A stretch of DNA of 64,000 bases from Klebsiella pneumoniae (GTDB taxonomy: Bacteria; Pseudomonadota; Gammaproteobacteria; Pseudomonadales; Azotimanducaceae). The notes below the pieces were generated by a model. It ran no database searches, was not told where the DNA came from, and was given only the letters and a program-made list of their open reading frames with translations. The stretch is from positions 1 to 64,000 of the forward strand of contig CAMAVY010000003.1 of the NCBI GenBank assembly GCA_945861675.1. The letters are read 5' to 3'. Position 1 is the stretch's first letter. Every line of letters starts with the position of its first letter. A program made the position numbers and the translations under genes. Below are positions 1 to 64,000 of the stretch, in pieces.

Positions 1-2
1 TC

Positions 3-131
3 GCATCAAGACGTGGCGCGCAGCGAAGGCCAAGGCGCTGATCCTGGGCGTGCTCGGACGCGGAGTCGGCGACCAGGCAGGCGCGGCCTCGGCCGCGCCT
101 GCCTGGTCGAAAGAGGAGGAAACGACAACCT
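3..131 (+). CDS. possible C-terminal tail of a gene entering from the left edge
   Basis: An open frame runs from the first bases of the window to a TAA at 129-131 and ends in an acidic/threonine tail (SKEEETTT). It contains no start in view and no domain I recognise. The frame passes through a perfect 17-bp-arm palindrome, so part of its coding appearance may be accidental. I record it only because it could be the end of a gene whose body lies upstream. Confidence 0.2.
71..108. repeat. perfect 38-bp hairpin palindrome
   Basis: Two 17-base arms (71-87 and 92-108) are exact reverse complements around a CTCG loop. The stem is almost all G and C and would be very stable as RNA or as a DNA cruciform. 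No U-run follows, so it does not look like a classical intrinsic terminator. It may be a REP-like element, a transcription end site, or part of a coding sequence. Confidence 0.6.
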
Positions 132-284
132 AAAGCTGGGTAACATCCCTTCGTGAGGCAACAGGACCGGCCAAGATGATTGTCGTCGTCCATCTGATTG
201 CGTTCTGGAGTGGAAGGGCGGCGACTGGCAGAAGGGAAGATCAGACTGCGGGTGTTGTCTCAACAGCCAACGCAATCAGCGCGC

Positions 285-694
285 TTAGACGCGTTGCGGC
301 GCGGGATCCAACGATCCGATACCGATAATCGGCACCAACTCCGCAACCTTTTCGCGCAGGTACGCGGTCTTCTGCCGGCCGATGCCCAACTCATCAAGCA
401 CGTCCTGGTAGCGCGGATCACTCACCACTGTGGCGCTGTAGCAGCGCTCGGCATGCACCGCGTAGATCATGGCGCGCGCCGCATACAGACTGTTGGACTC
501 TTGAACGCGGCGCCACGCCGCGCCCCCGACGCTACGTTACCGACTATGAAGTGCGTGACGCCGCGAAGGTGATCATTGACCCTGGGATCATCGAGGGCCT
601 CGACCAACCGTTCGCTGCGAGCAGGCAAATCACCGCGCGGCGCGCGCATTGCGATCCACCCGGCCCACTGCCGCTGAACGAGCCGAAGAAACAC
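285..694 (-). pseudogene. fragmentary relic, resembles tail of a TPR/cyclase-like protein
   Basis: Two short minus-strand frames (467-694, then 285-470) appear to be broken pieces of one gene. The second contains DPRYQDVLDELGIG, a phrase common near the C-terminus of tetratricopeptide/adenylate-cyclase-like regulatory proteins. Neither piece has a credible ribosome binding site and the frame changes between them. The identification is weak. What is clear is that no intact gene is present here. Confidence 0.2.
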
Positions 695-1180
695 TTCAGC
701 TCATCGTGGTGCCAAGCTCTCCGACGGTACCGCCGAAGACTGATTTTCCAATGGTGCGTATTGGCCGCCGCATAGCACGGGCAAGGGTGACGTCATCGAC
801 ATGGGTGAGTCGGCATCGCGGCGTGCAGTCGCGGGCCGACATCCCGTTCAGGAGATTGAGCAAGATGAGGCTCCCAATGCGGCTCGCATCGATATTGGCA
901 GTGCGTCGCACTATGTCGCCGTGTCGCCTGATCGGGGTGATCAAGCCGTACGCGAGTTTCCAGGCTTCACTGTCGATCTGAAGAGCATAAGTATTTCAAA
1001 CGGCGCCTGTATGAGATGTGTCGAGTAATCCGCGAGCCGCTGGGCGGGCAAAGGCAGTGGTCGAATTCCTGCAGCCGTTGAGGCTGCGCAACAGGCTGAC
1101 GCCGGCCATGCCACAACGCGCGCACACGGCAATGGCCCCTGCTGCGTGCATGCAACGCGAACTGATCAAGTGGAATGGCA
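695..1180. other. stretch without a recognisable gene
   Basis: Only short overlapping frames occur here and none shows a domain, a good ribosome binding site or consistent codon use. Together with its flanks it looks like eroded accessory DNA. I see no RNA gene or regular repeat in it. Confidence 0.4.
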
Positions 1181-2105
1181 TCAACGGCCGGGATCGATGC
1201 CCGACGCGAGCCGTCCGCCATGAATCCACGCCGCAAGGTCGGCGGGCACCATCCCGGCCACGCGTGCGTCATAGGCCGCAAGATCGTCGCGGGTGAGTCG
1301 CACGCGCCACTCGCCACTGCCGCCGCTGCGGAAGAAGCCCTTCGGGTCCTTCCAGTTCCCGCGTGACGCCCCCGGCGCGAGCTCCGCAGCACGGTCACGC
1401 ATGCGGCTGAGGCTCGCCTCCGGCACCAGCGCACGCGCGCGTTCTGGCGAACACGCAATCCCGAGCACGCCAGCCAGCCTCAACAGCTCAGTGGCGAGAT
1501 CCGCCTTGTAATCGGAGTAGTGAAACATCGCCACGTTGGCGTCGCGCCGATGCTGCCAGCCCGTATGCAGGTGCTGGACAACCGAGGCAAGGCAGGGTGG
1601 CCCACTCAGGGCGGTCTGTATTGACGAAGAGTCGGAAGCGTTCGACGGGATCCTCCGGCGGCGGAACGCGCGCCGGGAAGTCGCCGAGGTCGTGGTTGCC
1701 GACGGCGGCCGCCCGCACCGTCAGAAAATGCTCGAAGTCCATGTTGGTGGCGTGATGTTCATACGAGATTGCGACATCGCGCGGATCACGACCGACGACC
1801 AGATAGGTGACGTCCTCCCGTAGCGGGAGTCCATCGAGCGGCGTGTGTGTCTTGATGAAGCGCCGGTGGGTCTGTGCTGCCAGGGCACCCCACACGTCGG
1901 CGATCGACCGGGTACTCATGTCCATCCACGGCGACATCTGGTCCAACTCGGCCGGAAACACGGGGCCGTCGAAGATCAGCAGCGTGCACAGCATCTGCGT
2001 CCAGGTGGTGCCGCACTTGGGAGGTGTGCTGATGACGATGTCGCCGGCACGAAACGAAAATCCGTCCCAACGCGCGCTATCGGCAATTACGTAGCGGTAG
2101 CGCAT
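1181..2105 (-). pseudogene. frameshifted sulfotransferase
   Basis: The N-terminal half (from ATG at 2105) carries the PAPS-binding loop STPPKCGTTWTQML and the second cofactor motif VVGRDPRDVAISYEHH, both typical of the sulfotransferase superfamily, which moves sulfate from 3'-phosphoadenylylsulfate to an alcohol or amine. The C-terminal half (FHYSDYKADL, WKDPKGFFRSGGSGEW, ending at 1181) lies in another frame. Joining the frames near position 1590 restores a continuous protein of about 300 residues, which is normal for the family. A single one- or two-base indel therefore breaks the gene, and both cofactor motifs remain intact. I infer a recent pseudogene, or less likely a sequencing error. 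The neighbours are relics too. Confidence 0.8.
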
Positions 2106-2619
2106 GCGCGTCCCTATTGCCTGCACAGAAAGAAGATCTACGCCCTCCGTCGCCCCGCGACCGACGGCGCGCTCAGCGAGGACACTGAACCGCCCACGCT
2201 CGACCTCGAACCCCGGCGTGCATAGGGCGAACAAACCACATGACACGAGCCAAGCCTGAGTATGGAGCCAACATCGGCTGTGTGGGAACTGGGCGAGGTC
2301 CGATGGGTGGCAGCAATGCTCGTCACCGGCTGACGCATGAGATGGGCGAATGCGCACACGTGGCATCGGCGATGCGGAAGCTGCAGTTCCTGAGGGCGAG
2401 TCTGAAGACCCCGTGAAAGGCAATGGTAGGTGTGACGTAGCGCGTGCCCAGCAGCGCGCGTAGGGTCGCAAATCGCGAAACGCTGCAAACCCCATTGAAC
2501 TCCCTGACCCGCTCAGCAGCCTTCCCGATCGCGCTGTGCGTGGAATGCGTGGTGCATGCCGGCCGGCCATCTGAATTGGTTGGCTACGTCGTCAAGAACG
2601 CTCACGGTGACACGCGCAC
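2106..2619. other. stretch without a recognisable gene
   Basis: This lies between the sulfotransferase pseudogene and a transposase remnant. Short frames exist on both strands but none has a recognisable motif. The last part may be the unrecognisable upstream portion of the IS91-type element whose C-terminal half follows. Confidence 0.35.
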
Positions 2620-3096
2620 ATGGTCGCGCTGGACGGGGTCTACACGAAGGACGGTGAGAGGCCACGCTTCCACGAAGTCTCCGCGCCCAGCAGCACTGAG
2701 ATGCAACGCTTGCTCGACGCGATCGTCGCGCGGGTGCTGCTCTGCCTTGTGCACGACGGTCTGCTCGTCCGTGATGCGGAGCAGCCCTGGCTTGATCTCG
2801 AATCGCGCGACGGGCCGGACACCCTCGGTGCGGCTTCGATCCAGTATCGGATCGCCGTGGGGCCGCACGCGGGACGCAGGGCGCTGACGCTGAAGTTGGC
2901 GGCGCCGAAGCCGCTCTCCACGCCGCCGAAACCCTTCACGGTGGCGCGCGATGGACTCTCGCTCATGGCGCACCAGCGCGAGGGCATCGAGCGGCTGTGT
3001 CGATACGTCACCCGACCAGCGTTGGCACTTGAGCGGCTCAGCTCAAACGAAGCCGGCCAAGTGGTCGGCAGTTCGCATTGCGAACTGCTTGGCTGA
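2620..3096 (+). pseudogene. IS91-family transposase, C-terminal remnant
   Basis: The translation starts within the conserved MVALDGVYT segment and continues with LLVRDAEQPWLDLES, IQYRIAVGPHAGRRALTL, PFTVARDGLSL and ERLCRYVTRPALALERL. These are the hallmarks of the C-terminal half of IS91/IS801-type rolling-circle (HUH, Y2) transposases. The zinc-binding N-terminus is missing, the region upstream of residue 1 is not readable as transposase, and the reading stops soon after the LERL motif instead of running to the usual tyrosine-containing end. A matching N-terminal scrap, in the same orientation, lies near 36.3 kb. The element is dead. Confidence 0.75.
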
Positions 3097-3264
3097 TTGC
3101 TCAGCAAGCCGATGGAGCCGACGGCCAGCGTGACCAGGATCCAGTGAGCCCGCGACCAACATTGTGGTCACCGATCAGCTTCGCCCCGTTCCGCCGTGAC
3201 CCGCGGTCCAGCCATAGTCAAGGAGAGTCGGCGGCATCCGCTCTGTTCGGCCCATGCTCCGTTC

Positions 3265-3513
3265 ATGACCCACGCTTCATTCAACATTGAAAACAACCGG
3301 GACTTCGAGCCTCTGAGCAAGTTGCTCGCAGGCGTCCGGCGTGCGGGCGAATTCTTTGTCAGCGGTGCCGCGGAAATTCCGATGCCGAAGGTGGAAGTCG
3401 ATGGCGTCGGTCCGCTGTCCTTTCCTGTTCCGCCTGGCCAGATCGCGGCAACCAGATCGAGCTGCGATGACGTTACGAACGAGGCGTTCAATGCGGCCCG
3501 TTCACCCGAGTAA
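3265..3513 (+). pseudogene. 2OG-Fe(II) oxygenase-like gene, N-terminal fragment
   Basis: From ATG 3265 the protein reads FEPLSKLLAGVRRAGEFFVS and EVDGVGPLSFPVPPGQI, which resembles the first about 70 residues of large uncharacterised 2-oxoglutarate/Fe(II) oxygenase-like proteins. It then loses similarity and stops at 3513, so the catalytic domain with its iron-binding histidines and aspartate is absent. It overlaps the 3' end of the converging response regulator gene by 12 bases. I take it as a truncated remnant; the family assignment is from memory of the N-terminal pattern and only moderately secure. Confidence 0.4.
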
Positions 3514-4017
3514 CGTCGTCGTGCTCATACCGCTACTCATCGAGTGCTCGACGCGTGCTCCGTTCTGATGCGGTGCGGTCAGCGCCGCGAAGTGACTCAG
3601 CCGGAGCCAGGCGAGCAGGCATCTCGCCTGGTGCATCATCCCCTCCAGGTTGCCGGGCTTGACGAGAAACGAATTGACGCCGAGATCGTACGCGTACTCG
3701 ATGTCTTCGGGCCGGCACGACGCACTCAGGATGCAGACGTGCAACCGCCTGAGCCCGGGTTGCGCGCGGATCCACGCCAGTACTTCGAAGCCGCTCCTCC
3801 CCGGCATGTTCAGGTCGAGCAACACCACGGTGGGCATCGGATACGCGCCCCGGTCGCTGCACGCACCATCACCCTTCAGATAGGCGATCGCCTCGTCGCC
3901 GTCGTGGGCGAACTGCAGTGGTTGCGTGAAACCGGCGCGGCTGAATACCGTCTGCATCAGCAGCGCGTCGTTCGCGCTGTCGTCCACCATCAGAACGATA
4001 GGGTCTTCGATCTTCAT
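3502..4017 (-). CDS. single-domain response regulator (Rcp1-like)
   Basis: The 171-residue protein is one receiver domain with the acidic pair VDDS at 11-14, the phospho-acceptor Asp68 in VVLLDLNMPG, the conserved Ser/Thr in CILSAS and the lysine in FLVKPG. No output domain follows, as in Rcp1/CheY-like regulators that act by protein contact. Its ATG overlaps the stop of the upstream histidine kinase by four bases (ATGA at 4014-4017), so the two are translationally coupled and almost certainly form one two-component pathway. The C-terminal extension after the receiver domain (about 25 residues) is serine- and threonine-rich with no recognisable fold. Confidence 0.9.
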   Translation of the reverse strand: MKIEDPIVLMVDDSANDALLMQTVFSRAGFTQPLQFAHDGDEAIAYLKGDGACSDRGAYPMPTVVLLDLNMPGRSGFEVLAWIRAQPGLRRLHVCILSASCRPEDIEYAYDLGVNSFLVKPGNLEGMMHQARCLLAWLRLSHFAALTAPHQNGARVEHSMSSGMSTTTLLG

Positions 4018-5201
4018 GGGTGTCTCCCGCTCGAATGATCCTCGTGGTCGTCCGGTGCCTTGGGTAGCTCGATCCAGAATCTGCTGCCTTGCCCGGGCGC
4101 TGAGACCACACCGACGTGGCCGCCCAGGCGCTCCATGCCCTTGTGGACGATCGCAAGCCCGATGCCGGTGCCCGCGTACTTTGTCGTGTGCAGACGCTGA
4201 AAGACCTGAAAAATCCGTTGCTGAAACTCGGCCGGAATACCGATGCCGTTGTCTTCGATCCACACACGAACCACCTGCCCAGGTCGCTCCTCGCAGTACA
4301 ACCGCACGTGCGGCGCCTTGTCGGCGACGAACTTCAGCGCGTTGCCGAGCAGATTCACCAGTACCTGGCCAATGGTGGCGGCATGGGCCGTCACCATTGG
4401 CCAGGGAGCAATGTTCTCGACACACGCATGACCATCGCGAATCTGCTGCTCACAGGCGCCGATCGCTTCCTGAACGACCGATTTCAACGACACGCTTACC
4501 AGCTCGATCTTCTGCTGGCTGACGCGACTGAACGTCAGCAGGTCTGCCAGCAGGAGGTCCATCGTCTGCGCAGCACTGCTGATGAAGTTGGCGAACTGGC
4601 GGCCTTCTTCGTTCAGGTTCATCGCGTGCTCCTGAACGAGCAACTGAGCGTAACCCTGCATGGTGCGCAGCGGCGCCCGCAGGTCATGCGCAATCGAATA
4701 GACGAACGTCTCAAGTTGCTCGTTGGCGAGCCGCAGTTCCGTCGTGCGCACGCCCACGAGGCGATCGAGATCCGCCGCCTGTTTCGCAAGCCGCAAGTCG
4801 GTCTCGCGCAATGCGTTTTCGATCTGCTTGCGCGCGGTGATGTCGCGGACGTTGCACTGGATGACCTGGTGGTCTCCTTCCTGGTACAGGTTGCTGATGA
4901 ACTCGACGTCGACCCGCTGTCCGGATTTGGTTTCCAGCGGCAGATCTTCGTAGCGGATGTAGCCCCTGTTCTGCAGTTCCCTGAATGCGGACTGGCTCGC
5001 TGCTTCGTCCTTCAGCAGGCCGAGCTCGAACAGCTCCCTGCCCAGGAACTCCTCACGGCTGTAGCCCAGGAATGCCACGAGGAACGGATTGACGTCGATC
5101 ACCTTCCGTGTGCCGGGATCGATGATGAGGATTCCGTCGTACGCAGCTTCGAACAAGCGGCGATAACGCACCTCCGTGTTCGTCATCGGTGAAGGAGACA
5201 T
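4014..5201 (-). CDS. PAS-domain sensor histidine kinase
   Basis: The 395-residue protein has an N-terminal PAS domain (about 10-125, LFEAAYDGILIID), a linker helix, a HisKA domain with phospho-acceptor His172 in YSIAHDLRAPLR, and a HATPase domain with N box (VLVNLLGNALKF), G1 box (EDNGIGIP) and G2 box (GTGIGLAIV). No membrane segment is visible, so it should sense a cytoplasmic signal through PAS. The architecture matches the phytochrome-like kinases that partner Rcp1-type regulators, and such a regulator overlaps its stop codon. I chose ATG 5201 because the PAS domain starts just after it; the frame remains open upstream but that part reads through a relic gene. ATG 5186 is an alternative start. 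Confidence 0.9.
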   Translation of the reverse strand: MSPSPMTNTEVRYRRLFEAAYDGILIIDPGTRKVIDVNPFLVAFLGYSREEFLGRELFELGLLKDEAASQSAFRELQNRGYIRYEDLPLETKSGQRVDVEFISNLYQEGDHQVIQCNVRDITARKQIENALRETDLRLAKQAADLDRLVGVRTTELRLANEQLETFVYSIAHDLRAPLRTMQGYAQLLVQEHAMNLNEEGRQFANFISSAAQTMDLLLADLLTFSRVSQQKIELVSVSLKSVVQEAIGACEQQIRDGHACVENIAPWPMVTAHAATIGQVLVNLLGNALKFVADKAPHVRLYCEERPGQVVRVWIEDNGIGIPAEFQQRIFQVFQRLHTTKYAGTGIGLAIVHKGMERLGGHVGVVSAPGQGSRFWIELPKAPDDHEDHSSGRHP

Positions 5202-5269
5202 TGCTACACGTCCGCGCGCCGTTTGTGCGGCAGCGCATTCGAACGGCTGCCCCCGTGTGCGTCTGTGGG

Positions 5270-5500
5270 CTACCGAACATTGCTCTGCCTCACGCCTCTC
5301 GTCGCCAGCCGCACTTCCCGCAGGAAGTACGCAAGTCGCACCACCCGTGCCACGGTGCAACCCGTGAAAAGCAATCCGATGTGCCTCTCGAGTTCGACGT
5401 GGATCAGCACTTCCAGGAACAGTGCCGCGATGACCGAACAAACGAGCAGTGCCGCCGGCGTTGCGCGTTCCCAGGGATTCGCACACTTTTCACTGCCGGT
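5270..5500 (-). pseudogene. DUF2721 membrane protein remnant
   Basis: A minus-strand frame ending at TAG 5270-5272 contains AALLVCSVIAALFLEVLIHV and later RLAYFLREVRLAT. Small DUF2721 membrane proteins share this pattern of a hydrophobic helix followed by LFLREVxLAT. The first transmembrane segment and a start codon with ribosome binding site are not visible, and the frame is blocked shortly upstream. It occupies part of the 516-base gap between the kinase start and the argH stop. The remainder of the gap (5501-5717) shows nothing recognisable. Confidence 0.4.
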
Positions 5501-5717
5501 CGCGACCGCACGGGCTCTTCAGTCTCGCCCCGATGAACCGCAACTTCCGCGTCGCCGGTGTTCGCTGCCACACTCCTGCGGAGTCGATGCCATGAGGTTT
5601 GTTCTGTGCTCTACAACAACCACAGCCCCGCATGTCCAGCGTTGGTCAGCGCAAGATCGACTGCAGCCACGATCTAATCGCGAAGCGACAGGCTCCGGTT
5701 CACTGAAGCGCTGAGTA

Positions 5718-7223
5718 TCAGGCGATACGCAGCCGCGCCGTCGCCGCAGCAGCGCGCACCGTAGCAGGCGCGGTCCCACCGAAGTGGCTGCGTGCGGCCA
5801 CCGAACCTTCCAGCGTCAACACTTCTGCAACGTCCTGCTGAATGAGTGGCGAGAAGCGCTGCAGGTCTGGCAGCGTCAGCATGGCCAGATCGCACTCTGC
5901 TTCGATGGCGTGCCGCACGACTTTGCCGACCACTTCATGGGCGTCGCGGAATGCCAGGCCCTTGCGCACCAGATAGTCCGCGAGATCCGTGGCTGTTGCA
6001 TGACCCTTGAGCGCCGCCTGGCGCAGATTGCCGTGATTGAGCTGCAGCGAAGGCAACATGTCGGCGAATGCACGTACACAATCGCGCGTAGTGTCGAGGG
6101 CATCGAACAGCGGCTCTTTGTCTTCCTGATTGTCTTTGTTGTAGGCCAGCGGCTGGCCCTTCATGAGAACCAGCAGCGCGTTGAGATCACCGACCACGCG
6201 GCCAGTCTTGCCGCGCACAAGCTCTGGCACATCCGGATTCTTCTTCTGCGGCATGATGCTCGAGCCTGTGCAGAAGCGATCCGGCAGGCGCGCGAAGTCG
6301 AACTGCGCCGATGTCCAGAGCACCAGCTCCTCTGCCCAGCGTGACAGATGCACCATGAGCAGCGCCGCCGCCGCACAGAACTCGATGGCGAAGTCGCGGT
6401 CGGCGACGGCGTCGAGGGAGTTTGCACAGGGGCTGTCGAAGGCCAGCTGTTCTGCCGTGAAGTAGCGGTCGATCGGATAGCTGGTACCGGCCAGCGCCGC
6501 GGCGCCGAGCGGCATCTGATTCATGCGCCTGCGGCAGTCCTGCATTCGACCGCGGTCGCGGCTGAGCATCTCGAACCAGGCCAGCATGTGGTGCCCGAAG
6601 GTGATCGGCTGCGCGGTCTGCAGATGTGTGAAGCCAGGCATCACCGCGTCGGCTTCGCGCTCAGCAAGTGCGACCAGCACGTGTTGCAGGCGGGCGATGA
6701 GGCCATCGAGGTCATCGATGCCATCACGCAGGAACAGGCGCACGTCGGTTGCGACCTGATCATTGCGCGATCGCCCCGTGTGCAGCCGCTTGCCCGCCTC
6801 GCCGATCAGCGCGGTGAGGCGCGACTCGATGTTCATGTGCACGTCTTCGAGAGCGACTGACCAGGCAAACTCGCCGCGCTCGATCTCTGCCTGTATCTGT
6901 ACGAGACCTTTGACGATTGCGTCGGTGTCCGCCTCGCTCAGCACGCCCACTTTGCATAACATGCGGGCATGCGCGATCGAGCCGCGGATGTCCTGTCGAT
7001 ACATGCGTTGATCGAAGGTCACGGACGCGGTGAAGCGCTCCACGAATGCATCGGTAGGCTCGGCAAAGCGGCCGCCCCAGAGTTTCTGTTGCTGTCCATC
7101 CGGCGCACTGCCTGCTTTGCTTGGCTGGGTGCCGCTCTCCTGAGTGGCGCTTTCCTGAGTGGTCTTGATGTCCTTGGTGGAATTGCGGGCTGGATCCACG
7201 TTGGAAGGGTCATTGGTGTTCAT
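5718..7223 (-). CDS. argH: argininosuccinate lyase
   Basis: ArgH splits argininosuccinate into arginine and fumarate, the last step of arginine synthesis. The protein has about 501 residues. The conserved core starts at KLWGGRF and includes SRNDQVATD, the TVM-type region [13 protein letters not shown] and the signature [12 protein letters not shown] of the fumarase/aspartase superfamily. It carries an unusual hydrophilic N-terminal extension of about 45 residues rich in Thr, Gln, Ser and Asn (with TQES repeats), absent from most ArgH proteins. I kept ATG 7223 because no in-frame start lies nearer the core. The gene is divergent from the LytS-type kinase with only about 30 bases between starts, so the promoters must overlap. 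Confidence 0.95.
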
Positions 7224-7240
7224 TCGGGCGGCTGGTCTGC

Positions 7241-7247
7241 AGGAGGG
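7241..7247 (+). promoter_or_regulatory. strong Shine-Dalgarno site pointing to a non-ATG start
   Basis: AGGAGGG is followed six bases later by ATT at 7254, in frame with the LytS-type kinase. No ATG, GTG or TTG in frame lies between this site and residue V of the conserved FFVPDLC segment (GTG 7326). The minus-strand argH start at 7223 does not use this site. It therefore decides the kinase start, which would be a rare ATT codon. Confidence 0.6.
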
Positions 7248-7253
7248 TCGGCG

Positions 7254-8381
7254 ATTATAGACATCGACACTTCGACGGGCGCCCGGGCATCTGCGCGTGC
7301 GACGCCTGCAACCGCCGAGTTCTTCGTGCCGGATCTGTGCAACGTCCCGGCGCTTTCTCTGCTGATCCTGTTCGGTGAGCTCATCGCCACGGTGCTGACG
7401 CTTGCGTCCGAACGTCCCGACTGGGACCGCTTCGGCTGGATGTCGCTGTTCGTGCAATGGATCGTGCTGGCCAGTGCGGGTGGGCTGTGTGTCACCAGGT
7501 CTGCAATGGCGCGCTGGCCCATGCATGTTGGCGCGACGTGTGCGTGGCTGCTGATCGTGATGATTACGCTGCTGCTCACTGCGATCGGCGAACAGTTGGT
7601 GTTCGCGGAGATCCGGGCGTTCGACCTGGCGCGCAACAGCCTGTTGGCTGCAGTCATCGGCGGCATGGCCCTGCGCTACTTCTTCGTGCAGCAGCAGTGG
7701 CGGTTGGAACAGGCGTCAGCGCTGCAATCACGCATTCAGGCGCTGCAGTCGCGGATCCGGCCGCATTTCCTGTTCAACAGCATGAACATCATCGCCAGCC
7801 TGATTCCGGTCGATCCTGACAATGCGGAAGTTGTTGTCGAGGATCTGTCTGCGCTGTTCCGCGCCAGTCTCAATGAGGCCGGCAACCAGGTCCCGCTTGC
7901 GGACGAGCTTGAGCTTTGCGAGCGCTATCTGCACATCGAATCGTTGCGCCTTGATGAACGGTTGCACATCGAATGGCACATCGATGACCTGCCGCAGGGA
8001 CTGCGTATCCCACAGCTGACCCTGCAGCCACTCATTGAGAACGCCATCTATCACGGCATCCAGCCATTGCCGCAGGGCGGCACCGTGAGCATTGCCGTCG
8101 CCTATGTCAGCGGTAGAGTCGAAGTTCAGATCCGCAACCCTGTGCCTGCGGCTGCTCCTGTTTCTGATCTCGTTTCTGATCTGGGGCGGGCGGGTGCGGC
8201 GCTGACACAGTCGGCGCGTGGGAATGGCATGGCATTGCACAACATCCGCAATCGCCTGGAAGCGTTGTATGGCGGCACAGTGCGTCTGGACAGTGCTCGC
8301 CATGGCAATGTGTGGGAGGTGACGCTGCAGTACCCGTTTGCGCTGCCAGACTTCCCGACAAGCGAAGCAACGAGGGCCTGA
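7254..8381 (+). CDS. algZ: LytS/AlgZ-type membrane sensor kinase
   Basis: This is a histidine kinase of the LytS/YpdA class. After a short N-terminus with [13 protein letters not shown], as in Pseudomonas AlgZ, come about four hydrophobic segments ([58 protein letters not shown]). The His_kinase domain follows with [17 protein letters not shown], where the histidine is phosphorylated, then a HATPase domain with ENAIYHG and [13 protein letters not shown]. The next gene, two bases downstream, is its LytTR response regulator, and hemC-hemD follow, as in Pseudomonas argH-algZ-algR-hemC-hemD. The start is unusual: ATT 7254 has the only good ribosome binding site; GTG 7326 would cut into the conserved N-terminus. 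A 12-bp tandem duplication encodes VSDLVSDL near the C-terminus. Confidence 0.85.
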
Positions 8382-8383
8382 CC

Positions 8384-9112
8384 TTGAAGGTGCTGTTGGT
8401 TGACGATGAAAAGCTGGCGCGCGAGCGTCTGCGCAGGATGCTTGCCGATGTGCCGTACCTGGAGATTGTTGGTGAAGCGGCGAATGGCCTGCAGGCGATC
8501 GAAGCCATTGGCGCAACCCAACCCGATGTAGTGCTGCTCGACATCCGCATGCCCGGCATGGATGGCCTCGAGGTCGCACGCCATCTCACCACGCTCGATC
8601 AGGCACCGGCAGTCATCTTCTGCACGGCCTACGAAGATCACGCGCTTGAAGCCTTCGAAGTGCAGGCAGTTGGTTATGTACTGAAGCCCGTGCGCAAAGC
8701 TGACCTTGAGCGCGTGTTGAGCGGAGCGCGGCGCGTGAACCGCGTCCAGCTTGCGGCGCTGCATGGCGATGCGCCGGTGCGCAGAACGCACATCGCGGCG
8801 CGTACCCGGCGCGGTCTGGAAGTGGTTCCGATTGACGACGTGCGCTACTTCATGGCTGACCAGAAGTACGTCACGGTGCGGCACGTGGCCGGCGAACTGC
8901 TGGTGGATGAGACACTGCGGGAGCTGGAGCTCGAGTTTGGTGAACGTTTCGTTCGCGTGCATCGCAACTCGATCATTGCGGGTAGTTGCATTGAAGCGCT
9001 CGAACGCGACAACGATGGCCGGCACTATGTTCGATTGCGCGATGTACCAACGCGGCTCGATGTCAGCCGTCGGCACGTCGCAGACCTGCGCAAGTACATT
9101 GAGGAGTTGTGA
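8384..9112 (+). CDS. algR: LytTR-family response regulator (AlgR-like)
   Basis: The 242-residue protein has a receiver domain (1-120) with acidic pair DDE at 7-9, phospho-acceptor Asp53 in VVLLDIRMPGMDG and lysine in YVLKPV, then a LytTR DNA-binding domain (about 140-240) with RYFMADQKYVTVR and RVHRNSIIA. In Pseudomonas, AlgR controls alginate, pili and virulence genes; here the targets are unknown. The start is TTG 8384, two bases after the kinase stop, because MKVLLVDDEK begins there and no ATG lies closer. The pair is clearly co-transcribed. It is separated from hemC by three bases, so regulation and haem synthesis share a message. Confidence 0.92.
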   Translation: MKVLLVDDEKLARERLRRMLADVPYLEIVGEAANGLQAIEAIGATQPDVVLLDIRMPGMDGLEVARHLTTLDQAPAVIFCTAYEDHALEAFEVQAVGYVLKPVRKADLERVLSGARRVNRVQLAALHGDAPVRRTHIAARTRRGLEVVPIDDVRYFMADQKYVTVRHVAGELLVDETLRELELEFGERFVRVHRNSIIAGSCIEALERDNDGRHYVRLRDVPTRLDVSRRHVADLRKYIEEL

Positions 9113-9115
9113 AAG

Positions 9116-10138
9116 ATGAGCGACCGCACATCGGGTGCTGAAGCGCCCCTGCCGGAGGCAGCCACGGCCACGCAGGATGCGGCTACCGCTGTGCTGGCAG
9201 CACTGCCCGCGCAGCTGATCATTGCAACGCGCCAGAGCCCGCTTGCGCTCTGGCAGGCCGAGCACGTGCAGGCGCTGCTGCAGGCTCGACTGCAGGCATT
9301 GGCGCCGCAGGTCGTCGTGCAGCTGCTGGGCATGACGACCGAAGGTGATCGGCGACTGGGCGTGCGCCTTGCCGATATCGGCGGCAAAGGTCTGTTCGTC
9401 AAGGAACTCGAAACTGCGATGCTCGATGGTCGTGCGCATCTGGCCGTGCATTCCATGAAGGATGTACCCGCCGAGTTGCCGCCTGGATTTGTCATGGCGG
9501 CAATCATGCAACGCGCAGATGTGCGCGATGTGCTTGTCAGTCGTGAGGGCTACTCACTCATGAGCCTGCCGCAGCATGCGCGGGTGGGTACGTCCAGCTT
9601 GCGGCGGCGCGCGCAACTGCTGTTGCACCGCCCTGATCTGCAGATCGTCGATGTGCGCGGCAATGTCGGTACGCGCATGGGCCGCATCGACAGCGGCGAT
9701 GTCGTTGCGGTCGTGCTGGCACAAGCCGGGTTGGATCGCCTGGGCATCAGGACGCATGCACAAGTCCCGCTGACAGTCGAACAATCGTTGCCGGCCGGTG
9801 GCCAGGGCGCGCTCGGCATCGAAGTGCGCGCAGATTCGCGCGCTGTGCTTGCGTTGGTTGAGCAACTGGCAGATGCACAGACCAGTCGCTGTGTGCAGGC
9901 AGAACGCGAGGTCGGTCGTTTGCTGGGCGGTGGCTGCACGATGCCACTGGGCGCGTTCGCCGAACAACTTGGCGATGGTGCGCTGTACCTGCGTGCGCTG
10001 CTTGCACAACCCGACGGTCGCAGAGTGTTGCGTGCAGAGGCACAGGGCATGGACGCGATCGCACTTGGCGCAGCGGTCGCGGCGCAACTGCGTGCACAAG
10101 GCGCTGACGACATTCTTGCGGCGCTGGCACAGCCATGA
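9116..10138 (+). CDS. hemC: hydroxymethylbilane synthase (porphobilinogen deaminase)
   Basis: HemC joins four porphobilinogen molecules into hydroxymethylbilane in tetrapyrrole synthesis. The 340-residue protein contains LIIATRQSPLALWQAEHV, GGKGLFVKELE, HSMKDVPAELP, RRRAQLLL and the cofactor-binding cysteine Cys274 in GGGCTMPLGAFAE, which carries the dipyrromethane cofactor. Compared with the usual about 310 residues it has roughly 30 extra N-terminal residues rich in Ala, Glu and Thr. The start ATG 9116 is three bases after algR and is consistent with polycistronic expression. The next gene, hemD, takes the product. Confidence 0.95.
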   Translation: MSDRTSGAEAPLPEAATATQDAATAVLAALPAQLIIATRQSPLALWQAEHVQALLQARLQALAPQVVVQLLGMTTEGDRRLGVRLADIGGKGLFVKELETAMLDGRAHLAVHSMKDVPAELPPGFVMAAIMQRADVRDVLVSREGYSLMSLPQHARVGTSSLRRRAQLLLHRPDLQIVDVRGNVGTRMGRIDSGDVVAVVLAQAGLDRLGIRTHAQVPLTVEQSLPAGGQGALGIEVRADSRAVLALVEQLADAQTSRCVQAEREVGRLLGGGCTMPLGAFAEQLGDGALYLRALLAQPDGRRVLRAEAQGMDAIALGAAVAAQLRAQGADDILAALAQP

Positions 10139-10178
10139 AGCACTGCGTGCCCTGGGCTGAAGGCTGTTTGAGCGATTG

Positions 10179-10898
10179 ATGCGCGTGCTGGTCACCAGGC
10201 CGGACCCTGCGGACGCACGCCTGGCGGCGGCGCTGCGCATGGCCGGGTATGAAGTGGATCAGTGCCCGGCCTTGATCCTGCGTGGTCTCGAGCCTTCGGC
10301 GATTGCGCTGACGGCTGTGCAGGCTGCGGACATGTGTGTATTCGTGTCGGTACATGCAGTGCGTTTTGCCTGGCCCTGGCTGCGGACGCGCCGCACGCCG
10401 CATTGCACACACTTCGCCATCGGACCGGCGACTGCGGCAGCGCTGAGTGCGCTCGGCCTCTTTGCGGAACAGCCGCTTGAATCTGCGTCGGCCGAGCAGC
10501 TGCTTCGTTTGCCGCGCCTGCAGAATGTGCGCGGTCAGCGGGTGCTCATTGTCCGCGGTCGAGGCGGGCTGGCATTGCTCAGTGACACGCTGCTCGATCG
10601 CGGCGCCGAGGTGCAGCTGTTCGAGGCGTACGAGCGCGTGCCATTGGCCGACGTCGATCTGCGCCGCAACTGGGGTCCACCTGACTGCATTGCCGTCAGT
10701 AGCGGTGAGGGATTGCAGGCGCTGATTGCTGCCGCAGATTCGCAGGCGATTCCGCTGCGCAACGTACCAACGCTGGTGCCATCGAAACGCGTTGCCGCAT
10801 TGGCGCACGAACTGGGCATCGCACGGGTTATCGTCTGCGCGGGTGCAGGCGATGCGGCCGTCGTGGCCGCGCTCCGACAGTTTTCACGCGAACAGTGA
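10179..10898 (+). CDS. hemD: uroporphyrinogen-III synthase
   Basis: HemD cyclises hydroxymethylbilane with inversion of ring D to give uroporphyrinogen III. The 239-residue protein starts MRVLVTRP and has the two-lobe pattern of the family, with VFVSVHAVRFAW, GPATAAALSALG, RVLIVRGRGG and AVSSGEGLQAL, followed by a C-terminal AGDAAVVAALRQF. Sequence identity in this family is always low; position between hemC and hemX settles the call. ATG 10179 is preferred over the overlapping TTG at 10176. It lies 40 bases after hemC. Confidence 0.92.
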   Translation: MRVLVTRPDPADARLAAALRMAGYEVDQCPALILRGLEPSAIALTAVQAADMCVFVSVHAVRFAWPWLRTRRTPHCTHFAIGPATAAALSALGLFAEQPLESASAEQLLRLPRLQNVRGQRVLIVRGRGGLALLSDTLLDRGAEVQLFEAYERVPLADVDLRRNWGPPDCIAVSSGEGLQALIAAADSQAIPLRNVPTLVPSKRVAALAHELGIARVIVCAGAGDAAVVAALRQFSREQ

Positions 10899-10928
10899 TC
10901 AGGCAAGCAAGCGCATTGAGGGCGGGCC

Positions 10929-12227
10929 ATGGCAGATGCGAGGAACCCCAACGAAGACATGCGGGCGCGTGGCACGCCTAAACGCGGACGTGCAGCATTC
11001 TGGCTGTGGTTGGTGTTGCTGGTGGCGGTTGCCGTGGTCGGGCGCTGGTATGTCTGGCCGCACCTGCAGGCGCTGCTCGGAGGTGGCGACTCCGCGGGTG
11101 AAAGCGCAACGGATGCGGCCGATGGCGCATCAGTTGATGGGCCATTGGTTGATGGCCCACTGGGTGATGGAGTAGCGGTCGATACCGTTGGCCCAGTTGC
11201 AACCGGGGCAGCTCAAGTGCGTTCGCAAAGCGCGTCGCAGCCGGTGGGCGCTGCAGTGTCTGGTGCGCCGCCGGCAGCGGACGCTGACATGGCGCTTGCC
11301 GGTCTGCGCAGCAGCGTCGCACAACTGCAATTGCAGGTCAGTGCTGCGGCAACAGGCGAAGGACGCCTGGCCGAGCTCGAACATCTGCTGCACATGGCAC
11401 GCCAACACGCCGAACTCGAGACCAATCCACCGACCGCATTGCGGCTGTTGAATGCGGCAGACCTGATCCTTGCGAACAGCGGTGACCCGCGTCTGCTGCC
11501 GGTACGTGCTGCACTGGCCAACGATATTGCACAGGTGCGTGGTCAAGCCGAGATCGACGTGGAGGGCACGTATCTGCGCATCGCTGCGCTGAATGCGTCT
11601 GCCGCAGCACTGCCGTTTCAGCAGCCAGTCTTTGCTGGCGACATGGCAACGCAACGCGATGCGAACCAGGATCTGTGGTCGCGCGCCGTGCAGGCAGTGC
11701 AGGGACTCGTGCGTGTGCGCACCGATCGCAATGCGACGGAGCTGCCGGTGCTGGCGCAAGAGGCGCAGGCGGTGGTTCGACAACGCATCATGCTGGCGCT
11801 CGATCAGGCCAGCACCGCGGTGCTGCGCGGCGAGGTGAAGGTGTATCGCGCGGCGTTGGGTCGCGCCGATGCACTGGTACGCCAACATGCACAGACCAGC
11901 GCATTGGCAACACGCCGCTTTCGGCAGGAGCTTGGACAACTGGTCAACGCGGTTGGGCTGCAGGCGGCGGTGCACATTTCGGCGTTGGACGCGTTGGCGC
12001 AGGTGCCGCGCATGACGCCGCCGGGTTTGCTCCCGCCACCCGAAGACTTCGGCGCACCTGCGGCACCGCCGCTGGAGGGCGTGGCGCAGACCTTGCCGCC
12101 GGCAGCGCAGGTGGCTCCGCCCGCCAGATCGGCGGTACAGCCCGCCAGATCGGCGCCACCGGCTGCAGCGCTGCCGCTTGCCAGGCCGCCAGCGGTCAGA
12201 GCGCCTCAAGCAGGTCAGTCGCGATGA
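10929..12227 (+). CDS. hemX: HemX-type membrane protein
   Basis: HemX is an inner-membrane protein of unclear function encoded with hemD in gammaproteobacteria; it was once called a uroporphyrin methyltransferase but lacks that fold. The 432-residue protein has a basic N-terminus, one membrane segment (about 23-43, FWLWLVLLVAVAVVG), a low-complexity spacer with a 15-bp tandem repeat (VDGPL, 11133-11177), then the HemX domain (about 130-360) with the helical stretches LLHMARQHAEL and LRLLNAADLILA. A proline/alanine-rich tail follows with a 21-bp duplication (PARSAVQ/PARSAPP). The stop overlaps the hemY start by four bases. Confidence 0.88.
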   Translation: MADARNPNEDMRARGTPKRGRAAFWLWLVLLVAVAVVGRWYVWPHLQALLGGGDSAGESATDAADGASVDGPLVDGPLGDGVAVDTVGPVATGAAQVRSQSASQPVGAAVSGAPPAADADMALAGLRSSVAQLQLQVSAAATGEGRLAELEHLLHMARQHAELETNPPTALRLLNAADLILANSGDPRLLPVRAALANDIAQVRGQAEIDVEGTYLRIAALNASAAALPFQQPVFAGDMATQRDANQDLWSRAVQAVQGLVRVRTDRNATELPVLAQEAQAVVRQRIMLALDQASTAVLRGEVKVYRAALGRADALVRQHAQTSALATRRFRQELGQLVNAVGLQAAVHISALDALAQVPRMTPPGLLPPPEDFGAPAAPPLEGVAQTLPPAAQVAPPARSAVQPARSAPPAAALPLARPPAVRAPQAGQSR

Positions 12228-13468
12228 GCACGGCGCCAACGGAAGTCAGCTCGGCACAACCACCGGCCGTGCCGCCGCCCAAGCGTCGGCGCACGGGCGC
12301 ACCGTGGTGGCTGGGCGGTCTGCTGATCGTGGCAGCTCTGGTCGCGGGGCTCATCGCCGTCAACGGCGATCCGGGCTATGTGCTGGTCAACGTCGGACAG
12401 ATCAGCGTGGAGACCAGCTTCTGGTTTGCCCTGGTGGCACTGGTCCTCGCCTATCTGTGCGTTCGCGCATTCGGTGTGCTGTGGCGTGCGCTCTTCGGTG
12501 CCAATGGCTGGTGGCGGCAGCGCCAAACGCGCCGCGCACGAGCGCGCACCACGCAAGGAATGCTGGCGTTTCAACAGGGCGACTGGGCGGCGGCGCGCAA
12601 GAGCCTGCTGGCGAACGTAACCGCAGTCGACGACCCCGCAGTCAACCTCATCTACGCGGCCCGGGCTGCCTATGCAGAGGGCGACAGCCAGCAGGCCGAA
12701 CTGTACTTGCGCCAGGCGGAGACAGGACTGCCGGTCGATCAGCCCGCAGCGGCGTTGGTTCGGCTTGAACAGATGCTCGATGCAGGTGGCGAGCCGCCGA
12801 TCACCGAGCTGCAGCAGTTGCGCGATCGTGCGCCACGCAGTCCGGGTGTGTTGCGCGCGTTGGCCGTTGCGCTGGAGCGCGGCGAGCAGTGGCAGCTGCT
12901 GCGCGGTCTGGTTGCGGATCTGCGCAAGCAACAGGCGCTGGCCGCGCCCGCACTCACGGAACTGGAGCGGCGTATCTGGAAAGGCGTTGCGAAGAGCAGC
13001 GCTGGGCTGCCCGAGTTACAGCGTGCGTGGGGCGAGTTGTCGCGCACGGAGCGTGCCGATGCTGCGTACGTGCTGGCCTACGCAATGGCGTTGCACAGGT
13101 TCGGCGCAGATGCAGAAGCCGAGAGTCAGCTGCGCGAGTCGCTGGCCAATGCATGGCAGCACCAGCACGTAACGCTGTACGGCCTGTTGCGCGCCGACAG
13201 CGCGAAGCAACTCCGCCAGATTGACCAGTGGCTGGCCCAACATCCTGACGATGGTGCGTTGCTGCAGGCGTCTGGTCGGCTGCATGCAGCGGCTGGCAAC
13301 TGGCAACAAGCACGCAATGCATTCAATGCAGCAGCGCAGGTGCTGGCGCGTCGCGGTGCTACGAATTGGGGTGCATCGGCGCAGCAGGTGAACAGTGAGC
13401 TTGCAGAAGCGTTGCTGCAGTTGGGCGATACCGCAGGGGCATTGAGCCAACTGCGGGCGCCGTCATGA
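12224..13468 (+). CDS. hemY: HemY-type membrane TPR protein
   Basis: HemY of gammaproteobacteria is an inner-membrane protein with a cytoplasmic tetratricopeptide region; it is not the protoporphyrinogen oxidase of Gram-positives. The 414-residue protein has a proline-rich N-terminus, two membrane helices (about 28-46 and 66-84) joined by the family signature DPGYVLVNVGQISVETSFW, and then TPR-like helices (AFQQGDWAAARKSLL, AYAEGDSQQAELYLRQAE, HAAAGNWQQARNAFNAA). ATG 12224 overlaps the hemX stop (ATGA). This is the last gene of the alg/hem operon; a converging gene follows. Confidence 0.9.
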   Translation: MSTAPTEVSSAQPPAVPPPKRRRTGAPWWLGGLLIVAALVAGLIAVNGDPGYVLVNVGQISVETSFWFALVALVLAYLCVRAFGVLWRALFGANGWWRQRQTRRARARTTQGMLAFQQGDWAAARKSLLANVTAVDDPAVNLIYAARAAYAEGDSQQAELYLRQAETGLPVDQPAAALVRLEQMLDAGGEPPITELQQLRDRAPRSPGVLRALAVALERGEQWQLLRGLVADLRKQQALAAPALTELERRIWKGVAKSSAGLPELQRAWGELSRTERADAAYVLAYAMALHRFGADAEAESQLRESLANAWQHQHVTLYGLLRADSAKQLRQIDQWLAQHPDDGALLQASGRLHAAAGNWQQARNAFNAAAQVLARRGATNWGASAQQVNSELAEALLQLGDTAGALSQLRAPS

Positions 13469-13490
13469 CGGCGCGCCGTTCTGACGTGTC

Positions 13491-13526
13491 GCGCCGCGCA
13501 CGGCGCCCGCGCCGCGCACGGCGCGC
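13491..13526. repeat. 18-bp GC-only tandem duplication between converging genes
   Basis: The unit gcgccgcgcacggcgccc is repeated once, the second copy with its last bases altered. It fills the 60-base gap between the hemY stop and the stop of the converging reductase gene. Each unit is also self-complementary at its ends and could fold, so it may act as a transcription end for both genes, though no U-tract is present. Confidence 0.55.
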
Positions 13527-13528
13527 GT

Positions 13529-14305
13529 TTACAGCAGATCTGAACGCAGTCGCTCTGCAGCGATGCCTGCATCGCGCAGCCGGCCTGCGGTTGCCTGGAC
13601 CATTGCCGGCCCGCCACTGATGAAGAAGACATCAGCGTTTTGCCAGTGCGCGTCTGCCAACAGTGCATCGACCAGCAGGCCCTGACGGCCGCGCCACGAC
13701 GGCTGCTCGCTGACGATGGCGTGCCAGGAAAAGTTGCTGTGCGCGGCCGCCAGTTCATCCAGGAGCGTGGCGCAGTAGAGCTGGTCTGCGGTTCGAACAC
13801 CCCAGTACAAACGCAACGTCAACTGCTCACGTGGCCGCTGCGTACCTGTGTGCGTCTGATTGCGTGCCCAATCACGCACGATCGCCAGCGCTTGCGTGAT
13901 GCCTGTCGCGGCCGCAGCCAGCAGCACGGATTCAGCGTCTGGCACTGCGAAGAGCCCGGTTGTGCCCGCTGGCGGCGTGAACTCGATGACCGTTGCGGCA
14001 AGAATGGCGTCCATGCGCGCAACATCAGGGCTACCTGGGGTCGCCGCGTAGTGCAGCTCGATGAGTGGCAGGTCGCTGGGCAGTGATGCGATGGAGAAGA
14101 ACACGGGCGTGCCATCGGGCGACAGCAGACCCAGGTACTGCCCACTGTGGAAGCTTGGCCATGCGCCCTCGACCTGCAGTTGCAGACGGCGAATGTCTGA
14201 GGAGGACGGCTGCGGATCGTTGCGGAAACGCGGGTCAGCGTTGAGCGCTTCGTTCGCGATCAGCCTGGCACGATATCGAGTCATGGCGCTCGCCTTGCCA
14301 ATCAT
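13529..14305 (-). CDS. FAD-dependent ferredoxin/flavin reductase-like oxidoreductase
   Basis: The protein (258 residues) has the ferredoxin-reductase fold. An N-terminal FAD-binding barrel carries FHSGQYLGLLS and PVFFSIASLPS (the RxYS-type flavin motif is changed to FFSI). The NAD(P)-binding half has LLAAAATGITQALAIVRDW, LYWGVRTADQLY and FFISGGPAMVQA. It resembles the CDP-6-deoxyglucoseen/NAD(P)H-flavin reductase genes found next to rho and ubiD in pseudomonads, but lacks the 2Fe-2S domain. It lies 18 bases downstream of rho and is probably co-transcribed with it. ATG 14284 is an alternative start and has a weak AAGG site. The electron acceptor is unknown. Confidence 0.75.
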   Translation of the reverse strand: MIGKASAMTRYRARLIANEALNADPRFRNDPQPSSSDIRRLQLQVEGAWPSFHSGQYLGLLSPDGTPVFFSIASLPSDLPLIELHYAATPGSPDVARMDAILAATVIEFTPPAGTTGLFAVPDAESVLLAAAATGITQALAIVRDWARNQTHTGTQRPREQLTLRLYWGVRTADQLYCATLLDELAAAHSNFSWHAIVSEQPSWRGRQGLLVDALLADAHWQNADVFFISGGPAMVQATAGRLRDAGIAAERLRSDLL

Positions 14306-14323
14306 CCGTCGCGGACGCGGCGT

Positions 14324-15583
14324 CTATCGGCCTTTCATCGAAGCGAAGAACTCGTCGTTGGTCTTCGTGTCCTTCAACCGATCCAGCATGAACTCGATGG
14401 CGTTCAGGTCATCCATGTCGTGCAGAAGCTTGCGCAGGATCCAGACGCGGGCGAGTTCTTCTTCCGACATCAGCAGCTCTTCACGGCGCGTGCCGGAGCG
14501 GCGCACGTTGATGGCCGGGTACACGCGCTTCTCGGCAATTCGCCGTTCGAGATGCAGTTCCTGGTTGCCGGTGCCTTTGAATTCCTCGTAGATCACCTCG
14601 TCCATCTTCGAGCCGGTGTCGATGAGCGCGGTGGCGATGATAGTGAGGCTGCCGCCCTCTTCGATGTTGCGCGCGGCCCCAAAGAACCGCTTCGGTCTCT
14701 CCAATGCGTGTGCATCGACACCGCCGGTCAGTACTTTGCCCGACGACGGCACAATGGTGTTGTAGGCGCGCGCGAGACGCGTGATGGAGTCGAGCAGAAT
14801 GACCACGTCGCGTTGATGTTCGACGAGGCGCTTGGCCTTCTCGATGACCATCTCCGCAACCTGCACGTGGCGTGTGGGCGGTTCGTCGAAGGTGCTGGCA
14901 ACCACTTCACCGCGCACGGTGCGCTGCATGTCGGTCACTTCTTCCGGACGCTCGTCGATCAGCAGAACGATGAGTGTGACGTCGGGATTGTTGGCCGTGA
15001 TCGACTGCGCGATGTTCTGCAGGATCAGCGTTTTGCCGGCCTTGGGCGGCGAAACGATCAGGCCACGCTGGCCTTTGCCAATAGGTGCCACGAGATCGAC
15101 GACGCGGGCGGTCAGGTCCTCGGTGGAGCCATTGCCGCGTTCCAGTCGCATGCGCTTGTTGGGGAACAGTGGCGTCAGGTTTTCGAACAGAACCTTGTTC
15201 TTGTTGCCCAGCGGCTCTGTGAAGTTGATCTCGTCAACTTTCAGCAGCGCGAAGTAGCGCTCGCCGTCTTTGGGTGGCCGTATCTTTCCTGAGATGGAAT
15301 CGCCGGTGCGCAGATTGAAACGGCGGATCTGGCTGGGTGAGACATAAATGTCGTCGGGACCTGCGAGATACGAACCGTCAGGTGAGCGCAGGAAGCCGAA
15401 GCCGTCCTGCAGAATCTCCAAGGTGCCATCGCCGTAGATATCGTCACCGGCTTTGGCGGCGCGCCGCAGAATGGCGGCAATGACCTCCGGCTTGCGCTGC
15501 CGCGCCATGTTCTCGATGCCCAGATCACGGGCCATGTCCACGAGGTCAGCGACGGGTTTCCGTTTCAGATCAGTCAAATTCAT
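14324..15583 (-). CDS. rho: transcription termination factor Rho
   Basis: Rho is the hexameric RNA helicase that ends transcription. The 419-residue protein is full length. It starts [18 protein letters not shown] with the Rho N-terminal domain, then the RNA-binding cold-shock-like domain ([14 protein letters not shown]), the Walker A loop [10 protein letters not shown], Walker B in [16 protein letters not shown], and the secondary-site loop around [12 protein letters not shown]. The gene follows trxA on the same strand with about 394 bases between them, enough for its own promoter and leader; rho leaders often mediate autoregulation, but I cannot show this from sequence alone. Confidence 0.97.
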
Positions 15584-15977
15584 AGCGATGTGTACATACG
15601 TTTAAGCAACATGAAGTGAGGGTTTTGGTTTTGCAGTGCGACGCTGACTCGAATGAGCCCATCGCAGTTGTGTTGCCGTGACCACCACATGAGGCAGCCA
15701 TGGCAGCGGCTAGGACGAATGGCAGCGGCTAGGACGACAGCCTGATGATGGCGGTCGGCGGGTTCGAAAGAGCAGGTGCGCGTCGCGGAGGAGGTGGGAT
15801 GCGACGGATCGGCCGGGAATCTAGCACCCCATATCCAGAGCGTCCAGCGGCGAGTGCTGCGTGGGGCGCGCGGTGGTGCAGTTCAAACAATGATTGATCG
15901 ACTGCCGATCAGCAGCGCGTGCACTGCACGCGCCGCGATGGAAACTGCACACGCTGCGATCGAAGATGCTGCAGTTG
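15584..15977 (-). other. long leader/intergenic region between trxA and rho
   Basis: No gene is visible in these 394 bases. They contain a 19-bp perfect tandem duplication (15700-15718 and 15719-15737, unit beginning atggcagcgg). The part nearest rho (about 15590-15650 on the minus strand) is richer in A and T, with runs such as AAAACCAAAACCC and a TATGTA that could be a -10 element. This is the natural place for the rho promoter and any autoregulatory leader. Confidence 0.5.
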
Positions 15978-16304
15978 TCAGACGTTCTGATCGAGAAACG
16001 CGGCGAGCTGTGACTTCGACAGGGCCCCGATCTTGGTCGCTTCGACCTGCCCGTTCTTGAACAGCATGAGTGTCGGAATGCCACGGATACCGTACTTCGG
16101 CGGTGTTGCCGAGTTGGCTTCGATATCCATCTTCATCACCTTGATGCGACCGTCGTAGTCCTTGGCAATCTCTTCAAGGATCGGCGCAATCAATTTGCAT
16201 GGGCCACACCATTCGGCCCAGTAGTCCACCAGCACAGGCTTGTCGGACTTCAGCACGTCAGACTCGAATGACGCGTCTGTGACCTGAGAAATGTTCTGAC
16301 TCAT
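15978..16304 (-). CDS. trxA: thioredoxin
   Basis: TrxA reduces protein disulfides in the cytoplasm using electrons from thioredoxin reductase. The 108-residue protein is the standard size, with active-site WCGPC (Cys33 and Cys36), the buried charged residue in [10 protein letters not shown], and the cis-proline loop [12 protein letters not shown]. Its ATG is preceded by a strong AGGAG six bases away. It is divergent from ppx, and rho follows on the same strand, an order known from Pseudomonas. Confidence 0.97.
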
Positions 16305-16530
16305 GACTCGCTCCTAAGGAAGACAGATGACCGGACGTGTTACTGAATTTGAGTGTAACCCGGAAAATCGTGCTGGCCGCCAGCCCCGACCCCGCAGCCC
16401 CGCTGCGCACCCACGTTGCACGCCAAGGTCGGTCCCCGGCCTGATAGATCTGCGCATGGGTCTCGCTTGGGGCTTTATAGTGAGGGCAGTGGCCCCGACG
16501 CTGGGCAGCGTGCAGATGATTTGAGGGTTG

Positions 16531-18066
16531 ATGGGCATCGCAATGATTGGAGCAGATGGCGCGGAAGAGGATCTCGTTGCAGTGGTCGACCTTGGGTCGA
16601 ACAGCTTCCACATGATTCTGGGGCGCTGGATTGACGGCGAATTCCGCACGCTTGAGCGTGTCAAAGAGCGCGTGCAGCTGGCAGCAGGCTTGAACGATCG
16701 CGCGGAGTTGTCGGCCGGCAGCATCGCCCGCGCGCTGGCTTGTCTGCGCCGCTTCGGCCAGCGCCTGCGTGGCGTGAGTCGCTTACGCGTCGTGGGTACA
16801 AGTGCGCTGCGTCAGGCGGTCAACCGGGACGTGTTCGTTACAGCAGCTACGGCCATTCTGGGCGCGCCCATTGATGTGATCTCCGGTGAAGAAGAAGGCC
16901 GCCTCATCTACCTCGGCATCGCGTGCGTGCTCGAAGACGAGGCCGAGTCACGCCTGGTCGTAGATATAGGTGGCGGTTCAACGGAATTGGTCGTTGGTCG
17001 ACAAGGTCTACCCGAGCAGGTGGCAAGTGTCCCGGTGGGCTGTGTGTCGGTCACACGGCGCTTCCTCGACGAGCCGGCACATCTTGGTCACGCCTACGCT
17101 ACGGCGCAGGCGAAAGTGCAGGCCAGCCTTGAGTCTGTGCGTGACGGTTGGACCGAAGCCAACGGGCAGCCTGTCACCTGGCAGCACGTTGCAGGCAGCT
17201 CGGGCACGATCGAGTCGGTGCAGGAAATGCTGCGGCTGAATGGCTGGACCACCGACATCATCACGCGCGAAGCCGTGGAGCGCCTGCATAGCCATCTGCT
17301 TGGCTGCCGTACAACGATGGATGCGGCGTTGTCGGGCCTGCCGCCGGATAGGGTGGACATCTTTCCGGGTGGGTTCGCGATCGTCGCCGCCGTCTTCCGT
17401 GCCCTGGATCTTGCGAGCATGGAATACGTTGATGGCTCGCTGATGGATGGCGTGCTGTATGAACTGCTCGATCAACGTGATGTTGTCGACATGCGGGCGC
17501 GCACGCTCTCAGGCATGCAGCGGCGCTATCAGGTCGACCAGCCGCAAGCCTTGCGTGTGGCTGCGCTGGCAGAGCAGTTTCGCGTGCAGCTGCAGTCGAG
17601 TTGGGGGCTTGAAGATGCATCGGCGCGTCAACTGCTTGGCTGGTCGGCGCAGCTGCACGAGATTGGCCTCGCAATCTCGCCGGTCAATCATCCGCGGCAT
17701 GGCGCCTATCTGATCGATCATGGCGAGATGCGCGGTTTCAATACGCCGCAACGGCGCGCCATTGCATTGCTGTTGCGCAGCCAGCGACGCTCGTTCCCGC
17801 GCGCCGCCTTCTCCATCTATGCGCCAAAGGAGCGACAGCGCATGTCGCGCTTGTCCCTGTTGCTGCGTCTTGCCATCGTGCTGTGCAGTGCGCGCACCGC
17901 GAGCGCGGTGCCGAGCGCTTGGATTGAAGCAGACGGCGATGCGGTGAAACTGCGTCTGCCCGCGGGCTGGCTGTCTGCCAACGCCATGTCTGCTGGGCTG
18001 TTTGTCGAGGAGACGCAGCGGCTCGTCAATCATGGCGTGACGCTCACACTGGTCAATGCGGAGTAG
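16531..18066 (+). CDS. ppx: exopolyphosphatase / guanosine pentaphosphatase family
   Basis: Ppx removes terminal phosphate from polyphosphate; the related GppA converts pppGpp to ppGpp. The 511-residue protein has the ASKHA phosphate-binding motifs AVVDLGSNSFHMIL, SGEEEGRLIYLG, VVDIGGGSTELVVG and GSSGTIESVQEM, then the HD-like C-terminal region with LHEIGLAISPVNHPRHGAYLI. Which substrate dominates cannot be read from sequence; position beside trxA and rho supports Ppx. ATG 16531 is directly preceded by an in-frame TTG (16528). Unlike many relatives there is no ppk gene between ppx and hemB. Confidence 0.93.
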   Translation: MGIAMIGADGAEEDLVAVVDLGSNSFHMILGRWIDGEFRTLERVKERVQLAAGLNDRAELSAGSIARALACLRRFGQRLRGVSRLRVVGTSALRQAVNRDVFVTAATAILGAPIDVISGEEEGRLIYLGIACVLEDEAESRLVVDIGGGSTELVVGRQGLPEQVASVPVGCVSVTRRFLDEPAHLGHAYATAQAKVQASLESVRDGWTEANGQPVTWQHVAGSSGTIESVQEMLRLNGWTTDIITREAVERLHSHLLGCRTTMDAALSGLPPDRVDIFPGGFAIVAAVFRALDLASMEYVDGSLMDGVLYELLDQRDVVDMRARTLSGMQRRYQVDQPQALRVAALAEQFRVQLQSSWGLEDASARQLLGWSAQLHEIGLAISPVNHPRHGAYLIDHGEMRGFNTPQRRAIALLLRSQRRSFPRAAFSIYAPKERQRMSRLSLLLRLAIVLCSARTASAVPSAWIEADGDAVKLRLPAGWLSANAMSAGLFVEETQRLVNHGVTLTLVNAE

Positions 18067-18122
18067 GCCAGCGCGAGCGCACGGGACTTTCGATTCCCGC
18101 GTCTTCAAGCTGACGCATTTTT

Positions 18123-19308
<1,186 letters not shown>

Positions 19309-19376
19309 TCACAGCGTGAGCAATACAGCATGAGCGGAGCAGTGCAACGACGGGGCCGCATACGGTTCGCGTCGAT

Positions 19377-21545
19377 ATGAATAAACGTGTGTTGGCTGTC
19401 GTGGCCCTGGCGCTGGTACTGCTTGGCGCGTGGTGGTTCGACCTGTTCGCGTGGTTGAACCTCGATGCCCTGGCGGCGCGCTGGGGCGAACTTGCCGCGC
19501 TGCGCGATGCCCATCCGCTGGCCGCGTACGCGCTGTACTTTGCAATCTATGTTGCAGTCGCGGGTGCTTCGCTGCCGGGCGCTGGTGTGCTGACGCTGTT
19601 GGGCGGCGCGCTGTTCGGATTGGTTGCCGGTTTCCTGCTGGTGTCCTTCGCCAGCTCGCTCGGCGCTGTGTTGGCCATGCTGCTGTCGCGTACGGTGCTT
19701 GGCGAATTCGTGCAGCGCAGGTTCGCTACCCAACTTGCAACCATCAATGAAGGTGTGGCGCGGGATGGCGCGTTCTACCTCTTCAGCCTGCGGCTGATCC
19801 CGCTGTTTCCGTTCTTTGTGGTGAACCTGGTGCTGGGGCTGACGAAGATGCCCGCGCGCCAGTTCTACGTCGTCAGTCAACTGGGGATGGTGCCGGGTAC
19901 GCTCGTGTATGTGTTTGCGGGCACTGAGCTTGGCAAGTCGTTGGCGGGAGCAGCTGTAGCGGGTGCCGGCGGTGCCGCAGCAGGTGGTTTCAATGCCGGC
20001 GCGATTCTGACGCCAGGTCTCATTGCGGCGTTCACCCTGCTCGGGCTGTTGCCCTGGATGGCGCGCGCCGTCATGCGCCTGTTGGCAGCGCGGCGGGCTT
20101 ATCGCGGCTTCTCGAAGCCAAAGCGCTTCGATGCCAATCTCATCGTCGTCGGCGCAGGCTCGGGCGGACTGATTGCTGCGTTGATCGCCGCAACCATCAA
20201 AGCCAAGGTATATCTGATCGAACAACACAAGATGGGCGGCGACTGCCTGAACACAGGCTGTGTACCCAGCAAGGCGCTGCTGGCTTCCGCCAAGGTCGCG
20301 CAACACATGCGCGACGCGCAACGGTTCGGCATCGTGCCGGTGCAACCGCAGGTGGACTTTGCGGCGGTGATGGCGCGCGTGAAGGCGGTCATCGCACATA
20401 TCGAGCCGAAGGACTCCGTCGAGCGCTACACCAGCCTTGGCGTTGACTGCGTACAGGGCCACGCAACGTTGGTGGACCCATGGACGGTGGAAGTCGACGG
20501 ACGTCGCTTGACCGCGCGTTCCATCGTGCTTGCGAGTGGCGCCCGCCCGGCGGTACCGCCCATTCCCGGCCTCGACAAAGTCGACTACCTGACCTCCGAC
20601 AGCGTGTGGTCGTTGGCTGCGCTGCCGCCGCAGCTGGTCGTGCTGGGTGGTGGTCCGATTGGCTGTGAGCTGGCGCAGGCATTCGCGCGGCTGGGTTCGC
20701 AGGTCACCATTGTCGACATGCTGGATCGCCTGTTGCCGCGCGAAGATGCAGAAGTATCCAGTTACATCGAACGCAAACTACACAGCGAGGGTGTGCGCGT
20801 GTGCACAGGTCACGGTGCAGCAGGCGTTGAACCAGGCAAGCTGTTGCTCAAAGGTCCGCAGGGTGATGTGCAGATCCCCTTCACGCATCTGTTGGTGGCG
20901 GTGGGTCGCAAGCCGAACAGCGAGCAACTGGGCTTGGAGAAGCTGGGCATCCGCACACAGCGCAACGGTGCTGTGGAAGTTGACGAACGCCTGGCGACTG
21001 CCGTGCCCAACATCTTTGCCTGCGGTGATCTGGTCGGGCCCTATCAGTTCACACACATGGCGTCGCATCAGGCCTGGTATGCGGCGGTCAATGGTCTGTT
21101 TCGTGGCTTCTGGAGCTTTCGCGCGAACTATCGCGTGGTGCCGTGGGCAACGTTTACCGATCCGGAAATTGCACAGGTGGGTTTGAATGAACGCGCTGCA
21201 GCGGAACGTGGCGTCGCCTATGAAGTGACACGCTTCGGCTTCGATGATCTCGACCGCGCGCTGGCCGAAGGCGAGTCCGAGGGCTGGTTGAAGGTGCTCA
21301 CTCGGCCGGGCAGCGATGAAATTCTCGGTGTCACCATCGTGGGTCCGCACGCTGGTGAGCTGATCGCCGAAGCCGTGCTGGCAATGACGCATCGCATGGG
21401 TCTGGGCAAACTGATGGCGGCCATTCACGTGTATCCAACCATGATGGAGGCGCACAAGATGGCGGCGGGCAGCTGGCGGCGCGCACGCGCGCCACAGGGT
21501 CTGCTGGCGTTTGCCGGTCGGCTGCATGCAGCGTTACGTGGATGA
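19377..21545 (+). CDS. TVP38/DedA-like membrane domain fused to a mercuric-reductase-like flavoprotein
   Basis: The 722-residue protein joins two known modules. Residues 1-235 form a VTT (TVP38/TMEM64) membrane domain with about five helices and the motif GASLPGAGVLTLLGGALFG, a fold implicated in lipid scrambling and transport. Residues 250-722 form a class I pyridine nucleotide-disulfide oxidoreductase with FAD-binding VGAGSGGLIAAL, redox-active Cys290 and Cys295 in GGDCLNTGCVPSKALL, NAD-binding LGGGPIGCELAQAFARLGS, ACGDL, and the C-terminal HVYPTMMEAHK dimer motif. Such fusions occur in other proteobacteria. The extra cysteine pair of true mercuric reductases is absent. The substrate is unknown; a membrane electron-transfer role is plausible. 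Confidence 0.92.
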   Translation: MNKRVLAVVALALVLLGAWWFDLFAWLNLDALAARWGELAALRDAHPLAAYALYFAIYVAVAGASLPGAGVLTLLGGALFGLVAGFLLVSFASSLGAVLAMLLSRTVLGEFVQRRFATQLATINEGVARDGAFYLFSLRLIPLFPFFVVNLVLGLTKMPARQFYVVSQLGMVPGTLVYVFAGTELGKSLAGAAVAGAGGAAAGGFNAGAILTPGLIAAFTLLGLLPWMARAVMRLLAARRAYRGFSKPKRFDANLIVVGAGSGGLIAALIAATIKAKVYLIEQHKMGGDCLNTGCVPSKALLASAKVAQHMRDAQRFGIVPVQPQVDFAAVMARVKAVIAHIEPKDSVERYTSLGVDCVQGHATLVDPWTVEVDGRRLTARSIVLASGARPAVPPIPGLDKVDYLTSDSVWSLAALPPQLVVLGGGPIGCELAQAFARLGSQVTIVDMLDRLLPREDAEVSSYIERKLHSEGVRVCTGHGAAGVEPGKLLLKGPQGDVQIPFTHLLVAVGRKPNSEQLGLEKLGIRTQRNGAVEVDERLATAVPNIFACGDLVGPYQFTHMASHQAWYAAVNGLFRGFWSFRANYRVVPWATFTDPEIAQVGLNERAAAERGVAYEVTRFGFDDLDRALAEGESEGWLKVLTRPGSDEILGVTIVGPHAGELIAEAVLAMTHRMGLGKLMAAIHVYPTMMEAHKMAAGSWRRARAPQGLLAFAGRLHAALRG

Positions 21546-21689
21546 ACGCCTACGCGAGGTAGGGCGCGCCGCCTACGGCGTCATGCGCGTCCGCAGTCGC
21601 TGTGGTGCCGCTGAATGGCATTAGGATGGCGCGGCGCATCAACGGCAATGACGTGCCTGCTGCTCCGAAGTGAACGAACCAGCCCAGTT

Positions 21690-21845
21690 GCTCTAGAGAA
21701 CAAAAAAGTCGCGCTAGAGAACAAAAAAGTCGCGCTAGAGAACAAAAAAGTCGCGCGAGAAAACAAAAGTCGCGCAAGAGAACAAAAGTCGCGCAAGAGA
21801 ACAAAAGTCGCTCTGGAGAATGCAAGCCGCTCTAGAGAACAGGAG
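21690..21845. repeat. eight-unit 19/21-bp tandem array upstream of a lysozyme gene
   Basis: Units resemble gcgctagagaacaaaaaagtc. The first three are 21 bases, the next three 19 bases (two A residues fewer), and the last two are degenerate; the final unit supplies the AGGAGAGG ribosome binding site of the lysozyme gene at 21841-21848. The array is much richer in A than its surroundings. It occupies half of the 308-base gap after the VTT fusion gene. There are no unique spacers, so it is not a CRISPR. Confidence 0.85.
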
Positions 21846-21853
21846 AGGGTGCG

Positions 21854-22690
21854 ATGCCTGCCGACGCTGATCGCTCAGCACGTAGTCTCCGGGCGGCCGC
21901 GGTTCCACCTCGACGTCAGCGCATTGTCCGGCGTCTGCTGCGTTACGTGGTGAGTCTGATTGCGTTCGCACTCACGGCGGCCGGGGTCATGGCGATTGCT
22001 GCAATTTATTCCCGTCATCAGTTGGCGGCGCCTGGCCAGACCCGCTTCGCCGTGCAGGGCGTGGATGTATCGCACCACCAGGGCAGGATCGACTGGGTGG
22101 CGCTTGCGGCCAGCGACGTGCAGTTCGCCTTCATCAAGGCGACAGAAGGCACGGACCATCGCGACACGATGTTCGAACGCAACTGGTCGGAAAGTGCGGC
22201 GGCGGGCGTGCAGCGCGGCGCGTACCACTTCTTTACGTTCTGCTCGGCGGGTGCGGCGCAGGCTGCCCACGTGATTGAGGTCGTGCGCCCTGGTCAGGCC
22301 ATGCTGCCGCCGGCCGTAGATGTGGAATATTCGGGCAATTGTGCGAACCCGCCGCCCGTTGAGCGCATTCGCGACGAACTGCGCACCATGTTGCAGGACC
22401 TGACGGTTGCTTATGGGCGCAAGCCGATCCTCTACACCACCAACGAGGCACGTGTGCGGTTGTTGCGGGGCGCGTTCAGCGAGTATCCGTTGTGGATTCG
22501 CAACGTTTACGCACCGCCCTGGTCGTTGGGCGTTACGCAGTGGACATTCTGGCAACACAGCGATGACGGCCAGCGCGACGGCGTGCGCACGCAGGTCGAT
22601 CTGAACGTCTTTTACGGTGATCTGGCGAGCTTTCGCGCCTGCGTGCAACTGGGCGCTTGTGTTCCGGAACTGCCTCGCGCGTCAGGCTGA
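21854..22690 (+). CDS. membrane-anchored GH25 lysozyme (muramidase)
   Basis: GH25 enzymes cleave the beta-1,4 bond between N-acetylmuramic acid and N-acetylglucosamine in peptidoglycan. The 278-residue protein has a basic N-terminus, one membrane segment (about 31-52) and then the GH25 domain with GVDVSHHQGRIDW (Asp71), FAFIKATEGTDHRD, YHFFTFC and the catalytic pair in AVDVEYSGNC (Asp156, Glu158), ending with TFWQHSDDGQRDGV. The N-terminal anchor would place the enzyme in the periplasm. Its ribosome binding site lies in the last unit of a tandem array, so changes in that array could affect translation. It converges on a VOC gene, with a 5-bp repeat in between. Confidence 0.92.
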   Translation: MPADADRSARSLRAAAVPPRRQRIVRRLLRYVVSLIAFALTAAGVMAIAAIYSRHQLAAPGQTRFAVQGVDVSHHQGRIDWVALAASDVQFAFIKATEGTDHRDTMFERNWSESAAAGVQRGAYHFFTFCSAGAAQAAHVIEVVRPGQAMLPPAVDVEYSGNCANPPPVERIRDELRTMLQDLTVAYGRKPILYTTNEARVRLLRGAFSEYPLWIRNVYAPPWSLGVTQWTFWQHSDDGQRDGVRTQVDLNVFYGDLASFRACVQLGACVPELPRASG

Positions 22691-22715
22691 GCCCAGCCCA
22701 GCCCAGCCCAGCCCA
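22691..22715. repeat. five copies of GCCCA between converging genes
   Basis: Five perfect GCCCA units start directly after the TGA of the lysozyme gene and end two bases before the stop of the converging VOC gene. A short simple repeat like this is prone to slippage but lies outside both reading frames. Confidence 0.8.
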
Positions 22716-22717
22716 AA

Positions 22718-23131
22718 TCAACTTTGCACTTCGTCGTAGCCGCGCCCCAGCAGCTGGATCAGGCAGATGCCGTGGCCGAACGGATCGGCCAGGCCGGCGA
22801 TGCGTCCCCATGAGTAGTCGTGGATCTCGCGCTCAAGCACCGCGCCCGCGTCCGTGGCGGCGGTTACCGCCTTTTCGATGTCGGGCACCACCAAGTCGAG
22901 GTGCACCGGCGTCCAGTGCCGCCGATAGTCGCGCTGTTGTGCCTCGCCCGCGTTCGAGGCCGAGCCGGCCGCGTGGCTCAACAGGTGCAGCGTGCTGCCG
23001 CCGCCGGTGAGTTCGGCAACGCGCCCGGCAAACAGTCGCCGGCGCAGCTGCAGGCCGAGGCCAAGCGTGTAGAACTGGATGGCTCGATCGAGGTCGTCGA
23101 CGTCAACGTTGATGTAGATCTGGCTGGTCAC
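22718..23131 (-). CDS. VOC-family (glyoxalase/bleomycin resistance-like) protein
   Basis: The 137-residue protein is one vicinal-oxygen-chelate unit: beta-alpha-beta-beta-beta modules with IYINVDVDDLDRAIQFYT, LHLLSHAAGS, PVHLDLVVPDIEKAVTAA and ADPFGHGICLIQL. The metal-ligand positions typical of the fold (His in VHLDLV and Glu-like positions late in each module) seem partly kept. I chose GTG 23131, which has GGGGT in front and begins right before the fold; the longer frame to 23209 has no matching family sequence. Substrate unknown. Members act as lyases, dioxygenases or drug-binding proteins. Confidence 0.82.
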   Translation of the reverse strand: MTSQIYINVDVDDLDRAIQFYTLGLGLQLRRRLFAGRVAELTGGGSTLHLLSHAAGSASNAGEAQQRDYRRHWTPVHLDLVVPDIEKAVTAATDAGAVLEREIHDYSWGRIAGLADPFGHGICLIQLLGRGYDEVQS

Positions 23132-23385
23132 TAACACCCCAATAGGAAAGCAGCAGTCGGCCGTCTGCGCGCGGCGGGCCGAATCGCTACCCGTCGAGCA
23201 TGAGCGCAAGGGGGCAGCGTGCGTCGCGATCGCGGCGGCGACAATCTATGTCAGAACGGATTTCCGACGCAATCTCCGAAAGTGGTTTGTCCCGAAGATC
23301 ATGAAATTCAATCCATCTGAATACATACCTTGAATAGTTCAATGTTCCGGGCTCAAATTCGGCCACCAAGCCTTGAGCACTTGCC

Positions 23386-24720
23386 ATGAACGAAGCAATC
23401 AGCCGGATTCACAAGCTGCGAGCCGAAGGGCGTCTATCGGAGATGGAAGCGGCAGAGCTGCTCAACGCCCTTGGGCACCGTGACCGATCTGCAGAGGACG
23501 GTGCGGCGCCTGCTGGCATGGCGCACCGCGAGCAGGCCGACGCGCCGCGCGCTCAGCACCACAGCCAGCATGAGCCATCCCCGCCCGACCCCGCCCCGCC
23601 CGACCCCGCCCCGCCCGACCCCGCCCAGCCCGACCCCGCCCGGCACGACCACAGCCAGAAGGGCGCCGGACAAAACGCTCAGCAGCCTGGCGGTGAAGCC
23701 TGGTGGGGCCTCGGCGACGATCCGCGCGAAACATTTCGCGCCGCATTGAAGGTGGGTGCTGAGGCGTGGCGTGAAAGCCGGCGTGGCACCTCGTCCAACG
23801 GTCCGGATGTGGCCGCCGCAATGGGGCACTTCAGGGCGCGTGGGCGCGGCAGGTCGAAGCAGTGGTCCACGCGCTGGCTGAACGATTCCAATCGTGTGGT
23901 CATGTCCAGTGTGGTGGTGCCCGAAGGCGACCAGTTCAGGTGTGAGGACAACGAGATCTCGGTGTCCGGGCTCAGTGGCCTGCTGTTCAAGGTGGCCGAG
24001 TTCAATGGCAACCGGCTGCGTGCCGCTTCGCTCAACGCGCTGACCCTCGAGGACGGCATTTTCCGCAATCAGCAGGTGAACGGCTCTTCGTTGCGCCGCA
24101 TTCATCTGCAGCGCGGCATGCTGCGCGACAACCAGTTCAACGGCAGCAGCGTTGCGCGGCTTACGCTGCGCGGCAGCCAGCTCACCAACAGCGTGTGTAA
24201 CGGCGTGCACCTGCGCGGCATGGAAATCGTGGACAGCGCGGTGGCTGGTCTGCGCATTACCGGTGGCGATCTGCGCGACATTGCCGTGCTGGCCGGTTCG
24301 CGCGTTGATGAGCTGCAGATCAAGGCTGCCACACTGCACGGTCTTAGTTGTGCTGCGAGCGTGCTTGATGCGCTGTCGCTCAGCTTCATCAAGGTGCGCG
24401 GGCTGACTGTGCGGGACAGTCGACTCACGCGCGTGCGCCTGCACAATGGTGAGCGGAATGGTGAGCGGAATGGTGAGCGGAATGGTGAGCGGAATGGTGA
24501 GCGCATGCGGCGCGGCAATGCCGCGGTGCGTGACCTGCAGGTTCTGAACAGCAAGCTGACTGACGTTGAGTTTGTGGACTGCAACTTCGACGGCGCCTGC
24601 ATTCGTGATTGTGATGTGCAGGGCCTGATGTTCGATGGCGTCGACTTCGGGTCGCGCACTATCGTGGGCAATCGCATGCTCGAAGCCTTCGCCACTGCGC
24701 CGGCACGCCGTCATGGTTGA
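23386..24720 (+). CDS. SHOCT-like protein with beta-helix-like repeats
   Basis: The 444-residue protein begins with a short helical module, ISRIHKLRAEGRLSEMEAAEL, like the SHOCT motif that ends or begins many bacterial membrane-stress and oligomerising proteins. A spacer with four 15-bp repeats (PDPAP) follows. From about residue 160 there is a long run of imperfect roughly 20-residue units such as FNGNRLRAASLNALTLEDG and FNGSSVARLTLRGSQL, suggesting a right-handed beta-helix (pentapeptide or DUF4097-like). A second in-frame array (five 12-bp units encoding NGER) interrupts it. There is no signal peptide. The stop overlaps the next gene, a DUF2089 regulator, so they work together. Specific function unknown. 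The 254-base upstream region is AT-rich and likely holds the promoter. Confidence 0.75.
   Translation: MNEAISRIHKLRAEGRLSEMEAAELLNALGHRDRSAEDGAAPAGMAHREQADAPRAQHHSQHEPSPPDPAPPDPAPPDPAQPDPARHDHSQKGAGQNAQQPGGEAWWGLGDDPRETFRAALKVGAEAWRESRRGTSSNGPDVAAAMGHFRARGRGRSKQWSTRWLNDSNRVVMSSVVVPEGDQFRCEDNEISVSGLSGLLFKVAEFNGNRLRAASLNALTLEDGIFRNQQVNGSSLRRIHLQRGMLRDNQFNGSSVARLTLRGSQLTNSVCNGVHLRGMEIVDSAVAGLRITGGDLRDIAVLAGSRVDELQIKAATLHGLSCAASVLDALSLSFIKVRGLTVRDSRLTRVRLHNGERNGERNGERNGERNGERMRRGNAAVRDLQVLNSKLTDVEFVDCNFDGACIRDCDVQGLMFDGVDFGSRTIVGNRMLEAFATAPARRHG
23581..23640. repeat. four in-frame 15-bp repeats encoding a Pro-Asp-Pro-Ala linker
   Basis: The unit ccgcccgaccccgcc occurs three times perfectly and once with a single change. 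Because the period is 15 it only changes linker length between the SHOCT-like head and the beta-helix-like part of the encoded protein. Confidence 0.85.
24445..24504. repeat. five in-frame 12-bp repeats encoding Asn-Gly-Glu-Arg
   Basis: The unit aatggtgagcgg is repeated four times perfectly, and a fifth copy differs at one base. The array adds a charged loop within the beta-helix-like domain without changing frame. Confidence 0.85.
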
Positions 24721-25189
24721 TCCGAGCCCAATGCATGGACCAGCACTCGGACCAATTCACGGGCTCGATATGCCGTGCCCGTCGTGTCACAGGCCGATGC
24801 AGGTGTGCGCGCTCGCCTGCCGTCAGTGCGACCTGCACATCGAGGGCAACTTCAAGGGCAACGAATTCGCTGACCTGCCTGCTGAACACCTGCAGCTGTT
24901 GCGCGTGTTCGTGCATTGCGAGGGCCGCATTCGCGACATGGAAAAGGTGTTGGGCGTCAGCTACCCAACGGTGAAGAACCGCATCGCGGCGATGCGAACA
25001 CATGTGGGCTTGAACAGCGCCGTGTCTGATGGGTCTGAAAGGTCTGACGCGCCGGCGGCTGCGCCAAGGCAGGATGGCGCTGAAACGAACGCGCTTGCAG
25101 TACTCGATGCGCTGGAGCGCGGCGAGATAGACCATGCGCGCGCGGTCGCCGACTTGCAGGCAGCCGCAGGCGCGCGCTCGCCCAGGTAA
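24713..25189 (+). CDS. DUF2089 zinc-ribbon/HTH protein
   Basis: The 158-residue protein has a zinc-ribbon with two CxxC pairs (CPSCH and CRQCD, about residues 23-44) followed by FADLPAEHLQLLRVFVHCEG and a helix-turn-helix MEKVLGVSYPTVKNRIAAM, the standard DUF2089 pattern. A C-terminal helical segment (ALAVLDALERGEIDHARAVADL) resembles the SHOCT-like module in the partner gene. ATG 24713 overlaps the upstream stop by eight bases, so expression is coupled. DUF2089 proteins are predicted transcription regulators, often beside SHOCT/DUF4097 genes, and probably sense envelope or cytoplasmic stress; this last point is inference. Confidence 0.88.
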   Translation: MVDPSPMHGPALGPIHGLDMPCPSCHRPMQVCALACRQCDLHIEGNFKGNEFADLPAEHLQLLRVFVHCEGRIRDMEKVLGVSYPTVKNRIAAMRTHVGLNSAVSDGSERSDAPAAAPRQDGAETNALAVLDALERGEIDHARAVADLQAAAGARSPR

Positions 25190-25258
25190 CAGGACGGGGC
25201 AGTAGGACGAGGCAGCCTGACTCAGTTCAGGCGGACTACCGGAACGACCCGCACACGG

Positions 25259-27133
25259 CTAGATAGCAATGCGGGTGCCGAGCTCAATCACACTGTTGTG
25301 CGGGATGTTGAAGTAGTTCACGGCGCTGCTCGCATTCCGATACATGGCGGCAAACACTTCCTCGCGCCACTGCTGCATGCCGCTGCCGTGGGTAGATACG
25401 ATGGTCTGGCGATTGATGAAGAACGAGGTCGAGAACATATCGATCTCAAGGCCAAGCTTGGCGCAGGCTTTGAGGTTCTCGGGCACATCGGGGTTTTCCA
25501 TATAGCCGAAGTTCAGCGTGGCCCGATAGAAGCCAAAGTCCAGCGGTTCAACGGTGGCGCGCTCCTCGACGGCGATCACCGGCACCTCGTGAAACACCAC
25601 GGTCAGCAGCACGTTGCGCTCGTGCAGCACCATGTTGTGCTTGAGGTTGTGCAGCATCGCGCGCGGTGTGCCTTCGGTGTCTGACATCAGGAACACAGCG
25701 GTACGTGGCACGCGGGGAATGGGTTCCAGCATCAGGCTGCGCACAAACGGCTCCAGGGCCAGCTCGTCTGCGCCACCCGCGCCTGTCGCCAGGCGTCTGC
25801 CGGTACGCCAGGTGGACATCAGCAGCAGAATCGACAACGCGATGGACGCGGTGAACCAACCGCCATCGAGCAACTTGGTTGCGCAGGCTGCGACCAGTAG
25901 CCCGTCAATGACGAGAAACGCTGCGAGCGCGGGCCAGGCGACGGCGCCTGGCACATTCCAGCGATACAGCGCAACACAGAACAACAACAGTGTGTCGATG
26001 AGCATGGCCAGCGTGACGGCGGTGCCGTAGGCGCCCGCCAGTGCCGAGGATGTGCCGAAACCGATTGCTGCAGTCAGCACGGCGAACATCAGCATCCAGT
26101 TGATGTGCGGCATGTAGATCTGCCCGCGCAAATGATGTGATGTGTGCACGATGGGCATGCGCGGCAGGAAGCCCAGCTGGATGGCCTGCTGCGTGATGGA
26201 GTAGGCACCGGTGATGACCGCCTGTGACGCAATGATTGCGGCCGCCGCCGCCAGCACGACCACCGGAATCAGCAGCGCATCTGGAAACATGCGATAGAAC
26301 GGTGTGTCTGCGTACTCGGGATGGTCGAGCAGCATTGCGCCTTGCCCGAGATAGTTCAGCGCAAGGCAGGGCAGCACAACCAAAGACCAGGCGTAGCGAA
26401 TGGAGCGTGCGCCAAAGTGCCCCATGTCGGCGTACAGCGCCTCGGCACCCGTGATGGCCAGCACGATGGCAGCGAGCGCCAACAGAATGGCTGGGCCGCG
26501 ATCCGCAAGAAAACCGAAGGCGTATATGGGGTTCAATGCCAGCAGAATTTCTGGCGAGTCGAAGATGTGCCAGAGGCCGATCAGCCCGAGCAGACTGAAC
26601 CAGGCCAGCATGACGGGCCCAAACATCCGGCCCACGGCCTCTGTGCCTCGCCGTTGCACCAGAAACAGCGCGACCAGGATCACAACCGAGATCGGCAGGA
26701 CATACGCGGACAAAGCCGGCGCGGCGAGTTCAAGCCCCTCGACGGCACCCAGTACGGACACTGCTGGCGTAATGACGCTGTCCCCATAGAACAGTGCCGC
26801 GCCGAGCGCGCCCAGGAAGAACAGTATTTCCCGACGTTTGTGCGAGCGTCCGGCGGCCACCAATGCCAGCGACAGCATGGACATCACGCCGCCCTCGCCA
26901 CGGTTGTCTGCCCGCAGCACCAGCACCACGTACTTCAGTGTGACGATCAGCATCAACGCCCAGAAAATCGTGGAGACCGCGCCAGTGATGCCGGCCGGGT
27001 CCACCGCCACACCACCGGCGCCGAAGATCTCCTTCATTGTGTACAGCGGGCTGGTACCAATATCGCCGTACACCACACCGATCGCACCCAAGGTGAGTGC
27101 GCGAGTCGTCTGCGGGTTTGAAGACTGAGTCAT
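25259..27133 (-). CDS. kup: potassium uptake protein Kup
   Basis: Kup is a proton-coupled potassium importer of the inner membrane. The 624-residue length is standard. The N-terminal signature GVVYGDIGTSPLYTMKEIF is present, followed by about twelve membrane segments (for example PVVVLAAAAAIIASQAVITGAYS) and a cytoplasmic C-terminal region with VPRTAVFLMSDTEGTPRAML, HNLKHNMVLHERNV and FNIPHNSVIELG. ATG 27133 is chosen because the family sequence starts there. The frame is open further upstream but crosses the region where the divergent gene's promoter must lie. Confidence 0.96.
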   Translation of the reverse strand: MTQSSNPQTTRALTLGAIGVVYGDIGTSPLYTMKEIFGAGGVAVDPAGITGAVSTIFWALMLIVTLKYVVLVLRADNRGEGGVMSMLSLALVAAGRSHKRREILFFLGALGAALFYGDSVITPAVSVLGAVEGLELAAPALSAYVLPISVVILVALFLVQRRGTEAVGRMFGPVMLAWFSLLGLIGLWHIFDSPEILLALNPIYAFGFLADRGPAILLALAAIVLAITGAEALYADMGHFGARSIRYAWSLVVLPCLALNYLGQGAMLLDHPEYADTPFYRMFPDALLIPVVVLAAAAAIIASQAVITGAYSITQQAIQLGFLPRMPIVHTSHHLRGQIYMPHINWMLMFAVLTAAIGFGTSSALAGAYGTAVTLAMLIDTLLLFCVALYRWNVPGAVAWPALAAFLVIDGLLVAACATKLLDGGWFTASIALSILLLMSTWRTGRRLATGAGGADELALEPFVRSLMLEPIPRVPRTAVFLMSDTEGTPRAMLHNLKHNMVLHERNVLLTVVFHEVPVIAVEERATVEPLDFGFYRATLNFGYMENPDVPENLKACAKLGLEIDMFSTSFFINRQTIVSTHGSGMQQWREEVFAAMYRNASSAVNYFNIPHNSVIELGTRIAI

Positions 27134-27394
27134 GGCTTGGTGGTCGTGTGCGCTATTCAAAGTGGGCGCAAAGGGGGCGTGAGGTGGGCGCGTGGCTGGA
27201 AGCAAAGTGCGCGCTTTGTACTCCCGTGCACTGGCAAGCGAAAGAGTAGACAGTTGCCCCGCAATCGGAGTACCGAGCCACGCATCGAGTACACATAGCC
27301 GCAATGTATGCACACTCAGCGCATGCACACTCAGCACCGGCACGCTCAGCTAGAGTGCGCAGCAGACGTTCTGTCCCCGACGAGTGAATCCGGT
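27134..27394. promoter_or_regulatory. divergent intergenic region between kup and the ATP-grasp-like gene
   Basis: These 261 bases must hold both promoters. Near 27310-27350 there are two and a half imperfect copies of atgcacactcagc, a short direct repeat that could bind a regulator or simply be slippage-derived. No sharp -35/-10 pair stands out. Confidence 0.4.
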
Positions 27395-28696
27395 ATGAGT
27401 ATCGCGACCGCGCTTACGCTGAATGAGCAATGCTGGTGCGTGGGGACCGATCTGCCTGCCTTGCGCGGGGAAATCGACAGCCTGCTGCGCGGCCAGGGCG
27501 TTGCGGAATCGATTCTTACAAGTCACCCGCATCTGTTCGCCGGTGTCCCGGTATTCATCTCCGAAGCGCAGTTGTCGCTGATCCGGGAGATGGTGCGCGC
27601 CATCTACCATGTGGTGGCGGGCCCGGCCTGGCAAGCCGCCGCCTTGCTCGATGCAGCTTCGGTTGCGCAGTTCGAGCCTGGCAACAACGCTGCATTTCTG
27701 GGCATCGACTTTCATCTGGGCGAGGCCGGGCCGCAGCTCATCGAGGTCAACACCAATCCGGGTGGAGCGTTGCTCAACGTGTTGCTTGGCCGCGCGCAGC
27801 AGGCCTGCTGTGAGCCGGTCGCACAGGCGTTTCCGGATCTGCACAACTTCGATGTCGCGGAGGCGCGGCTGCTTGCACTGTTCGAGTCTGAGTGGCGTGC
27901 TGCGCGCCACGATGATCGCCCGCTGCAACGTATCGCCGTGCTTGATGACAATCCTCGCGAGCAATACCTGTACCCGGAATTTCTGCTGTATCAGCAGCAG
28001 TTCGAGAAGCGCGGGTATGCGACCGTCATCGTCGCCCCCGAGGCGTTGTCTTATGTCGGTGGCCGGCTGCTGGCGAATGGCGAGCCGGTGGACATGGTGT
28101 ACAACCGGCTCACTGATTTTGCGTTGCGCGATGCACGCCTGGCGGCTCTGCGCGCGGCCTACGTCGAAGGCGCAGTTGTGCTCACGCCGCACCCGCGCGC
28201 GCATACGCTGTTTGCCAACAAACGCAATCTGGTGTGGTTGTCTGACGACGAGCACCTGGAAGCGCTGGGCGTTGATGGCGCCACCCGCGCAACGTTGCAG
28301 CAGTGTGTGCCGCGCACTCAGCTGGTGACCGCCGACCGCGCGGAACATTTCTGGGCCGAACGCCGATCGTTGTTCTTCAAGCCGCTGGAAGGTTATGCCA
28401 GCAAGGGCGCGTATCGCGGCGACAAGCTCACGCGCAAAGTGTTCGCAGAAATTGCCGCGGGTGGCTACGTGGCACAGTCGGTCGTGCCGCCCAGTGAACG
28501 CGTCATCGCCAGTAGCGGTGTGCCAACCCACAATCAGACTGCCATGAAAGTCGACGTACGTGCTTACACCTACGACGGTGAGGTGCTGCTGCTTGCTGCA
28601 CGCCTCTATCGCGGCCAGACCACGAACTTTCGCACCGAGGGCGGTGGCTTTGCGCCGGTGCTGCGCGCTTATGCGGGCTGCGGCTGCCCGGTCTGA
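27395..28696 (+). CDS. uncharacterised ATP-grasp-like protein
   Basis: The 433-residue protein shows features of ATP-grasp ligases in an unusual order. An early motif QLIEVNTNPGGALLNVLLG looks like the C-terminal metal-binding ExNxNPGG of ATP-grasp enzymes. Later come LFANKRNLVWL, LFFKPLEGYASKGAYRG (nucleotide-loop-like), MKVDVRAYTYDGEVLLLAARLYRG and GGGFAPVL at the end. A circularly permuted ATP-grasp, as in glutathionylspermidine synthase-like proteins, would explain this. Substrates cannot be named. ATG 27395 is chosen because conserved-looking sequence begins at once; the upstream frame contains repeats. It is divergent from kup and converges on a luciferase-like gene. Confidence 0.6.
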   Translation: MSIATALTLNEQCWCVGTDLPALRGEIDSLLRGQGVAESILTSHPHLFAGVPVFISEAQLSLIREMVRAIYHVVAGPAWQAAALLDAASVAQFEPGNNAAFLGIDFHLGEAGPQLIEVNTNPGGALLNVLLGRAQQACCEPVAQAFPDLHNFDVAEARLLALFESEWRAARHDDRPLQRIAVLDDNPREQYLYPEFLLYQQQFEKRGYATVIVAPEALSYVGGRLLANGEPVDMVYNRLTDFALRDARLAALRAAYVEGAVVLTPHPRAHTLFANKRNLVWLSDDEHLEALGVDGATRATLQQCVPRTQLVTADRAEHFWAERRSLFFKPLEGYASKGAYRGDKLTRKVFAEIAAGGYVAQSVVPPSERVIASSGVPTHNQTAMKVDVRAYTYDGEVLLLAARLYRGQTTNFRTEGGGFAPVLRAYAGCGCPV

Positions 28697-28720
28697 GTCG
28701 GGCGGGCCGCAGTGCATGTG

Positions 28721-30007
28721 CTACTTCCGGTCGGATTTTCCCTTCTTCTTGCCGGCTTTCTTGTCGGCCGTGCTGAGATCCCGTGCGTTGCTGAGGTCGG
28801 GTGAATTGTGCCCGGGCATGGCCATGCGCCCGGGCGCTGACGCAGCCAACGCCTTCGCTGCGCCTTCATGCGCCATGATCTTGTTCAGCACCGCCTGACC
28901 CGCGGCGGCAAAACTGTCGCGGTGTGTGATGACGTGCTGGCGCGACTCGCGATAGCTCGCGAGATAGCCGTTCAGTTCAGGTACGACGAAACGCGCAACC
29001 ATGTCCCAGCTGCGCAGCGTGGCTTCGCGGTTGGCCCAGTCGTGGGCAAAGCCGATCAGCGTGCCGAAGCCGCCCGTGACTTCCTGAATCTCGCGCACCT
29101 TGGCAATGAGGTCATCGGGCGTGCCGATGACCGCGGCAGACATCGGCGAAAACGCTGTCTGGTCGACTGCATCGTCGGGACTCGCGAACGGCAGTGCACC
29201 GGGACGCATCAATGTGCCGACGGTGTATTCGTTGTGCCAGCGCATCAGGCCCTCGCCTGCCTCCGCACGCGCCTGCTTGCGCGTTTCGGCAATGTGCCAG
29301 GTCAGCAGCACGCGCCAGTTTTTGCGCTGCACGGTGTTGCCGTACTTCGCGGCCGCTTCTTCGGCGAAACCCCATTGTGTCTGCAAGGCCGCCAGACCCT
29401 CGTTCGACGTCGAGCCGATCGAGATCACGCCCGTGCCGTACTTGCCTGCGAGCGTCATGCCGGATGGGCTGATGGTGGACGCAACCACCATCGGCAACTC
29501 GCGCTGCAACGGCAGCAGCTGCAGACACGCATCGCGCAACGTGAACCAGTCACTTTCGTGGCTGAAGCGTGGCGCACCGGCCAGCAGACGCTGGATGACG
29601 CCCAGCGCTTCGTCCTGACGATCGCGCTGTACCAGCGGGTCGATGCCGAGCATGTGCGCATCGGACGGCAAAGCGCCTGGCCCCGAGCCGAAGATGGCGC
29701 GCCCGCCAGTCATGTGATCGAGCTGCACCATGCGCTGCGCGACGTTGAAGGGATGGTGATACGGCAGCGACACCACGCCCGTCCCGAGCATGATGCGATG
29801 CGTACGTTCGCCCGCCGCAGCCAGAAACATTTCTGGCGACGCGATGACTTCCCAGCCAGTGGAGTGGTGCTCGCCGCACCAGAACTCGTCGTAGCCCAAT
29901 GCATCGAGGTGCGCCACAAACGCGAGATCGTTGCGGAACTGCAGCCGCGGATGCTCGCCAATGGGATGATGCGGGGCAAGAAAGGCGCCGAAACGAAGTG
30001 GTTCCAA
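28721..30007 (-). CDS. LLM-class flavin-dependent oxidoreductase
   Basis: The 428-residue protein belongs to the bacterial luciferase-like monooxygenases, which use FMNH2 (or F420) to oxidise organic substrates. Motifs include RFGAFLAPHHPIGEHP, GYDEFWCGEHHSTGWE, IMLGTGVVSLPYHHPFNVAQ, GRAIFGSGPGALPSDAHML and AGKYGTGVISIG, closest to the limonene monooxygenase-like subgroup. A lysine-rich tail (KKAGKKKGKSDRK) is unusual. TTG 30007 is used as start because GGAG lies eight bases upstream and the family sequence begins EPLRFG. The gene converges on the ATP-grasp-like gene and is divergent from the dipeptidase. Confidence 0.85.
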   Translation of the reverse strand: MEPLRFGAFLAPHHPIGEHPRLQFRNDLAFVAHLDALGYDEFWCGEHHSTGWEVIASPEMFLAAAGERTHRIMLGTGVVSLPYHHPFNVAQRMVQLDHMTGGRAIFGSGPGALPSDAHMLGIDPLVQRDRQDEALGVIQRLLAGAPRFSHESDWFTLRDACLQLLPLQRELPMVVASTISPSGMTLAGKYGTGVISIGSTSNEGLAALQTQWGFAEEAAAKYGNTVQRKNWRVLLTWHIAETRKQARAEAGEGLMRWHNEYTVGTLMRPGALPFASPDDAVDQTAFSPMSAAVIGTPDDLIAKVREIQEVTGGFGTLIGFAHDWANREATLRSWDMVARFVVPELNGYLASYRESRQHVITHRDSFAAAGQAVLNKIMAHEGAAKALAASAPGRMAMPGHNSPDLSNARDLSTADKKAGKKKGKSDRK

Positions 30008-30092
30008 TGTGCTGCTCCAAGCGTGAAAGTGATGGGCAAGGCCGGGACAGTAGCAGGCTCGTACGATTCAATTCAGACATCTGGAGAACAAC

Positions 30093-31466
30093 TTGAAGCG
30101 TGGATTGCTTGGACGAACATTGCCCGGGCGAACATTGCTTGGGCGAACATTGTTGCTGGCGCTGGCGTGCAGCGCTGGTGTAGTCGCCGTTGACGCAAGA
30201 GACGTAAGAGGCGCAAACGCTGCGCGCCAAGCGGTGCGCGTGCTCGATGAAGCCGAGGTGCAGGCGGTACACCAGCGCGTGTTGACACTCGACACCCATA
30301 TCGACATCCCGCCCGACTTCGGCAGCTCAGCCTATGACCCCATGCAGTTGCCAACCCTGCCTGCGGGCCGCGGTCAGCAGGTGCACATTCCGAGCATGCG
30401 CAGCGGCGGGCTTGATGCCGCATTCCTGATCGTGTTCGTTGCCCAGGGGCCGCGCGACGAGGCCGGCTACGCCCGCGCCGCTGCAGATGCGTTCACCAAG
30501 TTTGCGGCCATTCATCGCGTGACCACCGACCACGCTGACCAGATTGGCTTCGCGCGCACCGCGCAGGAAGTGCGCGACATCGCAGCGAGTGGCCGCAAGG
30601 TCGCTTTGATCGGGATCGAAAACGGCTATGCCATGGGGCGCGACATTCGCCTGCTGGATCAGTTCTACGACTACGGCGCGCGCTACTTCGGCCTGGTTCA
30701 TGTGGGCAACAACGATCTGGGCGACTCGTCGATGGTGAACCTCAAGGGCGTCAAGCCCGGCGCGCCGCTGGCCGAGCATGGTGGACTGTCGGCGCTGGGC
30801 AAGCGGGTGGTCGCGCGCCTCAATGAACTTGGCATCATGGTCGATGTGTCACACGCGTCGGATGCCACGACACTCGACATCATTGGCACTTCCAAAGCCC
30901 CGGTGATCGCCTCGCATTCAGGCGTACGCGGTGTGTCCGCACATCCACGCAATCTCACCGATGAGGCACTGCGCGGCATTGCGGCCAGCGATGGCGTTGT
31001 GCAGATCGTTGCCTATGATGGCTACCTGCGTCTGCCCGACGCTGCAAAGCTCGCCGCCATTCAAGCGCTCTGGGCACAGCTTGGTGTGCAATCGCCCGCC
31101 GAGCTGCGCGGGCTGTCGGCAGAGAAGCTGGCACAGTACGACGCCGGCATGGCGAGCATCGATGCGCGCTGGCCGAAGGCAGACGTACAGACGCTTGTGA
31201 ATCACATCGACTATGCCGTGCAGCTGCTCGGCGTCGACCACGTGGGTATTGCGTCCGACTTCAATGGCGGCGGCGGGATTGTCGGATGGAACAATGCGGG
31301 CGAAACGCTCAATGTCACGCGCGAGTTGTTGCGCCGTGGCTACACGGAAGCCGAGATCGGCAAACTCTGGAGCGGTAACTTGCTGCGCGTGCTCGATGCA
31401 GTGCAGGCGTACGCCGCCACAAACATGCATGCTGGTGCTGCGGCGACATCGATCGGGCCGCAGTAG
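30093..31466 (+). CDS. secreted membrane dipeptidase (peptidase M19)
   Basis: M19 enzymes hydrolyse dipeptides with a di-zinc centre. The 457-residue protein has metal ligands in DTHIDIP, a glutamate in GIENGYAM, and histidines and aspartate in LVHVGNN, SHASDA, SHSGVRGVSAHPRN and GIASDFNGGG. A signal peptide is built on three 15-bp tandem repeats (LGRT units, 30108-30152) before the hydrophobic LLLALACSAGVVAV, so its charged part has been tripled. TTG 30093 follows GGAGAACAAC and is the only reasonable start. Location is periplasmic or lipoprotein-like (a Cys sits in LALACSAG). It precedes a PBP4-type gene on the same strand. Confidence 0.92.
   Translation: MKRGLLGRTLPGRTLLGRTLLLALACSAGVVAVDARDVRGANAARQAVRVLDEAEVQAVHQRVLTLDTHIDIPPDFGSSAYDPMQLPTLPAGRGQQVHIPSMRSGGLDAAFLIVFVAQGPRDEAGYARAAADAFTKFAAIHRVTTDHADQIGFARTAQEVRDIAASGRKVALIGIENGYAMGRDIRLLDQFYDYGARYFGLVHVGNNDLGDSSMVNLKGVKPGAPLAEHGGLSALGKRVVARLNELGIMVDVSHASDATTLDIIGTSKAPVIASHSGVRGVSAHPRNLTDEALRGIAASDGVVQIVAYDGYLRLPDAAKLAAIQALWAQLGVQSPAELRGLSAEKLAQYDAGMASIDARWPKADVQTLVNHIDYAVQLLGVDHVGIASDFNGGGGIVGWNNAGETLNVTRELLRRGYTEAEIGKLWSGNLLRVLDAVQAYAATNMHAGAAATSIGPQ
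30108..30152. repeat. three 15-bp repeats inside a signal peptide
   Basis: The unit cttgggcgaacattg is present three times with one to three base changes. Each copy encodes Leu-Gly-Arg-Thr-Leu or a variant, lengthening the basic n-region of the dipeptidase signal peptide. Confidence 0.8.
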
Positions 31467-31547
31467 TCCCCTGTACTTTGTGTGCATCGTCCTGTTCCAA
31501 CAATCGTCCAGCCCCAACATCCTCCAAGAAGAGTGTCTGCCGACCCA

Positions 31548-33212
31548 ATGCGTTCGTTGCTCATTGCACTCAGTATCGTGATCGTCGCGGCGGTGGGTCT
31601 GGTTGGCTCGGACCTGCTGCGCGGCGCGTTCGCGTCTGATTCGCAGCCGGGCGCCCGTGCAGCAGTGGCCGCACCGGCTGCAGCCGCAAGCGCTGCGGTT
31701 GCAGCACAGCGTTCGGTGTCTGAGCTGCGTTCTTCGCAGTCACGCGATCTGCCCCTGCCACCGGACCTTGAAGAGGCACTGCGCCGTTCCGGTCTACCTG
31801 CGAGTGCGGTGAGCTTCTACGCAGAAGCGGTGGACTCGAACATCGCTCGACCGGGCGCGTCGAGCAGCGCACTGCAGGGCGATCCAGCTGCCCCGATGGC
31901 GACAGGCGGCCAGATGGATGGGCGTGCACTCGCAATGTTGCCGCCCGCCGCGCCGGTGTTGTCGTGGCAGGCCGAAGTGCTGCGCAATCCTGCCTCGGTC
32001 ATGAAGCTGGTGACTTCGCTGGTCGCACTGGATGAGCTCGGCCCCACCTATGTGTGGAGTACGGAGTTTCTGGCGACGGCGCCGGTTGTAAACGGCACGC
32101 TCGACGGCGACCTGATCCTGCGCGGGCATGGCGACCCGTACCTGATGGCACAGGACGCCTGGACGATGGTGCGCGCGCTGCGCAAGACCGGGCTCAAGAC
32201 CATCAACGGCAGCCTGATCGTTGACGACACCTACTATCAACTGCCGCCCGAAGACCCCGCGGCGTTCGATGGCCGACCCAACAAGCCGTACAACACTTTG
32301 CCGTCTGCTGTGTTGCTGAATCTGAAGTACCTGGAATTGACCATGCGCCCCGAAGGCAACACGGTGCGCTTTGAAACAGACCCGCCGATCAGTAGCCTGG
32401 ACATCGTCAATGACGTGCGACTGACCAACGAGCCGTGTTCGCGTGGACGTCGCAATGGCGTGCAGCTGCAGATTCCCGATCCCGCCACTGCCAACAGGGT
32501 GCGGGTTACTGGCCAGTACCCTTGGCGCTGTGGTCCGATCACCTGGAACCGCACACTGATGACCCACGATCGCTACGCGCTGGGTTTGTTCACAGCGCTG
32601 TGGCGCGAAATGGGTGGCGAGTTCCGTGGGCAGCAGAAGCCAGGCCCCGTGCCCGCGAATGCACGCGTGTTGCTGCGCTGGACGGGCCGCCCGCTGGCCG
32701 ACTCCATCCGACCCATGAACAAGTCCAGCAACAACGTGATGGCGCGCCAGTTGTTGCTGACCCTGGGTGCGGAACGCTATGGCGCGCCTGCCACACCGCA
32801 GAAGGGCGCGCAGGCCGTGGCGGACTACGTCACGCGGCTGGGCATGGATCCGATTACCGTGCACGTGGTCAACGGCTCTGGCCTGTCGCGCGATGAACGC
32901 GTGACCGCGCGGCTGCTTGGCGGCTTGTTGTTGCGCGGCGCGCGTATGCCGTTCGCGGCCGAGTTCATTTCTTCGCTGTCGGTCGCGGGTTACGACGGCA
33001 CAACGCGGCGGCGCTTTCGCGGTCGCGAAGAGGCGGGCGCAATGCACTTGAAGAGCGGCCGGTTGAATGACGTGGCCGGGCTTGCCGGCTACGTACGTGC
33101 CCGCAGTGGACGGATGTATGTGCTGGTCGGGTTCGTCAATCATCCCAGCGTCGCACGCGGCGTCGGCGAGCCATTGCTGAATGCGCTGGCGCAGTCGGTC
33201 TATCGCCGCTGA
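31548..33212 (+). CDS. dacB: D-alanyl-D-alanine carboxypeptidase/endopeptidase (PBP4, S13)
   Basis: PBP4 trims and cleaves peptidoglycan cross-links in the periplasm. The 554-residue protein has an N-terminal hydrophobic anchor/signal (LLIALSIVIVAAVGLVG), an alanine-rich spacer, and the three serine-transferase motifs: SxxK at Ser150 (NPASVMKL), SxN in PMNKSSNNVMA and KSG in HLKSGRLND. The large insert between the first two motifs is typical of S13. ATG 31548 starts directly before the hydrophobic segment; the frame is open upstream to 31482, but that part lacks family sequence. Confidence 0.92.
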   Translation: MRSLLIALSIVIVAAVGLVGSDLLRGAFASDSQPGARAAVAAPAAAASAAVAAQRSVSELRSSQSRDLPLPPDLEEALRRSGLPASAVSFYAEAVDSNIARPGASSSALQGDPAAPMATGGQMDGRALAMLPPAAPVLSWQAEVLRNPASVMKLVTSLVALDELGPTYVWSTEFLATAPVVNGTLDGDLILRGHGDPYLMAQDAWTMVRALRKTGLKTINGSLIVDDTYYQLPPEDPAAFDGRPNKPYNTLPSAVLLNLKYLELTMRPEGNTVRFETDPPISSLDIVNDVRLTNEPCSRGRRNGVQLQIPDPATANRVRVTGQYPWRCGPITWNRTLMTHDRYALGLFTALWREMGGEFRGQQKPGPVPANARVLLRWTGRPLADSIRPMNKSSNNVMARQLLLTLGAERYGAPATPQKGAQAVADYVTRLGMDPITVHVVNGSGLSRDERVTARLLGGLLLRGARMPFAAEFISSLSVAGYDGTTRRRFRGREEAGAMHLKSGRLNDVAGLAGYVRARSGRMYVLVGFVNHPSVARGVGEPLLNALAQSVYRR

Positions 33213-33416
33213 TGCATTGCTGCGCGGGAAGTCGCTCAATCCGACGTCGCCCCGGCGATCCGCTTCGTTGGCTCATTCGGCAAATCTGCGATGCCGCTGT
33301 GGCCTGGCGTGCATGGCGGCCCGCGCTGCTGGCGCGGCCGCATGGCAGATCAGCGACATGACAAAGCGGTGGGCGCCGGCCTAGGCTCTGCGCTTCCGAT
33401 CCATCACACGTGCACT

Positions 33417-34265
33417 ATGTTCAGACGTCTGGTTCTATCTGGTCTCGCAATCTGCATGCTGGCATTTGCCGGCGTTGCGCAATCCGCCGAATCGACAACA
33501 GAAGCAGTGCCGGGTGAAGCGGCAGCGCATTCCCCTCCGCCCGATGCCACGGCATCCGATGGCGCGCCATCTGCTGATGGCGGTTCACCTGCTGACGCGG
33601 TGCCTCCGCCGCCCGCTGCTGTTACACCGTCGGCCCCGCCGAAACCGCCGGGCATCCGCGTCAGCATGCAGACCAGCGTCGGCAGCATGGTGTTCGAACT
33701 CGACCGCGAACACGCGCCCATCAGCGTGGCGAACTTTCTGCGTTACGTGCGTGAGAAACGCTTCGATGGCATGGCGTTCTACCGCGCCATGAACATCGCG
33801 CCGGGCTACGGTCTGATTCAGGGCGGCACCAGCAACGCGGTGAAACGCACGCTGCCACCGATCAAGCACGAGCCAACCACGCAGACGGGTCTTTCCCATG
33901 TTGATGGCGCGCTGTCGATGGCGCGTGGTGCGCCGGGGACAGCCGCGGGCGACTTCTTCATCACCATCGGCACGTTGACGGCGCTCGATGCAAATCCGAA
34001 GCTGCCCGGCGACAGCTCTGTCGACAAGCTCGGCTACGCGGTGTTCGGCCGTGTGGTGGAAGGCATGGACACCGTGCAGCGCATCCTGCAGGCAAAGATT
34101 TCTGCGACGAAAGGCGCAGAGGCTGGCATGAAGGGGCAGATGATCGATGTCCCCGTGAAGATCATTGCGGCGAAAATCGCGCCGCCCAGGAAGCCCGCGC
34201 CGGTTGTGCCGCCGGCCCCCACTGCCGCTCCTGCCTCAGCCGCGCCTGCTCCAGCCGCGCCTTAG
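33417..34265 (+). CDS. periplasmic cyclophilin-type peptidylprolyl isomerase
   Basis: The 282-residue protein has a signal peptide (LVLSGLAICMLAFAGVAQSA), a long Pro/Ala/Ser-rich linker and a cyclophilin domain from about residue 78. That domain has VSMQTSVGSMVFELD, APISVANFLRYV, FYRAMN, GYGLIQGGT, LSMARGAPGTAAGDFFITIG and GYAVFGRVVEGMDTV. It should speed prolyl cis-trans isomerisation of periplasmic proteins. The tryptophan and part of the active-site loop of eukaryotic cyclophilins are absent, as usual in bacteria. A second Pro/Ala-rich tail ends the protein. The 204 bases upstream hold no gene. Confidence 0.9.
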   Translation: MFRRLVLSGLAICMLAFAGVAQSAESTTEAVPGEAAAHSPPPDATASDGAPSADGGSPADAVPPPPAAVTPSAPPKPPGIRVSMQTSVGSMVFELDREHAPISVANFLRYVREKRFDGMAFYRAMNIAPGYGLIQGGTSNAVKRTLPPIKHEPTTQTGLSHVDGALSMARGAPGTAAGDFFITIGTLTALDANPKLPGDSSVDKLGYAVFGRVVEGMDTVQRILQAKISATKGAEAGMKGQMIDVPVKIIAAKIAPPRKPAPVVPPAPTAAPASAAPAPAAP

Positions 34266-34327
34266 CGCCATTGTCTGCGCAACTCGCGCACATTCGTTCA
34301 CTCGTCCAAAGAAGGTACAAACACGCC

Positions 34328-35341
34328 ATGACACAGCAACTTCTGCAGCTCGGCCGTACTGGCATCAAGGTCAGCAACCTGTGCCTTGGCGCAATGATGT
34401 TCGGCGGTAAGACCAGCTTCGACGATTCGGCGGCCATCATCGATCGCGCGCTCGATGCAGGCATCAACTTCATCGACACCGCCAATGTGTACAACGCGGG
34501 CCGCAGCGAGGAAGCCACCGGTCAGGCGCTGAAGCGCAACGGCAAACGCAACACGGTGGTGCTGGCGACCAAGGTGCACGGCAAGATGGGCGACGGGCCG
34601 AACGACATGGGCAACAGCCGTCGGCACATTCTCGAACAGTGCGATGCCAGCCTGAAGCGGCTGCAGACGGACTACATCGACCTGTATCAGATTCATCGGC
34701 CCGACCCGCACATCCCGATCGACGAAACGCTGCGTGCACTCGATGACCTGATCCGCGCAGGCAAGGTGCGCTACATCGGCAGCAGTACCTACGCGGCCTG
34801 GCAATTGGTCGAGTCACTGTGGGTGGCGAAAGATCTGCACCTCAACCGGTTCGTCTGCGAACAACCGCCGTACCACATTCTGGATCGGCGCATTGAACGC
34901 GAGCTGATTCCGATGGCGCAGACCTATGGCTTTGGCGTCATTCCCTGGAGCCCACTCGCAGGCGGCATGCTCACAGGCAAGTACAAGCGTGGTGAAGCAA
35001 TGCCGGATGACTCGCGCTGGGCTGCCTATCAGAGCAACCCGGTGATGCGCAGGCGCTGGACGGAAAGCCTGTACGACGCGGTTGAGGCGTTGCAGCCCAT
35101 TGCCGCAGACAAGGGCTGCGCGCTTTCGCAGTTTTCGCTGGCCTGGTGCATGGCGCAGCCTGGCGTAACCAGCCCGATCATAGGGCCGCGCACCATGGCG
35201 CAGTTGAACGACAACCTCAAGGCGTTCGATGTCGAGATCACGGCAGCCGACTGCAAAGCCGTAGACGCTGTGGTGCGGCCCGGCACACACATCACGGCCT
35301 ACTACGAAGCGGATTTCGGTCCGCACCGCTTTCGCGTATGA
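34328..35341 (+). CDS. aldo/keto reductase
   Basis: The 337-residue protein is a TIM-barrel NADPH-dependent aldo/keto reductase. It shows GRTGIKVSNLCLGAMMFGG, the catalytic Asp and Tyr in NFIDTANVYNAGRSEE, Lys in VLATKVHGKMGDGP, the substrate histidine in LYQIHRPDPHIPI, and the cofactor-binding IPWSPLAGGMLTGKYKRG and PIIGPRTMAQLNDNL. It is of the YajO/Tas type. Its stop overlaps the start of the next SDR gene (ATGA at 35338-35341), so two oxidoreductases are produced from one message. Confidence 0.92.
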   Translation: MTQQLLQLGRTGIKVSNLCLGAMMFGGKTSFDDSAAIIDRALDAGINFIDTANVYNAGRSEEATGQALKRNGKRNTVVLATKVHGKMGDGPNDMGNSRRHILEQCDASLKRLQTDYIDLYQIHRPDPHIPIDETLRALDDLIRAGKVRYIGSSTYAAWQLVESLWVAKDLHLNRFVCEQPPYHILDRRIERELIPMAQTYGFGVIPWSPLAGGMLTGKYKRGEAMPDDSRWAAYQSNPVMRRRWTESLYDAVEALQPIAADKGCALSQFSLAWCMAQPGVTSPIIGPRTMAQLNDNLKAFDVEITAADCKAVDAVVRPGTHITAYYEADFGPHRFRV

Positions 35342-36147
35342 AAGAGCCGCGTTTGAAGTCGCGTATGAACATGCGCGGGCTCAGCAACAAGGTCGTGATC
35401 GTGACTGGCGGCGCAGGCGGCATCGGCGCCGCGTTGTGTCGACGGTTTTTGGACGAAGGCGCATCGGTGGCGGTGTTCGACCTGCAGTTCGCCGCTGCGC
35501 AGGCATTGGCGTATTCACTTTCGGCTGGCACGTCGGAATCGGCGCCGCCGGTGCGCGCCTACGGTGTCGACATCACGGACATGCACGCAGTCACGGCCGC
35601 CGTCGCGCAGGTAGAAGCAGAGCTCGGACCGGTTGATGTGCTGGTGAACAACGCGGGTTGGGACCTTGCGGGTCCGTTCGTCAGCTCAGATCCCGCGCTG
35701 TGGCAGAAGATCATTGCCATCAACCTCACCGGGCCTCTGAACATGCATCACGCCGTGTTGCAGCGCATGCAGAAGCGCAGTGGTCGCATCGTCAACATCG
35801 CATCGGATGCCGGCCGGGTGGGCTCGTCAGGCGAAGCGGTGTACTCGGCGTGCAAGGGCGGCATCATTGCGTTCTCCAAGACCATGGCACGCGAACTGGC
35901 GCGTCAGCGCATCACGGTGAACGTGGTGTGCCCAGGCCCGACCGACACGCCGCTGTTTCAGGACTTCGCAGGTGAAGGCGAGCGCGGCGACAAACTGCGT
36001 GCGGCGCTTGAGCGTGCAATTCCGTTTGGCCGGTTGGCGCAGCCCGATGACATCGTTGGCGCGGTTTGTTTTCTCGCCAGTGACGAAGCGTCGTTCATTA
36101 CCGGGCAGGTGCTCAGTGTGTCGGGTGGGTTGACGATGGCGGGGTGA
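35338..36147 (+). CDS. short-chain dehydrogenase/reductase
   Basis: The 269-residue protein is a classical SDR. It has the NAD(P) motif VTGGAGGIGAAL, NNAGW, the catalytic Ser in NIASDAGRVGSSGEA, Tyr and Lys in VYSACKGG, and the C-terminal SFITGQVLSVSGGLTMAG. It resembles the BadH-type 2-hydroxycyclohexanecarboxyl-CoA dehydrogenases (inference). ATG 35338 overlaps the aldo/keto reductase stop; ATG 35365 is an alternative that starts nearer the fold. A decayed duplicate of its catalytic region lies 2 kb downstream at 37826-38016. Confidence 0.9.
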   Translation: MKEPRLKSRMNMRGLSNKVVIVTGGAGGIGAALCRRFLDEGASVAVFDLQFAAAQALAYSLSAGTSESAPPVRAYGVDITDMHAVTAAVAQVEAELGPVDVLVNNAGWDLAGPFVSSDPALWQKIIAINLTGPLNMHHAVLQRMQKRSGRIVNIASDAGRVGSSGEAVYSACKGGIIAFSKTMARELARQRITVNVVCPGPTDTPLFQDFAGEGERGDKLRAALERAIPFGRLAQPDDIVGAVCFLASDEASFITGQVLSVSGGLTMAG

Positions 36148-36265
36148 ACGTCGAGACGTTCGTCGATGACAGTGGCGAGGATGCAGCGTTCATCGTCCAG
36201 CTCATCGCGAAGCTGCGCAGCCGAATGATCAGCACCAGGATGGGCCTTACCGTGGCGACGAACGA

Positions 36266-36530
36266 GTGCTTCGTAGCGCAACGCGAACGGAGTTCGGCAG
36301 TCAACAGCGCTATCGCCGACATCGCCGCGAGCCGCCGCGCGAAACATTGCTGTATCCGCTGATCGAGGCAAACCTCAGCACATTCCGTGACTATCTGAGC
36401 GAACGCGACGTCCCCTTGCCGCGCTTCGCCATGGACGAGATCAACGAGTACTTGCATTGCGGCCGCCTGGAACACAGCTTTGTCCGGGTCAAATGCAATG
36501 GCTGTCGTCACGAGCGCCTGGCCTCGCCGG
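36266..36530 (+). pseudogene. IS91-family transposase, N-terminal remnant
   Basis: The readable part has TLLYPLIEANLSTFRDYL, PLPRFAMDEINEYLHCGRL and FVRVKCNGCRHERL, the N-terminal zinc-binding module of IS91-type transposases (normally followed by CxxRGFCPSC, which is missing here). After ASPAAY the similarity ends and a short unrelated tail closes the frame at 36595. The catalytic half is absent, but a C-terminal half of the same family is found at 2.6 kb in the same orientation. The rest of the 36148-36637 gap shows nothing recognisable. Confidence 0.65.
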
Positions 36531-36637
36531 CCGCGTACGTTCTCGTGCACGTGCCGTGGGTTACTCCAGGCATCCTGCCCTTCGCGCTTCGGTAGTAGTG
36601 AGTAGACTCGCGGCATCGTATTGACAGGACACAGCGT

Positions 36638-37588
36638 ATGAAGAACCTGGTCATCGGCCTGCACATGGCCGCGCGGGACGGCAAGGGTTCCCTGGAGCAG
36701 ATCGTGGCTGCGGAGCAGGCCGGCATCGATGTGGCCTGGATGACCTGCGGCGGGGTCGCACCGGATCCCATCGCGGTGTTCTCGGCGGCTGCCTTGCGCA
36801 CCGAACGGGTGGACTTCGGCACCTGCATCATGCCGACGTTTCCGCGCCACCCGCTTGCGCTCGCGCAGGCGGCGATCGTCGTCGACAGCCTTGCGCCCGG
36901 CCGCCTTCGGCTGGGCATCGGTCCCAGTCACGAACCGGCCATGCGCGGCACCTGGGGGCTGGACTTCACGCGGCCGCTCGAGCACCTGCGCGAGTACGTC
37001 ACCATCCTGAATGCGTCGTTTCGCGATGGTCGCGTGGACTTCGACGGCAAGCGTCTGCAGGCGCACGCCCAGTTCGCCGGGCCCGCTGCGATCCGCGTGA
37101 TGGTCTCTGCGCTGCGCCACAATGCGTTTTCGCTCGCAGGCGAGATGACTGAGGGCGGCATCAGCTGGGTCACGCCACCCGAGCACATTCGCGACGTTGC
37201 CGTGCCTGCGCTCGCGGAAGGCGCCGCGAAGGCGGGCCGCTCAGCGGTGCCGCCGGCCATCGTCCATGTGCCCATCATCGTCTCCACCGACCAGGCGGCC
37301 GTACACGCCCAGGCGCGTGCGCAGATGGGCTTTTACCAACGCCTGCCCTTCTATCAGGCCATGTGGCTGGAGGCGGGCTATCCGGATGCCGCTGGCACCG
37401 AGTTCACGCAGGTGATGATCGACGCGCTGGTGGTGTCCGGTTCCGAACAGCAGGTGGCGGACCGCATTCGCGCGCTGCCGTCGTTCGGTGCTGGCGAGAT
37501 CATCGCCATGCCGCTGCTGCTGGCGGACGACAAGGACGCACGCACACGCACGATCCGGCTGCTCGGCGAACTGGCCCAGTCGGACTGA
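36638..37588 (+). CDS. luciferase-like (LLM) flavin-dependent oxidoreductase
   Basis: The 316-residue protein is a single-subunit luciferase-like TIM barrel. It contains GLHMAARDGKGSLEQIVAAE, VDFGTCIMPTFPRHPLALAQAA, LAPGRLRLGIGPSHEP, GISWVTPPEHIRDVAVPAL and DALVVSGSEQQVADRIRAL, a pattern shared with F420- or FMN-dependent members of the TIGR03564-like group. Substrate unknown. It begins at ATG 36638 after a short gap containing TTGACA-like sequence (ttgacaggac at 36621). It is flanked by transposase and SDR scraps, so it may have arrived with them. Confidence 0.85.
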   Translation: MKNLVIGLHMAARDGKGSLEQIVAAEQAGIDVAWMTCGGVAPDPIAVFSAAALRTERVDFGTCIMPTFPRHPLALAQAAIVVDSLAPGRLRLGIGPSHEPAMRGTWGLDFTRPLEHLREYVTILNASFRDGRVDFDGKRLQAHAQFAGPAAIRVMVSALRHNAFSLAGEMTEGGISWVTPPEHIRDVAVPALAEGAAKAGRSAVPPAIVHVPIIVSTDQAAVHAQARAQMGFYQRLPFYQAMWLEAGYPDAAGTEFTQVMIDALVVSGSEQQVADRIRALPSFGAGEIIAMPLLLADDKDARTRTIRLLGELAQSD

Positions 37589-37764
37589 CGCGCCGGCACC
37601 TGTACCGCTTCACCGGCAGCATCTACAGCGTCACGCTGGAACGCCCCAGCGCGAACCCTCGCCGTAGAAGAAGGCACGGATGGAGGACGCGTGCTTCCGC
37701 GCAAGCCTGATGATGCTGTGATGCGGCGTGCCGGCAACCTGGGCAGGTAGCCCGTGCGGGTTGG

Positions 37765-37833
37765 CACAACCAGGAACAGAACTGTTTGGTGTTGGCGAAG
37801 CGGCTGAGGTCAGGTTTTATCTCCGGCAGAATC
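37765..37833 (-). pseudogene. IS110/IS116-type transposase scrap
   Basis: The minus-strand translation from 37833 reads ILPEIKPDLSRFANTKQFC followed by SWLC. The pattern DLSRFxxxKxFxSWLxLxPG is characteristic of the second domain of IS110/IS116/IS902 transposases. Similarity fades after the tryptophan-leucine. It abuts the SDR scrap exactly. The stretch 37589-37764 holds nothing I can recognise. Confidence 0.45.
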
Positions 37834-38016
37834 ATCAACATTGCATCGGATGCCGGTCGCGCGGGCTCGTCCGGTGAAGCCGCGGACTCGGCGTGCAAGG
37901 GCAGCATCATTGCGTACTCTAAGAGCACGGCGCGCGAACTGGCGCGGCGACGTATTGCCCTGAACGTGGTGTGCCCGGGCCTCACCGAAACGCATGGGAG
38001 TCCTTGCGAACGCTGA
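37826..38016 (+). pseudogene. partial duplicate of the SDR gene at 35.3 kb
   Basis: This piece encodes SGRIINIASDAGRAGSSGEA, then SACKGSIIAYSKSTARELA and NVVCPGLTETHG. It corresponds to the catalytic third of the SDR at 35338-36147 with many base changes (roughly four of five bases match by eye). The catalytic tyrosine is replaced: where the intact gene has VYSACK this copy has ADSACK. Both ends are missing. It is a remnant of an older paralogue or duplication, not a functional gene. Confidence 0.75.
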
Positions 38017-38032
38017 ATGCCTGCGCCAGCGC

Positions 38033-38851
38033 TCAACGCGACTTCTTGCGCGCCTTTCGTGCGGCCTTGCGCTTGCTCTTCTTCGCCTGCGGGTCCGCTG
38101 TAACTGCGCGGGGCGGCGCTTCACCGAACAATGACAGCAGCGGAGTGTTGCGCGCGCCCGGCACGTGCCCGCCCATGACCAACGATTTTGCCATGCCGAA
38201 GTTGGACGGATCGGACAACGCAGCCTCAAGTCGCGCCTCGGCGCGCGGCCCGCGAAGCAGTTCGAGACAAGCGGGCGCCTGCGCAAGTTGTGTCTCCCGC
38301 CCGAGGTACTCGTACACGGCGCGCAACTCCGAAATGAGTTGGGTCGCGACCGACGCATGGATGCTCGCCTTGCGCGGCAGCGTTTCGAATAGCACCTCTT
38401 CGAGGTCCAACGAAGTAAGTGATGCAATTGTGCCGCCGATGTAGTTCGCCGCCATGTCCAGCACCATGAGACTCCACTGCTTGCGTGCGAAGCGCACGCC
38501 GGCTGGGCTGGCGTAGAACGGCGCCAGCAGCGCCTCCTCGAGCTGCCGACGCGTTTCACCGTCGATCTCGACGTCATACTCTTCGTCGAGCATCAACAGC
38601 GCGTCGATCAGCTCGGACGGCGACGGCTCATGCGGCATGACGAGCGGCTCCGTACTCAGCGTCAGCTCGATTTCGCCAGCGTGCGTTGGCACCATGAGCG
38701 TGCGTTCCCAGGGCGTGTCGCCATACCAGGCATTCTGCAGCTGCGCCTTGTCCTTGAGCGCGATTGGCAGCGCGAGCGCAAGGGCTTCCAGTATCCGCAG
38801 CTCCTGCGCTACCGCGCCCCGTAGCAAAAGATCCGGCTGCATCACCATCAA
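38033..38851 (-). CDS. uncharacterised protein with a basic tail
   Basis: I do not recognise this 272-residue protein with confidence. It is soluble and mostly helical: an acidic middle (LIDALLMLDEEYDVEID), then SPAGVRFARKQWSLMVLDMAANYIGG, LEEVLFETLPRKASIHASVA, LRAVYEYLGRETQL and DPSNFGMAKSLVMGG, followed by a lysine/arginine-rich tail (AKKSKRKAARKARKKSR). The PRKxSIxA and DPSNFGMAKS phrases recall SEC-C-associated bacterial proteins of unknown role. It starts seven bases after the upstream gene, forming a two-gene operon of unknowns. A nucleic-acid or ribosome contact through the basic tail is conceivable but unproven. Confidence 0.6.
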   Translation of the reverse strand: MMVMQPDLLLRGAVAQELRILEALALALPIALKDKAQLQNAWYGDTPWERTLMVPTHAGEIELTLSTEPLVMPHEPSPSELIDALLMLDEEYDVEIDGETRRQLEEALLAPFYASPAGVRFARKQWSLMVLDMAANYIGGTIASLTSLDLEEVLFETLPRKASIHASVATQLISELRAVYEYLGRETQLAQAPACLELLRGPRAEARLEAALSDPSNFGMAKSLVMGGHVPGARNTPLLSLFGEAPPRAVTADPQAKKSKRKAARKARKKSR

Positions 38852-38857
38852 CCAGGG

Positions 38858-39619
38858 TTAAGCGTTGGTCCCGGCGACCTCCCAGTGGTGCGTCGCGATC
38901 TCCTTGCGCAGCGCCGGCGCCATGTCCTGCGCACGCTCGTAGTTCAACGCTACATATGGCGGCAGCGTCGGTGACTCACCGTCTTCGATTGCGCCCATGG
39001 CCACACCGAAGGCGTCCAGATCATCGGCGTCCTGGAACAGCAGCAGTCCGAAACTCTCGCCCAGCTGGCCGATCACCAGCAGCGCGGCATCCGCGATCGC
39101 AAACTCCGGCATCGTGATGAAAAACCCACCCTGATCCCCTGGCACTTTCTTCCATGGCTTGGCGCGATACAGCGCAGCAGCGGCGCGGAAGAATGCGGCC
39201 AGCGCGTCGGCATCAACGCCTTCGGAGAAGTACGTTCGTGCCGCCTCCGTCTCGCGCTCGAAGTCCTCCAGCATGGCGTGCATTAGCTCGTCGAACTCGG
39301 GCGTTGGGGCACACACCACATCCAGCTTCGGACGTCCCGCGCGTAACGCGGCCGCGAGTTCTGGCGACGCAACGCGAACGCGCGCCGGCAGGTGTGGCGT
39401 ACCCCACATCGGCTGCTTCATGGTTGCGTGGAGTTGTGCGCTGGCGGTGCGAAGAATTTCATCGCGATGATCTACGTGCGAACCCAGGATCACGCCATCT
39501 GCGTTGAGCCACATCAAGACTTCCGGATGCGGCGACGCATCTTCGTCGGTGATAACTGCCGGCAGGAGCGCCGTGCCGCCGATCCATTCGACGTCGGCGC
39601 GAGGAGGGGTTCTGGGCAC
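38858..39619 (-). CDS. uncharacterised protein (DUF6930/DUF7309-like)
   Basis: The 253-residue protein starts at GTG 39619 with AGGAG seven bases upstream. Its middle reads ALYRAKPWKKVPGDQGGFFI and AALLVIGQLGESFGLLLFQD, followed by DLDAFGVAMGA; I associate this pattern with DUF6930/DUF7309-type proteins, but from memory only. The N-terminal half (LPAVITDEDASPHPEVLMWL, then HATMKQPMWG) is a second unknown module. No membrane segment or catalytic motif is visible. It is co-transcribed with the basic-tailed gene downstream. Confidence 0.6.
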   Translation of the reverse strand: MPRTPPRADVEWIGGTALLPAVITDEDASPHPEVLMWLNADGVILGSHVDHRDEILRTASAQLHATMKQPMWGTPHLPARVRVASPELAAALRAGRPKLDVVCAPTPEFDELMHAMLEDFERETEAARTYFSEGVDADALAAFFRAAAALYRAKPWKKVPGDQGGFFITMPEFAIADAALLVIGQLGESFGLLLFQDADDLDAFGVAMGAIEDGESPTLPPYVALNYERAQDMAPALRKEIATHHWEVAGTNA

Positions 39620-39650
39620 GTTTCGAGCTCCTGCTGGTGATCAAATTGAC

Positions 39651-39699
39651 GCACGTTCAGCGCACGTTCAGCGCACGTTCAGCGCACGTTCAGCGCACG
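39651..39699. repeat. 11-bp tandem array upstream of the uncharacterised operon
   Basis: Four perfect copies of gcacgttcagc (39651-39694) and a partial fifth lie about 30 bases upstream of the GTG start of the minus-strand gene. The helical-turn spacing (11 bp) would place each copy on the same face of DNA, which could suit repeated protein binding, but slippage alone is a sufficient explanation. Confidence 0.75.
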
Positions 39700-39795
39700 A
39701 TGGCCGCGGTACCAGCGCGGCAATCAGTGCCGAGGAATCGTGCCGCAGTCACGGCGCTGAGGCAGGCTGACGATTCGACCGGCGTCCCTACCTTT

Positions 39796-39890
39796 ACAGC
39801 ACGCCTTCGCCGTCTTACCTCACAGCACGCCGTCGGCGTTCTTCCTCACAGCACGCCGTCGGCGTTCTTCCTCACAGCACGCCGTCGGCG
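39796..39890. repeat. 26-bp tandem array copying the 3' end of a CoA-transferase gene
   Basis: Three full 26-base units start at 39796, 39822 and 39848, and a partial one at 39874 lies within the gene. Each unit contains the last codons DGVL and the stop of the CoA-transferase gene on the minus strand, so the gene end has been tandemly copied downstream. The outermost unit is diverged, the inner ones are nearly identical. Confidence 0.8.
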
Positions 39891-41095
39891 TGCCAGGCCT
39901 CGATCTGCCGCGCGCTGAATCCGCACTCCGCCAGCACCTCGTTCGTATGTTGGCCCAACCGCGGCGGCGGCCGCTGCACCTGCGGCCCATCGACATTGGC
40001 GACGTGGCCTGCGGCCACCACCTGCACTGTGTTGTCTGCTCGGCCGGGCGCCGGAATCGTCGCAAAGATCGCGCGGTGCTCGAACTGCGGATCGGCAACC
40101 ACACCACGGTAGTCGCGAATCTCTGCGCACGGTACGGCCGCAGCGCGGCAGCGCTGCAACCATTCGCCCGCAGGGGCGCTTGCCAATGCTTGTGTGATCA
40201 ACGGATTCATTTCGCCAGCATGCGCAATGCGTGCTTCGCGGGTTGCGAAGCGCGCGTCGTCCAGCAGGTGGCTGATACCCAGTGTGGCCAGAAACCCTGA
40301 GACCTGGCGCTCGTTCAACGCCACCACCTGAATGAAACCGTCAGCGGTCGCGAACACATTCGCGGTCGGTTGCCGCGTGGGCGAGCGATTGCCAAACAAC
40401 TCGGGTATCTCGTCCTTCACCATGAAGGTGGTGACTTGCGACGCTTGCAACACCATCGCCGTATCCATCATCGCCACGTCTACATGCTGGCCTTCGCCAG
40501 TGCGTGCGCGGCGGAACAATGCCGCGCTGATCGCAAACGCCGCGTTCAATGCGGTGCCCATGTCCACAGGCATGTAGCCGGTGCGCACAGGCCCGGTGGC
40601 TGGGTGCCCGGTGATCGACATCATTCCGCTGGCCGCCTGTATTGCGCCATCGAAGGCGGCCAGGCCGGCCAGCGGACCGGTCTGGCCAAAGCCGGAAATG
40701 GAGCAGTACACGAGGTCCGGCTTGATTGCGCTCAGCGCTGCGTAGTCGAAACCCAGGCGCTGCATGACGCCGGCCGTGAAGTTCTCCACGACCACGTCTG
40801 CGCTGCGCACCAGTGCGTGCACGATGGTCGTTGCGGCGGGGTGCTTGAGGTTCAGCGTGATTGCGCGCTTGCCCAGATTGCATGTGAGGAACGACGGCGC
40901 CATGCCCACCTCTCCTGACGCCTGCGGATTCGCATCGCTGCCACCGATCAGCAGGCCGCGCGTCATGTCGCCCTGCCCAGGCTGCTCGATTTTGATCACG
41001 TCGGCGCCCAACTGCGCCAACTGCTGCGCGGCGAATGGCCCGGCAAGCACCTGTGTGAAGTCGATGACCCGGATGCCTGCAAAAGCTTGTGTCAC
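39872..41095 (-). CDS. class III CoA-transferase (CaiB/BaiF family)
   Basis: Family III CoA-transferases move CoA between carboxylic acids. The protein (407 residues from GTG 41095) has FAGIRVIDFTQVLAGPFA, the catalytic aspartate in AAFDGAIQAASGMMSITG, GADVIKIEQPGQGD, GTALNAAFAISAAL, RTGEGQHVDVAMMDTAM and the C-terminal LGQHTNEVLAECGFS. GTG 41095 is preferred because AGG is well placed and the family sequence begins TQAFAG; ATG 41149 would add 18 residues. Substrate unknown. The C-terminal residues and stop are repeated as a 26-bp array. Confidence 0.9.
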   Translation of the reverse strand: MTQAFAGIRVIDFTQVLAGPFAAQQLAQLGADVIKIEQPGQGDMTRGLLIGGSDANPQASGEVGMAPSFLTCNLGKRAITLNLKHPAATTIVHALVRSADVVVENFTAGVMQRLGFDYAALSAIKPDLVYCSISGFGQTGPLAGLAAFDGAIQAASGMMSITGHPATGPVRTGYMPVDMGTALNAAFAISAALFRRARTGEGQHVDVAMMDTAMVLQASQVTTFMVKDEIPELFGNRSPTRQPTANVFATADGFIQVVALNERQVSGFLATLGISHLLDDARFATREARIAHAGEMNPLITQALASAPAGEWLQRCRAAAVPCAEIRDYRGVVADPQFEHRAIFATIPAPGRADNTVQVVAAGHVANVDGPQVQRPPPRLGQHTNEVLAECGFSARQIEAWHADGVL

Positions 41096-41200
41096 GCGCT
41101 GTGCCTGCTTGTTTCGTATGGCTGCACTATGCCGTGCGTCCTTTTGCATTTCGACTGATTTGCGGGCTGCCGGCCGGACTGGGCCATCAACCTGTACCAG

Positions 41201-41632
41201 ATGCAGTACCTGGTGCGCGAACGACTGAACCTGCGCAGCGTTTCGGACGTGGGCCTGCTGCGCCAGTCATTGTTTGCCAACCTGAACGATGCGCAGTTGT
41301 CGCGCGTGGCCATGGCCGGCAACTGGCGAACCTTTGCAGTGGCTGCCCAACTGACACGTGAAGGCGCGGCGGATATCGAAGTGCAGGGCAAGGTGGTTGC
41401 GCAGCTGCATGCAGGTACCCTTTGCGGCGAGATGGCGTTCATCTCCGGGCACCATGCATCTGCGACGCTGGTGGTAACGGCACCGACGCGGGCGTATGTC
41501 TTCGAGATGCAGAGCATTCGCGAACTGGTCGCGCGCGATGACCTCGTTGCCGCTGCCATGCATCAGGCGGTTGGATTGGACTTGGCGCGCAAGGTCAGCC
41601 GCAACAATCGCATGGTGCTTGGCTTGGCGTGA
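41201..41632 (+). pseudogene. truncated cyclic nucleotide-binding (Popeye-like) protein
   Basis: The 143-residue frame has the order typical of bacterial Popeye-type proteins: a short LYQMQYLVRERL segment that normally follows the last membrane helix, then a cyclic nucleotide-binding fold (AMAGNWRTFAVAAQLTREG, VVAQLHAGTLCGEMAFISG, ASATLVVTAPTRAYVFE). The membrane part is absent because a stop lies just upstream, and about ten residues around the usual LYxILxGxxEV strand are deleted (REGAADIEVQGK). I consider it a remnant, though it remains an open frame with an ATG and might still be translated. Confidence 0.6.
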
Positions 41633-41649
41633 CACCGTGCTGCGCGCAC

Positions 41650-41964
41650 TCAAGGTGTCAGATCGTCATTGAAGCGGTCGAGTTGATGCATGCGTTCGTG
41701 CAGGATCGTGACGATACCGACGCTACCGTCGTCCAGCAGCTTCCAGTAGATGACATGCTTCTCGTGGCGGCACAGGAATCCCTCCACGCCGAACTCTGCG
41801 GGGATGGGGTGCCACGGGATTTGTCGCGCGGCGATGGCCTTGAACTTGTCGAACAGGCCGCGAATGTACTTATCGGCCTGAGCCGGTCCCCATGCGCGCC
41901 GTGTGTAGGCGTAGATCTCGTCCAGTCGGTGACCGGCGCCGTCCTGTACCTTGAAGGCGCTCAT
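41650..41964 (-). CDS. ParE/RelE-family toxin
   Basis: The 104-residue protein has the ParE pattern: AGHRLDEIYAYTRRAWGPAQ, ADKYIRGLFDKFKAIA, FGVEGFLCRHEKHVIYWKLL, and a C-terminal IVTILHERMHQLDRF. ParE toxins poison DNA gyrase and RelE relatives cleave mRNA; which applies here is unclear. ATG 41964 overlaps the antitoxin stop by four bases, the classic arrangement with the antitoxin first. It sits between a truncated gene and a decayed beta-lactamase gene. Confidence 0.88.
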   Translation of the reverse strand: MSAFKVQDGAGHRLDEIYAYTRRAWGPAQADKYIRGLFDKFKAIAARQIPWHPIPAEFGVEGFLCRHEKHVIYWKLLDDGSVGIVTILHERMHQLDRFNDDLTP

Positions 41965-42224
41965 GCTCGCTTGCGTGTGTTTCGCTTGATCACGGTGGCG
42001 GCATCGAGTGGCCGGTAGGCACTGTCAGGTGCGGCGAATGCGCGGGACAACTCGGCCTTCAGCCGCGTGAACGCCTCGGCTTCCACACGCTCCTTGTCGC
42101 GCCGGATCAGATCACGCACGTACTCGCTGACGTTTTCATAGGCCCCGTCCTCGCCGACATTCGCCGCTACGTGCTCGACCAGCGCACCGCCGACGCGAAC
42201 GTTCAACGTCATAGTCTTGGTCAT
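41961..42224 (-). CDS. ParD-type antitoxin
   Basis: The 87-residue protein begins MTKTMTLNVRVGGALVEHVA, a ribbon-helix-helix DNA-binding start, followed by YENVSEYVRDLIRRDKERVE, which matches the ParD/CopG helix, and a disordered C-terminal tail with AFAAPDSAYRPLD that would wrap the toxin. It should bind the adjacent ParE-like toxin and repress the operon. ATG 42224 is chosen from the family start. An AT-rich stretch just upstream (42240-42275, rev. strand) is the likely promoter/operator. Confidence 0.85.
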   Translation of the reverse strand: MTKTMTLNVRVGGALVEHVAANVGEDGAYENVSEYVRDLIRRDKERVEAEAFTRLKAELSRAFAAPDSAYRPLDAATVIKRNTRKRA

Positions 42225-42350
42225 CGCGACACTCCACCGGTTGTGTCCTTGTCTTAAGGAATATTGTGGACACTTCAAGCGCAAGCCCGCAATAGCGGAG
42301 TGCAGCTCCGACGCGTCAACGTGCGCGCTGTGGCGTGACATGTCGCCGCG

Positions 42351-43348
42351 CTAGATCTGCCCCAGCGCACTCGACATCGACATGGAGAGACCGAACGCGC
42401 GTGCATCACGCGTCGTCGTCCCTGCCATGCGGTTCATGGCAAATGCAAACGACGTGCGAGCATCCGGGTCGATGATCACCAGCGAACCGCCATAGCCGCC
42501 CCAGTACAACGTGTTTGCACCCGGCATCATCGCGCCACCCAGTGCCATGCCCAGGCCGAAGCGGATGTTCATGCCAAGTACGCGGTCCATGCCCTCAACG
42601 TGCGCCACGCGCGTGTGCCGGGCAGACGAATGTCGAGTGCGATGCTGCTGGGGCCCGCCGGCTCGGCGGCTGTGCCAGGCAGGCTGGCGGATCCTTCGTG
42701 GACCAGTTCGGCGACGCGGTGGTCTTCAGATGCAGGCAGCCCGATGTGGAAATCTGCCTGGAGCGGCTGTGCGATTTCCTCGCGGAAGAACGTGCCGATC
42801 GTTCGCCCCGTGATGCGGCGTACAACTTCACCAATCAGATAACCCTGCGTCAGCGAGTGATAGCCGGACGCAGTGCCCGGCGGCCATGCGGGTGCCTGCG
42901 CGGCGAGTCGTTCAACACAGGTCTGCCAGTCGTAGAGATCGCCCACCGTCAACGGCAGGTCCCACGCCGCGAGCCCGGCCGAGTGCGCAAGCAGGTGCCG
43001 CACCAGCACTGCCGACTTCCCGTTCTGTGCGAACTCGGGCCAGTAGTGCGCCACGGGCGCATCGACATTGAGTTCAGCGCGATCGGCAAGCAGCAACGCG
43101 ACCAGCGCCGTCATGGTCTTGGTGCATGAGTACACGTTCACGATGGTGTCGCGCGCCCACGGCTGTGTCCGCGCGGCGTTCATGTGGCCGCCCCAAAGAT
43201 CGACCAGGGTTTCGCCTTCGAGCGTGATGCAACACGAGGCACCGAGATCTGCACCAGCGGCGAGACTGGCGGCGAACGTATCTCGAACAGATGAGAAACG
43301 ATCGTGGGCGAAGCCTTGAACTGACGCGCGCTGTTGTTCTGTGTCCAT
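42351..43348 (-). pseudogene. frameshifted and internally deleted beta-lactamase-fold serine hydrolase
   Basis: The first part (from ATG 43348) has a class C beta-lactamase/esterase fold with catalytic SxxK in VYSCTKTMTAL, the downstream LLAHSAGLAAW and the tyrosine motif in SGYHSLTQGYLIGEVVRR. The ending lies in another frame (EGMDRVLGMNIRFGLGMALG, YWGGYGGSLVIIDPD), reaching 42351. Between them about 80-100 residues of the usual EstB-type sequence, including the stretch with the alpha-helical NGHGTARALA region, are missing. The gene carries both a frameshift and a deletion and is not expected to work. Confidence 0.7.
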
Positions 43349-43712
43349 CCGATTGGCGGTATCCATCTGATCAGGTGCGCGGGTCGCAGCACATTGAACA
43401 CCATCAGCTGGCGCGTGTCGGTGACCTCGCTGGCGTGCGACGGAAACTCGATTCCGCGCACTCGTCGCTGACTTCAACAAAGGGCGCCGGCCGCAAGGCA
43501 TTCGCTGAGAACGGCAGCAGGCTGGGGCCGCGTGGAAGCCCTCGGATTTACCAGGCAGTGGCGGCGAACATCACGGGCAAACGTTCACCCGCCAAATTCA
43601 AAGGCGTAGGGCGGCGCATGAGCGCGGAAACCGGTATGGCGCGTGAATTGCCGGTGATTCTGCACACGCCCTTTGGATTGCGGGTGAACGAACACAACTG
43701 CAGTGCCGAATC
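43349..43712. other. stretch without a recognisable gene
   Basis: These 364 bases separate the broken serine hydrolase gene from the divergent alpha/beta hydrolase gene. Frames are present on both strands but show no motif. Promoters for both neighbours must be here if they are expressed. Confidence 0.4.
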
Positions 43713-44279
43713 ATGACGTCGGATCGAGCAAGCATCCTGGTTCTCCCTGGCATTGATGGTTCCTGTGCAGCGCACTGGCAACAGCGCTGGGTGGCCGGCA
43801 GTGCGCGCATGAGTGTCGTCGAGCAACGTGAGTGGACATCGCCGACCTGCCGCGACTGGGTCGAGACGTTGGGCAATGCCGTCGACGAGTGCGCCGGCGA
43901 CACAGTCATCGTCGCCCACAGCCTCGGATGCCTGCTGGTCGCACATTGGGCGGCGTCGACTCGCCCACGCATTCGCGGAGCCCTGCTCGTTGCGCCGCCT
44001 GCAGATGATCACGAGCGACTGCGTCAGCGCGTTCGTGGTTTCTTCCCGGTCCTGCGACAACCACTCCCCTTTCCTACGTTTCTCGTTGCCAGCCGGAACG
44101 ATCCCTACGCGCACATCGAGCAATCGCGCGCCTACGCCAACGCTTGGGGTAGCACGTTGATCGATGTCGGCACCGCGGGCCACATCAATGCCGACAGCGG
44201 GCTTGGCTGCTGGCCGTTCGGACTGGAACTGCTGCAGTCGCTCGTCATGCGCTGCGGAGACTCTCGAAGCGTCGCCTGA
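43713..44279 (+). CDS. RBBP9/YdeN-type alpha/beta hydrolase
   Basis: The 188-residue protein is a small serine hydrolase. It starts with ILVLPGIDGSCAAHWQQRW, the signature of the RBBP9/YdeN family, has the nucleophile elbow VIVAHSLGCLLV, the aspartate in VASRNDPYAHIEQ and the histidine in GTAGHINADSGLG. The size and the GxDGS start are typical. Substrate unknown. ATG 43713 fits the family start. Confidence 0.9.
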   Translation: MTSDRASILVLPGIDGSCAAHWQQRWVAGSARMSVVEQREWTSPTCRDWVETLGNAVDECAGDTVIVAHSLGCLLVAHWAASTRPRIRGALLVAPPADDHERLRQRVRGFFPVLRQPLPFPTFLVASRNDPYAHIEQSRAYANAWGSTLIDVGTAGHINADSGLGCWPFGLELLQSLVMRCGDSRSVA

Positions 44280-44391
44280 TTCCCACGCGCGCACGCAAAG
44301 CCAACGCAGTCGCCGTGTTTGCGTCCCTAAGCAGATTCAACAGGCGCTGTTGCTGCAGCAGCAGTGCGTGGAAATGCGCGCGCCGAGCGCC

Positions 44392-45465
44392 TCAGTGCCG
44401 CACTACTTCCTGCGACCACGCATGCACGGTACGGGCACGCGCCCAGGCCACATCGCCCACGCGCCACGCCACCGGATCATTTGCCTGCAGCGGCACTTCT
44501 GTGTCGATGGCACCGCGGCCATCCTGACGCTCGAGCTCCAGACGCACGCGCGTGCCCATGCGCAGGATGCGCGTAACGGTCACGGGCACGTCGCCCGACC
44601 CAGCTTGTGCGCGCGACAGTTCGATGTCGTGCGGCCGCACATACACACCTGCGTGGTCTGCATCGGCGACGTGCTCGTCGCCGACGGGCACGTCGCCGAC
44701 CAATACGTCGCTGCGACCGCTGCGCGCGCGCCCATGGAACAGCGTGACATCGCCGAGGAACTGATACACGAAGGGCGTCGCCGGTTGTTCATACACCTCG
44801 GTAGCCGTGCCCACCTGCTCGATGCGGCCCTCGTTCATCACCACGATGCGATCGGCAACTTCCAGTGCCTCTTCCTGGTCGTGCGTCACAAACACGCTGG
44901 TCACGTGCAGCTGGTCGTGCAGCCGACGCAGCCATCGGCGCAGCTCTTTACGAACGCGCGCATCAAGAGCACCGAAGGGTTCGTCGAGCAGCAGCACACG
45001 TGGTTGCACTGCGAGTGCACGCGCAAGCGCAATGCGCTGCCGCTGTCCGCCCGATAGTTGCGACGGATAGCGATCGGCGAGCCAGCCCAGCTGGATCAGC
45101 TCCAGCAGTTCGTTCACGCGCCGTGCAATGGTCGCGTTGTCCGGTCGCGTGGCGCGTGGACGCACGCGCAGACCGAAGGCGATGTTCTCGAATACCGTCA
45201 TGTGCTTGAACAGCGCGTAGTGCTGGAACACGAAGCCCACCTGACGCTCGCGCACGTCGGTGCCACGCGTGTACTCACCGCTGAACAGCACTGTGCCGCT
45301 GTCGGGTTGCTCAAGTCCCGCGATGATGCGCAACAACGTAGTTTTGCCGCAGCCGGACGGTCCGAGCAGCGCCACCAGTTCGCCAGTCTCCACTTTCAGA
45401 TCGATGTTGTGCAGTGCGTTGAACGCACCGAAGCGCTTCGCGACACCTTTGACTTCGATACTCAT
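44392..45465 (-). CDS. cysA: sulfate/thiosulfate ABC transporter ATP-binding protein
   Basis: CysA powers sulfate import by hydrolysing ATP at the inner membrane. The 357-residue protein has Walker [11 protein letters not shown]-loop [12 protein letters not shown], signature [15 protein letters not shown], Walker [14 protein letters not shown] and switch [15 protein letters not shown], followed by a regulatory TOBE-like C-terminal domain. That domain holds an unusual segment rich in [16 protein letters not shown]-type repeats (44640-44720). ATG 45465 starts [13 protein letters not shown]. It is the last of five genes in the operon porin-sbp-cysT-cysW-cysA, 23 bases after cysW. Confidence 0.95.
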
Positions 45466-45488
45466 CGCGCAATTGCTCCCCAGTATTC

Positions 45489-46355
45489 CTAAGCGTTGGA
45501 TGACTTCAGCTGTCGCTGCAGTCGCCACTCGACCAGGCTCTTCAAGAGCAGCGTCACTACAGCGAGGAACGCCAGCAGCGACGCAGCCGCAAAGGCCGCC
45601 ACGAGGTTGTATTCGTTGTAAAGAATCTCGACGTGCAGCGGGATGGTGTTGGTCAGCCCGCGCACGTGGTCCGACACCACCGACACCGCGCCGAACTCGC
45701 CCATCGCCCGCGCGTTGCAGAGGATGACGCCGTACAGCAGTCCCCAGCGAATGTTCGGCAGCGTGACGTACCAGAATGTCTGCCAGCCATTGGCGCCTAG
45801 CGAGATGGCGGCCTCTTCTTCCTCTGTGCCCTGCTCCTGCATGAGTGGAATGAGTTCGCGAGCCACGAACGGCAACGTTACGAACATCGTCGCCAGCACA
45901 ATGCCGGGCACCGCGAAAATGATGCGGATGTCATGTTCGATCAGCCACTCGCCCCACCAGCCCTGCATGCCGAACAACATCACATAGGCAAGACCGGCCA
46001 CGACAGGCGAGACCGAGAACGGCAGATCGATGAGCGTGATCAGCAGGCTCTTGCCGCGGAACTCGAACTTGGCAATCGACCAGGCTGCAGCGATACCGAA
46101 CACCAGGTTCAGTGGTACCGAAATGAGCGCAGTCACCAGCGTGAGCTTGATCGCCGAGACGGCGATCGGATCGGACAGCACCGCGAGATAGGCCGACACC
46201 CCATCGCGAAACGCATAGCCGAACACCACCACCAGCGGCGCTGCGAGAAACACCAGCATGAACGCCACGGCCACGGCAATGAGCAGTACGCGCACTGGCG
46301 CGGACTCCTGGGTTGCAATGCGTGGTGTATAGGACGAGATCGTTGTGCTGCTCAT
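45489..46355 (-). CDS. cysW: sulfate ABC transporter permease CysW
   Basis: The 288-residue inner-membrane protein has six hydrophobic segments (for example [20 protein letters not shown] and [19 protein letters not shown]) and the permease motif [20 protein letters not shown], which contacts CysA. The stretch [14 protein letters not shown] is diagnostic of CysW. It pairs with CysT to form the channel. It is 15 bases downstream of cysT. Confidence 0.95.
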
Positions 46356-46370
46356 TGAAACTACCTCAGC

Positions 46371-47198
46371 TCAACGGGAATGACGGACGCGCGTCCACCA
46401 CTGCAGCACGTTGATGCTGAGCAGCAGCGCGAAGGACACCAGCAGCAACGACACCGCGAGCGCAGTGGCGCCCGCGTAGTCGTACTGCTCGAGCTTGGTG
46501 ACGATGAGCAGCGGCGTGATCTCCGACACCATCGGTATGTTCCCTGCAATGAAGATGACCGAGCCGTACTCACCCAGCGCGCGTGCGAATGCCAATGCGA
46601 ACCCCGTGAGCAGCGCAGGTGTGAGCGCCGGCAGGATGACGCGGATGAAAGTCTGCAAACGCGTTGCGCCCAGGCTTGCGGCCGCCTCCTCGAGCTCGGG
46701 TTCGAACTCCTGCAACACCGGTTGCACCGTGCGCACCACGAACGGCAATCCGATAAACGTCAGCGCAACCACGACACCCAGCGGCGTGTAGGCCACCTTG
46801 ATGCCGGCCTGCGCCAACAGCTGCCCGAAGGGGCCCGTCTCGGCGTACAGCGCCGTGAGGCCGATGCCAGCTACAGCGGTCGGCAGCGCAAATGGCAGGT
46901 CGACCAATGCATCGAGCACGCGTCGGCCCGGAAACTCACAGCGCACGAGCACCCAGGCGATGAGCATGCCCATCACGGCGTTGATGCAGGCACCGATGAA
47001 CGCTGCACCGAAGCTGAGCCGATACGACGCCAGCACGCGGTCAGACGTGACTATGTCCCAGAACTCGCCGAATGTGAGCCCGGCCGCGCGTGCGAAGGTT
47101 GCCGAGAGCGGCAACAGCACGAGCAGGCCGAGGTAGAGCAAGGTAAAGCCGAGCGCGAGCGAGAAGCCCGGCAACACCGAATGACGACGCAGCAACAT
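46371..47198 (-). CDS. cysT: sulfate ABC transporter permease CysT (CysU)
   Basis: The 275-residue inner-membrane permease begins MLLRRHSVLPGFSLALGFT, the typical CysT start, and carries DLPFALPTAVAGIGLTALY, ELEEAAASLGATRLQTFIRV (the EAA loop that meets CysA) and ARALGEYGSVIFIAGN. With CysW it forms the sulfate channel. ATG 47198 is 13 bases after the stop of the binding protein gene. Confidence 0.95.
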   Translation of the reverse strand: MLLRRHSVLPGFSLALGFTLLYLGLLVLLPLSATFARAAGLTFGEFWDIVTSDRVLASYRLSFGAAFIGACINAVMGMLIAWVLVRCEFPGRRVLDALVDLPFALPTAVAGIGLTALYAETGPFGQLLAQAGIKVAYTPLGVVVALTFIGLPFVVRTVQPVLQEFEPELEEAAASLGATRLQTFIRVILPALTPALLTGFALAFARALGEYGSVIFIAGNIPMVSEITPLLIVTKLEQYDYAGATALAVSLLLVSFALLLSINVLQWWTRVRHSR

Positions 47199-47211
47199 GT
47201 TCGCTGTGCCA

Positions 47212-48270
47212 TCAACGGTTCGTGTAGATCTGATCGAACACACCGCCATCGGCGAAGAAGCGCGCCTGCGCTGCCTTCCAGCCGCCGAAGTCGGCATCGA
47301 TGGTCACCAGCTTCAGCTTCGGAAACTGCGCGCTGTAACGCGCCAGCACGGCGGGAGCGGTCGGCCGGAAGTAGTTCTTCGCGATGATCTCCTGTGCCAC
47401 CGGCGAGTACAGGTACTGCAGATAGGCCTGCGCCAGCGCGCGCGTGCCGTGCCGATCCGCCACGCGATCGACAACCGCCACAGGCGGTTCTGCGCGGATG
47501 CTCACCGACGGCACCACGATCTGCAGCTTGCCCTTGGTCTGGCGCACCGCAAGCAGTGCTTCGTTCTCCCAGGCGATCAGCACGTCACCAATACCGCGTT
47601 CGACAAACGTAATCGTTGAGCCGCGCGCGCCGGAATCGAGGATTGGCGCGTTCTTGTAGACCTTGCCCACGAACTGCTGCGCCTGTGCATCGCCGCCCAG
47701 CGCAGCGCGTGCGTAGGCCCAGGCCGCAAGGAAGTTCCAGCGCGCACCGCCCGAGGTCTTCGGGTTCGGCGTGATGACCGAGACACCAGGACGCGCAAGG
47801 TCGTTCCAGTCGCGAATCTTCTTCGGGTTGCCGGCCCGCACCAGCAACACGATGGTCGAGGTGTAGGGCGTGCTGTTGTGCGGCAGCCGCTTCTGCCAGT
47901 CCTTCGGAATGAGCCGGCCACGTTCGTGGATGGCGTCGATGTCGCCCGACAGCGCCAGCGTAACGACGTCGGCTTCCAGGCCATCGATGACACTGCGTGC
48001 CTGTTTGCCCGAACCGCCATGCGACTGCTGCACGGTGACAGCGCCTTTGCCTTGCGCTTGCCAGTACTTCGAGAACGTCGCGTTGTACGCCTCGAACAAC
48101 TCGCGCGTTGGGTCGTAGGAAACATTGAGCAGCGTGTTGTTTGCCGCCTGTGCGCTGAGCCCCGCGACCAGCGAGACCAACAGCACGCCGACAGCGGCAA
48201 TGCGCGCAGACCACCCACTGGATGACGAAGGGGATGACGAAGGGGAGCGACGAGCGATCGACATGAGCAT
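47212..48270 (-). CDS. sbp: periplasmic sulfate-binding protein
   Basis: The 352-residue protein captures sulfate in the periplasm and delivers it to CysTW. It has a signal peptide ([20 protein letters not shown]) after a serine-rich leader with a 12-bp duplication, then [70 protein letters not shown] and NYFRPT. All are typical of Sbp/CysP. ATG 48270 is five bases after AAGGA; ATG 48264 is also possible. It follows the porin gene by 35 bases. Confidence 0.95.
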
Positions 48271-48305
48271 GTGTTCCTTGGTGGAGTCGTTTGCGCGAGA
48301 CGGCA

Positions 48306-49715
48306 TCACCAGCTCACCTGCACACGGGTGAACAGGACCTTCTCGTCCGGGCGGTCGTTGTTGTTCCTGGCGCCACCGTCGAACGTGGTGTGCTCGTAGT
48401 CGAGCGACGCTTTGATGTTGCGGTTCAGATACCAGTTGATGCCGGCGGCCCAGGGCTGCGCGCTGTCGGCCGCGGTGGTGTTGTCCGCGAAGCCAAGCGT
48501 GAAGGCGTTGTCGTCCACGTTCAGCTTGCCGGCGCGCGCCACCAGTTCGATTGCGCCCCAGCCTTCGCTGCCCAGCGTGAAGGGATGTGTTGGATTGATG
48601 TTGCCGAACCTGGCTTCTTCGCCGGTCAACACGAAGATGCCCACGGCCTGCCAGGCATCGTTCGTGAGCTGTTCACGCGGCTTGGCGTTGGCCCCCGTGC
48701 TGACGCGAATGCTCGAGCGCACGTACTCGCCCAGCAGGCCGAACTGCTGCCAGTTCCAGGTCACCTGCGGCGAGATTCGATCCGTCTGGCCTTGCGCAAG
48801 CACGGTGTTCTTGAACGAGAAGAACGTGGCTTGCACAGGTGAGACGAAGCGCGGCAGGTCGCCGGTCGCTTTCTTGTCGCCGAACGAACCCGAGACCCCG
48901 AAGGACAGGTTCTGCAGCGGCGAGGTGCCGTTGATGAACGGCTGGAACATCACGCGCGCCGCCCATTCCTTGGGATCGGTGCCATCCACATCGCCGCTGC
49001 CGCCATCGGGCACGCCATTGAACCAACCTGCGGCGTAGCTCACCGTGCCGTCGAACAGATCGCCGAACGCCTGTACGCCGACATCTCGGTTGGGCACGAG
49101 GTTGGTCGGGAAACCGCGCTCAACCCACTTGAGCTCGGAACCCGATTGCAGGCGTTCAAGACCGACCGGCGGTTTGAACTTGCCGAAGCGCAGTTTGAAC
49201 TGCGGATCGAAGTTCGCGTCGATGTAGGCGTCCTGCACCGACTGCCTGCCCAGGCCGAAGTCGGCCATGAAGCGAAACGCGAACAGCTTGTCGATCGTGC
49301 CTTCGAAGATTGGCCGCACGCGGCGCATCTGGAACGTGTCGACTGCCTGGCCGTGATCGTCGAACAGAAAACGCGAGTCGGCCTGCATGTAGCCGCGGAT
49401 CTTCAGCTGATAGGCCTGATCGCGCGAGGTCAGCGAGAAGCCACTCGCGCCCGCAGCAACGACGGGCGTCGTGGCTTTGGCCGCGGCATCGTCTTCGGCT
49501 GCTGCTTCGTTGCGACGGCCCAGGATCGCCACCTGTTGCTCGAGCTCGGCGATGCGTTCCTCGAGCGTCTGCGCCGGCGCAGCAATGGGCGTTTCTTCGA
49601 GGGCAGGCTCAGCCTGTGCGGCGGGAAACGTGGGCAGGATGAACAGCAACGCGGCGCCCGCCAAGGCGACGGGCAGCCGTCTGTCGGCACGGCGTGTTGG
49701 AGTATTGGGCGACAT
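48306..49715 (-). CDS. OprO/OprP-type outer-membrane porin
   Basis: The 469-residue protein has a signal peptide, a short coiled coil ([19 protein letters not shown]) that may trimerise it, and a 16-strand barrel-like region with the phosphate-selective porin pattern: [59 protein letters not shown] and the C-terminal [10 protein letters not shown] ending in an aromatic residue for outer-membrane assembly. OprP/OprO take up phosphate or pyrophosphate. Here the gene is first in a sulfate-import operon, so it may admit sulfate (inference). A strong sigma-54 promoter lies 46 bases upstream of its start. Confidence 0.9.
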
Positions 49716-49760
49716 TCGTAGATCAAGCCTGACGCGTGTTGGTACGCAGGCAGGACTCAG

Positions 49761-49776
49761 AGCACTGCGCGTGCCA
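49761..49776 (-). promoter_or_regulatory. sigma-54 (-24/-12) promoter of the porin-sulfate operon
   Basis: On the minus strand the sequence is TGGCACGCGCAGTGCT. It matches the sigma-54 consensus TGGCAC-N5-TTGCW at every position except one T, with correct spacing between the GG and GC elements. Transcription would begin near 49750, giving a leader of about 35 bases before the porin ATG at 49715. A sigma-54 activator gene is divergently encoded next to it. The upstream palindrome-like GCTGG...CCAGC near 49810-49830 may be its binding site. Confidence 0.75.
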
Positions 49777-49917
49777 GACGGCCAGATGCCACGAAATATG
49801 AAGGTTTGGGGTGGCTGGCCGGCACGTACCAGCAAATAGCACCGTTATATGTACTGGCTTGCTGGCGCGACACCTGTCCCCGTGATATTTCACGCCCTCC
49901 AGACAGCGAGCGCGCCC

Positions 49918-51513
49918 ATGGCCACACGTAACGAACCCAACGCGCTCGCCCTCACGCTATGGCGCGAGGCCTGCAGGAACGTCGAGATCGGCGAGTTCAT
50001 TGCCAACATCGGCGCAACGCTGTGCAGCACCTTTGGATTGACGAGCGTTGTGCTGCGCGAGTTCGACCTGGCTGCTGGCGAGATCGTGACGCTGGCAAGC
50101 ACCCAACCAATCGCTGAAGAACGCCGCGCTGCAAGTGCAGCGGAACTGCGCCGCCTGCACCGTTGGGCCGAGGCCGGCGAGCTGTCGACCAGCCGGCAGG
50201 TGCGCGCACGCGAACCCGCGCTATTGCGGCTGTCCGGCGCAACGCATCCCGACGCCTGCCTATTCGGCGCGCTGGCTGGGGAACACGGTGCCCGCGGATT
50301 GTTGCTGCTGGAGCTGCCACCGCGCACCTCAACGGATGCTGCGCGGCGCGCCCAACTGCACGCACTGCTCGATGCGTTCTCGGCGGCACTGGACAACCAT
50401 CACCGCGTGCATGAGCTGGAAGCCCGGCGGGTGGCGGCGGAGGCGTCGCGCCAGCAGCTGGCATTGCGACTGGGGCGCGACCCGGACCACGAGCCGGTCA
50501 TCGGAATCGACGGCGGCATGCGTGACGTGATGGAGCGTGTGCGCCTCGTCCGTACGTCGGATGTACCGGTGTTGATCCTTGGCGAGACGGGCGCCGGCAA
50601 GGAGTTGGTGGCGCGCGAGATTCACAGCGGCTCGAAGCGCGCGAAGGCGCCCTTCCTGCGCGTGAACTGCGGCGCCATTCCGGTCGAACTCATCGACTCG
50701 GAATTGTTCGGTCACGAGAAGGGCGCGTTCACCGGCGCCAGCGCGCTGCGCAAAGGTTGGTTTGAACGCGCGGACAAAGGCACGCTGTTTCTGGATGAGA
50801 TCGGTGAGTTGCCGTTGGCAGCACAGGTGCGGCTGCTGCGTGTGCTGCAGGACGGCAACATTCAACGGGTGGGCGGTGAACAGTCTGTGCACGTGGACGT
50901 GCGCATCGTTGCGGCCACGCATCGCGATCTTCCGACGATGGTGCAGGACGGGCGCTTCCGCGCCGACCTGTGGTACCGCATCGCGACCTTTCCTGTTGTG
51001 TTGCCACCGTTGCGCGAACGTCGCGAGGACATTCCCGAACTTGCGCGGCACTTCGCAGAACGCGCGGCGGCGCGGTTCGGCTTGCGTGCGCAGCAACCGA
51101 GCGAGGAAGCCCTGGTGCTGCTCGCACGCTATGCCTGGCCGGGCAATGTGCGCGAGCTGCAGGCGGTCATCGATCGCGCCACGATTCTTGGCAATGGCGA
51201 ACGGCTTGAGATTGCGACTGCGCTTGGCATGCCGAGTATTCAGAGCGCGGCGGTGGACGGCCCGTCGCACACGGGATTGGTGCCGCAACTGTCTGAGCGG
51301 ATGCTGTCAGATGAACAGCTCGACGGCGCGCCGATCGCGACGCTCGATCAGGCCATGCGTACACACATCGAACGCGCGTTGCGCAGCTGCAACGGCCGCA
51401 TCGAAGGTCGCAACGGCGCGGCCACGCTGCTTGACATCAACCCGCATACGTTGCGCGCCCGTATGCGCAAGCTTGGTGTGGCCCGCAGCGCGGGTGCGCG
51501 CGGACCGGCTTAG
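49918..51513 (+). CDS. sigma-54-dependent transcriptional activator (GAF-AAA-Fis)
   Basis: The 531-residue protein has an N-terminal GAF-like sensor (about 1-190), an AAA+ domain (about 200-430) and a Fis-type DNA-binding helix-turn-helix at the end ([20 protein letters not shown]). The AAA+ domain has Walker A GETGAGKE, the sigma-54 contact loop GAFTGAS, Walker [14 protein letters not shown] and the arginine-finger region [10 protein letters not shown]. Domain order resembles NorR/FhlA-type activators. It is divergent from the porin/sulfate operon, whose promoter is sigma-54 dependent, so this is the probable regulator. The ligand is unknown. Its last 13 codons fall in a 75-bp repeat. Confidence 0.93.
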
Positions 51514-51549
51514 TCCGATGCGGATGCGAGCCAGCCGCGCACGATCAGC
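51475..51549. repeat. 75-bp direct repeat, left copy
   Basis: This copy contains the end of the sigma-54 activator gene ([12 protein letters not shown] and its TAG) and, on the other strand, the last codons of a yqeY-like gene ([12 protein letters not shown] and stop). It matches 52355-52429 at 74 of 75 positions (C/T difference at 51540). Similarity extends about eight bases further left with two changes that are both synonymous for Lys-Leu. The two copies bracket an inserted toxin-antitoxin module. Confidence 0.9.
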
Positions 51550-51706
51550 AGTCTGGAGCGCTGACATCTGCCGGCGAATAGACGATCGTGCGCGCCGCGA
51601 CGAGCGTGTGCAGGTTCGACGCCCGAGGCAAGTTGCCGCGGGCAGGCGTCGCGACTGTAGTCTTGGCCGTCCCAAGTGAACCGTCTGCAAGCGCGAGGAA
51701 CCCACC

Positions 51707-51931
51707 TTGACCTCCCGAATCACGATCGATCCCGCGATCTGCCATGGCAAGCCCTGCATTCGCGGACTTCGCTATCCCGTCCAGGACGTGCTTGCCTGGC
51801 TCGCCAGCGGCATGTCGGTGGATGAGATCCTGGGCGACTACGCCGATCTCGAGCGCGAGGACATCCTTGCGGCACTCGACTACGCCGCCCGGCTCGCTCA
51901 CGTCAACCGTGTCGAACCGCTCGCAACGTGA
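51707..51931 (+). CDS. DUF433 antitoxin
   Basis: The 74-residue protein has ITIDPAICHGKPCIRGLRYP, VQDVLAWLASGMSVDEIL and DYADLEREDILAALDYAA, the complete DUF433 pattern, a winged-helix-like antitoxin of type II systems usually paired with DUF5615 PIN-like toxins. TTG 51707 is the start, seven bases after GAGGAA. Its stop overlaps the next frame's GTG (GTGA at 51928-51931). The gene is intact although its toxin partner is not. Confidence 0.9.
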   Translation: MTSRITIDPAICHGKPCIRGLRYPVQDVLAWLASGMSVDEILGDYADLEREDILAALDYAARLAHVNRVEPLAT

Positions 51932-52278
51932 AGCTGTTGATCGACGCCCAGTTGCCTGCGCGTTGCGCGCAATGGCTTGGTGCCATGGGGCACTAGGTTA
52001 CGCACACCCTGGAACTGCCGGACGGCAATCGCACGCCTGACGCTGATGTCGTGGCATGGGCAACCAGACACGACGCAGTCGTCGTCACCAAGGACAGCGA
52101 TTTCGTCCGGCACTTCATCCTCATCGGGAAGCCTTCGCTTCTGCTGGTTTCTACCGGAAACATCTCGAACTCCGAGCTGCAGTCACTGCTCGTCGCAAAC
52201 ATGGCCGCGGTGGAGTTCGCGTTTCGGTCAGCCCGCTTCGTCGAGCTGACCCGGTCTTCGCTGATCGTCCACCGATAG
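51928..52278 (+). pseudogene. DUF5615 PIN-like toxin inactivated by a nonsense codon
   Basis: From GTG 51928 the frame reads VKLLIDAQLPARCAQWLGAM, then GH, a TAG at 51994-51996, and continues VTHTLELPDGNRTPDADVV, AVVVTKDSDFVRHFIL, LLVSTGNISNSEL and FVELTRSSLIVHR. All conserved residues of DUF5615 (first-strand DAQLP, TKDSDF, STGNIS) are present on either side of the stop. A single base change from GAG would restore the protein. The toxin is therefore dead while its antitoxin survives, or it depends on readthrough. Confidence 0.85.
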
Positions 52279-52354
52279 GCGGCTCAAGCGCAGAGGGGCA
52301 GACGGCCGCCACATCTGCCAGAAACGCATCGCAACCCACGACCCCGGCAAACTC

Positions 52355-52429
52355 GGTGTGGCCCGCAGCGCGGGTGCGCGCGGACCGGCTTAGTCCGATG
52401 CGGATGCGAGCCAGCCGCGTACGATCAGC
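52355..52429. repeat. 75-bp direct repeat, right copy
   Basis: This copy supplies the actual 3' end of the yqeY-like gene on the minus strand. It also carries a useless duplicate of the sigma-54 activator end on the plus strand. The distance between copies is 880 bases. The arrangement implies that the two genes originally converged and overlapped at their stops, and that a segment was inserted with duplication of the junction. Confidence 0.9.
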
Positions 52430-52764
52430 GCCTCGGCACGCAGCTGTGCCGCCTTGGCGGATCCGCCAAGGCCTTCGTACAGGCTTGCGGCGGACTCGCG
52501 CTCGGTCGCCTCGCCTTCGATGATCGCGCGCAGTTCTGTGGGCGACGGCAGCCTGCGCGGCACTTCGCTGCTGGCTACTGCACCGTCGGTCGGTTCGCCG
52601 CTGCTTGCGTGCGCAGACGGCGCGATATCCACGGCATTTGTGTTGTCGAGCGCATGCAGCAATCCGCGCAGCGCGGGTACGGCGACGCCATCGCGCGCTT
52701 TCATCGCTGCCCGCAGCGCAACCGCGATCTGATCGCGCAGTGCATCCACACCCGCATCACTCAT
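52390..52764 (-). CDS. GatB/YqeY domain-like protein
   Basis: The 124-residue protein begins LRDQIAVALRAAMKARDGVA and continues VPALRGLLHALDNTNAV, then after a variable loop ELRAIIEGEATERESAASLY and LRAEALIVRGWL. This is the YqeY-type helical bundle also found at the end of GatB amidotransferase subunits, where it contacts tRNA. It is shorter than the usual about 148 residues and resembles the compact actinobacterial form. Its function is unknown. The C-terminus lies in the 75-bp repeat. It is preceded by a CPXCG gene with only a few bases between. Confidence 0.75.
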   Translation of the reverse strand: MSDAGVDALRDQIAVALRAAMKARDGVAVPALRGLLHALDNTNAVDIAPSAHASSGEPTDGAVASSEVPRRLPSPTELRAIIEGEATERESAASLYEGLGGSAKAAQLRAEALIVRGWLASASD

Positions 52765-52768
52765 CGCC

Positions 52769-52960
52769 TCACCCGTTCTCGGCAGTTGCAGTAACGAAGA
52801 TGCTCTCCTCATCTTCGATGTGCACATCCAGCACAATCGGCTGGCAGCACACGTGGCAGTCTTCGACATAGTTCTGCACAGGCTCGGAACAGTCGATCAG
52901 CAATGTGATGGACTCGCCGCAGTACGGACAATCGATGGCGTGTTCCTGCAGCAGATTCAC
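52769..52960 (-). CDS. CPXCG-motif cysteine-rich small protein
   Basis: The 63-residue protein has two cysteine pairs (CPYCG, and CHVCC in the middle) in the pattern of the CPXCG family, small zinc-binding proteins of unknown role that are common in gammaproteobacteria. The rest is acidic (VLDVHIEDEESIFV). GTG 52960 overlaps the gnd stop at 52957 by four bases, so it is translated with gnd. Confidence 0.85.
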   Translation of the reverse strand: MNLLQEHAIDCPYCGESITLLIDCSEPVQNYVEDCHVCCQPIVLDVHIEDEESIFVTATAENG

Positions 52961-54399
52961 GCAGCAGGCACCGGGGGTTTCCAGTTGCTGTGCTGTGTCA
53001 CGCCGGGTGCATCGATGCGCTCGTAGGTGTGGGCGCCGAAGTAGTCCCGTTGCGCCTGCAGCAGCGCAGCGCCGCCACGCGCCGTGGCAATGCTGTCGAT
53101 CCAGCTGAGGCTGGCGGCCAGGCCGGGTATGGCAATGCCGGCGGATACTGCGGCCATGACCACGCGCCGCCAGGCCGGCAACCGGCGCTTGAGCTCGCCG
53201 GTGAAGTAAGGCGCCAATACCAGCGACTCTGTACGGCCGTTGGCGAACGCCGTGCACACGTGGTCGAGAAAGCCGGCGCGGATGATGCAGCCCGCTGTCC
53301 AGATGCGTGCAACCTCGGCCAGATCGGTGCCGTAGTCCTTGACCGAGCTTGCACGCGCAAGCATTGCGAAGCCCTGGGCATAGCTGGCGATTTTGGCGCC
53401 GAACAATGCGTCGCGCAGATCGTCTGCTGTGATGCCGGGTGTCCGGCTGTCGGTGGTCGCACTGAGCTGGCTGCCCAGCACCGCGGCAACCGCGGTGCGC
53501 AAGCCGTGCTCGGAACTGACGATGCGTGCATCCACGGCGGTGGCGATGGTTGGAATGGCAACGCCAAATTCGGCCGCGGCCATCACCGTCCAACGACCGG
53601 TGCCTTTCTGGCCCGCGCGGTCGACCACCGCATCGAGCAGCAACTGCCCCGGCCGCTGCGGGTCCGGGGTGCGAAAGATGTCGGCGGTGATTTCGATCAG
53701 ATAACTCTCGAGTTCGCCTGCGTTCCAGGCGCTGAACGTATCGGCGATTGCGGCGGGAGTAAGCCCGAGCCCTGCGCGCAGCAAGGTCGCCGTTTCGGTG
53801 ATCAGCTGCATGTCGCCGTATTCAATGCCGTTGTGCACCATCTTCACGAAGTGCCCGGCGGAACCACGCCCGCAATGCGCAACGCACACGCCGCGCGGCC
53901 CGCGCGCAGCGATGCGCTCGAATGCGGGTTGCAGGCGCTGCCAGGCAACTTCGTCACCGCCCGGCATCATCGATGGCCCAAGCAGTGCACCCTCTTCGCC
54001 ACCGCTTACGCCCATGCCCACAAAGCGCCAGGGCTTGTCGGCCGCGTACAGCGCGCGTCGATCGGTGTCGGCATACAGGCTGTTGCCTGCATCGATGATG
54101 ATGTCGTCGGCATCCAGCAGCGGCTCGAGCGCATGGATGACTTCATCGACCGGCGATCCTGCAAGAATCATGAGCAGGATACGGCGCGGCCGTTCGAGGC
54201 TCTGCACGAAGCGCGCAAGGTCTGCGCTGGTGGTGAACTGCGCTTCGGGGTATTCCGCGGCAACGCTCAGCGCTTTCGCTGCGGTGCGATCCCAGATCGC
54301 CACCCGCAATCCATTGCGGGCGAAGTTGCGCGCCAGGCTCAGGCCCATTACGCCCATGCCTACAACACCTATTTCGCGTGTGCCGTTTGCGTCAGTCAT
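52957..54399 (-). CDS. gnd: 6-phosphogluconate dehydrogenase
   Basis: Gnd converts 6-phosphogluconate to ribulose 5-phosphate, CO2 and NADPH. The 480-residue protein has the dinucleotide motif GVVGMGVMGLSLARN, IIDAGNSLYADT, the substrate loop GMGVSGGEEGALLGPSMMPGG(D), catalytic Lys in HFVKMVHNGIEYGDMQ and DRAGQKGTGRW. The order zwf-pgl-gnd here gives the complete oxidative branch on one strand. The gene follows pgl by 42 bases. Confidence 0.95.
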   Translation of the reverse strand: MTDANGTREIGVVGMGVMGLSLARNFARNGLRVAIWDRTAAKALSVAAEYPEAQFTTSADLARFVQSLERPRRILLMILAGSPVDEVIHALEPLLDADDIIIDAGNSLYADTDRRALYAADKPWRFVGMGVSGGEEGALLGPSMMPGGDEVAWQRLQPAFERIAARGPRGVCVAHCGRGSAGHFVKMVHNGIEYGDMQLITETATLLRAGLGLTPAAIADTFSAWNAGELESYLIEITADIFRTPDPQRPGQLLLDAVVDRAGQKGTGRWTVMAAAEFGVAIPTIATAVDARIVSSEHGLRTAVAAVLGSQLSATTDSRTPGITADDLRDALFGAKIASYAQGFAMLARASSVKDYGTDLAEVARIWTAGCIIRAGFLDHVCTAFANGRTESLVLAPYFTGELKRRLPAWRRVVMAAVSAGIAIPGLAASLSWIDSIATARGGAALLQAQRDYFGAHTYERIDAPGVTQHSNWKPPVPAA

Positions 54400-54441
54400 G
54401 CATGCCTCAATTGATCGGGTTCGAAGTTTCCGATGCGCAGC

Positions 54442-55203
54442 TCAGGGTTCGGCGCGCATCTGCTGATCGGTATACAGGTGCACGCCCCGGAAGCGCGTGA
54501 GTAGCAGCGTTGGATCGCCTGCAAGTACGCGCGCGATGGCATCGCGCTTGCCCGCACCGACGGCAAACACAATGTGCGTCGCCGCCGTGCGCAACATGCG
54601 CTGGGTGAGCGTGATGCGCATTGAAGGTGGCTTCGGAGAATCGGTGACACACATGACGTCACGTTCGCCGTCGTCCCAGCGCTGGCCTGGAAACAATGAC
54701 GCGATGTGGCCGTCTTCACCGAGTCCGAGCAACGTCACGTCAAGCCCGCCCATGAAGTCTGCGTGCAGTCCGGCTTGAATGCGTCGCAGTGCCAGCGCAG
54801 GTTCGGAAACCTCGGCGTCTTGCAGCAATGGCAGCACAAGGCGTGCAAGTGGTTCTGCAAGCACGCCGGCGCGCTGTGCAGCGCCGCAGTTCGACGTGGC
54901 ATGGCTGCGCGGCACAACGCGCTCGTCTACCCAGGTCAACAGCAGCTCGGGCCACAGTGCAGGTGCCTGTGCGTGTGCCGCTTCGAGCACGGGCAGCACG
55001 CTGCCACCCGCCACGGCGAAGCGCGCCATGCCGCGTTCCGCGCTGGCGCTGCGCAATGCAGACAGCAGATGCGCCAGCGCGGCAGCGTGCGGGTCTGCGG
55101 CAACACACACGCGCAGCGCAGACGCCGTGGAGCGCGCGGACGCAGTGCTGTGCGCGGACGCAGTGCTGTGCGCGGACGCAGTGCTGTGCGCGGCCTCAGC
55201 CAC
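54442..55203 (-). CDS. pgl: 6-phosphogluconolactonase
   Basis: Pgl hydrolyses 6-phosphogluconolactone made by Zwf. The family core includes [38 protein letters not shown] and [21 protein letters not shown] chose GTG 55203, which overlaps the zwf stop by eight bases and is preceded by AAGGCGG; the frame is open further upstream inside zwf. The N-terminus is enlarged by three and a half 18-bp repeats (AHSTAS units, 55136-55189) that are not in other Pgl proteins. With this start the protein has 253 residues. Confidence 0.88.
55136..55189. repeat. 18-bp in-frame repeats in the pgl N-terminus
   Basis: Three perfect copies of gcggacgcagtgctgtgc, with a diverged fourth unit at 55118-55135, encode Ala-His-Ser-Thr-Ala-Ser repeats close to the start of 6-phosphogluconolactonase. 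The period preserves the frame. Confidence 0.85.
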
Positions 55204-56746
55204 GCGACCAACCGCCTTCGCAGCCTTGGAACAATGCATCGCTGGCATCCGGTCCCCAGCTGCCCGCAGCGTAGGTCTGCATCGGTGGCGGCGTGTCGCC
55301 ATGCCAGGCGTTGGTGAAGGCATCGGCGAAGCGCCAGCTGGCCTCGATCTCGTCGCTGCGAATGAACAACGTGGCGTCGCCGCGCAATGCGTCGAGCAGC
55401 AAACGTTCGTACGCGGGTGCGGTGCTGCCGCCGAACGCGTCGCGATAGTCGAAGTGCAAGGCTGCAGGTGCCATGTCCATGGTGTTGCCCGGGCGCTTCA
55501 CGCCGAACGACAACGTGATGGCTTCGCGCGGTTGCAGGCTCAGCGTGAGCACATTCGGCCGCATTTCGCACAGCCGCCCTTCGCGCAGCGCCAGCCGGTA
55601 CTCATCGTCGTCTATGCCTTCCGGGCGGTTGAACAGTTGCAGTGGTGGTGTTCGAAACTGCACCTGCACTTCCGTGAAGCGCTTGGCCATGCGTTTGCCA
55701 TGGCGCAACAGAATGGGCACACCGGCCCAACGCCAGTTGGAAAGCTCGGCGCGAATGGCCACGTAGGTTTCGGTGTTGCTGTCTGCGGCAACGCCTGTCT
55801 CCTGCAGGTAGCCGGGCATCTGCGCGTCGCCAACTTCTCCACCCATTGGGCCGCTGTCGTACTGCGCGCGCACGCTCATTGTGCGGATCTCGCGCGCGCT
55901 CGGCACACGCAGGCTGCGCAGCAGGGCCACCTTCTGTGCACGCACCATGTCGGCGTCCATCGATCCGGGCGGTTCCATCGTCACCAGCGCAAGCACCTGC
56001 AGCATGTGGTTCTGCAGCATGTCGCGCAGTGCCCCGGTGCCGTCGTAGTAGGCGCCGCGGCCGCTCTCCATGCCCAGCTCTTCGGCCACCGTGATCTGCA
56101 CCAGCTCAACGTGCTGACGGTTCCACACAGGTTCGAAGATGGCGTTGTGGAATCGGAAGCCGAGCAGGTTCTGCACGGTTTCCTTGCCCAGGTAATGGTC
56201 GATGCGGAAGATCTGAAACTCGCTGAGGTGCTGGTGCAGATCGGCGTTCAGCGCCTGCGCTGATGGCAGGTCATGTCCGAACGGCTTCTCGACGACCACA
56301 CGCCGGAACGGTTCTGCCGGCTGCTGCGGCAATGGCTCCTGTTGTCTTGGCAGTAGACCAGCAGCGTTCAGCGATGCGACGGCGGCTGAGAACAAGGCAG
56401 GTTTCAGCGAGAGGTAGTACAGCCTGCCGGTGTCGTTGCCACCGGGCAGTGTGGCCAGGCGCGCGGCCAAGCGGCCCAGATCATCGGCAGACTGCACATC
56501 ACCCGCAACGTAGAAGATGCGTGGCGCCAGCAGTTCGAACGCGTCGGCAAGTTCGGGCGGCGTGGCTGCGCGCAGTTCGCGACGGAAGTCGTCGTCGCTG
56601 AGCAGCTTGCGGGCAACGCCAATCACGTTGAAGCCCTCTGCCGGCAGCCCTTTCGCGGCAAGGCTGGCCAGCGCGGGCACAAGCTTGCGTGCGGTCAGGT
56701 CGCCACTGGCACCGAAGATCACGATCTGTATTGGCTGTTTGTCCAT
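55196..56746 (-). CDS. zwf: glucose-6-phosphate dehydrogenase
   Basis: Zwf oxidises glucose 6-phosphate to 6-phosphogluconolactone, making NAD(P)H. The 516-residue protein has the nucleotide motif [19 protein letters not shown], catalytic [27 protein letters not shown] and [23 protein letters not shown] 56746 begins [11 protein letters not shown] 56758 would add four residues. It is the first of three genes with pgl and gnd. The upstream region contains relics, so a promoter must be close to the start. Confidence 0.94.
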
Positions 56747-56798
56747 GGTGCCGAGCATAGCGGGGGAACAAGGCAGCGCAGCGGCGCTCAGTGCGCGC

Positions 56799-56846
56799 GG
56801 CGCTAATGCGCCGTGGCGCTAATGCGTCGTGACGCTTATTGCGCCA
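56799..56846. repeat. 16-bp tandem repeats upstream of zwf
   Basis: The unit ggcgctaatgcgccgt (56799-56814) is followed by a near copy (56815-56830) and a degenerate third. Each unit is rich in self-complementary GCGC. They overlap the end of the histidine kinase relic and lie about 50 bases from the zwf start, within its likely promoter region. Confidence 0.65.
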
Positions 56847-57020
56847 CGTTAGCGAAGTCGTCTCCATCGGTGTGTGGTGCAGCCAACACAGTGCCTCTTG
56901 CGATGCGCGGCAGCCGCAACGTGAGTTCCGCACCGCCACCAGGACGATTGCCAGCGCGGATGTCGCCGCCGTGCGCAATGGCAATCTCGCGATACATGCA
57001 TAACCCGAGTCGTGTGCCAC
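56836..57020 (-). pseudogene. C-terminal scrap of a sensor histidine kinase
   Basis: The minus-strand frame ending at TAA 56836-56838 reads RLGLCMYREIAIAHGGDIRA, then NRPGGGAELTLRLPRIA. This matches the last part of a HATPase domain (G2 box GLGLxxxREIAxAHGG, then NxPGGGxxFxLxLP). Nothing upstream continues as kinase, so the rest of the gene has been lost. It lies between zwf and purA. Confidence 0.65.
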
Positions 57021-57072
57021 CCGCGCCGGTCCTGGTGGCCAGGTGGGACGGTCAACTTTGCTGGCGCGCCCC

Positions 57073-57100
57073 TTGCCGCCCCAAAGTCGATGCGTATACT
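57073..57100 (+). promoter_or_regulatory. candidate sigma-70 promoter of purA
   Basis: TTGCCG at 57073-57078 and TATACT at 57095-57100 are separated by 16 bases, close to the -35/-10 consensus. They lie about 115 bases upstream of the purA ATG in the only stretch of this gap with such a pair. A leader of about 105 bases would follow. Confidence 0.5.
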
Positions 57101-57214
57101 CGCCGCCCGTTCGCGTCCTGCCGATGCGATGGGCCTCCGCAGCACGCGCCCCCCGCCGCCATTTCTCCTTTCATTTACAGCGCCGCACCTGCGGTGTACT
57201 TCCGGGGCTTCCCT

Positions 57215-58534
57215 ATGTCCGCGATGTCCCTTGGCCAACGTTCTACTGCTGTCATCGGCTTGCAGTTCGGCGACGAGGGCAAGGGGCAGATCGTGGACCT
57301 GCTGGCGTCTGAGCATCGCGTGACCGTGCGTTACAACGGCGGCGCCAACGCCGGCCATTCGGTGCGCATTGCCAACGAGAAGTTCGCGCTGCATCAGGTG
57401 CCTGTGGGTGTACTGACGGCCGGCACCTTGAACGTGCTGGCCAACGGCGTGGTGGTGGATGTCGATGGCCTGCTGGGCGAACTGCGCACGCTGGCCGGTG
57501 CGGGTGTGGAAGTGGGCGACAACCTGCGCATCTCCGATCGCGCGCATCTGGTCATGCCCTATCACCTGCAGGAAGAACGGCTGCGCGATGCGCTTGCACA
57601 AAAAGTGCTGGGCGAGGCGCGCAGGCTGGGCACAACCTTCCGCGGCATCGGCGGCAGCTATGCCGACAAGGCCGCGCGCGACAGCGCAGTACGGGTAGGC
57701 GATCTGTTCGATCCGGACGAGCTGCGCATCCGTCTCGGCTTCATCGCTGCTTTGAAGAACGCCACGCTGGCAGGCCTGGCTGCGGCAGTAGGTGCTCACT
57801 TCGAGCCGAACACGGTCGACGATCTGTTTGCCCGCTGCATGGCCTGGGCCGAGCAGATCCGCCCGTTCGTGGCCGATACCGCCTCGCTTTTGAACGATCG
57901 CCTGGATGCTGGCGACGGCGTGTTGTTCGAGGGCGCGAACGCCGCCCTGCTGGACATCGACCACGGCACCTACCCCTACGTGACCTCAAGCAACAGCTCG
58001 GCGTTGGGCATCACCGCGGGCACAGGCGTATCGCCGGTTCGGCTGCGCCGCATCATCGGTGTTGCCAAGCTATATACCTCCCGTGTGGGCACCGGCCCGT
58101 TCGTCACCGAGATGCATGGCGCCGAAGCCGACGCCCTGCGCGAGCGTGGCGGCGAGTACGGCACCACCACCGGCCGTCCGCGCCGCGTGGGCTGGCTGGA
58201 CCTGCCGGCGCTGAAGGCTGCGGTGCGTCTGAATGGCGTGACCGAACTGTTCCTGACCGGGCTCGGCGTGCTGGCCGGGCTGCCCGAAGTGCGGGTGTGT
58301 GTGGGCTATCGCAACGGCGCGCCGGCGGGCACTGCGCCCACCACCGCGCAGCTGCATCTCATGCAGCCGATCTACGAAATCTTCCCGGGTTTCGACACCA
58401 CTGTGGCCGACTGCCGGAAGATGGCTGACCTGCCATCCAACGCCCGCGCACTGCTGGCCCGCGTTGAAGCGGAGGTGGCGCCTATTGCCGGCGTGTGTGT
58501 AGGCAAGGGGCGCGAGCAGGTGCTGCGCAGCTGA
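57215..58534 (+). CDS. purA: adenylosuccinate synthetase, divergent form
   Basis: PurA joins IMP and aspartate using GTP in AMP synthesis. The 439-residue protein has the P-loop LQFGDEGKGQIVDLL with catalytic aspartate, RYNGGANAGHSV, NLRISDRAHLVMPYH and GFDTTVADCRK near the end. Two signature loops deviate from the usual enzyme: QWGDEGKG becomes QFGDEGKG, and GTTGRGIGPAYxDK becomes GTTFRGIGGSYADK. The form RYNGGANAGH is typical of non-gammaproteobacterial PurA, for example planctomycete-type sequences. It may be a transferred or second copy. The catalytic Asp and His are retained, so activity is likely. It is not in the usual hflC-associated context. Confidence 0.88.
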   Translation: MSAMSLGQRSTAVIGLQFGDEGKGQIVDLLASEHRVTVRYNGGANAGHSVRIANEKFALHQVPVGVLTAGTLNVLANGVVVDVDGLLGELRTLAGAGVEVGDNLRISDRAHLVMPYHLQEERLRDALAQKVLGEARRLGTTFRGIGGSYADKAARDSAVRVGDLFDPDELRIRLGFIAALKNATLAGLAAAVGAHFEPNTVDDLFARCMAWAEQIRPFVADTASLLNDRLDAGDGVLFEGANAALLDIDHGTYPYVTSSNSSALGITAGTGVSPVRLRRIIGVAKLYTSRVGTGPFVTEMHGAEADALRERGGEYGTTTGRPRRVGWLDLPALKAAVRLNGVTELFLTGLGVLAGLPEVRVCVGYRNGAPAGTAPTTAQLHLMQPIYEIFPGFDTTVADCRKMADLPSNARALLARVEAEVAPIAGVCVGKGREQVLRS

Positions 58535-58585
58535 GGGTTGCGCGCGGCCGGGCCAAGTTCGGCGCCGGCGCGAGTTGCCCTACTT

Positions 58586-58759
58586 CTAGGTTGGTGACCG
58601 CTTCGCACTTGTCGGTGACGGCTTCGCCGTCTCCGTGGCAGCAGATCCGTCCGGCGTGCGATGACGTCGAACGAGCCGACCTGATGCCATGTCGGCGCGG
58701 GTGATCGGCGCTTCCGATCGTTCATCGTCCTTTGTTTTCGTAGTAGATCGTTTGCTCAT
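58586..58759 (-). CDS. short putative antitoxin of the BrnT-like toxin, probably truncated
   Basis: A 57-residue frame starts at ATG 58759 inside the end of the toxin gene and runs to TAG 58586-58588. It begins MSKRSTTKTKDDERSEAPIT and then RADMASGRLVRRHRTPDG. BrnA-like antitoxins start with a similar basic, disordered N-terminus and continue into a ribbon-helix-helix; that second part is missing here, replaced by a low-complexity TAKPSPTSAKRSPT tail. It overlaps the toxin by 38 bases, the expected order for brnT-brnA. Confidence 0.4.
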   Translation of the reverse strand: MSKRSTTKTKDDERSEAPITRADMASGRLVRRHRTPDGSAATETAKPSPTSAKRSPT

Positions 58760-59000
58760 GAGGTGTTGCTCGTCGCATGGAGAGGATGCGAATGGTGTGT
58801 GCGTCCTCCGTCGTCACGACAACTGTGATGATCGAACGCAACGGGCCAATAGTGATGAACCGCTCTTCGTCGTATGGAAAGCGGTAGTCGGCGAACAGGA
58901 CGCTGTCTGGATGGAGGATAACCTCGGGCCCTAAGGCCATGTCCAGCCCGTGCTTCTGCAAGTTTGTCTTGCGTTTGTTGGGGTCGTAGGTGAATCGCAT
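58722..59000 (-). CDS. BrnT-family toxin
   Basis: The 92-residue protein begins MRFTYDPNKRKTNLQKHGLD, the classic BrnT start (DPxKxxxNxxKHGL), and continues VLFADYRFPYDEERFITIG, then VVVTTEDAHTIRILSMRRAT. BrnT is a RelE-fold ribonuclease toxin. The position ahead of a short overlapping frame fits a brnTA operon, but the antitoxin looks incomplete. Conserved residues of the RNase fold (Arg and His pairs such as RILSMRRA) are retained. Confidence 0.88.
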   Translation of the reverse strand: MRFTYDPNKRKTNLQKHGLDMALGPEVILHPDSVLFADYRFPYDEERFITIGPLRSIITVVVTTEDAHTIRILSMRRATPHEQTIYYENKGR

Positions 59001-59230
59001 CACCGCAGTTGGCCGGTCGGATATCGTGCCGACATGCTGCGCACGATGCGCGAGCCTGGCTTGTGGTGATCGCCGTCGCAGTGCGTGGGACACACGCGGC
59101 AAGGTCGGTGCGCATGTCGCTCAGGCGGTGCCCCGCATGAGACGCGCGCCGTGCGCCACCGCCCGGCATCGGACCTGCGCGTTGCGCTGAACAACGCTCG
59201 TCGCGTGCCTGCCTTGCGCCGCCCATCAAC

Positions 59231-60607
59231 TCATGTGGCGGGCGGGCCGGTGTTGTGGCGCGTTGCGCGGTGCTGCATATGCCGCAACACCGCAGCCACG
59301 GCGCCTGCGCCAAGTAACAGCGCACCGATCAACAGCACGACTGGCTCGAGATGCGTGAGCATCACCAACACCGCCGCTGTGCCGAGCAGTGGTAGCACAG
59401 GCACACCCGCAATCGTGCCGCGTACGCGAAACGTTTCGACCTCGCGCGTGCCGTCGCGCAGCCGCAGCACTACCACCGTTGCGTTCACCGCGATGAACAC
59501 CGCATACACAGCGAAGTCGGCCACGCCGGCGATCAGCTTCAGATCGCCCACCATCACGAAGCCAAGTGCGATCAGCGCAGCCAGCGCGATGGCCGGCATG
59601 GGGGCGCCGCTCTGCGCGCGCACGTCTGCAAGCACGCGTGGCAATGCGGTGTCGCGTGCCATGCCGAAGATCACCCGCGATGCGGAGGTCAGTGCCAGCA
59701 GGGAAGTGTTGGTCGTGGACACCAGCGCAATCGCAGCAACGGCGGCGGCACTTCGGTCGCCAAGTACATGTGCAACCACATCGGCCAGCGGCCGTGGCGA
59801 TGCGCCGAGTGCCGGCGCACCCAGGACGCTGACAGCCGCAATGGCTACGCCAACGTACAGCAATGTGGAGATGTCCAGCGCCAGAAACAGCGCGCGCGGT
59901 ACGGTGCGTGCCGGATCCCGCGTTTCCTCGGCAAGAGTCGCCACTTCATCGAAACCGATGAAGGCGAAGAACACCAGCGCCGCAGCGCCAAACACGCCGG
60001 TCGCAACGCTGGGACCACCGTCCTGGCCGACGCTTGAAGTGAGCAGCGGCTGTTCGCCGATGTGCGGAATGCCAATGACAATGACGAACAACAGGCCACC
60101 GATCTGAATAACGCTCAACGCAAGTGTCAGCCGCGCCGACTGTTTGATGCCGCGCAGCGCCAGCGCGGCAACGGCAACAATGAGCAACGCGGCGCCGATA
60201 CGGCCGCCCAGAGCGGGCACGGACAGGCTTAGATAGTTGGCAAACCCAAGTGCCACGGTCGCCGCGGCGATGATGAGCCCGAAGATCATCACCCAGCCGG
60301 TGATGAACGCCACCCAACGTGGAAACACCTGTTGTGTGTAGGTGTACTCGGCCGCCGCGCTGGGAAAGCGCGCCGCCAGCTCGGCATAGCTGAGGCCGGT
60401 AAACGCGCAGAGCACAGCGGCGAGGATGAATGAAATCCACACACTCGGTCCGGCAGTTGCGGTTGCCGCACCAATGAGCACGTAGATGCCGGCACCGATG
60501 ATGATGCCTACGCCGCCGGCAGTGACCTCGGTCAGACTGAGCACGCGATGCAGACTGCCTGCGCTCGTCGAATGCAGCGCGCGTGGTGGCGGGTCAGGCG
60601 GGTTCAC
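59231..60607 (-). CDS. APC-family amino acid permease
   Basis: The 458-residue inner-membrane protein has the APC transporter fold, with GGVGIIIGAGIYVLIGAATA in the first helix, SYAELAARFPSAAAEYTYT, FFAFIGFDEVATLAEETRDP and about twelve hydrophobic helices. It most resembles the cationic amino acid/YfnA-like group. GTG 60607 is the start. Substrate unknown. It is downstream of, and on the same strand as, the PEP-CTERM gene with about 160 bases between. Confidence 0.9.
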   Translation of the reverse strand: MNPPDPPPRALHSTSAGSLHRVLSLTEVTAGGVGIIIGAGIYVLIGAATATAGPSVWISFILAAVLCAFTGLSYAELAARFPSAAAEYTYTQQVFPRWVAFITGWVMIFGLIIAAATVALGFANYLSLSVPALGGRIGAALLIVAVAALALRGIKQSARLTLALSVIQIGGLLFVIVIGIPHIGEQPLLTSSVGQDGGPSVATGVFGAAALVFFAFIGFDEVATLAEETRDPARTVPRALFLALDISTLLYVGVAIAAVSVLGAPALGASPRPLADVVAHVLGDRSAAAVAAIALVSTTNTSLLALTSASRVIFGMARDTALPRVLADVRAQSGAPMPAIALAALIALGFVMVGDLKLIAGVADFAVYAVFIAVNATVVVLRLRDGTREVETFRVRGTIAGVPVLPLLGTAAVLVMLTHLEPVVLLIGALLLGAGAVAAVLRHMQHRATRHNTGPPAT

Positions 60608-60768
60608 GATTCAGTCGAGCTTCAACAACGGCGATCGTCGCCAGCACACGCAGCGTAGGCCCAGGGTCAGCGCAATATAAGCCTGCGCGGAATACGCGTA
60701 TGTCCGCGTGTGCAATCAATCGGCGCTGCGCTTCCCTGCGCAGCACCTACGTTTACACCTGCCGTCGC

Positions 60769-61389
60769 TCAGGCGAGGAACTTCCTGCGCCGCACACTGA
60801 CGAGCGCGGCCAGGCCCAATCCGATCAGGCCCAACGATTCAGGTTCGGGTACGGAAGACATTGGGCCGCGCGTTTGGCCCACGTTGTCGGCGATGGTGTC
60901 AACCGCAAATCCATCGTTCTTCATGGCGCGCGAGGCATAGCTGACCAGGCGTTCTTTGTTGTAGATCGACACGGCAGTGAACTGACCGAGATTCTTTCCT
61001 ATTGGCTCACCGAAGATTACGTCGCCGGTGGTGTGTGCCCAGGTCAGGTTGACGATGGCTGCATCATCGGACGGCATCACGTCGTCGGGTGTGAAGCCGA
61101 CGTTTTGCGCAGTGCACACCCAGCCATCGGGGCTTGCGCAGGAGCCGGGGACATAGCCGGCGAAGTCATACAGCGTTAAGAAACTGCCTTGACCAACATT
61201 TGTATGCGGCACGGGATTCGAAGACGGCGCGGCGCCCGTGCTTGCATTGCTGTCTTTCGCCAGCTGTAACTCGTACGACCACATGTAATTGGGGCCAGAG
61301 CCAGTGATGGTGGTGCCGGTCGGGATGATGTTTGCCCATGCGACCGCTGGCGCGAGCGCCAGCAGGCAGGCCAGTGAGGCTTTGTTCAT
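60769..61389 (-). CDS. PEP-CTERM sorting-signal protein
   Basis: The 206-residue protein has a signal peptide (ASLACLLALAPAVAWA), a globular region with several Cys and aromatic residues (GSCASPDGWVCTAQNVG), and the C-terminal sorting signal VPEPESLGLIGLGLAALVSV followed by RRRK. PEP-CTERM proteins are recognised and cut by exosortase and are often exported with exopolysaccharide. No exosortase gene is in the window. ATG 61389 starts the signal peptide; the upstream frame has no similarity. Specific function unknown. Confidence 0.88.
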   Translation of the reverse strand: MNKASLACLLALAPAVAWANIIPTGTTITGSGPNYMWSYELQLAKDSNASTGAAPSSNPVPHTNVGQGSFLTLYDFAGYVPGSCASPDGWVCTAQNVGFTPDDVMPSDDAAIVNLTWAHTTGDVIFGEPIGKNLGQFTAVSIYNKERLVSYASRAMKNDGFAVDTIADNVGQTRGPMSSVPEPESLGLIGLGLAALVSVRRRKFLA

Positions 61390-61584
61390 TGAAGTGCTTC
61401 CGATAGTGAATGGCGTGAGGGTTGTTTTTCGCGCGTCAGCCATCAAAGCCATTTGAATGGTTGCGAGCAGCGATGGGCCACAATGCCTGGGCGGTGACTG
61501 CACGGTCTGTGCGTCAGGGAACCAAGCCGTTAGCGCGCTATGCGCGCCGCCTGTGCCCGGCAGTCGACGGTGCGGGTCGCGTAC

Positions 61585-62395
61585 TCAGGCGGATTCGAAC
61601 GGTCGATCGCGCTTGCGTTCCAGCAATCTTGGTTCCGCCGCGTTTGCGCACAGATCGATGGCCAGTCGATAGGCCAACGCAGCTTCGTCCCGCTGTGCTG
61701 TGCGCTGCAGCAGGTCGGCGCGAATCGCGTGATAGATGTGATTGCGCTGCAAGGGCAGATCGTTGAGCGCACGCAGTGCGGCAGCGGCCCCATGAACCTC
61801 GGCGACTGCCGCCGCTCTATTCATTGCCACAACCAGCGTCGGCTGATGCATGAGCAATGCATCGTAAAGCTGCAGGATCTGCGGCCAATCGCCGCTACGA
61901 ATGTCTGTCGCATCACAGGCGCGGCAGTGATCGACGCCTGAAGTTGAAACGGCCCTGGACGATTGCGCAGCAAGCATTCGCGAAGCAGTGCACGCGCCTC
62001 TTCGATGTTGGTTGCATCCCAGCGCGTCCGGTCCTGCGCTGCAAGCAGCACGATGTCGCCCTGTGCATCCACACGTGCATTGCGTCGTGCATGTGTGAAC
62101 AGCAGCAGTGCCAGACGCCCCATTGTTTCGACTTCATCAAGCGCCAGCGCGCAAAGCATGCGGCCGAGATGAATGGCCTCGTCGCACAAGTCCATGCGCT
62201 GCAGCTGCGCGCCCGATGTGGCGGCATAACCTTCATTGAAGACCAGATACACAACGGCAAGCACGGCGTGCAGGCGCTGCGCCAGCTCAGCTTGATTCGG
62301 AATGCGGAATGGGATGCCCGCGTCGCGAATCTTGCGCTTGGCCAGCTTGCCCACGCTTGCGCGAAGGCGTCCTTAACGGCTGCTTCGAACGACAT
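61585..62395 (-). pseudogene. ECF sigma factor (ECF42/DUF6596 type), frameshifted and N-terminally deleted
   Basis: The best part reads AKRKIRDAGIPFRIPN, then VYLVFNEGYAATSGAQLQRM, DEAIHLGRMLCALALDEVE and LLLFTHARRNARVDAQGDIV: the SnoaL-free C-terminal DUF6596 extension of ECF42 sigma factors. Further on the frame changes to LYDALLMHQPTLVVAMNRAA and AVAEVHGAAAALRALNDL. Sigma regions 2 and 4 are missing; only MSFEAAVKDAF marks the original start at 62395. It is therefore a dead gene. ECF42 genes are typically preceded by a YCII-type gene, as here. Confidence 0.7.
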
Positions 62396-62400
62396 GCAAC

Positions 62401-62760
62401 TCAGTCCGAGCCGTCGTGGGACGCGAACGGCCTGACCTCGATGGCCAGTGGCGCAAGCACCGCCGCGAGTTTGTGGCCCCACGCGAGCGCAGCCTCCAGA
62501 TCTGCAGCCTGCACGATGGTGAACCCCCCGAGGTGTTCGCGGCCCTCCGGTTGCGGACCATCGGTCATCAGCACCTGGCCATTGCTTGCGCGTAATACGG
62601 TGGCCGAACTCGGCGGATGCTATCCCTCAGAAAACACCCAGGCGCCCGCGGCCTTCATTTCACGCCGCAGCGCGCCGACGTCGGCCATGCTGCGTTGCAG
62701 ATCGACGGTGGGCGGCGGCGGACCGTCCGGCTGACAAATGCTGAGCAGGTATTGCTTCAT
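62401..62760 (-). pseudogene. YCII/DGPF-domain protein interrupted by a stop codon
   Basis: From ATG 62760 the frame reads MKQYLLSICQPDGPPPPTVD up to GAWVFSEG, then TAG (62620-62622), then continues SSATVLRASNGQVLMTDG, EHLGGFTIVQAADLEAALAW and LAPLAIEVRPF to the real stop at 62401. The pattern is that of DGPF/YCII proteins encoded before ECF42 sigma factors. The single TAG cuts it at residue 46. Together with the broken sigma factor it forms a decayed ECF42 cassette. Confidence 0.75.
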
Positions 62761-62975
62761 CGCGACGTACTCCGGTGGCGAACCGACAGGTCGCCGGTTC
62801 TCTACAACCAAACGATTGCGCGCCGGGAAAATCGACAGTCATCGCTGGCGACCCTGGCGCCTGTGCGTGCGTTCAGAACTGGTCTTGCAGGGGGTCTGTG
62901 CCGCAAGCTTCGGCCGTCCCGTTGGACCACTACCCATCGATTGAAAGACTGACTGAACGACAGCTGGAGACCTCC

Positions 62976-64000
62976 ATGGCGATTGATTTCGAAATCCCCG
63001 CAGAAGCCAAAGCAATTCGCGAAAAGGTGCGGCAGTGGGTGCACGACGAGTGCATCCCCGCCGAGAAGCAACTTGAAACGCGACCCTATAAAGAGGTGCT
63101 GGGCGAGCTGCGCAAGAAGGCCCGCGCCCAAGGCTTGTGGTGCCCCTTCATTCCCAAGGAATACGGCGGCATGGCGCTGGGCCCGCTGGCCAATGCACTG
63201 GTGCAGATGGAGCTGGGCGAAAGCTACCTGGGCGCGCTGTCCATGAACACGCAGGGCCCGGACGACGCCACCATGCTCACGCTGCTGACCCACGGCACCG
63301 AGTTCCAGAAAGAGAAGTTCCTGAAGCCGCTGCTGAATGGCGACAAGCGCATCTGCTATTCGATGACCGAGAAGGCCGCCGGCGCCGACGCCACCGGCAT
63401 GCAGACCCGCGCCATTCGCGATGGTGACAACTGGGTGCTGAACGGCGAGAAGTGGTTCTCCAGTTCCGCCAGCGTGGCCGACATTGCCGTGGTGATGGCG
63501 AAGACCGACCCCAGCGCACCGCGCCATCAGCAGTTCAGCACCTTCATTGTTGAGCTGCCGAACCCGGGCTACATCATCAAGCGCGACATCAAGACCATGG
63601 CCATCGAAGGCCCGTTGTCGCATGTGCTGGGTGGCGGCCACTCGGAGATCGACATCAAGGATCTGGTGGTGCCCGCAGAGAACCTGCTGGGTGGCCAGGG
63701 CCAGGGCTTCAACATGGGCCAGCACCGTCTGGCGTATGGCCGCCTGCGCCACGGCATGCACAACGTAGCGATGGCGCAACGCGCGCTGGACCTGGCGGCC
63801 AAGCATGTGACCAGCCGCAGCACCTTCGGCACGCCATTGTCCGATCGTCAGGGCGTGCAGTGGATGTTGGCCGACTGCGCCAGCGAGCTGTACATGGCGC
63901 GCCTGATGCTGCTGCACATTGCCTACAAGGCAGAGAAGGGCCAGGACCTGCGGCAGGAGAACTCCATTGCCAAAGTGTTCCTGGCGCACATGGTGCATAA
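62976..64000 (+). CDS. acyl-CoA dehydrogenase, start only (runs off the window)
   Basis: The first 341 residues are present. They contain IDFEIPAEAKAIREKVRQWV, GLWCPFIPKEYGGMALGPL, the FAD-binding CYSMTEKAAGADATGMQT, NWVLNGEKWFSSSASVADIA and TSRSTFGTPLSDRQGVQWML, typical of acyl-CoA dehydrogenases, which introduce a double bond in fatty acyl-CoA. The C-terminal part with the catalytic glutamate lies outside the window. ATG 62976 has GGAGA six bases upstream. The 215 bases before it hold no gene. Confidence 0.92.
   Translation, partial: MAIDFEIPAEAKAIREKVRQWVHDECIPAEKQLETRPYKEVLGELRKKARAQGLWCPFIPKEYGGMALGPLANALVQMELGESYLGALSMNTQGPDDATMLTLLTHGTEFQKEKFLKPLLNGDKRICYSMTEKAAGADATGMQTRAIRDGDNWVLNGEKWFSSSASVADIAVVMAKTDPSAPRHQQFSTFIVELPNPGYIIKRDIKTMAIEGPLSHVLGGGHSEIDIKDLVVPAENLLGGQGQGFNMGQHRLAYGRLRHGMHNVAMAQRALDLAAKHVTSRSTFGTPLSDRQGVQWMLADCASELYMARLMLLHIAYKAEKGQDLRQENSIAKVFLAHMVH

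Follow-up and report, generated by a model that had tools for sequence, protein, structure and literature searches.

Sulfate uptake is regulated, in textbook accounts, by CysB, a LysR-type protein that controls sbp-cysTWA in many Proteobacteria. For the response to nitrogen limitation, a sigma-54 regulator exists in NtrC, but sulfate limitation is taught as a matter of control by CysB.

Among the sigma-54-dependent activators that have been described, NorR acts through three tandem inverted-repeat enhancers located upstream of a -24/-12 promoter (PMC1274295, PMC2941729). Its GAF domain keeps the AAA+ domain inactive as long as no signal is bound, and the three enhancer sites build the oligomer (PMC2941729, PMC1274295). 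In sulfur supply, a sigma-54-dependent activator is represented by SfnR/SfnR2 of Pseudomonas, and titles cited in PMC8234197 describe it as CysB-regulated and as controlling the use of dimethyl sulfone (sfnFG, sfnA), not the sulfate ABC operon. No description of the control of a sulfate ABC transporter by a dedicated sigma-54 activator was found in term searches of open papers, with subscription journals mostly outside that coverage. These papers treat SfnR, a survey of sigma-54 across phyla, and sigma-54 regulons reconstructed in Desulfovibrio, Clostridiales and Geobacter; additionally, one reported transcriptome table of sigma-54 targets in Paraburkholderia phymatum gives cysW and sbp at -1.7 (PMC5979394).

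The locus described here lies in the window, i.e., the whole stretch of 64,000 nucleotides that was analyzed, and has the gene order porin-sbp-cysT-cysW-cysA on the minus strand. The first gene of the operon codes for an OprP/OprO-type porin (48306-49715; Pfam PF07396, E 3e-26). It is followed by sbp, coding for the sulfate-binding protein (47212-48264; NCBIfam PRK10752, 488 bits, cut-off 288), the sulfate permease genes cysT (46371-47198; TIGR02139, 407 bits, cut-off 246) and cysW (45489-46355; TIGR02140, 414 bits, cut-off 329), and cysA, coding for the sulfate ABC ATPase (44392-45528; TIGR00968, 395 bits, cut-off 343), whose true start is probably nearer 45465. A genome search found no other sulfate-type CysTW pair in the window's genome. 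It could be argued that the importer carries another oxyanion (e.g., molybdate, thiosulfate or chromate) and that the switch is not about sulfate, as substrates are known to overlap among Sbp-family importers and, in two relatives (L022 and L043), the sulfate ABC genes are replaced by a PstS-like ABC operon with the same kind of promoter. However, the four subunits of the Sbp-CysTWA importer all pass the sulfate-model cut-offs, the ModA and CysP models score lower, and family members elsewhere appear to control APS kinase and cysK, so we consider this explanation very unlikely.

Divergent from the operon, on the plus strand, is the gene of a sigma-54 activator (49918-51513). The earlier note had described it as a GAF-AAA-Fis protein, and each part of that description finds a counterpart. 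The AAA+ domain is recognized by PF00158 (E 9e-69) and has a GAFTGA loop, read in the translation, which is kept in relatives mainly as GSFTGA. The Fis-type C-terminal HTH expected of sigma-54 activators is present, with an HTH_8 score (21.1 bits) just below the cut-off of 22 in the window's protein and matches at E<=0.01 in 45 of 53 relatives. The GAF domain has no Pfam match in the window's activator itself; its support comes from the relatives (GAF_2 in 12/53 and GAF_3 in 9/53) and from an AlphaFold model of the full-length protein (mean pLDDT 88), whose N-terminal domain matches GAF domains of the PDB. The longest ORF begins at an ATG at 49849, but a strong predicted binding site (49842-49857) covers that ATG and orthologues align from the ATG at 49918, so the latter is taken as the start. 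At its other end, the gene is partly duplicated: an 83-bp direct repeat (51467-51549 and 52347-52429, 96% identical) copies its 3′ end and flanks about 800 bp containing a DUF433-like ORF (from 51707) and a DUF5615-like ORF that is interrupted by a TAG in frame, both labels having been assigned by reading. This segment looks like a toxin-antitoxin-type insertion with target duplication.

NorR is the nearest mechanistic parallel to this activator. Both have the GAF-AAA+-HTH architecture and are encoded divergently from the target operon, and NorR is the best NCBIfam model of the protein, although the score (357.6 bits) falls under the cut-off of 476 and the activator is not a NorR. The two also differ in their sites, as those of NorR read GT-(N7)-AC (PMC1274295) and the motif predicted here is CCGT-N8-ACGG, with outer CC/GG, and in their targets, which are NO reductases for NorR and, judging by the neighboring genes, sulfate genes for the activator. 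NifA, with an equal domain order, is the best full-length PDB match by profile (9qq6, residues 7-519); its assignment was rejected because the score (327.8 bits) is under the cut-off of 528.85 and the operon is without nif genes. There was no SfnR model among the families compared, and SfnR would differ in its described targets, those predicted here being sulfate genes. CysB, finally, belongs to another protein family and works with sigma-70 promoters.

The predicted -24/-12 promoter element of the porin-sulfate operon is TGGCACGCGCAGTGCT (49761-49776, minus strand), assigned by consensus match, matrix score and positional conservation. It had previously been noted that the element deviates by one base from the consensus and lies 46 bases from the porin start; both values are correct, as TGGCACGCGCAGTGCT has one mismatch to TGGCACGNNNNTTGCW and the distance runs from its 3′ end to the A of the ATG at 49715. 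Its GG and GC are separated by the canonical 10 nt, it matches the pattern TGGCACG-N4-TTGCW, and the RpoN gene is present in the window's genome. Matches to the loose consensus (two mismatches or fewer) show no excess in the window, 18 being found versus 20.7 expected. This chance frequency, together with the textbook rule of CysB control, would favor the view that the operon has an ordinary CysB-controlled sigma-70 promoter and that the -24/-12 match is fortuitous. As loose counting leaves the site indistinguishable from chance matches, a weighted matrix, written from the published sigma-54 consensus, and the comparison of relatives were used instead. With this matrix, TGGCACGCGCAGTGCT scores 15.5, the top value on both strands of the 64 kb (the runner-up reaches 13.2), and when the 300-bp region before the activator is shuffled, p is about 0.005-0.015 in repeated runs.

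A second element was found de novo by expectation-maximization in 39 intergenic regions, where the 16-bp palindrome CcgTnAtATaTnAcgG occurs at about 101 sites, mostly as two or three copies per region. Its log-likelihood gain is 455, versus 72 or less in four dinucleotide-shuffled sets; motif width and symmetry were set after repeats had been seen by eye, with the same settings for the shuffles, and the search used 25 restarts for the real regions and 10 for the shuffled sets. When the window is left out of the UAS matrix, the top three positions of the 64 kb all fall in one intergenic region, the one between the activator and the porin, and are predicted to be UAS copies: CCGTTATATGTACTGG (49842-49857) has the top score, CCACGAAATATGAAGG (49789-49804), near the -24 element, the second, and CCGTGATATTTCACGC (49880-49895) the third. 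A weaker, uncertain UAS-like copy, CCAGCAAATAGCACCG (49829-49844), overlaps the first of these; its score of 9.7 is exceeded by some scores elsewhere in the window. The predicted copies are spaced by 53 and 38 bp, unlike those of the relatives, which are mostly 20-23 bp apart, i.e., about two helical turns.

Throughout the window's genome, a degenerate version of the motif, searched with a tolerance of one mismatch, matches only this control region and one further place (C93), which was rejected as a UAS because it lies within an ORF. The activator thus looks dedicated to the sulfate operon in this genome. A strict pattern run over the genomes of eight relatives, for which it is too strict, returned no distant regulon sites. 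Three matches to it were discarded, being without a good -24/-12 element nearby and with adjacent genes that did not read as sulfur genes; one of the three had no gene called beside it.

Conservation of the promoter element in orthologous loci had been proposed as a check of the original claim, and the result is favorable. The comparison covered 80 loci from GTDB species genomes in which the best segment of the activator is 47-63% identical, with no closer relative among them. They come, among other taxa, from Planctomycetota, Hydrogenedentota, deltaproteobacteria including Myxococcota, Gammaproteobacteria (Pseudomonadota), KSB1, Gemmatimonadota, Rokuibacteriota, Binatota and Acidobacteriota. 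Scoring was restricted to 69 loci outside the window in which the activator start could be placed, and five copies of the window itself were removed from the counts. Matches in Vibrio THAF190c and Gemmatirosa, which have other gene contexts, were not counted. A minus-strand -24/-12 element is present within the 300 bp before the activator in 43 of these 69 loci at p<=0.05 and in 25 at p<=0.01 (region shuffles); on the plus strand of the same loci, the numbers are 9 and 6. As to the distance from the activator start, 33 of these 43 elements fall between 109 and 154 bp, and the window's own is at 141. Additionally, in 16 loci, mostly of myxobacteria, the sulfate operon and the activator gene share one orientation. 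A -24/-12 element precedes sbp in 13 of them (p<=0.025), so the element tracks the operon rather than the activator gene. Several of these tandem-layout loci also have clear UAS copies (L054, L066, L071 and L080).

There is some variation in this arrangement. For instance, the -12 part reads TTGA or CTGA, not TTGC, at well-placed sites in L014, L045, L048, L050, L059, L068, L072, L074 and L093. Three planctomycete loci (L055, L057 and L058) have good -24/-12 elements on both strands upstream of the activator and an additional one upstream of a downstream sbp operon. In the named and cultured Pseudoalteromonas piscicida 2515, the activator is divergent from porin-sbp-cysT-cysW-cysA, the order of the window, and the intergenic region contains the more degenerate TGGTCAGTTCTATGCA, which is among those with a degenerate -12 (TTGA or similar), as well as tandem AT-rich palindromes seen by eye. 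In G083, the only genome of the same order that encodes the activator, sbp-cysTWA is again the divergent operon, and a weaker element, TGGCATAGAGCTTGAT (score 9.9), lies upstream. CysW operons that lack the activator served as controls. Six genomes of the same order have one, and five of these had a readable upstream region. Promoter scores there were no higher than 9.4 and UAS scores no higher than 6.1, versus 15.5 and 16.1 in the window, so these operons lack both elements.

The neighbors of the activator point in the same direction. Sulfate ABC genes are found within 6.5 kb of it in 51 of the 80 loci, and other sulfur neighbors are TauE/SafE (11 loci), an SLT-type symporter (2) and APS kinase (2); in L014, cysK is followed by the porin and then by sbp-cysTWA. 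Thus, the activator seems to form a cross-phylum family whose neighbors are mostly genes of sulfate or sulfur acquisition. In 12 of the 80 loci, some of them on short contigs, no recognizable sulfur gene adjoins the activator (L008, L009, L011, L013, L019, L020, L027, L033, L035, L049, L067 and L077), and in one of these, L013, a strong -24/-12 element and UAS copies precede the gene of a secreted protein of no known kind.

The earlier note had expected a logic different from CysB control, which fits the regulators found: no CysB was detected at E<=1e-30 in the window's genome (completeness 94.7%), from which it is likely absent, and a CysB-type match is present in 90 of the 98 genomes searched. 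This absence, the positional conservation across phyla, the UAS motif found de novo, the tandem loci and the negative controls all stand against a fortuitous -24/-12 match beside a CysB-dependent sigma-70 promoter, which we regard as very improbable. As far as sequence comparison can establish it, TGGCACGCGCAGTGCT is confirmed as a real sigma-54-type element upstream of the porin-sulfate operon. This does not mean that the activator always replaces CysB, as some genomes carry both. A full CysB-type match accompanies the activator in one of eight other genomes tested, weaker LysR relatives are found in four, and in G083 the activator coexists with a CysB-type protein.

No CysW match at E<=1e-70 was obtained in the other searched genomes of the window's own family, and only 8 of the 98 genomes have one, the window's included. 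For Rho, encoded on the window's contig, identity to family members reaches 90% and all the best matches are in the family; the contig thus belongs to the genome and misbinning is unlikely. Most simply, the entire module, including its regulator, would have been gained by horizontal transfer. The donor is not named because, in a quick tree, the window's activator is on a long, unresolved branch.

Considering these results, the locus very probably represents a sigma-54-dependent sulfate-uptake operon that would be driven by the divergent activator through tandem palindromes, a job done elsewhere by CysB. In this model, sigma-54 RNA polymerase would sit at the -24/-12 element and wait, while the activator would bind the tandem palindromic sites between the divergent genes, assemble its ATPase ring and open the promoter by means of the GAFTGA loop. 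As an outcome, the outer-membrane porin and the Sbp-CysTWA importer would be switched on. More speculatively, the UAS copy near the activator start could also provide autoregulation.

The signal would most likely be low sulfur, sensed by the GAF domain via a sulfur metabolite, although no candidate sulfur-ligand residues could be named in the activator. It is also possible, if rather doubtful, that the activator and the promoter are real and respond to something other than sulfur limitation, such as the redox state, sulfide or sulfite, NO or an organosulfur compound, sulfate import being one output. The sequence does not fix the signal, GAF ligands are diverse, some of the predicted targets are TauE/SafE permeases, which can export sulfite or import organosulfonates, and the nearest NCBIfam model, NorR, is an NO sensor (PMC2941729). 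By contrast, what the predicted targets have in common is sulfate entry and assimilation (the sulfate ABC transporter, the SLT-type symporter, APS kinase and cysK), and the N-terminal domain has neither conserved cysteines nor a conserved set of iron ligands.

Returning to sulfur limitation as the signal, we find it reasonably probable that the activators constitute an undescribed, cross-phylum family of sulfate-starvation regulators in bacteria without CysB control, with their own DNA code (CcgTnAtATaTnAcgG) and with interchangeable targets (the sulfate ABC transporter with or without the porin, TauE/SafE, the SLT-type symporter, APS kinase and cysteine synthase). A sigma-54 regulator family for sulfate acquisition is apparently real and undescribed, and what is new here would be the use of ordinary sigma-54 logic for sulfate supply, with a DNA code that crosses phyla. 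The idea can be tested in P. piscicida 2515, as it is cultured and has the gene order of the window. If it is true, the family would have a GAF sensor with a ligand that reports sulfur status, the sulfur regulon would become predictable in uncultured Planctomycetota, Myxococcota and Hydrogenedentota, and sulfur supply would gain an all-or-none promoter logic, as nitrogen has.
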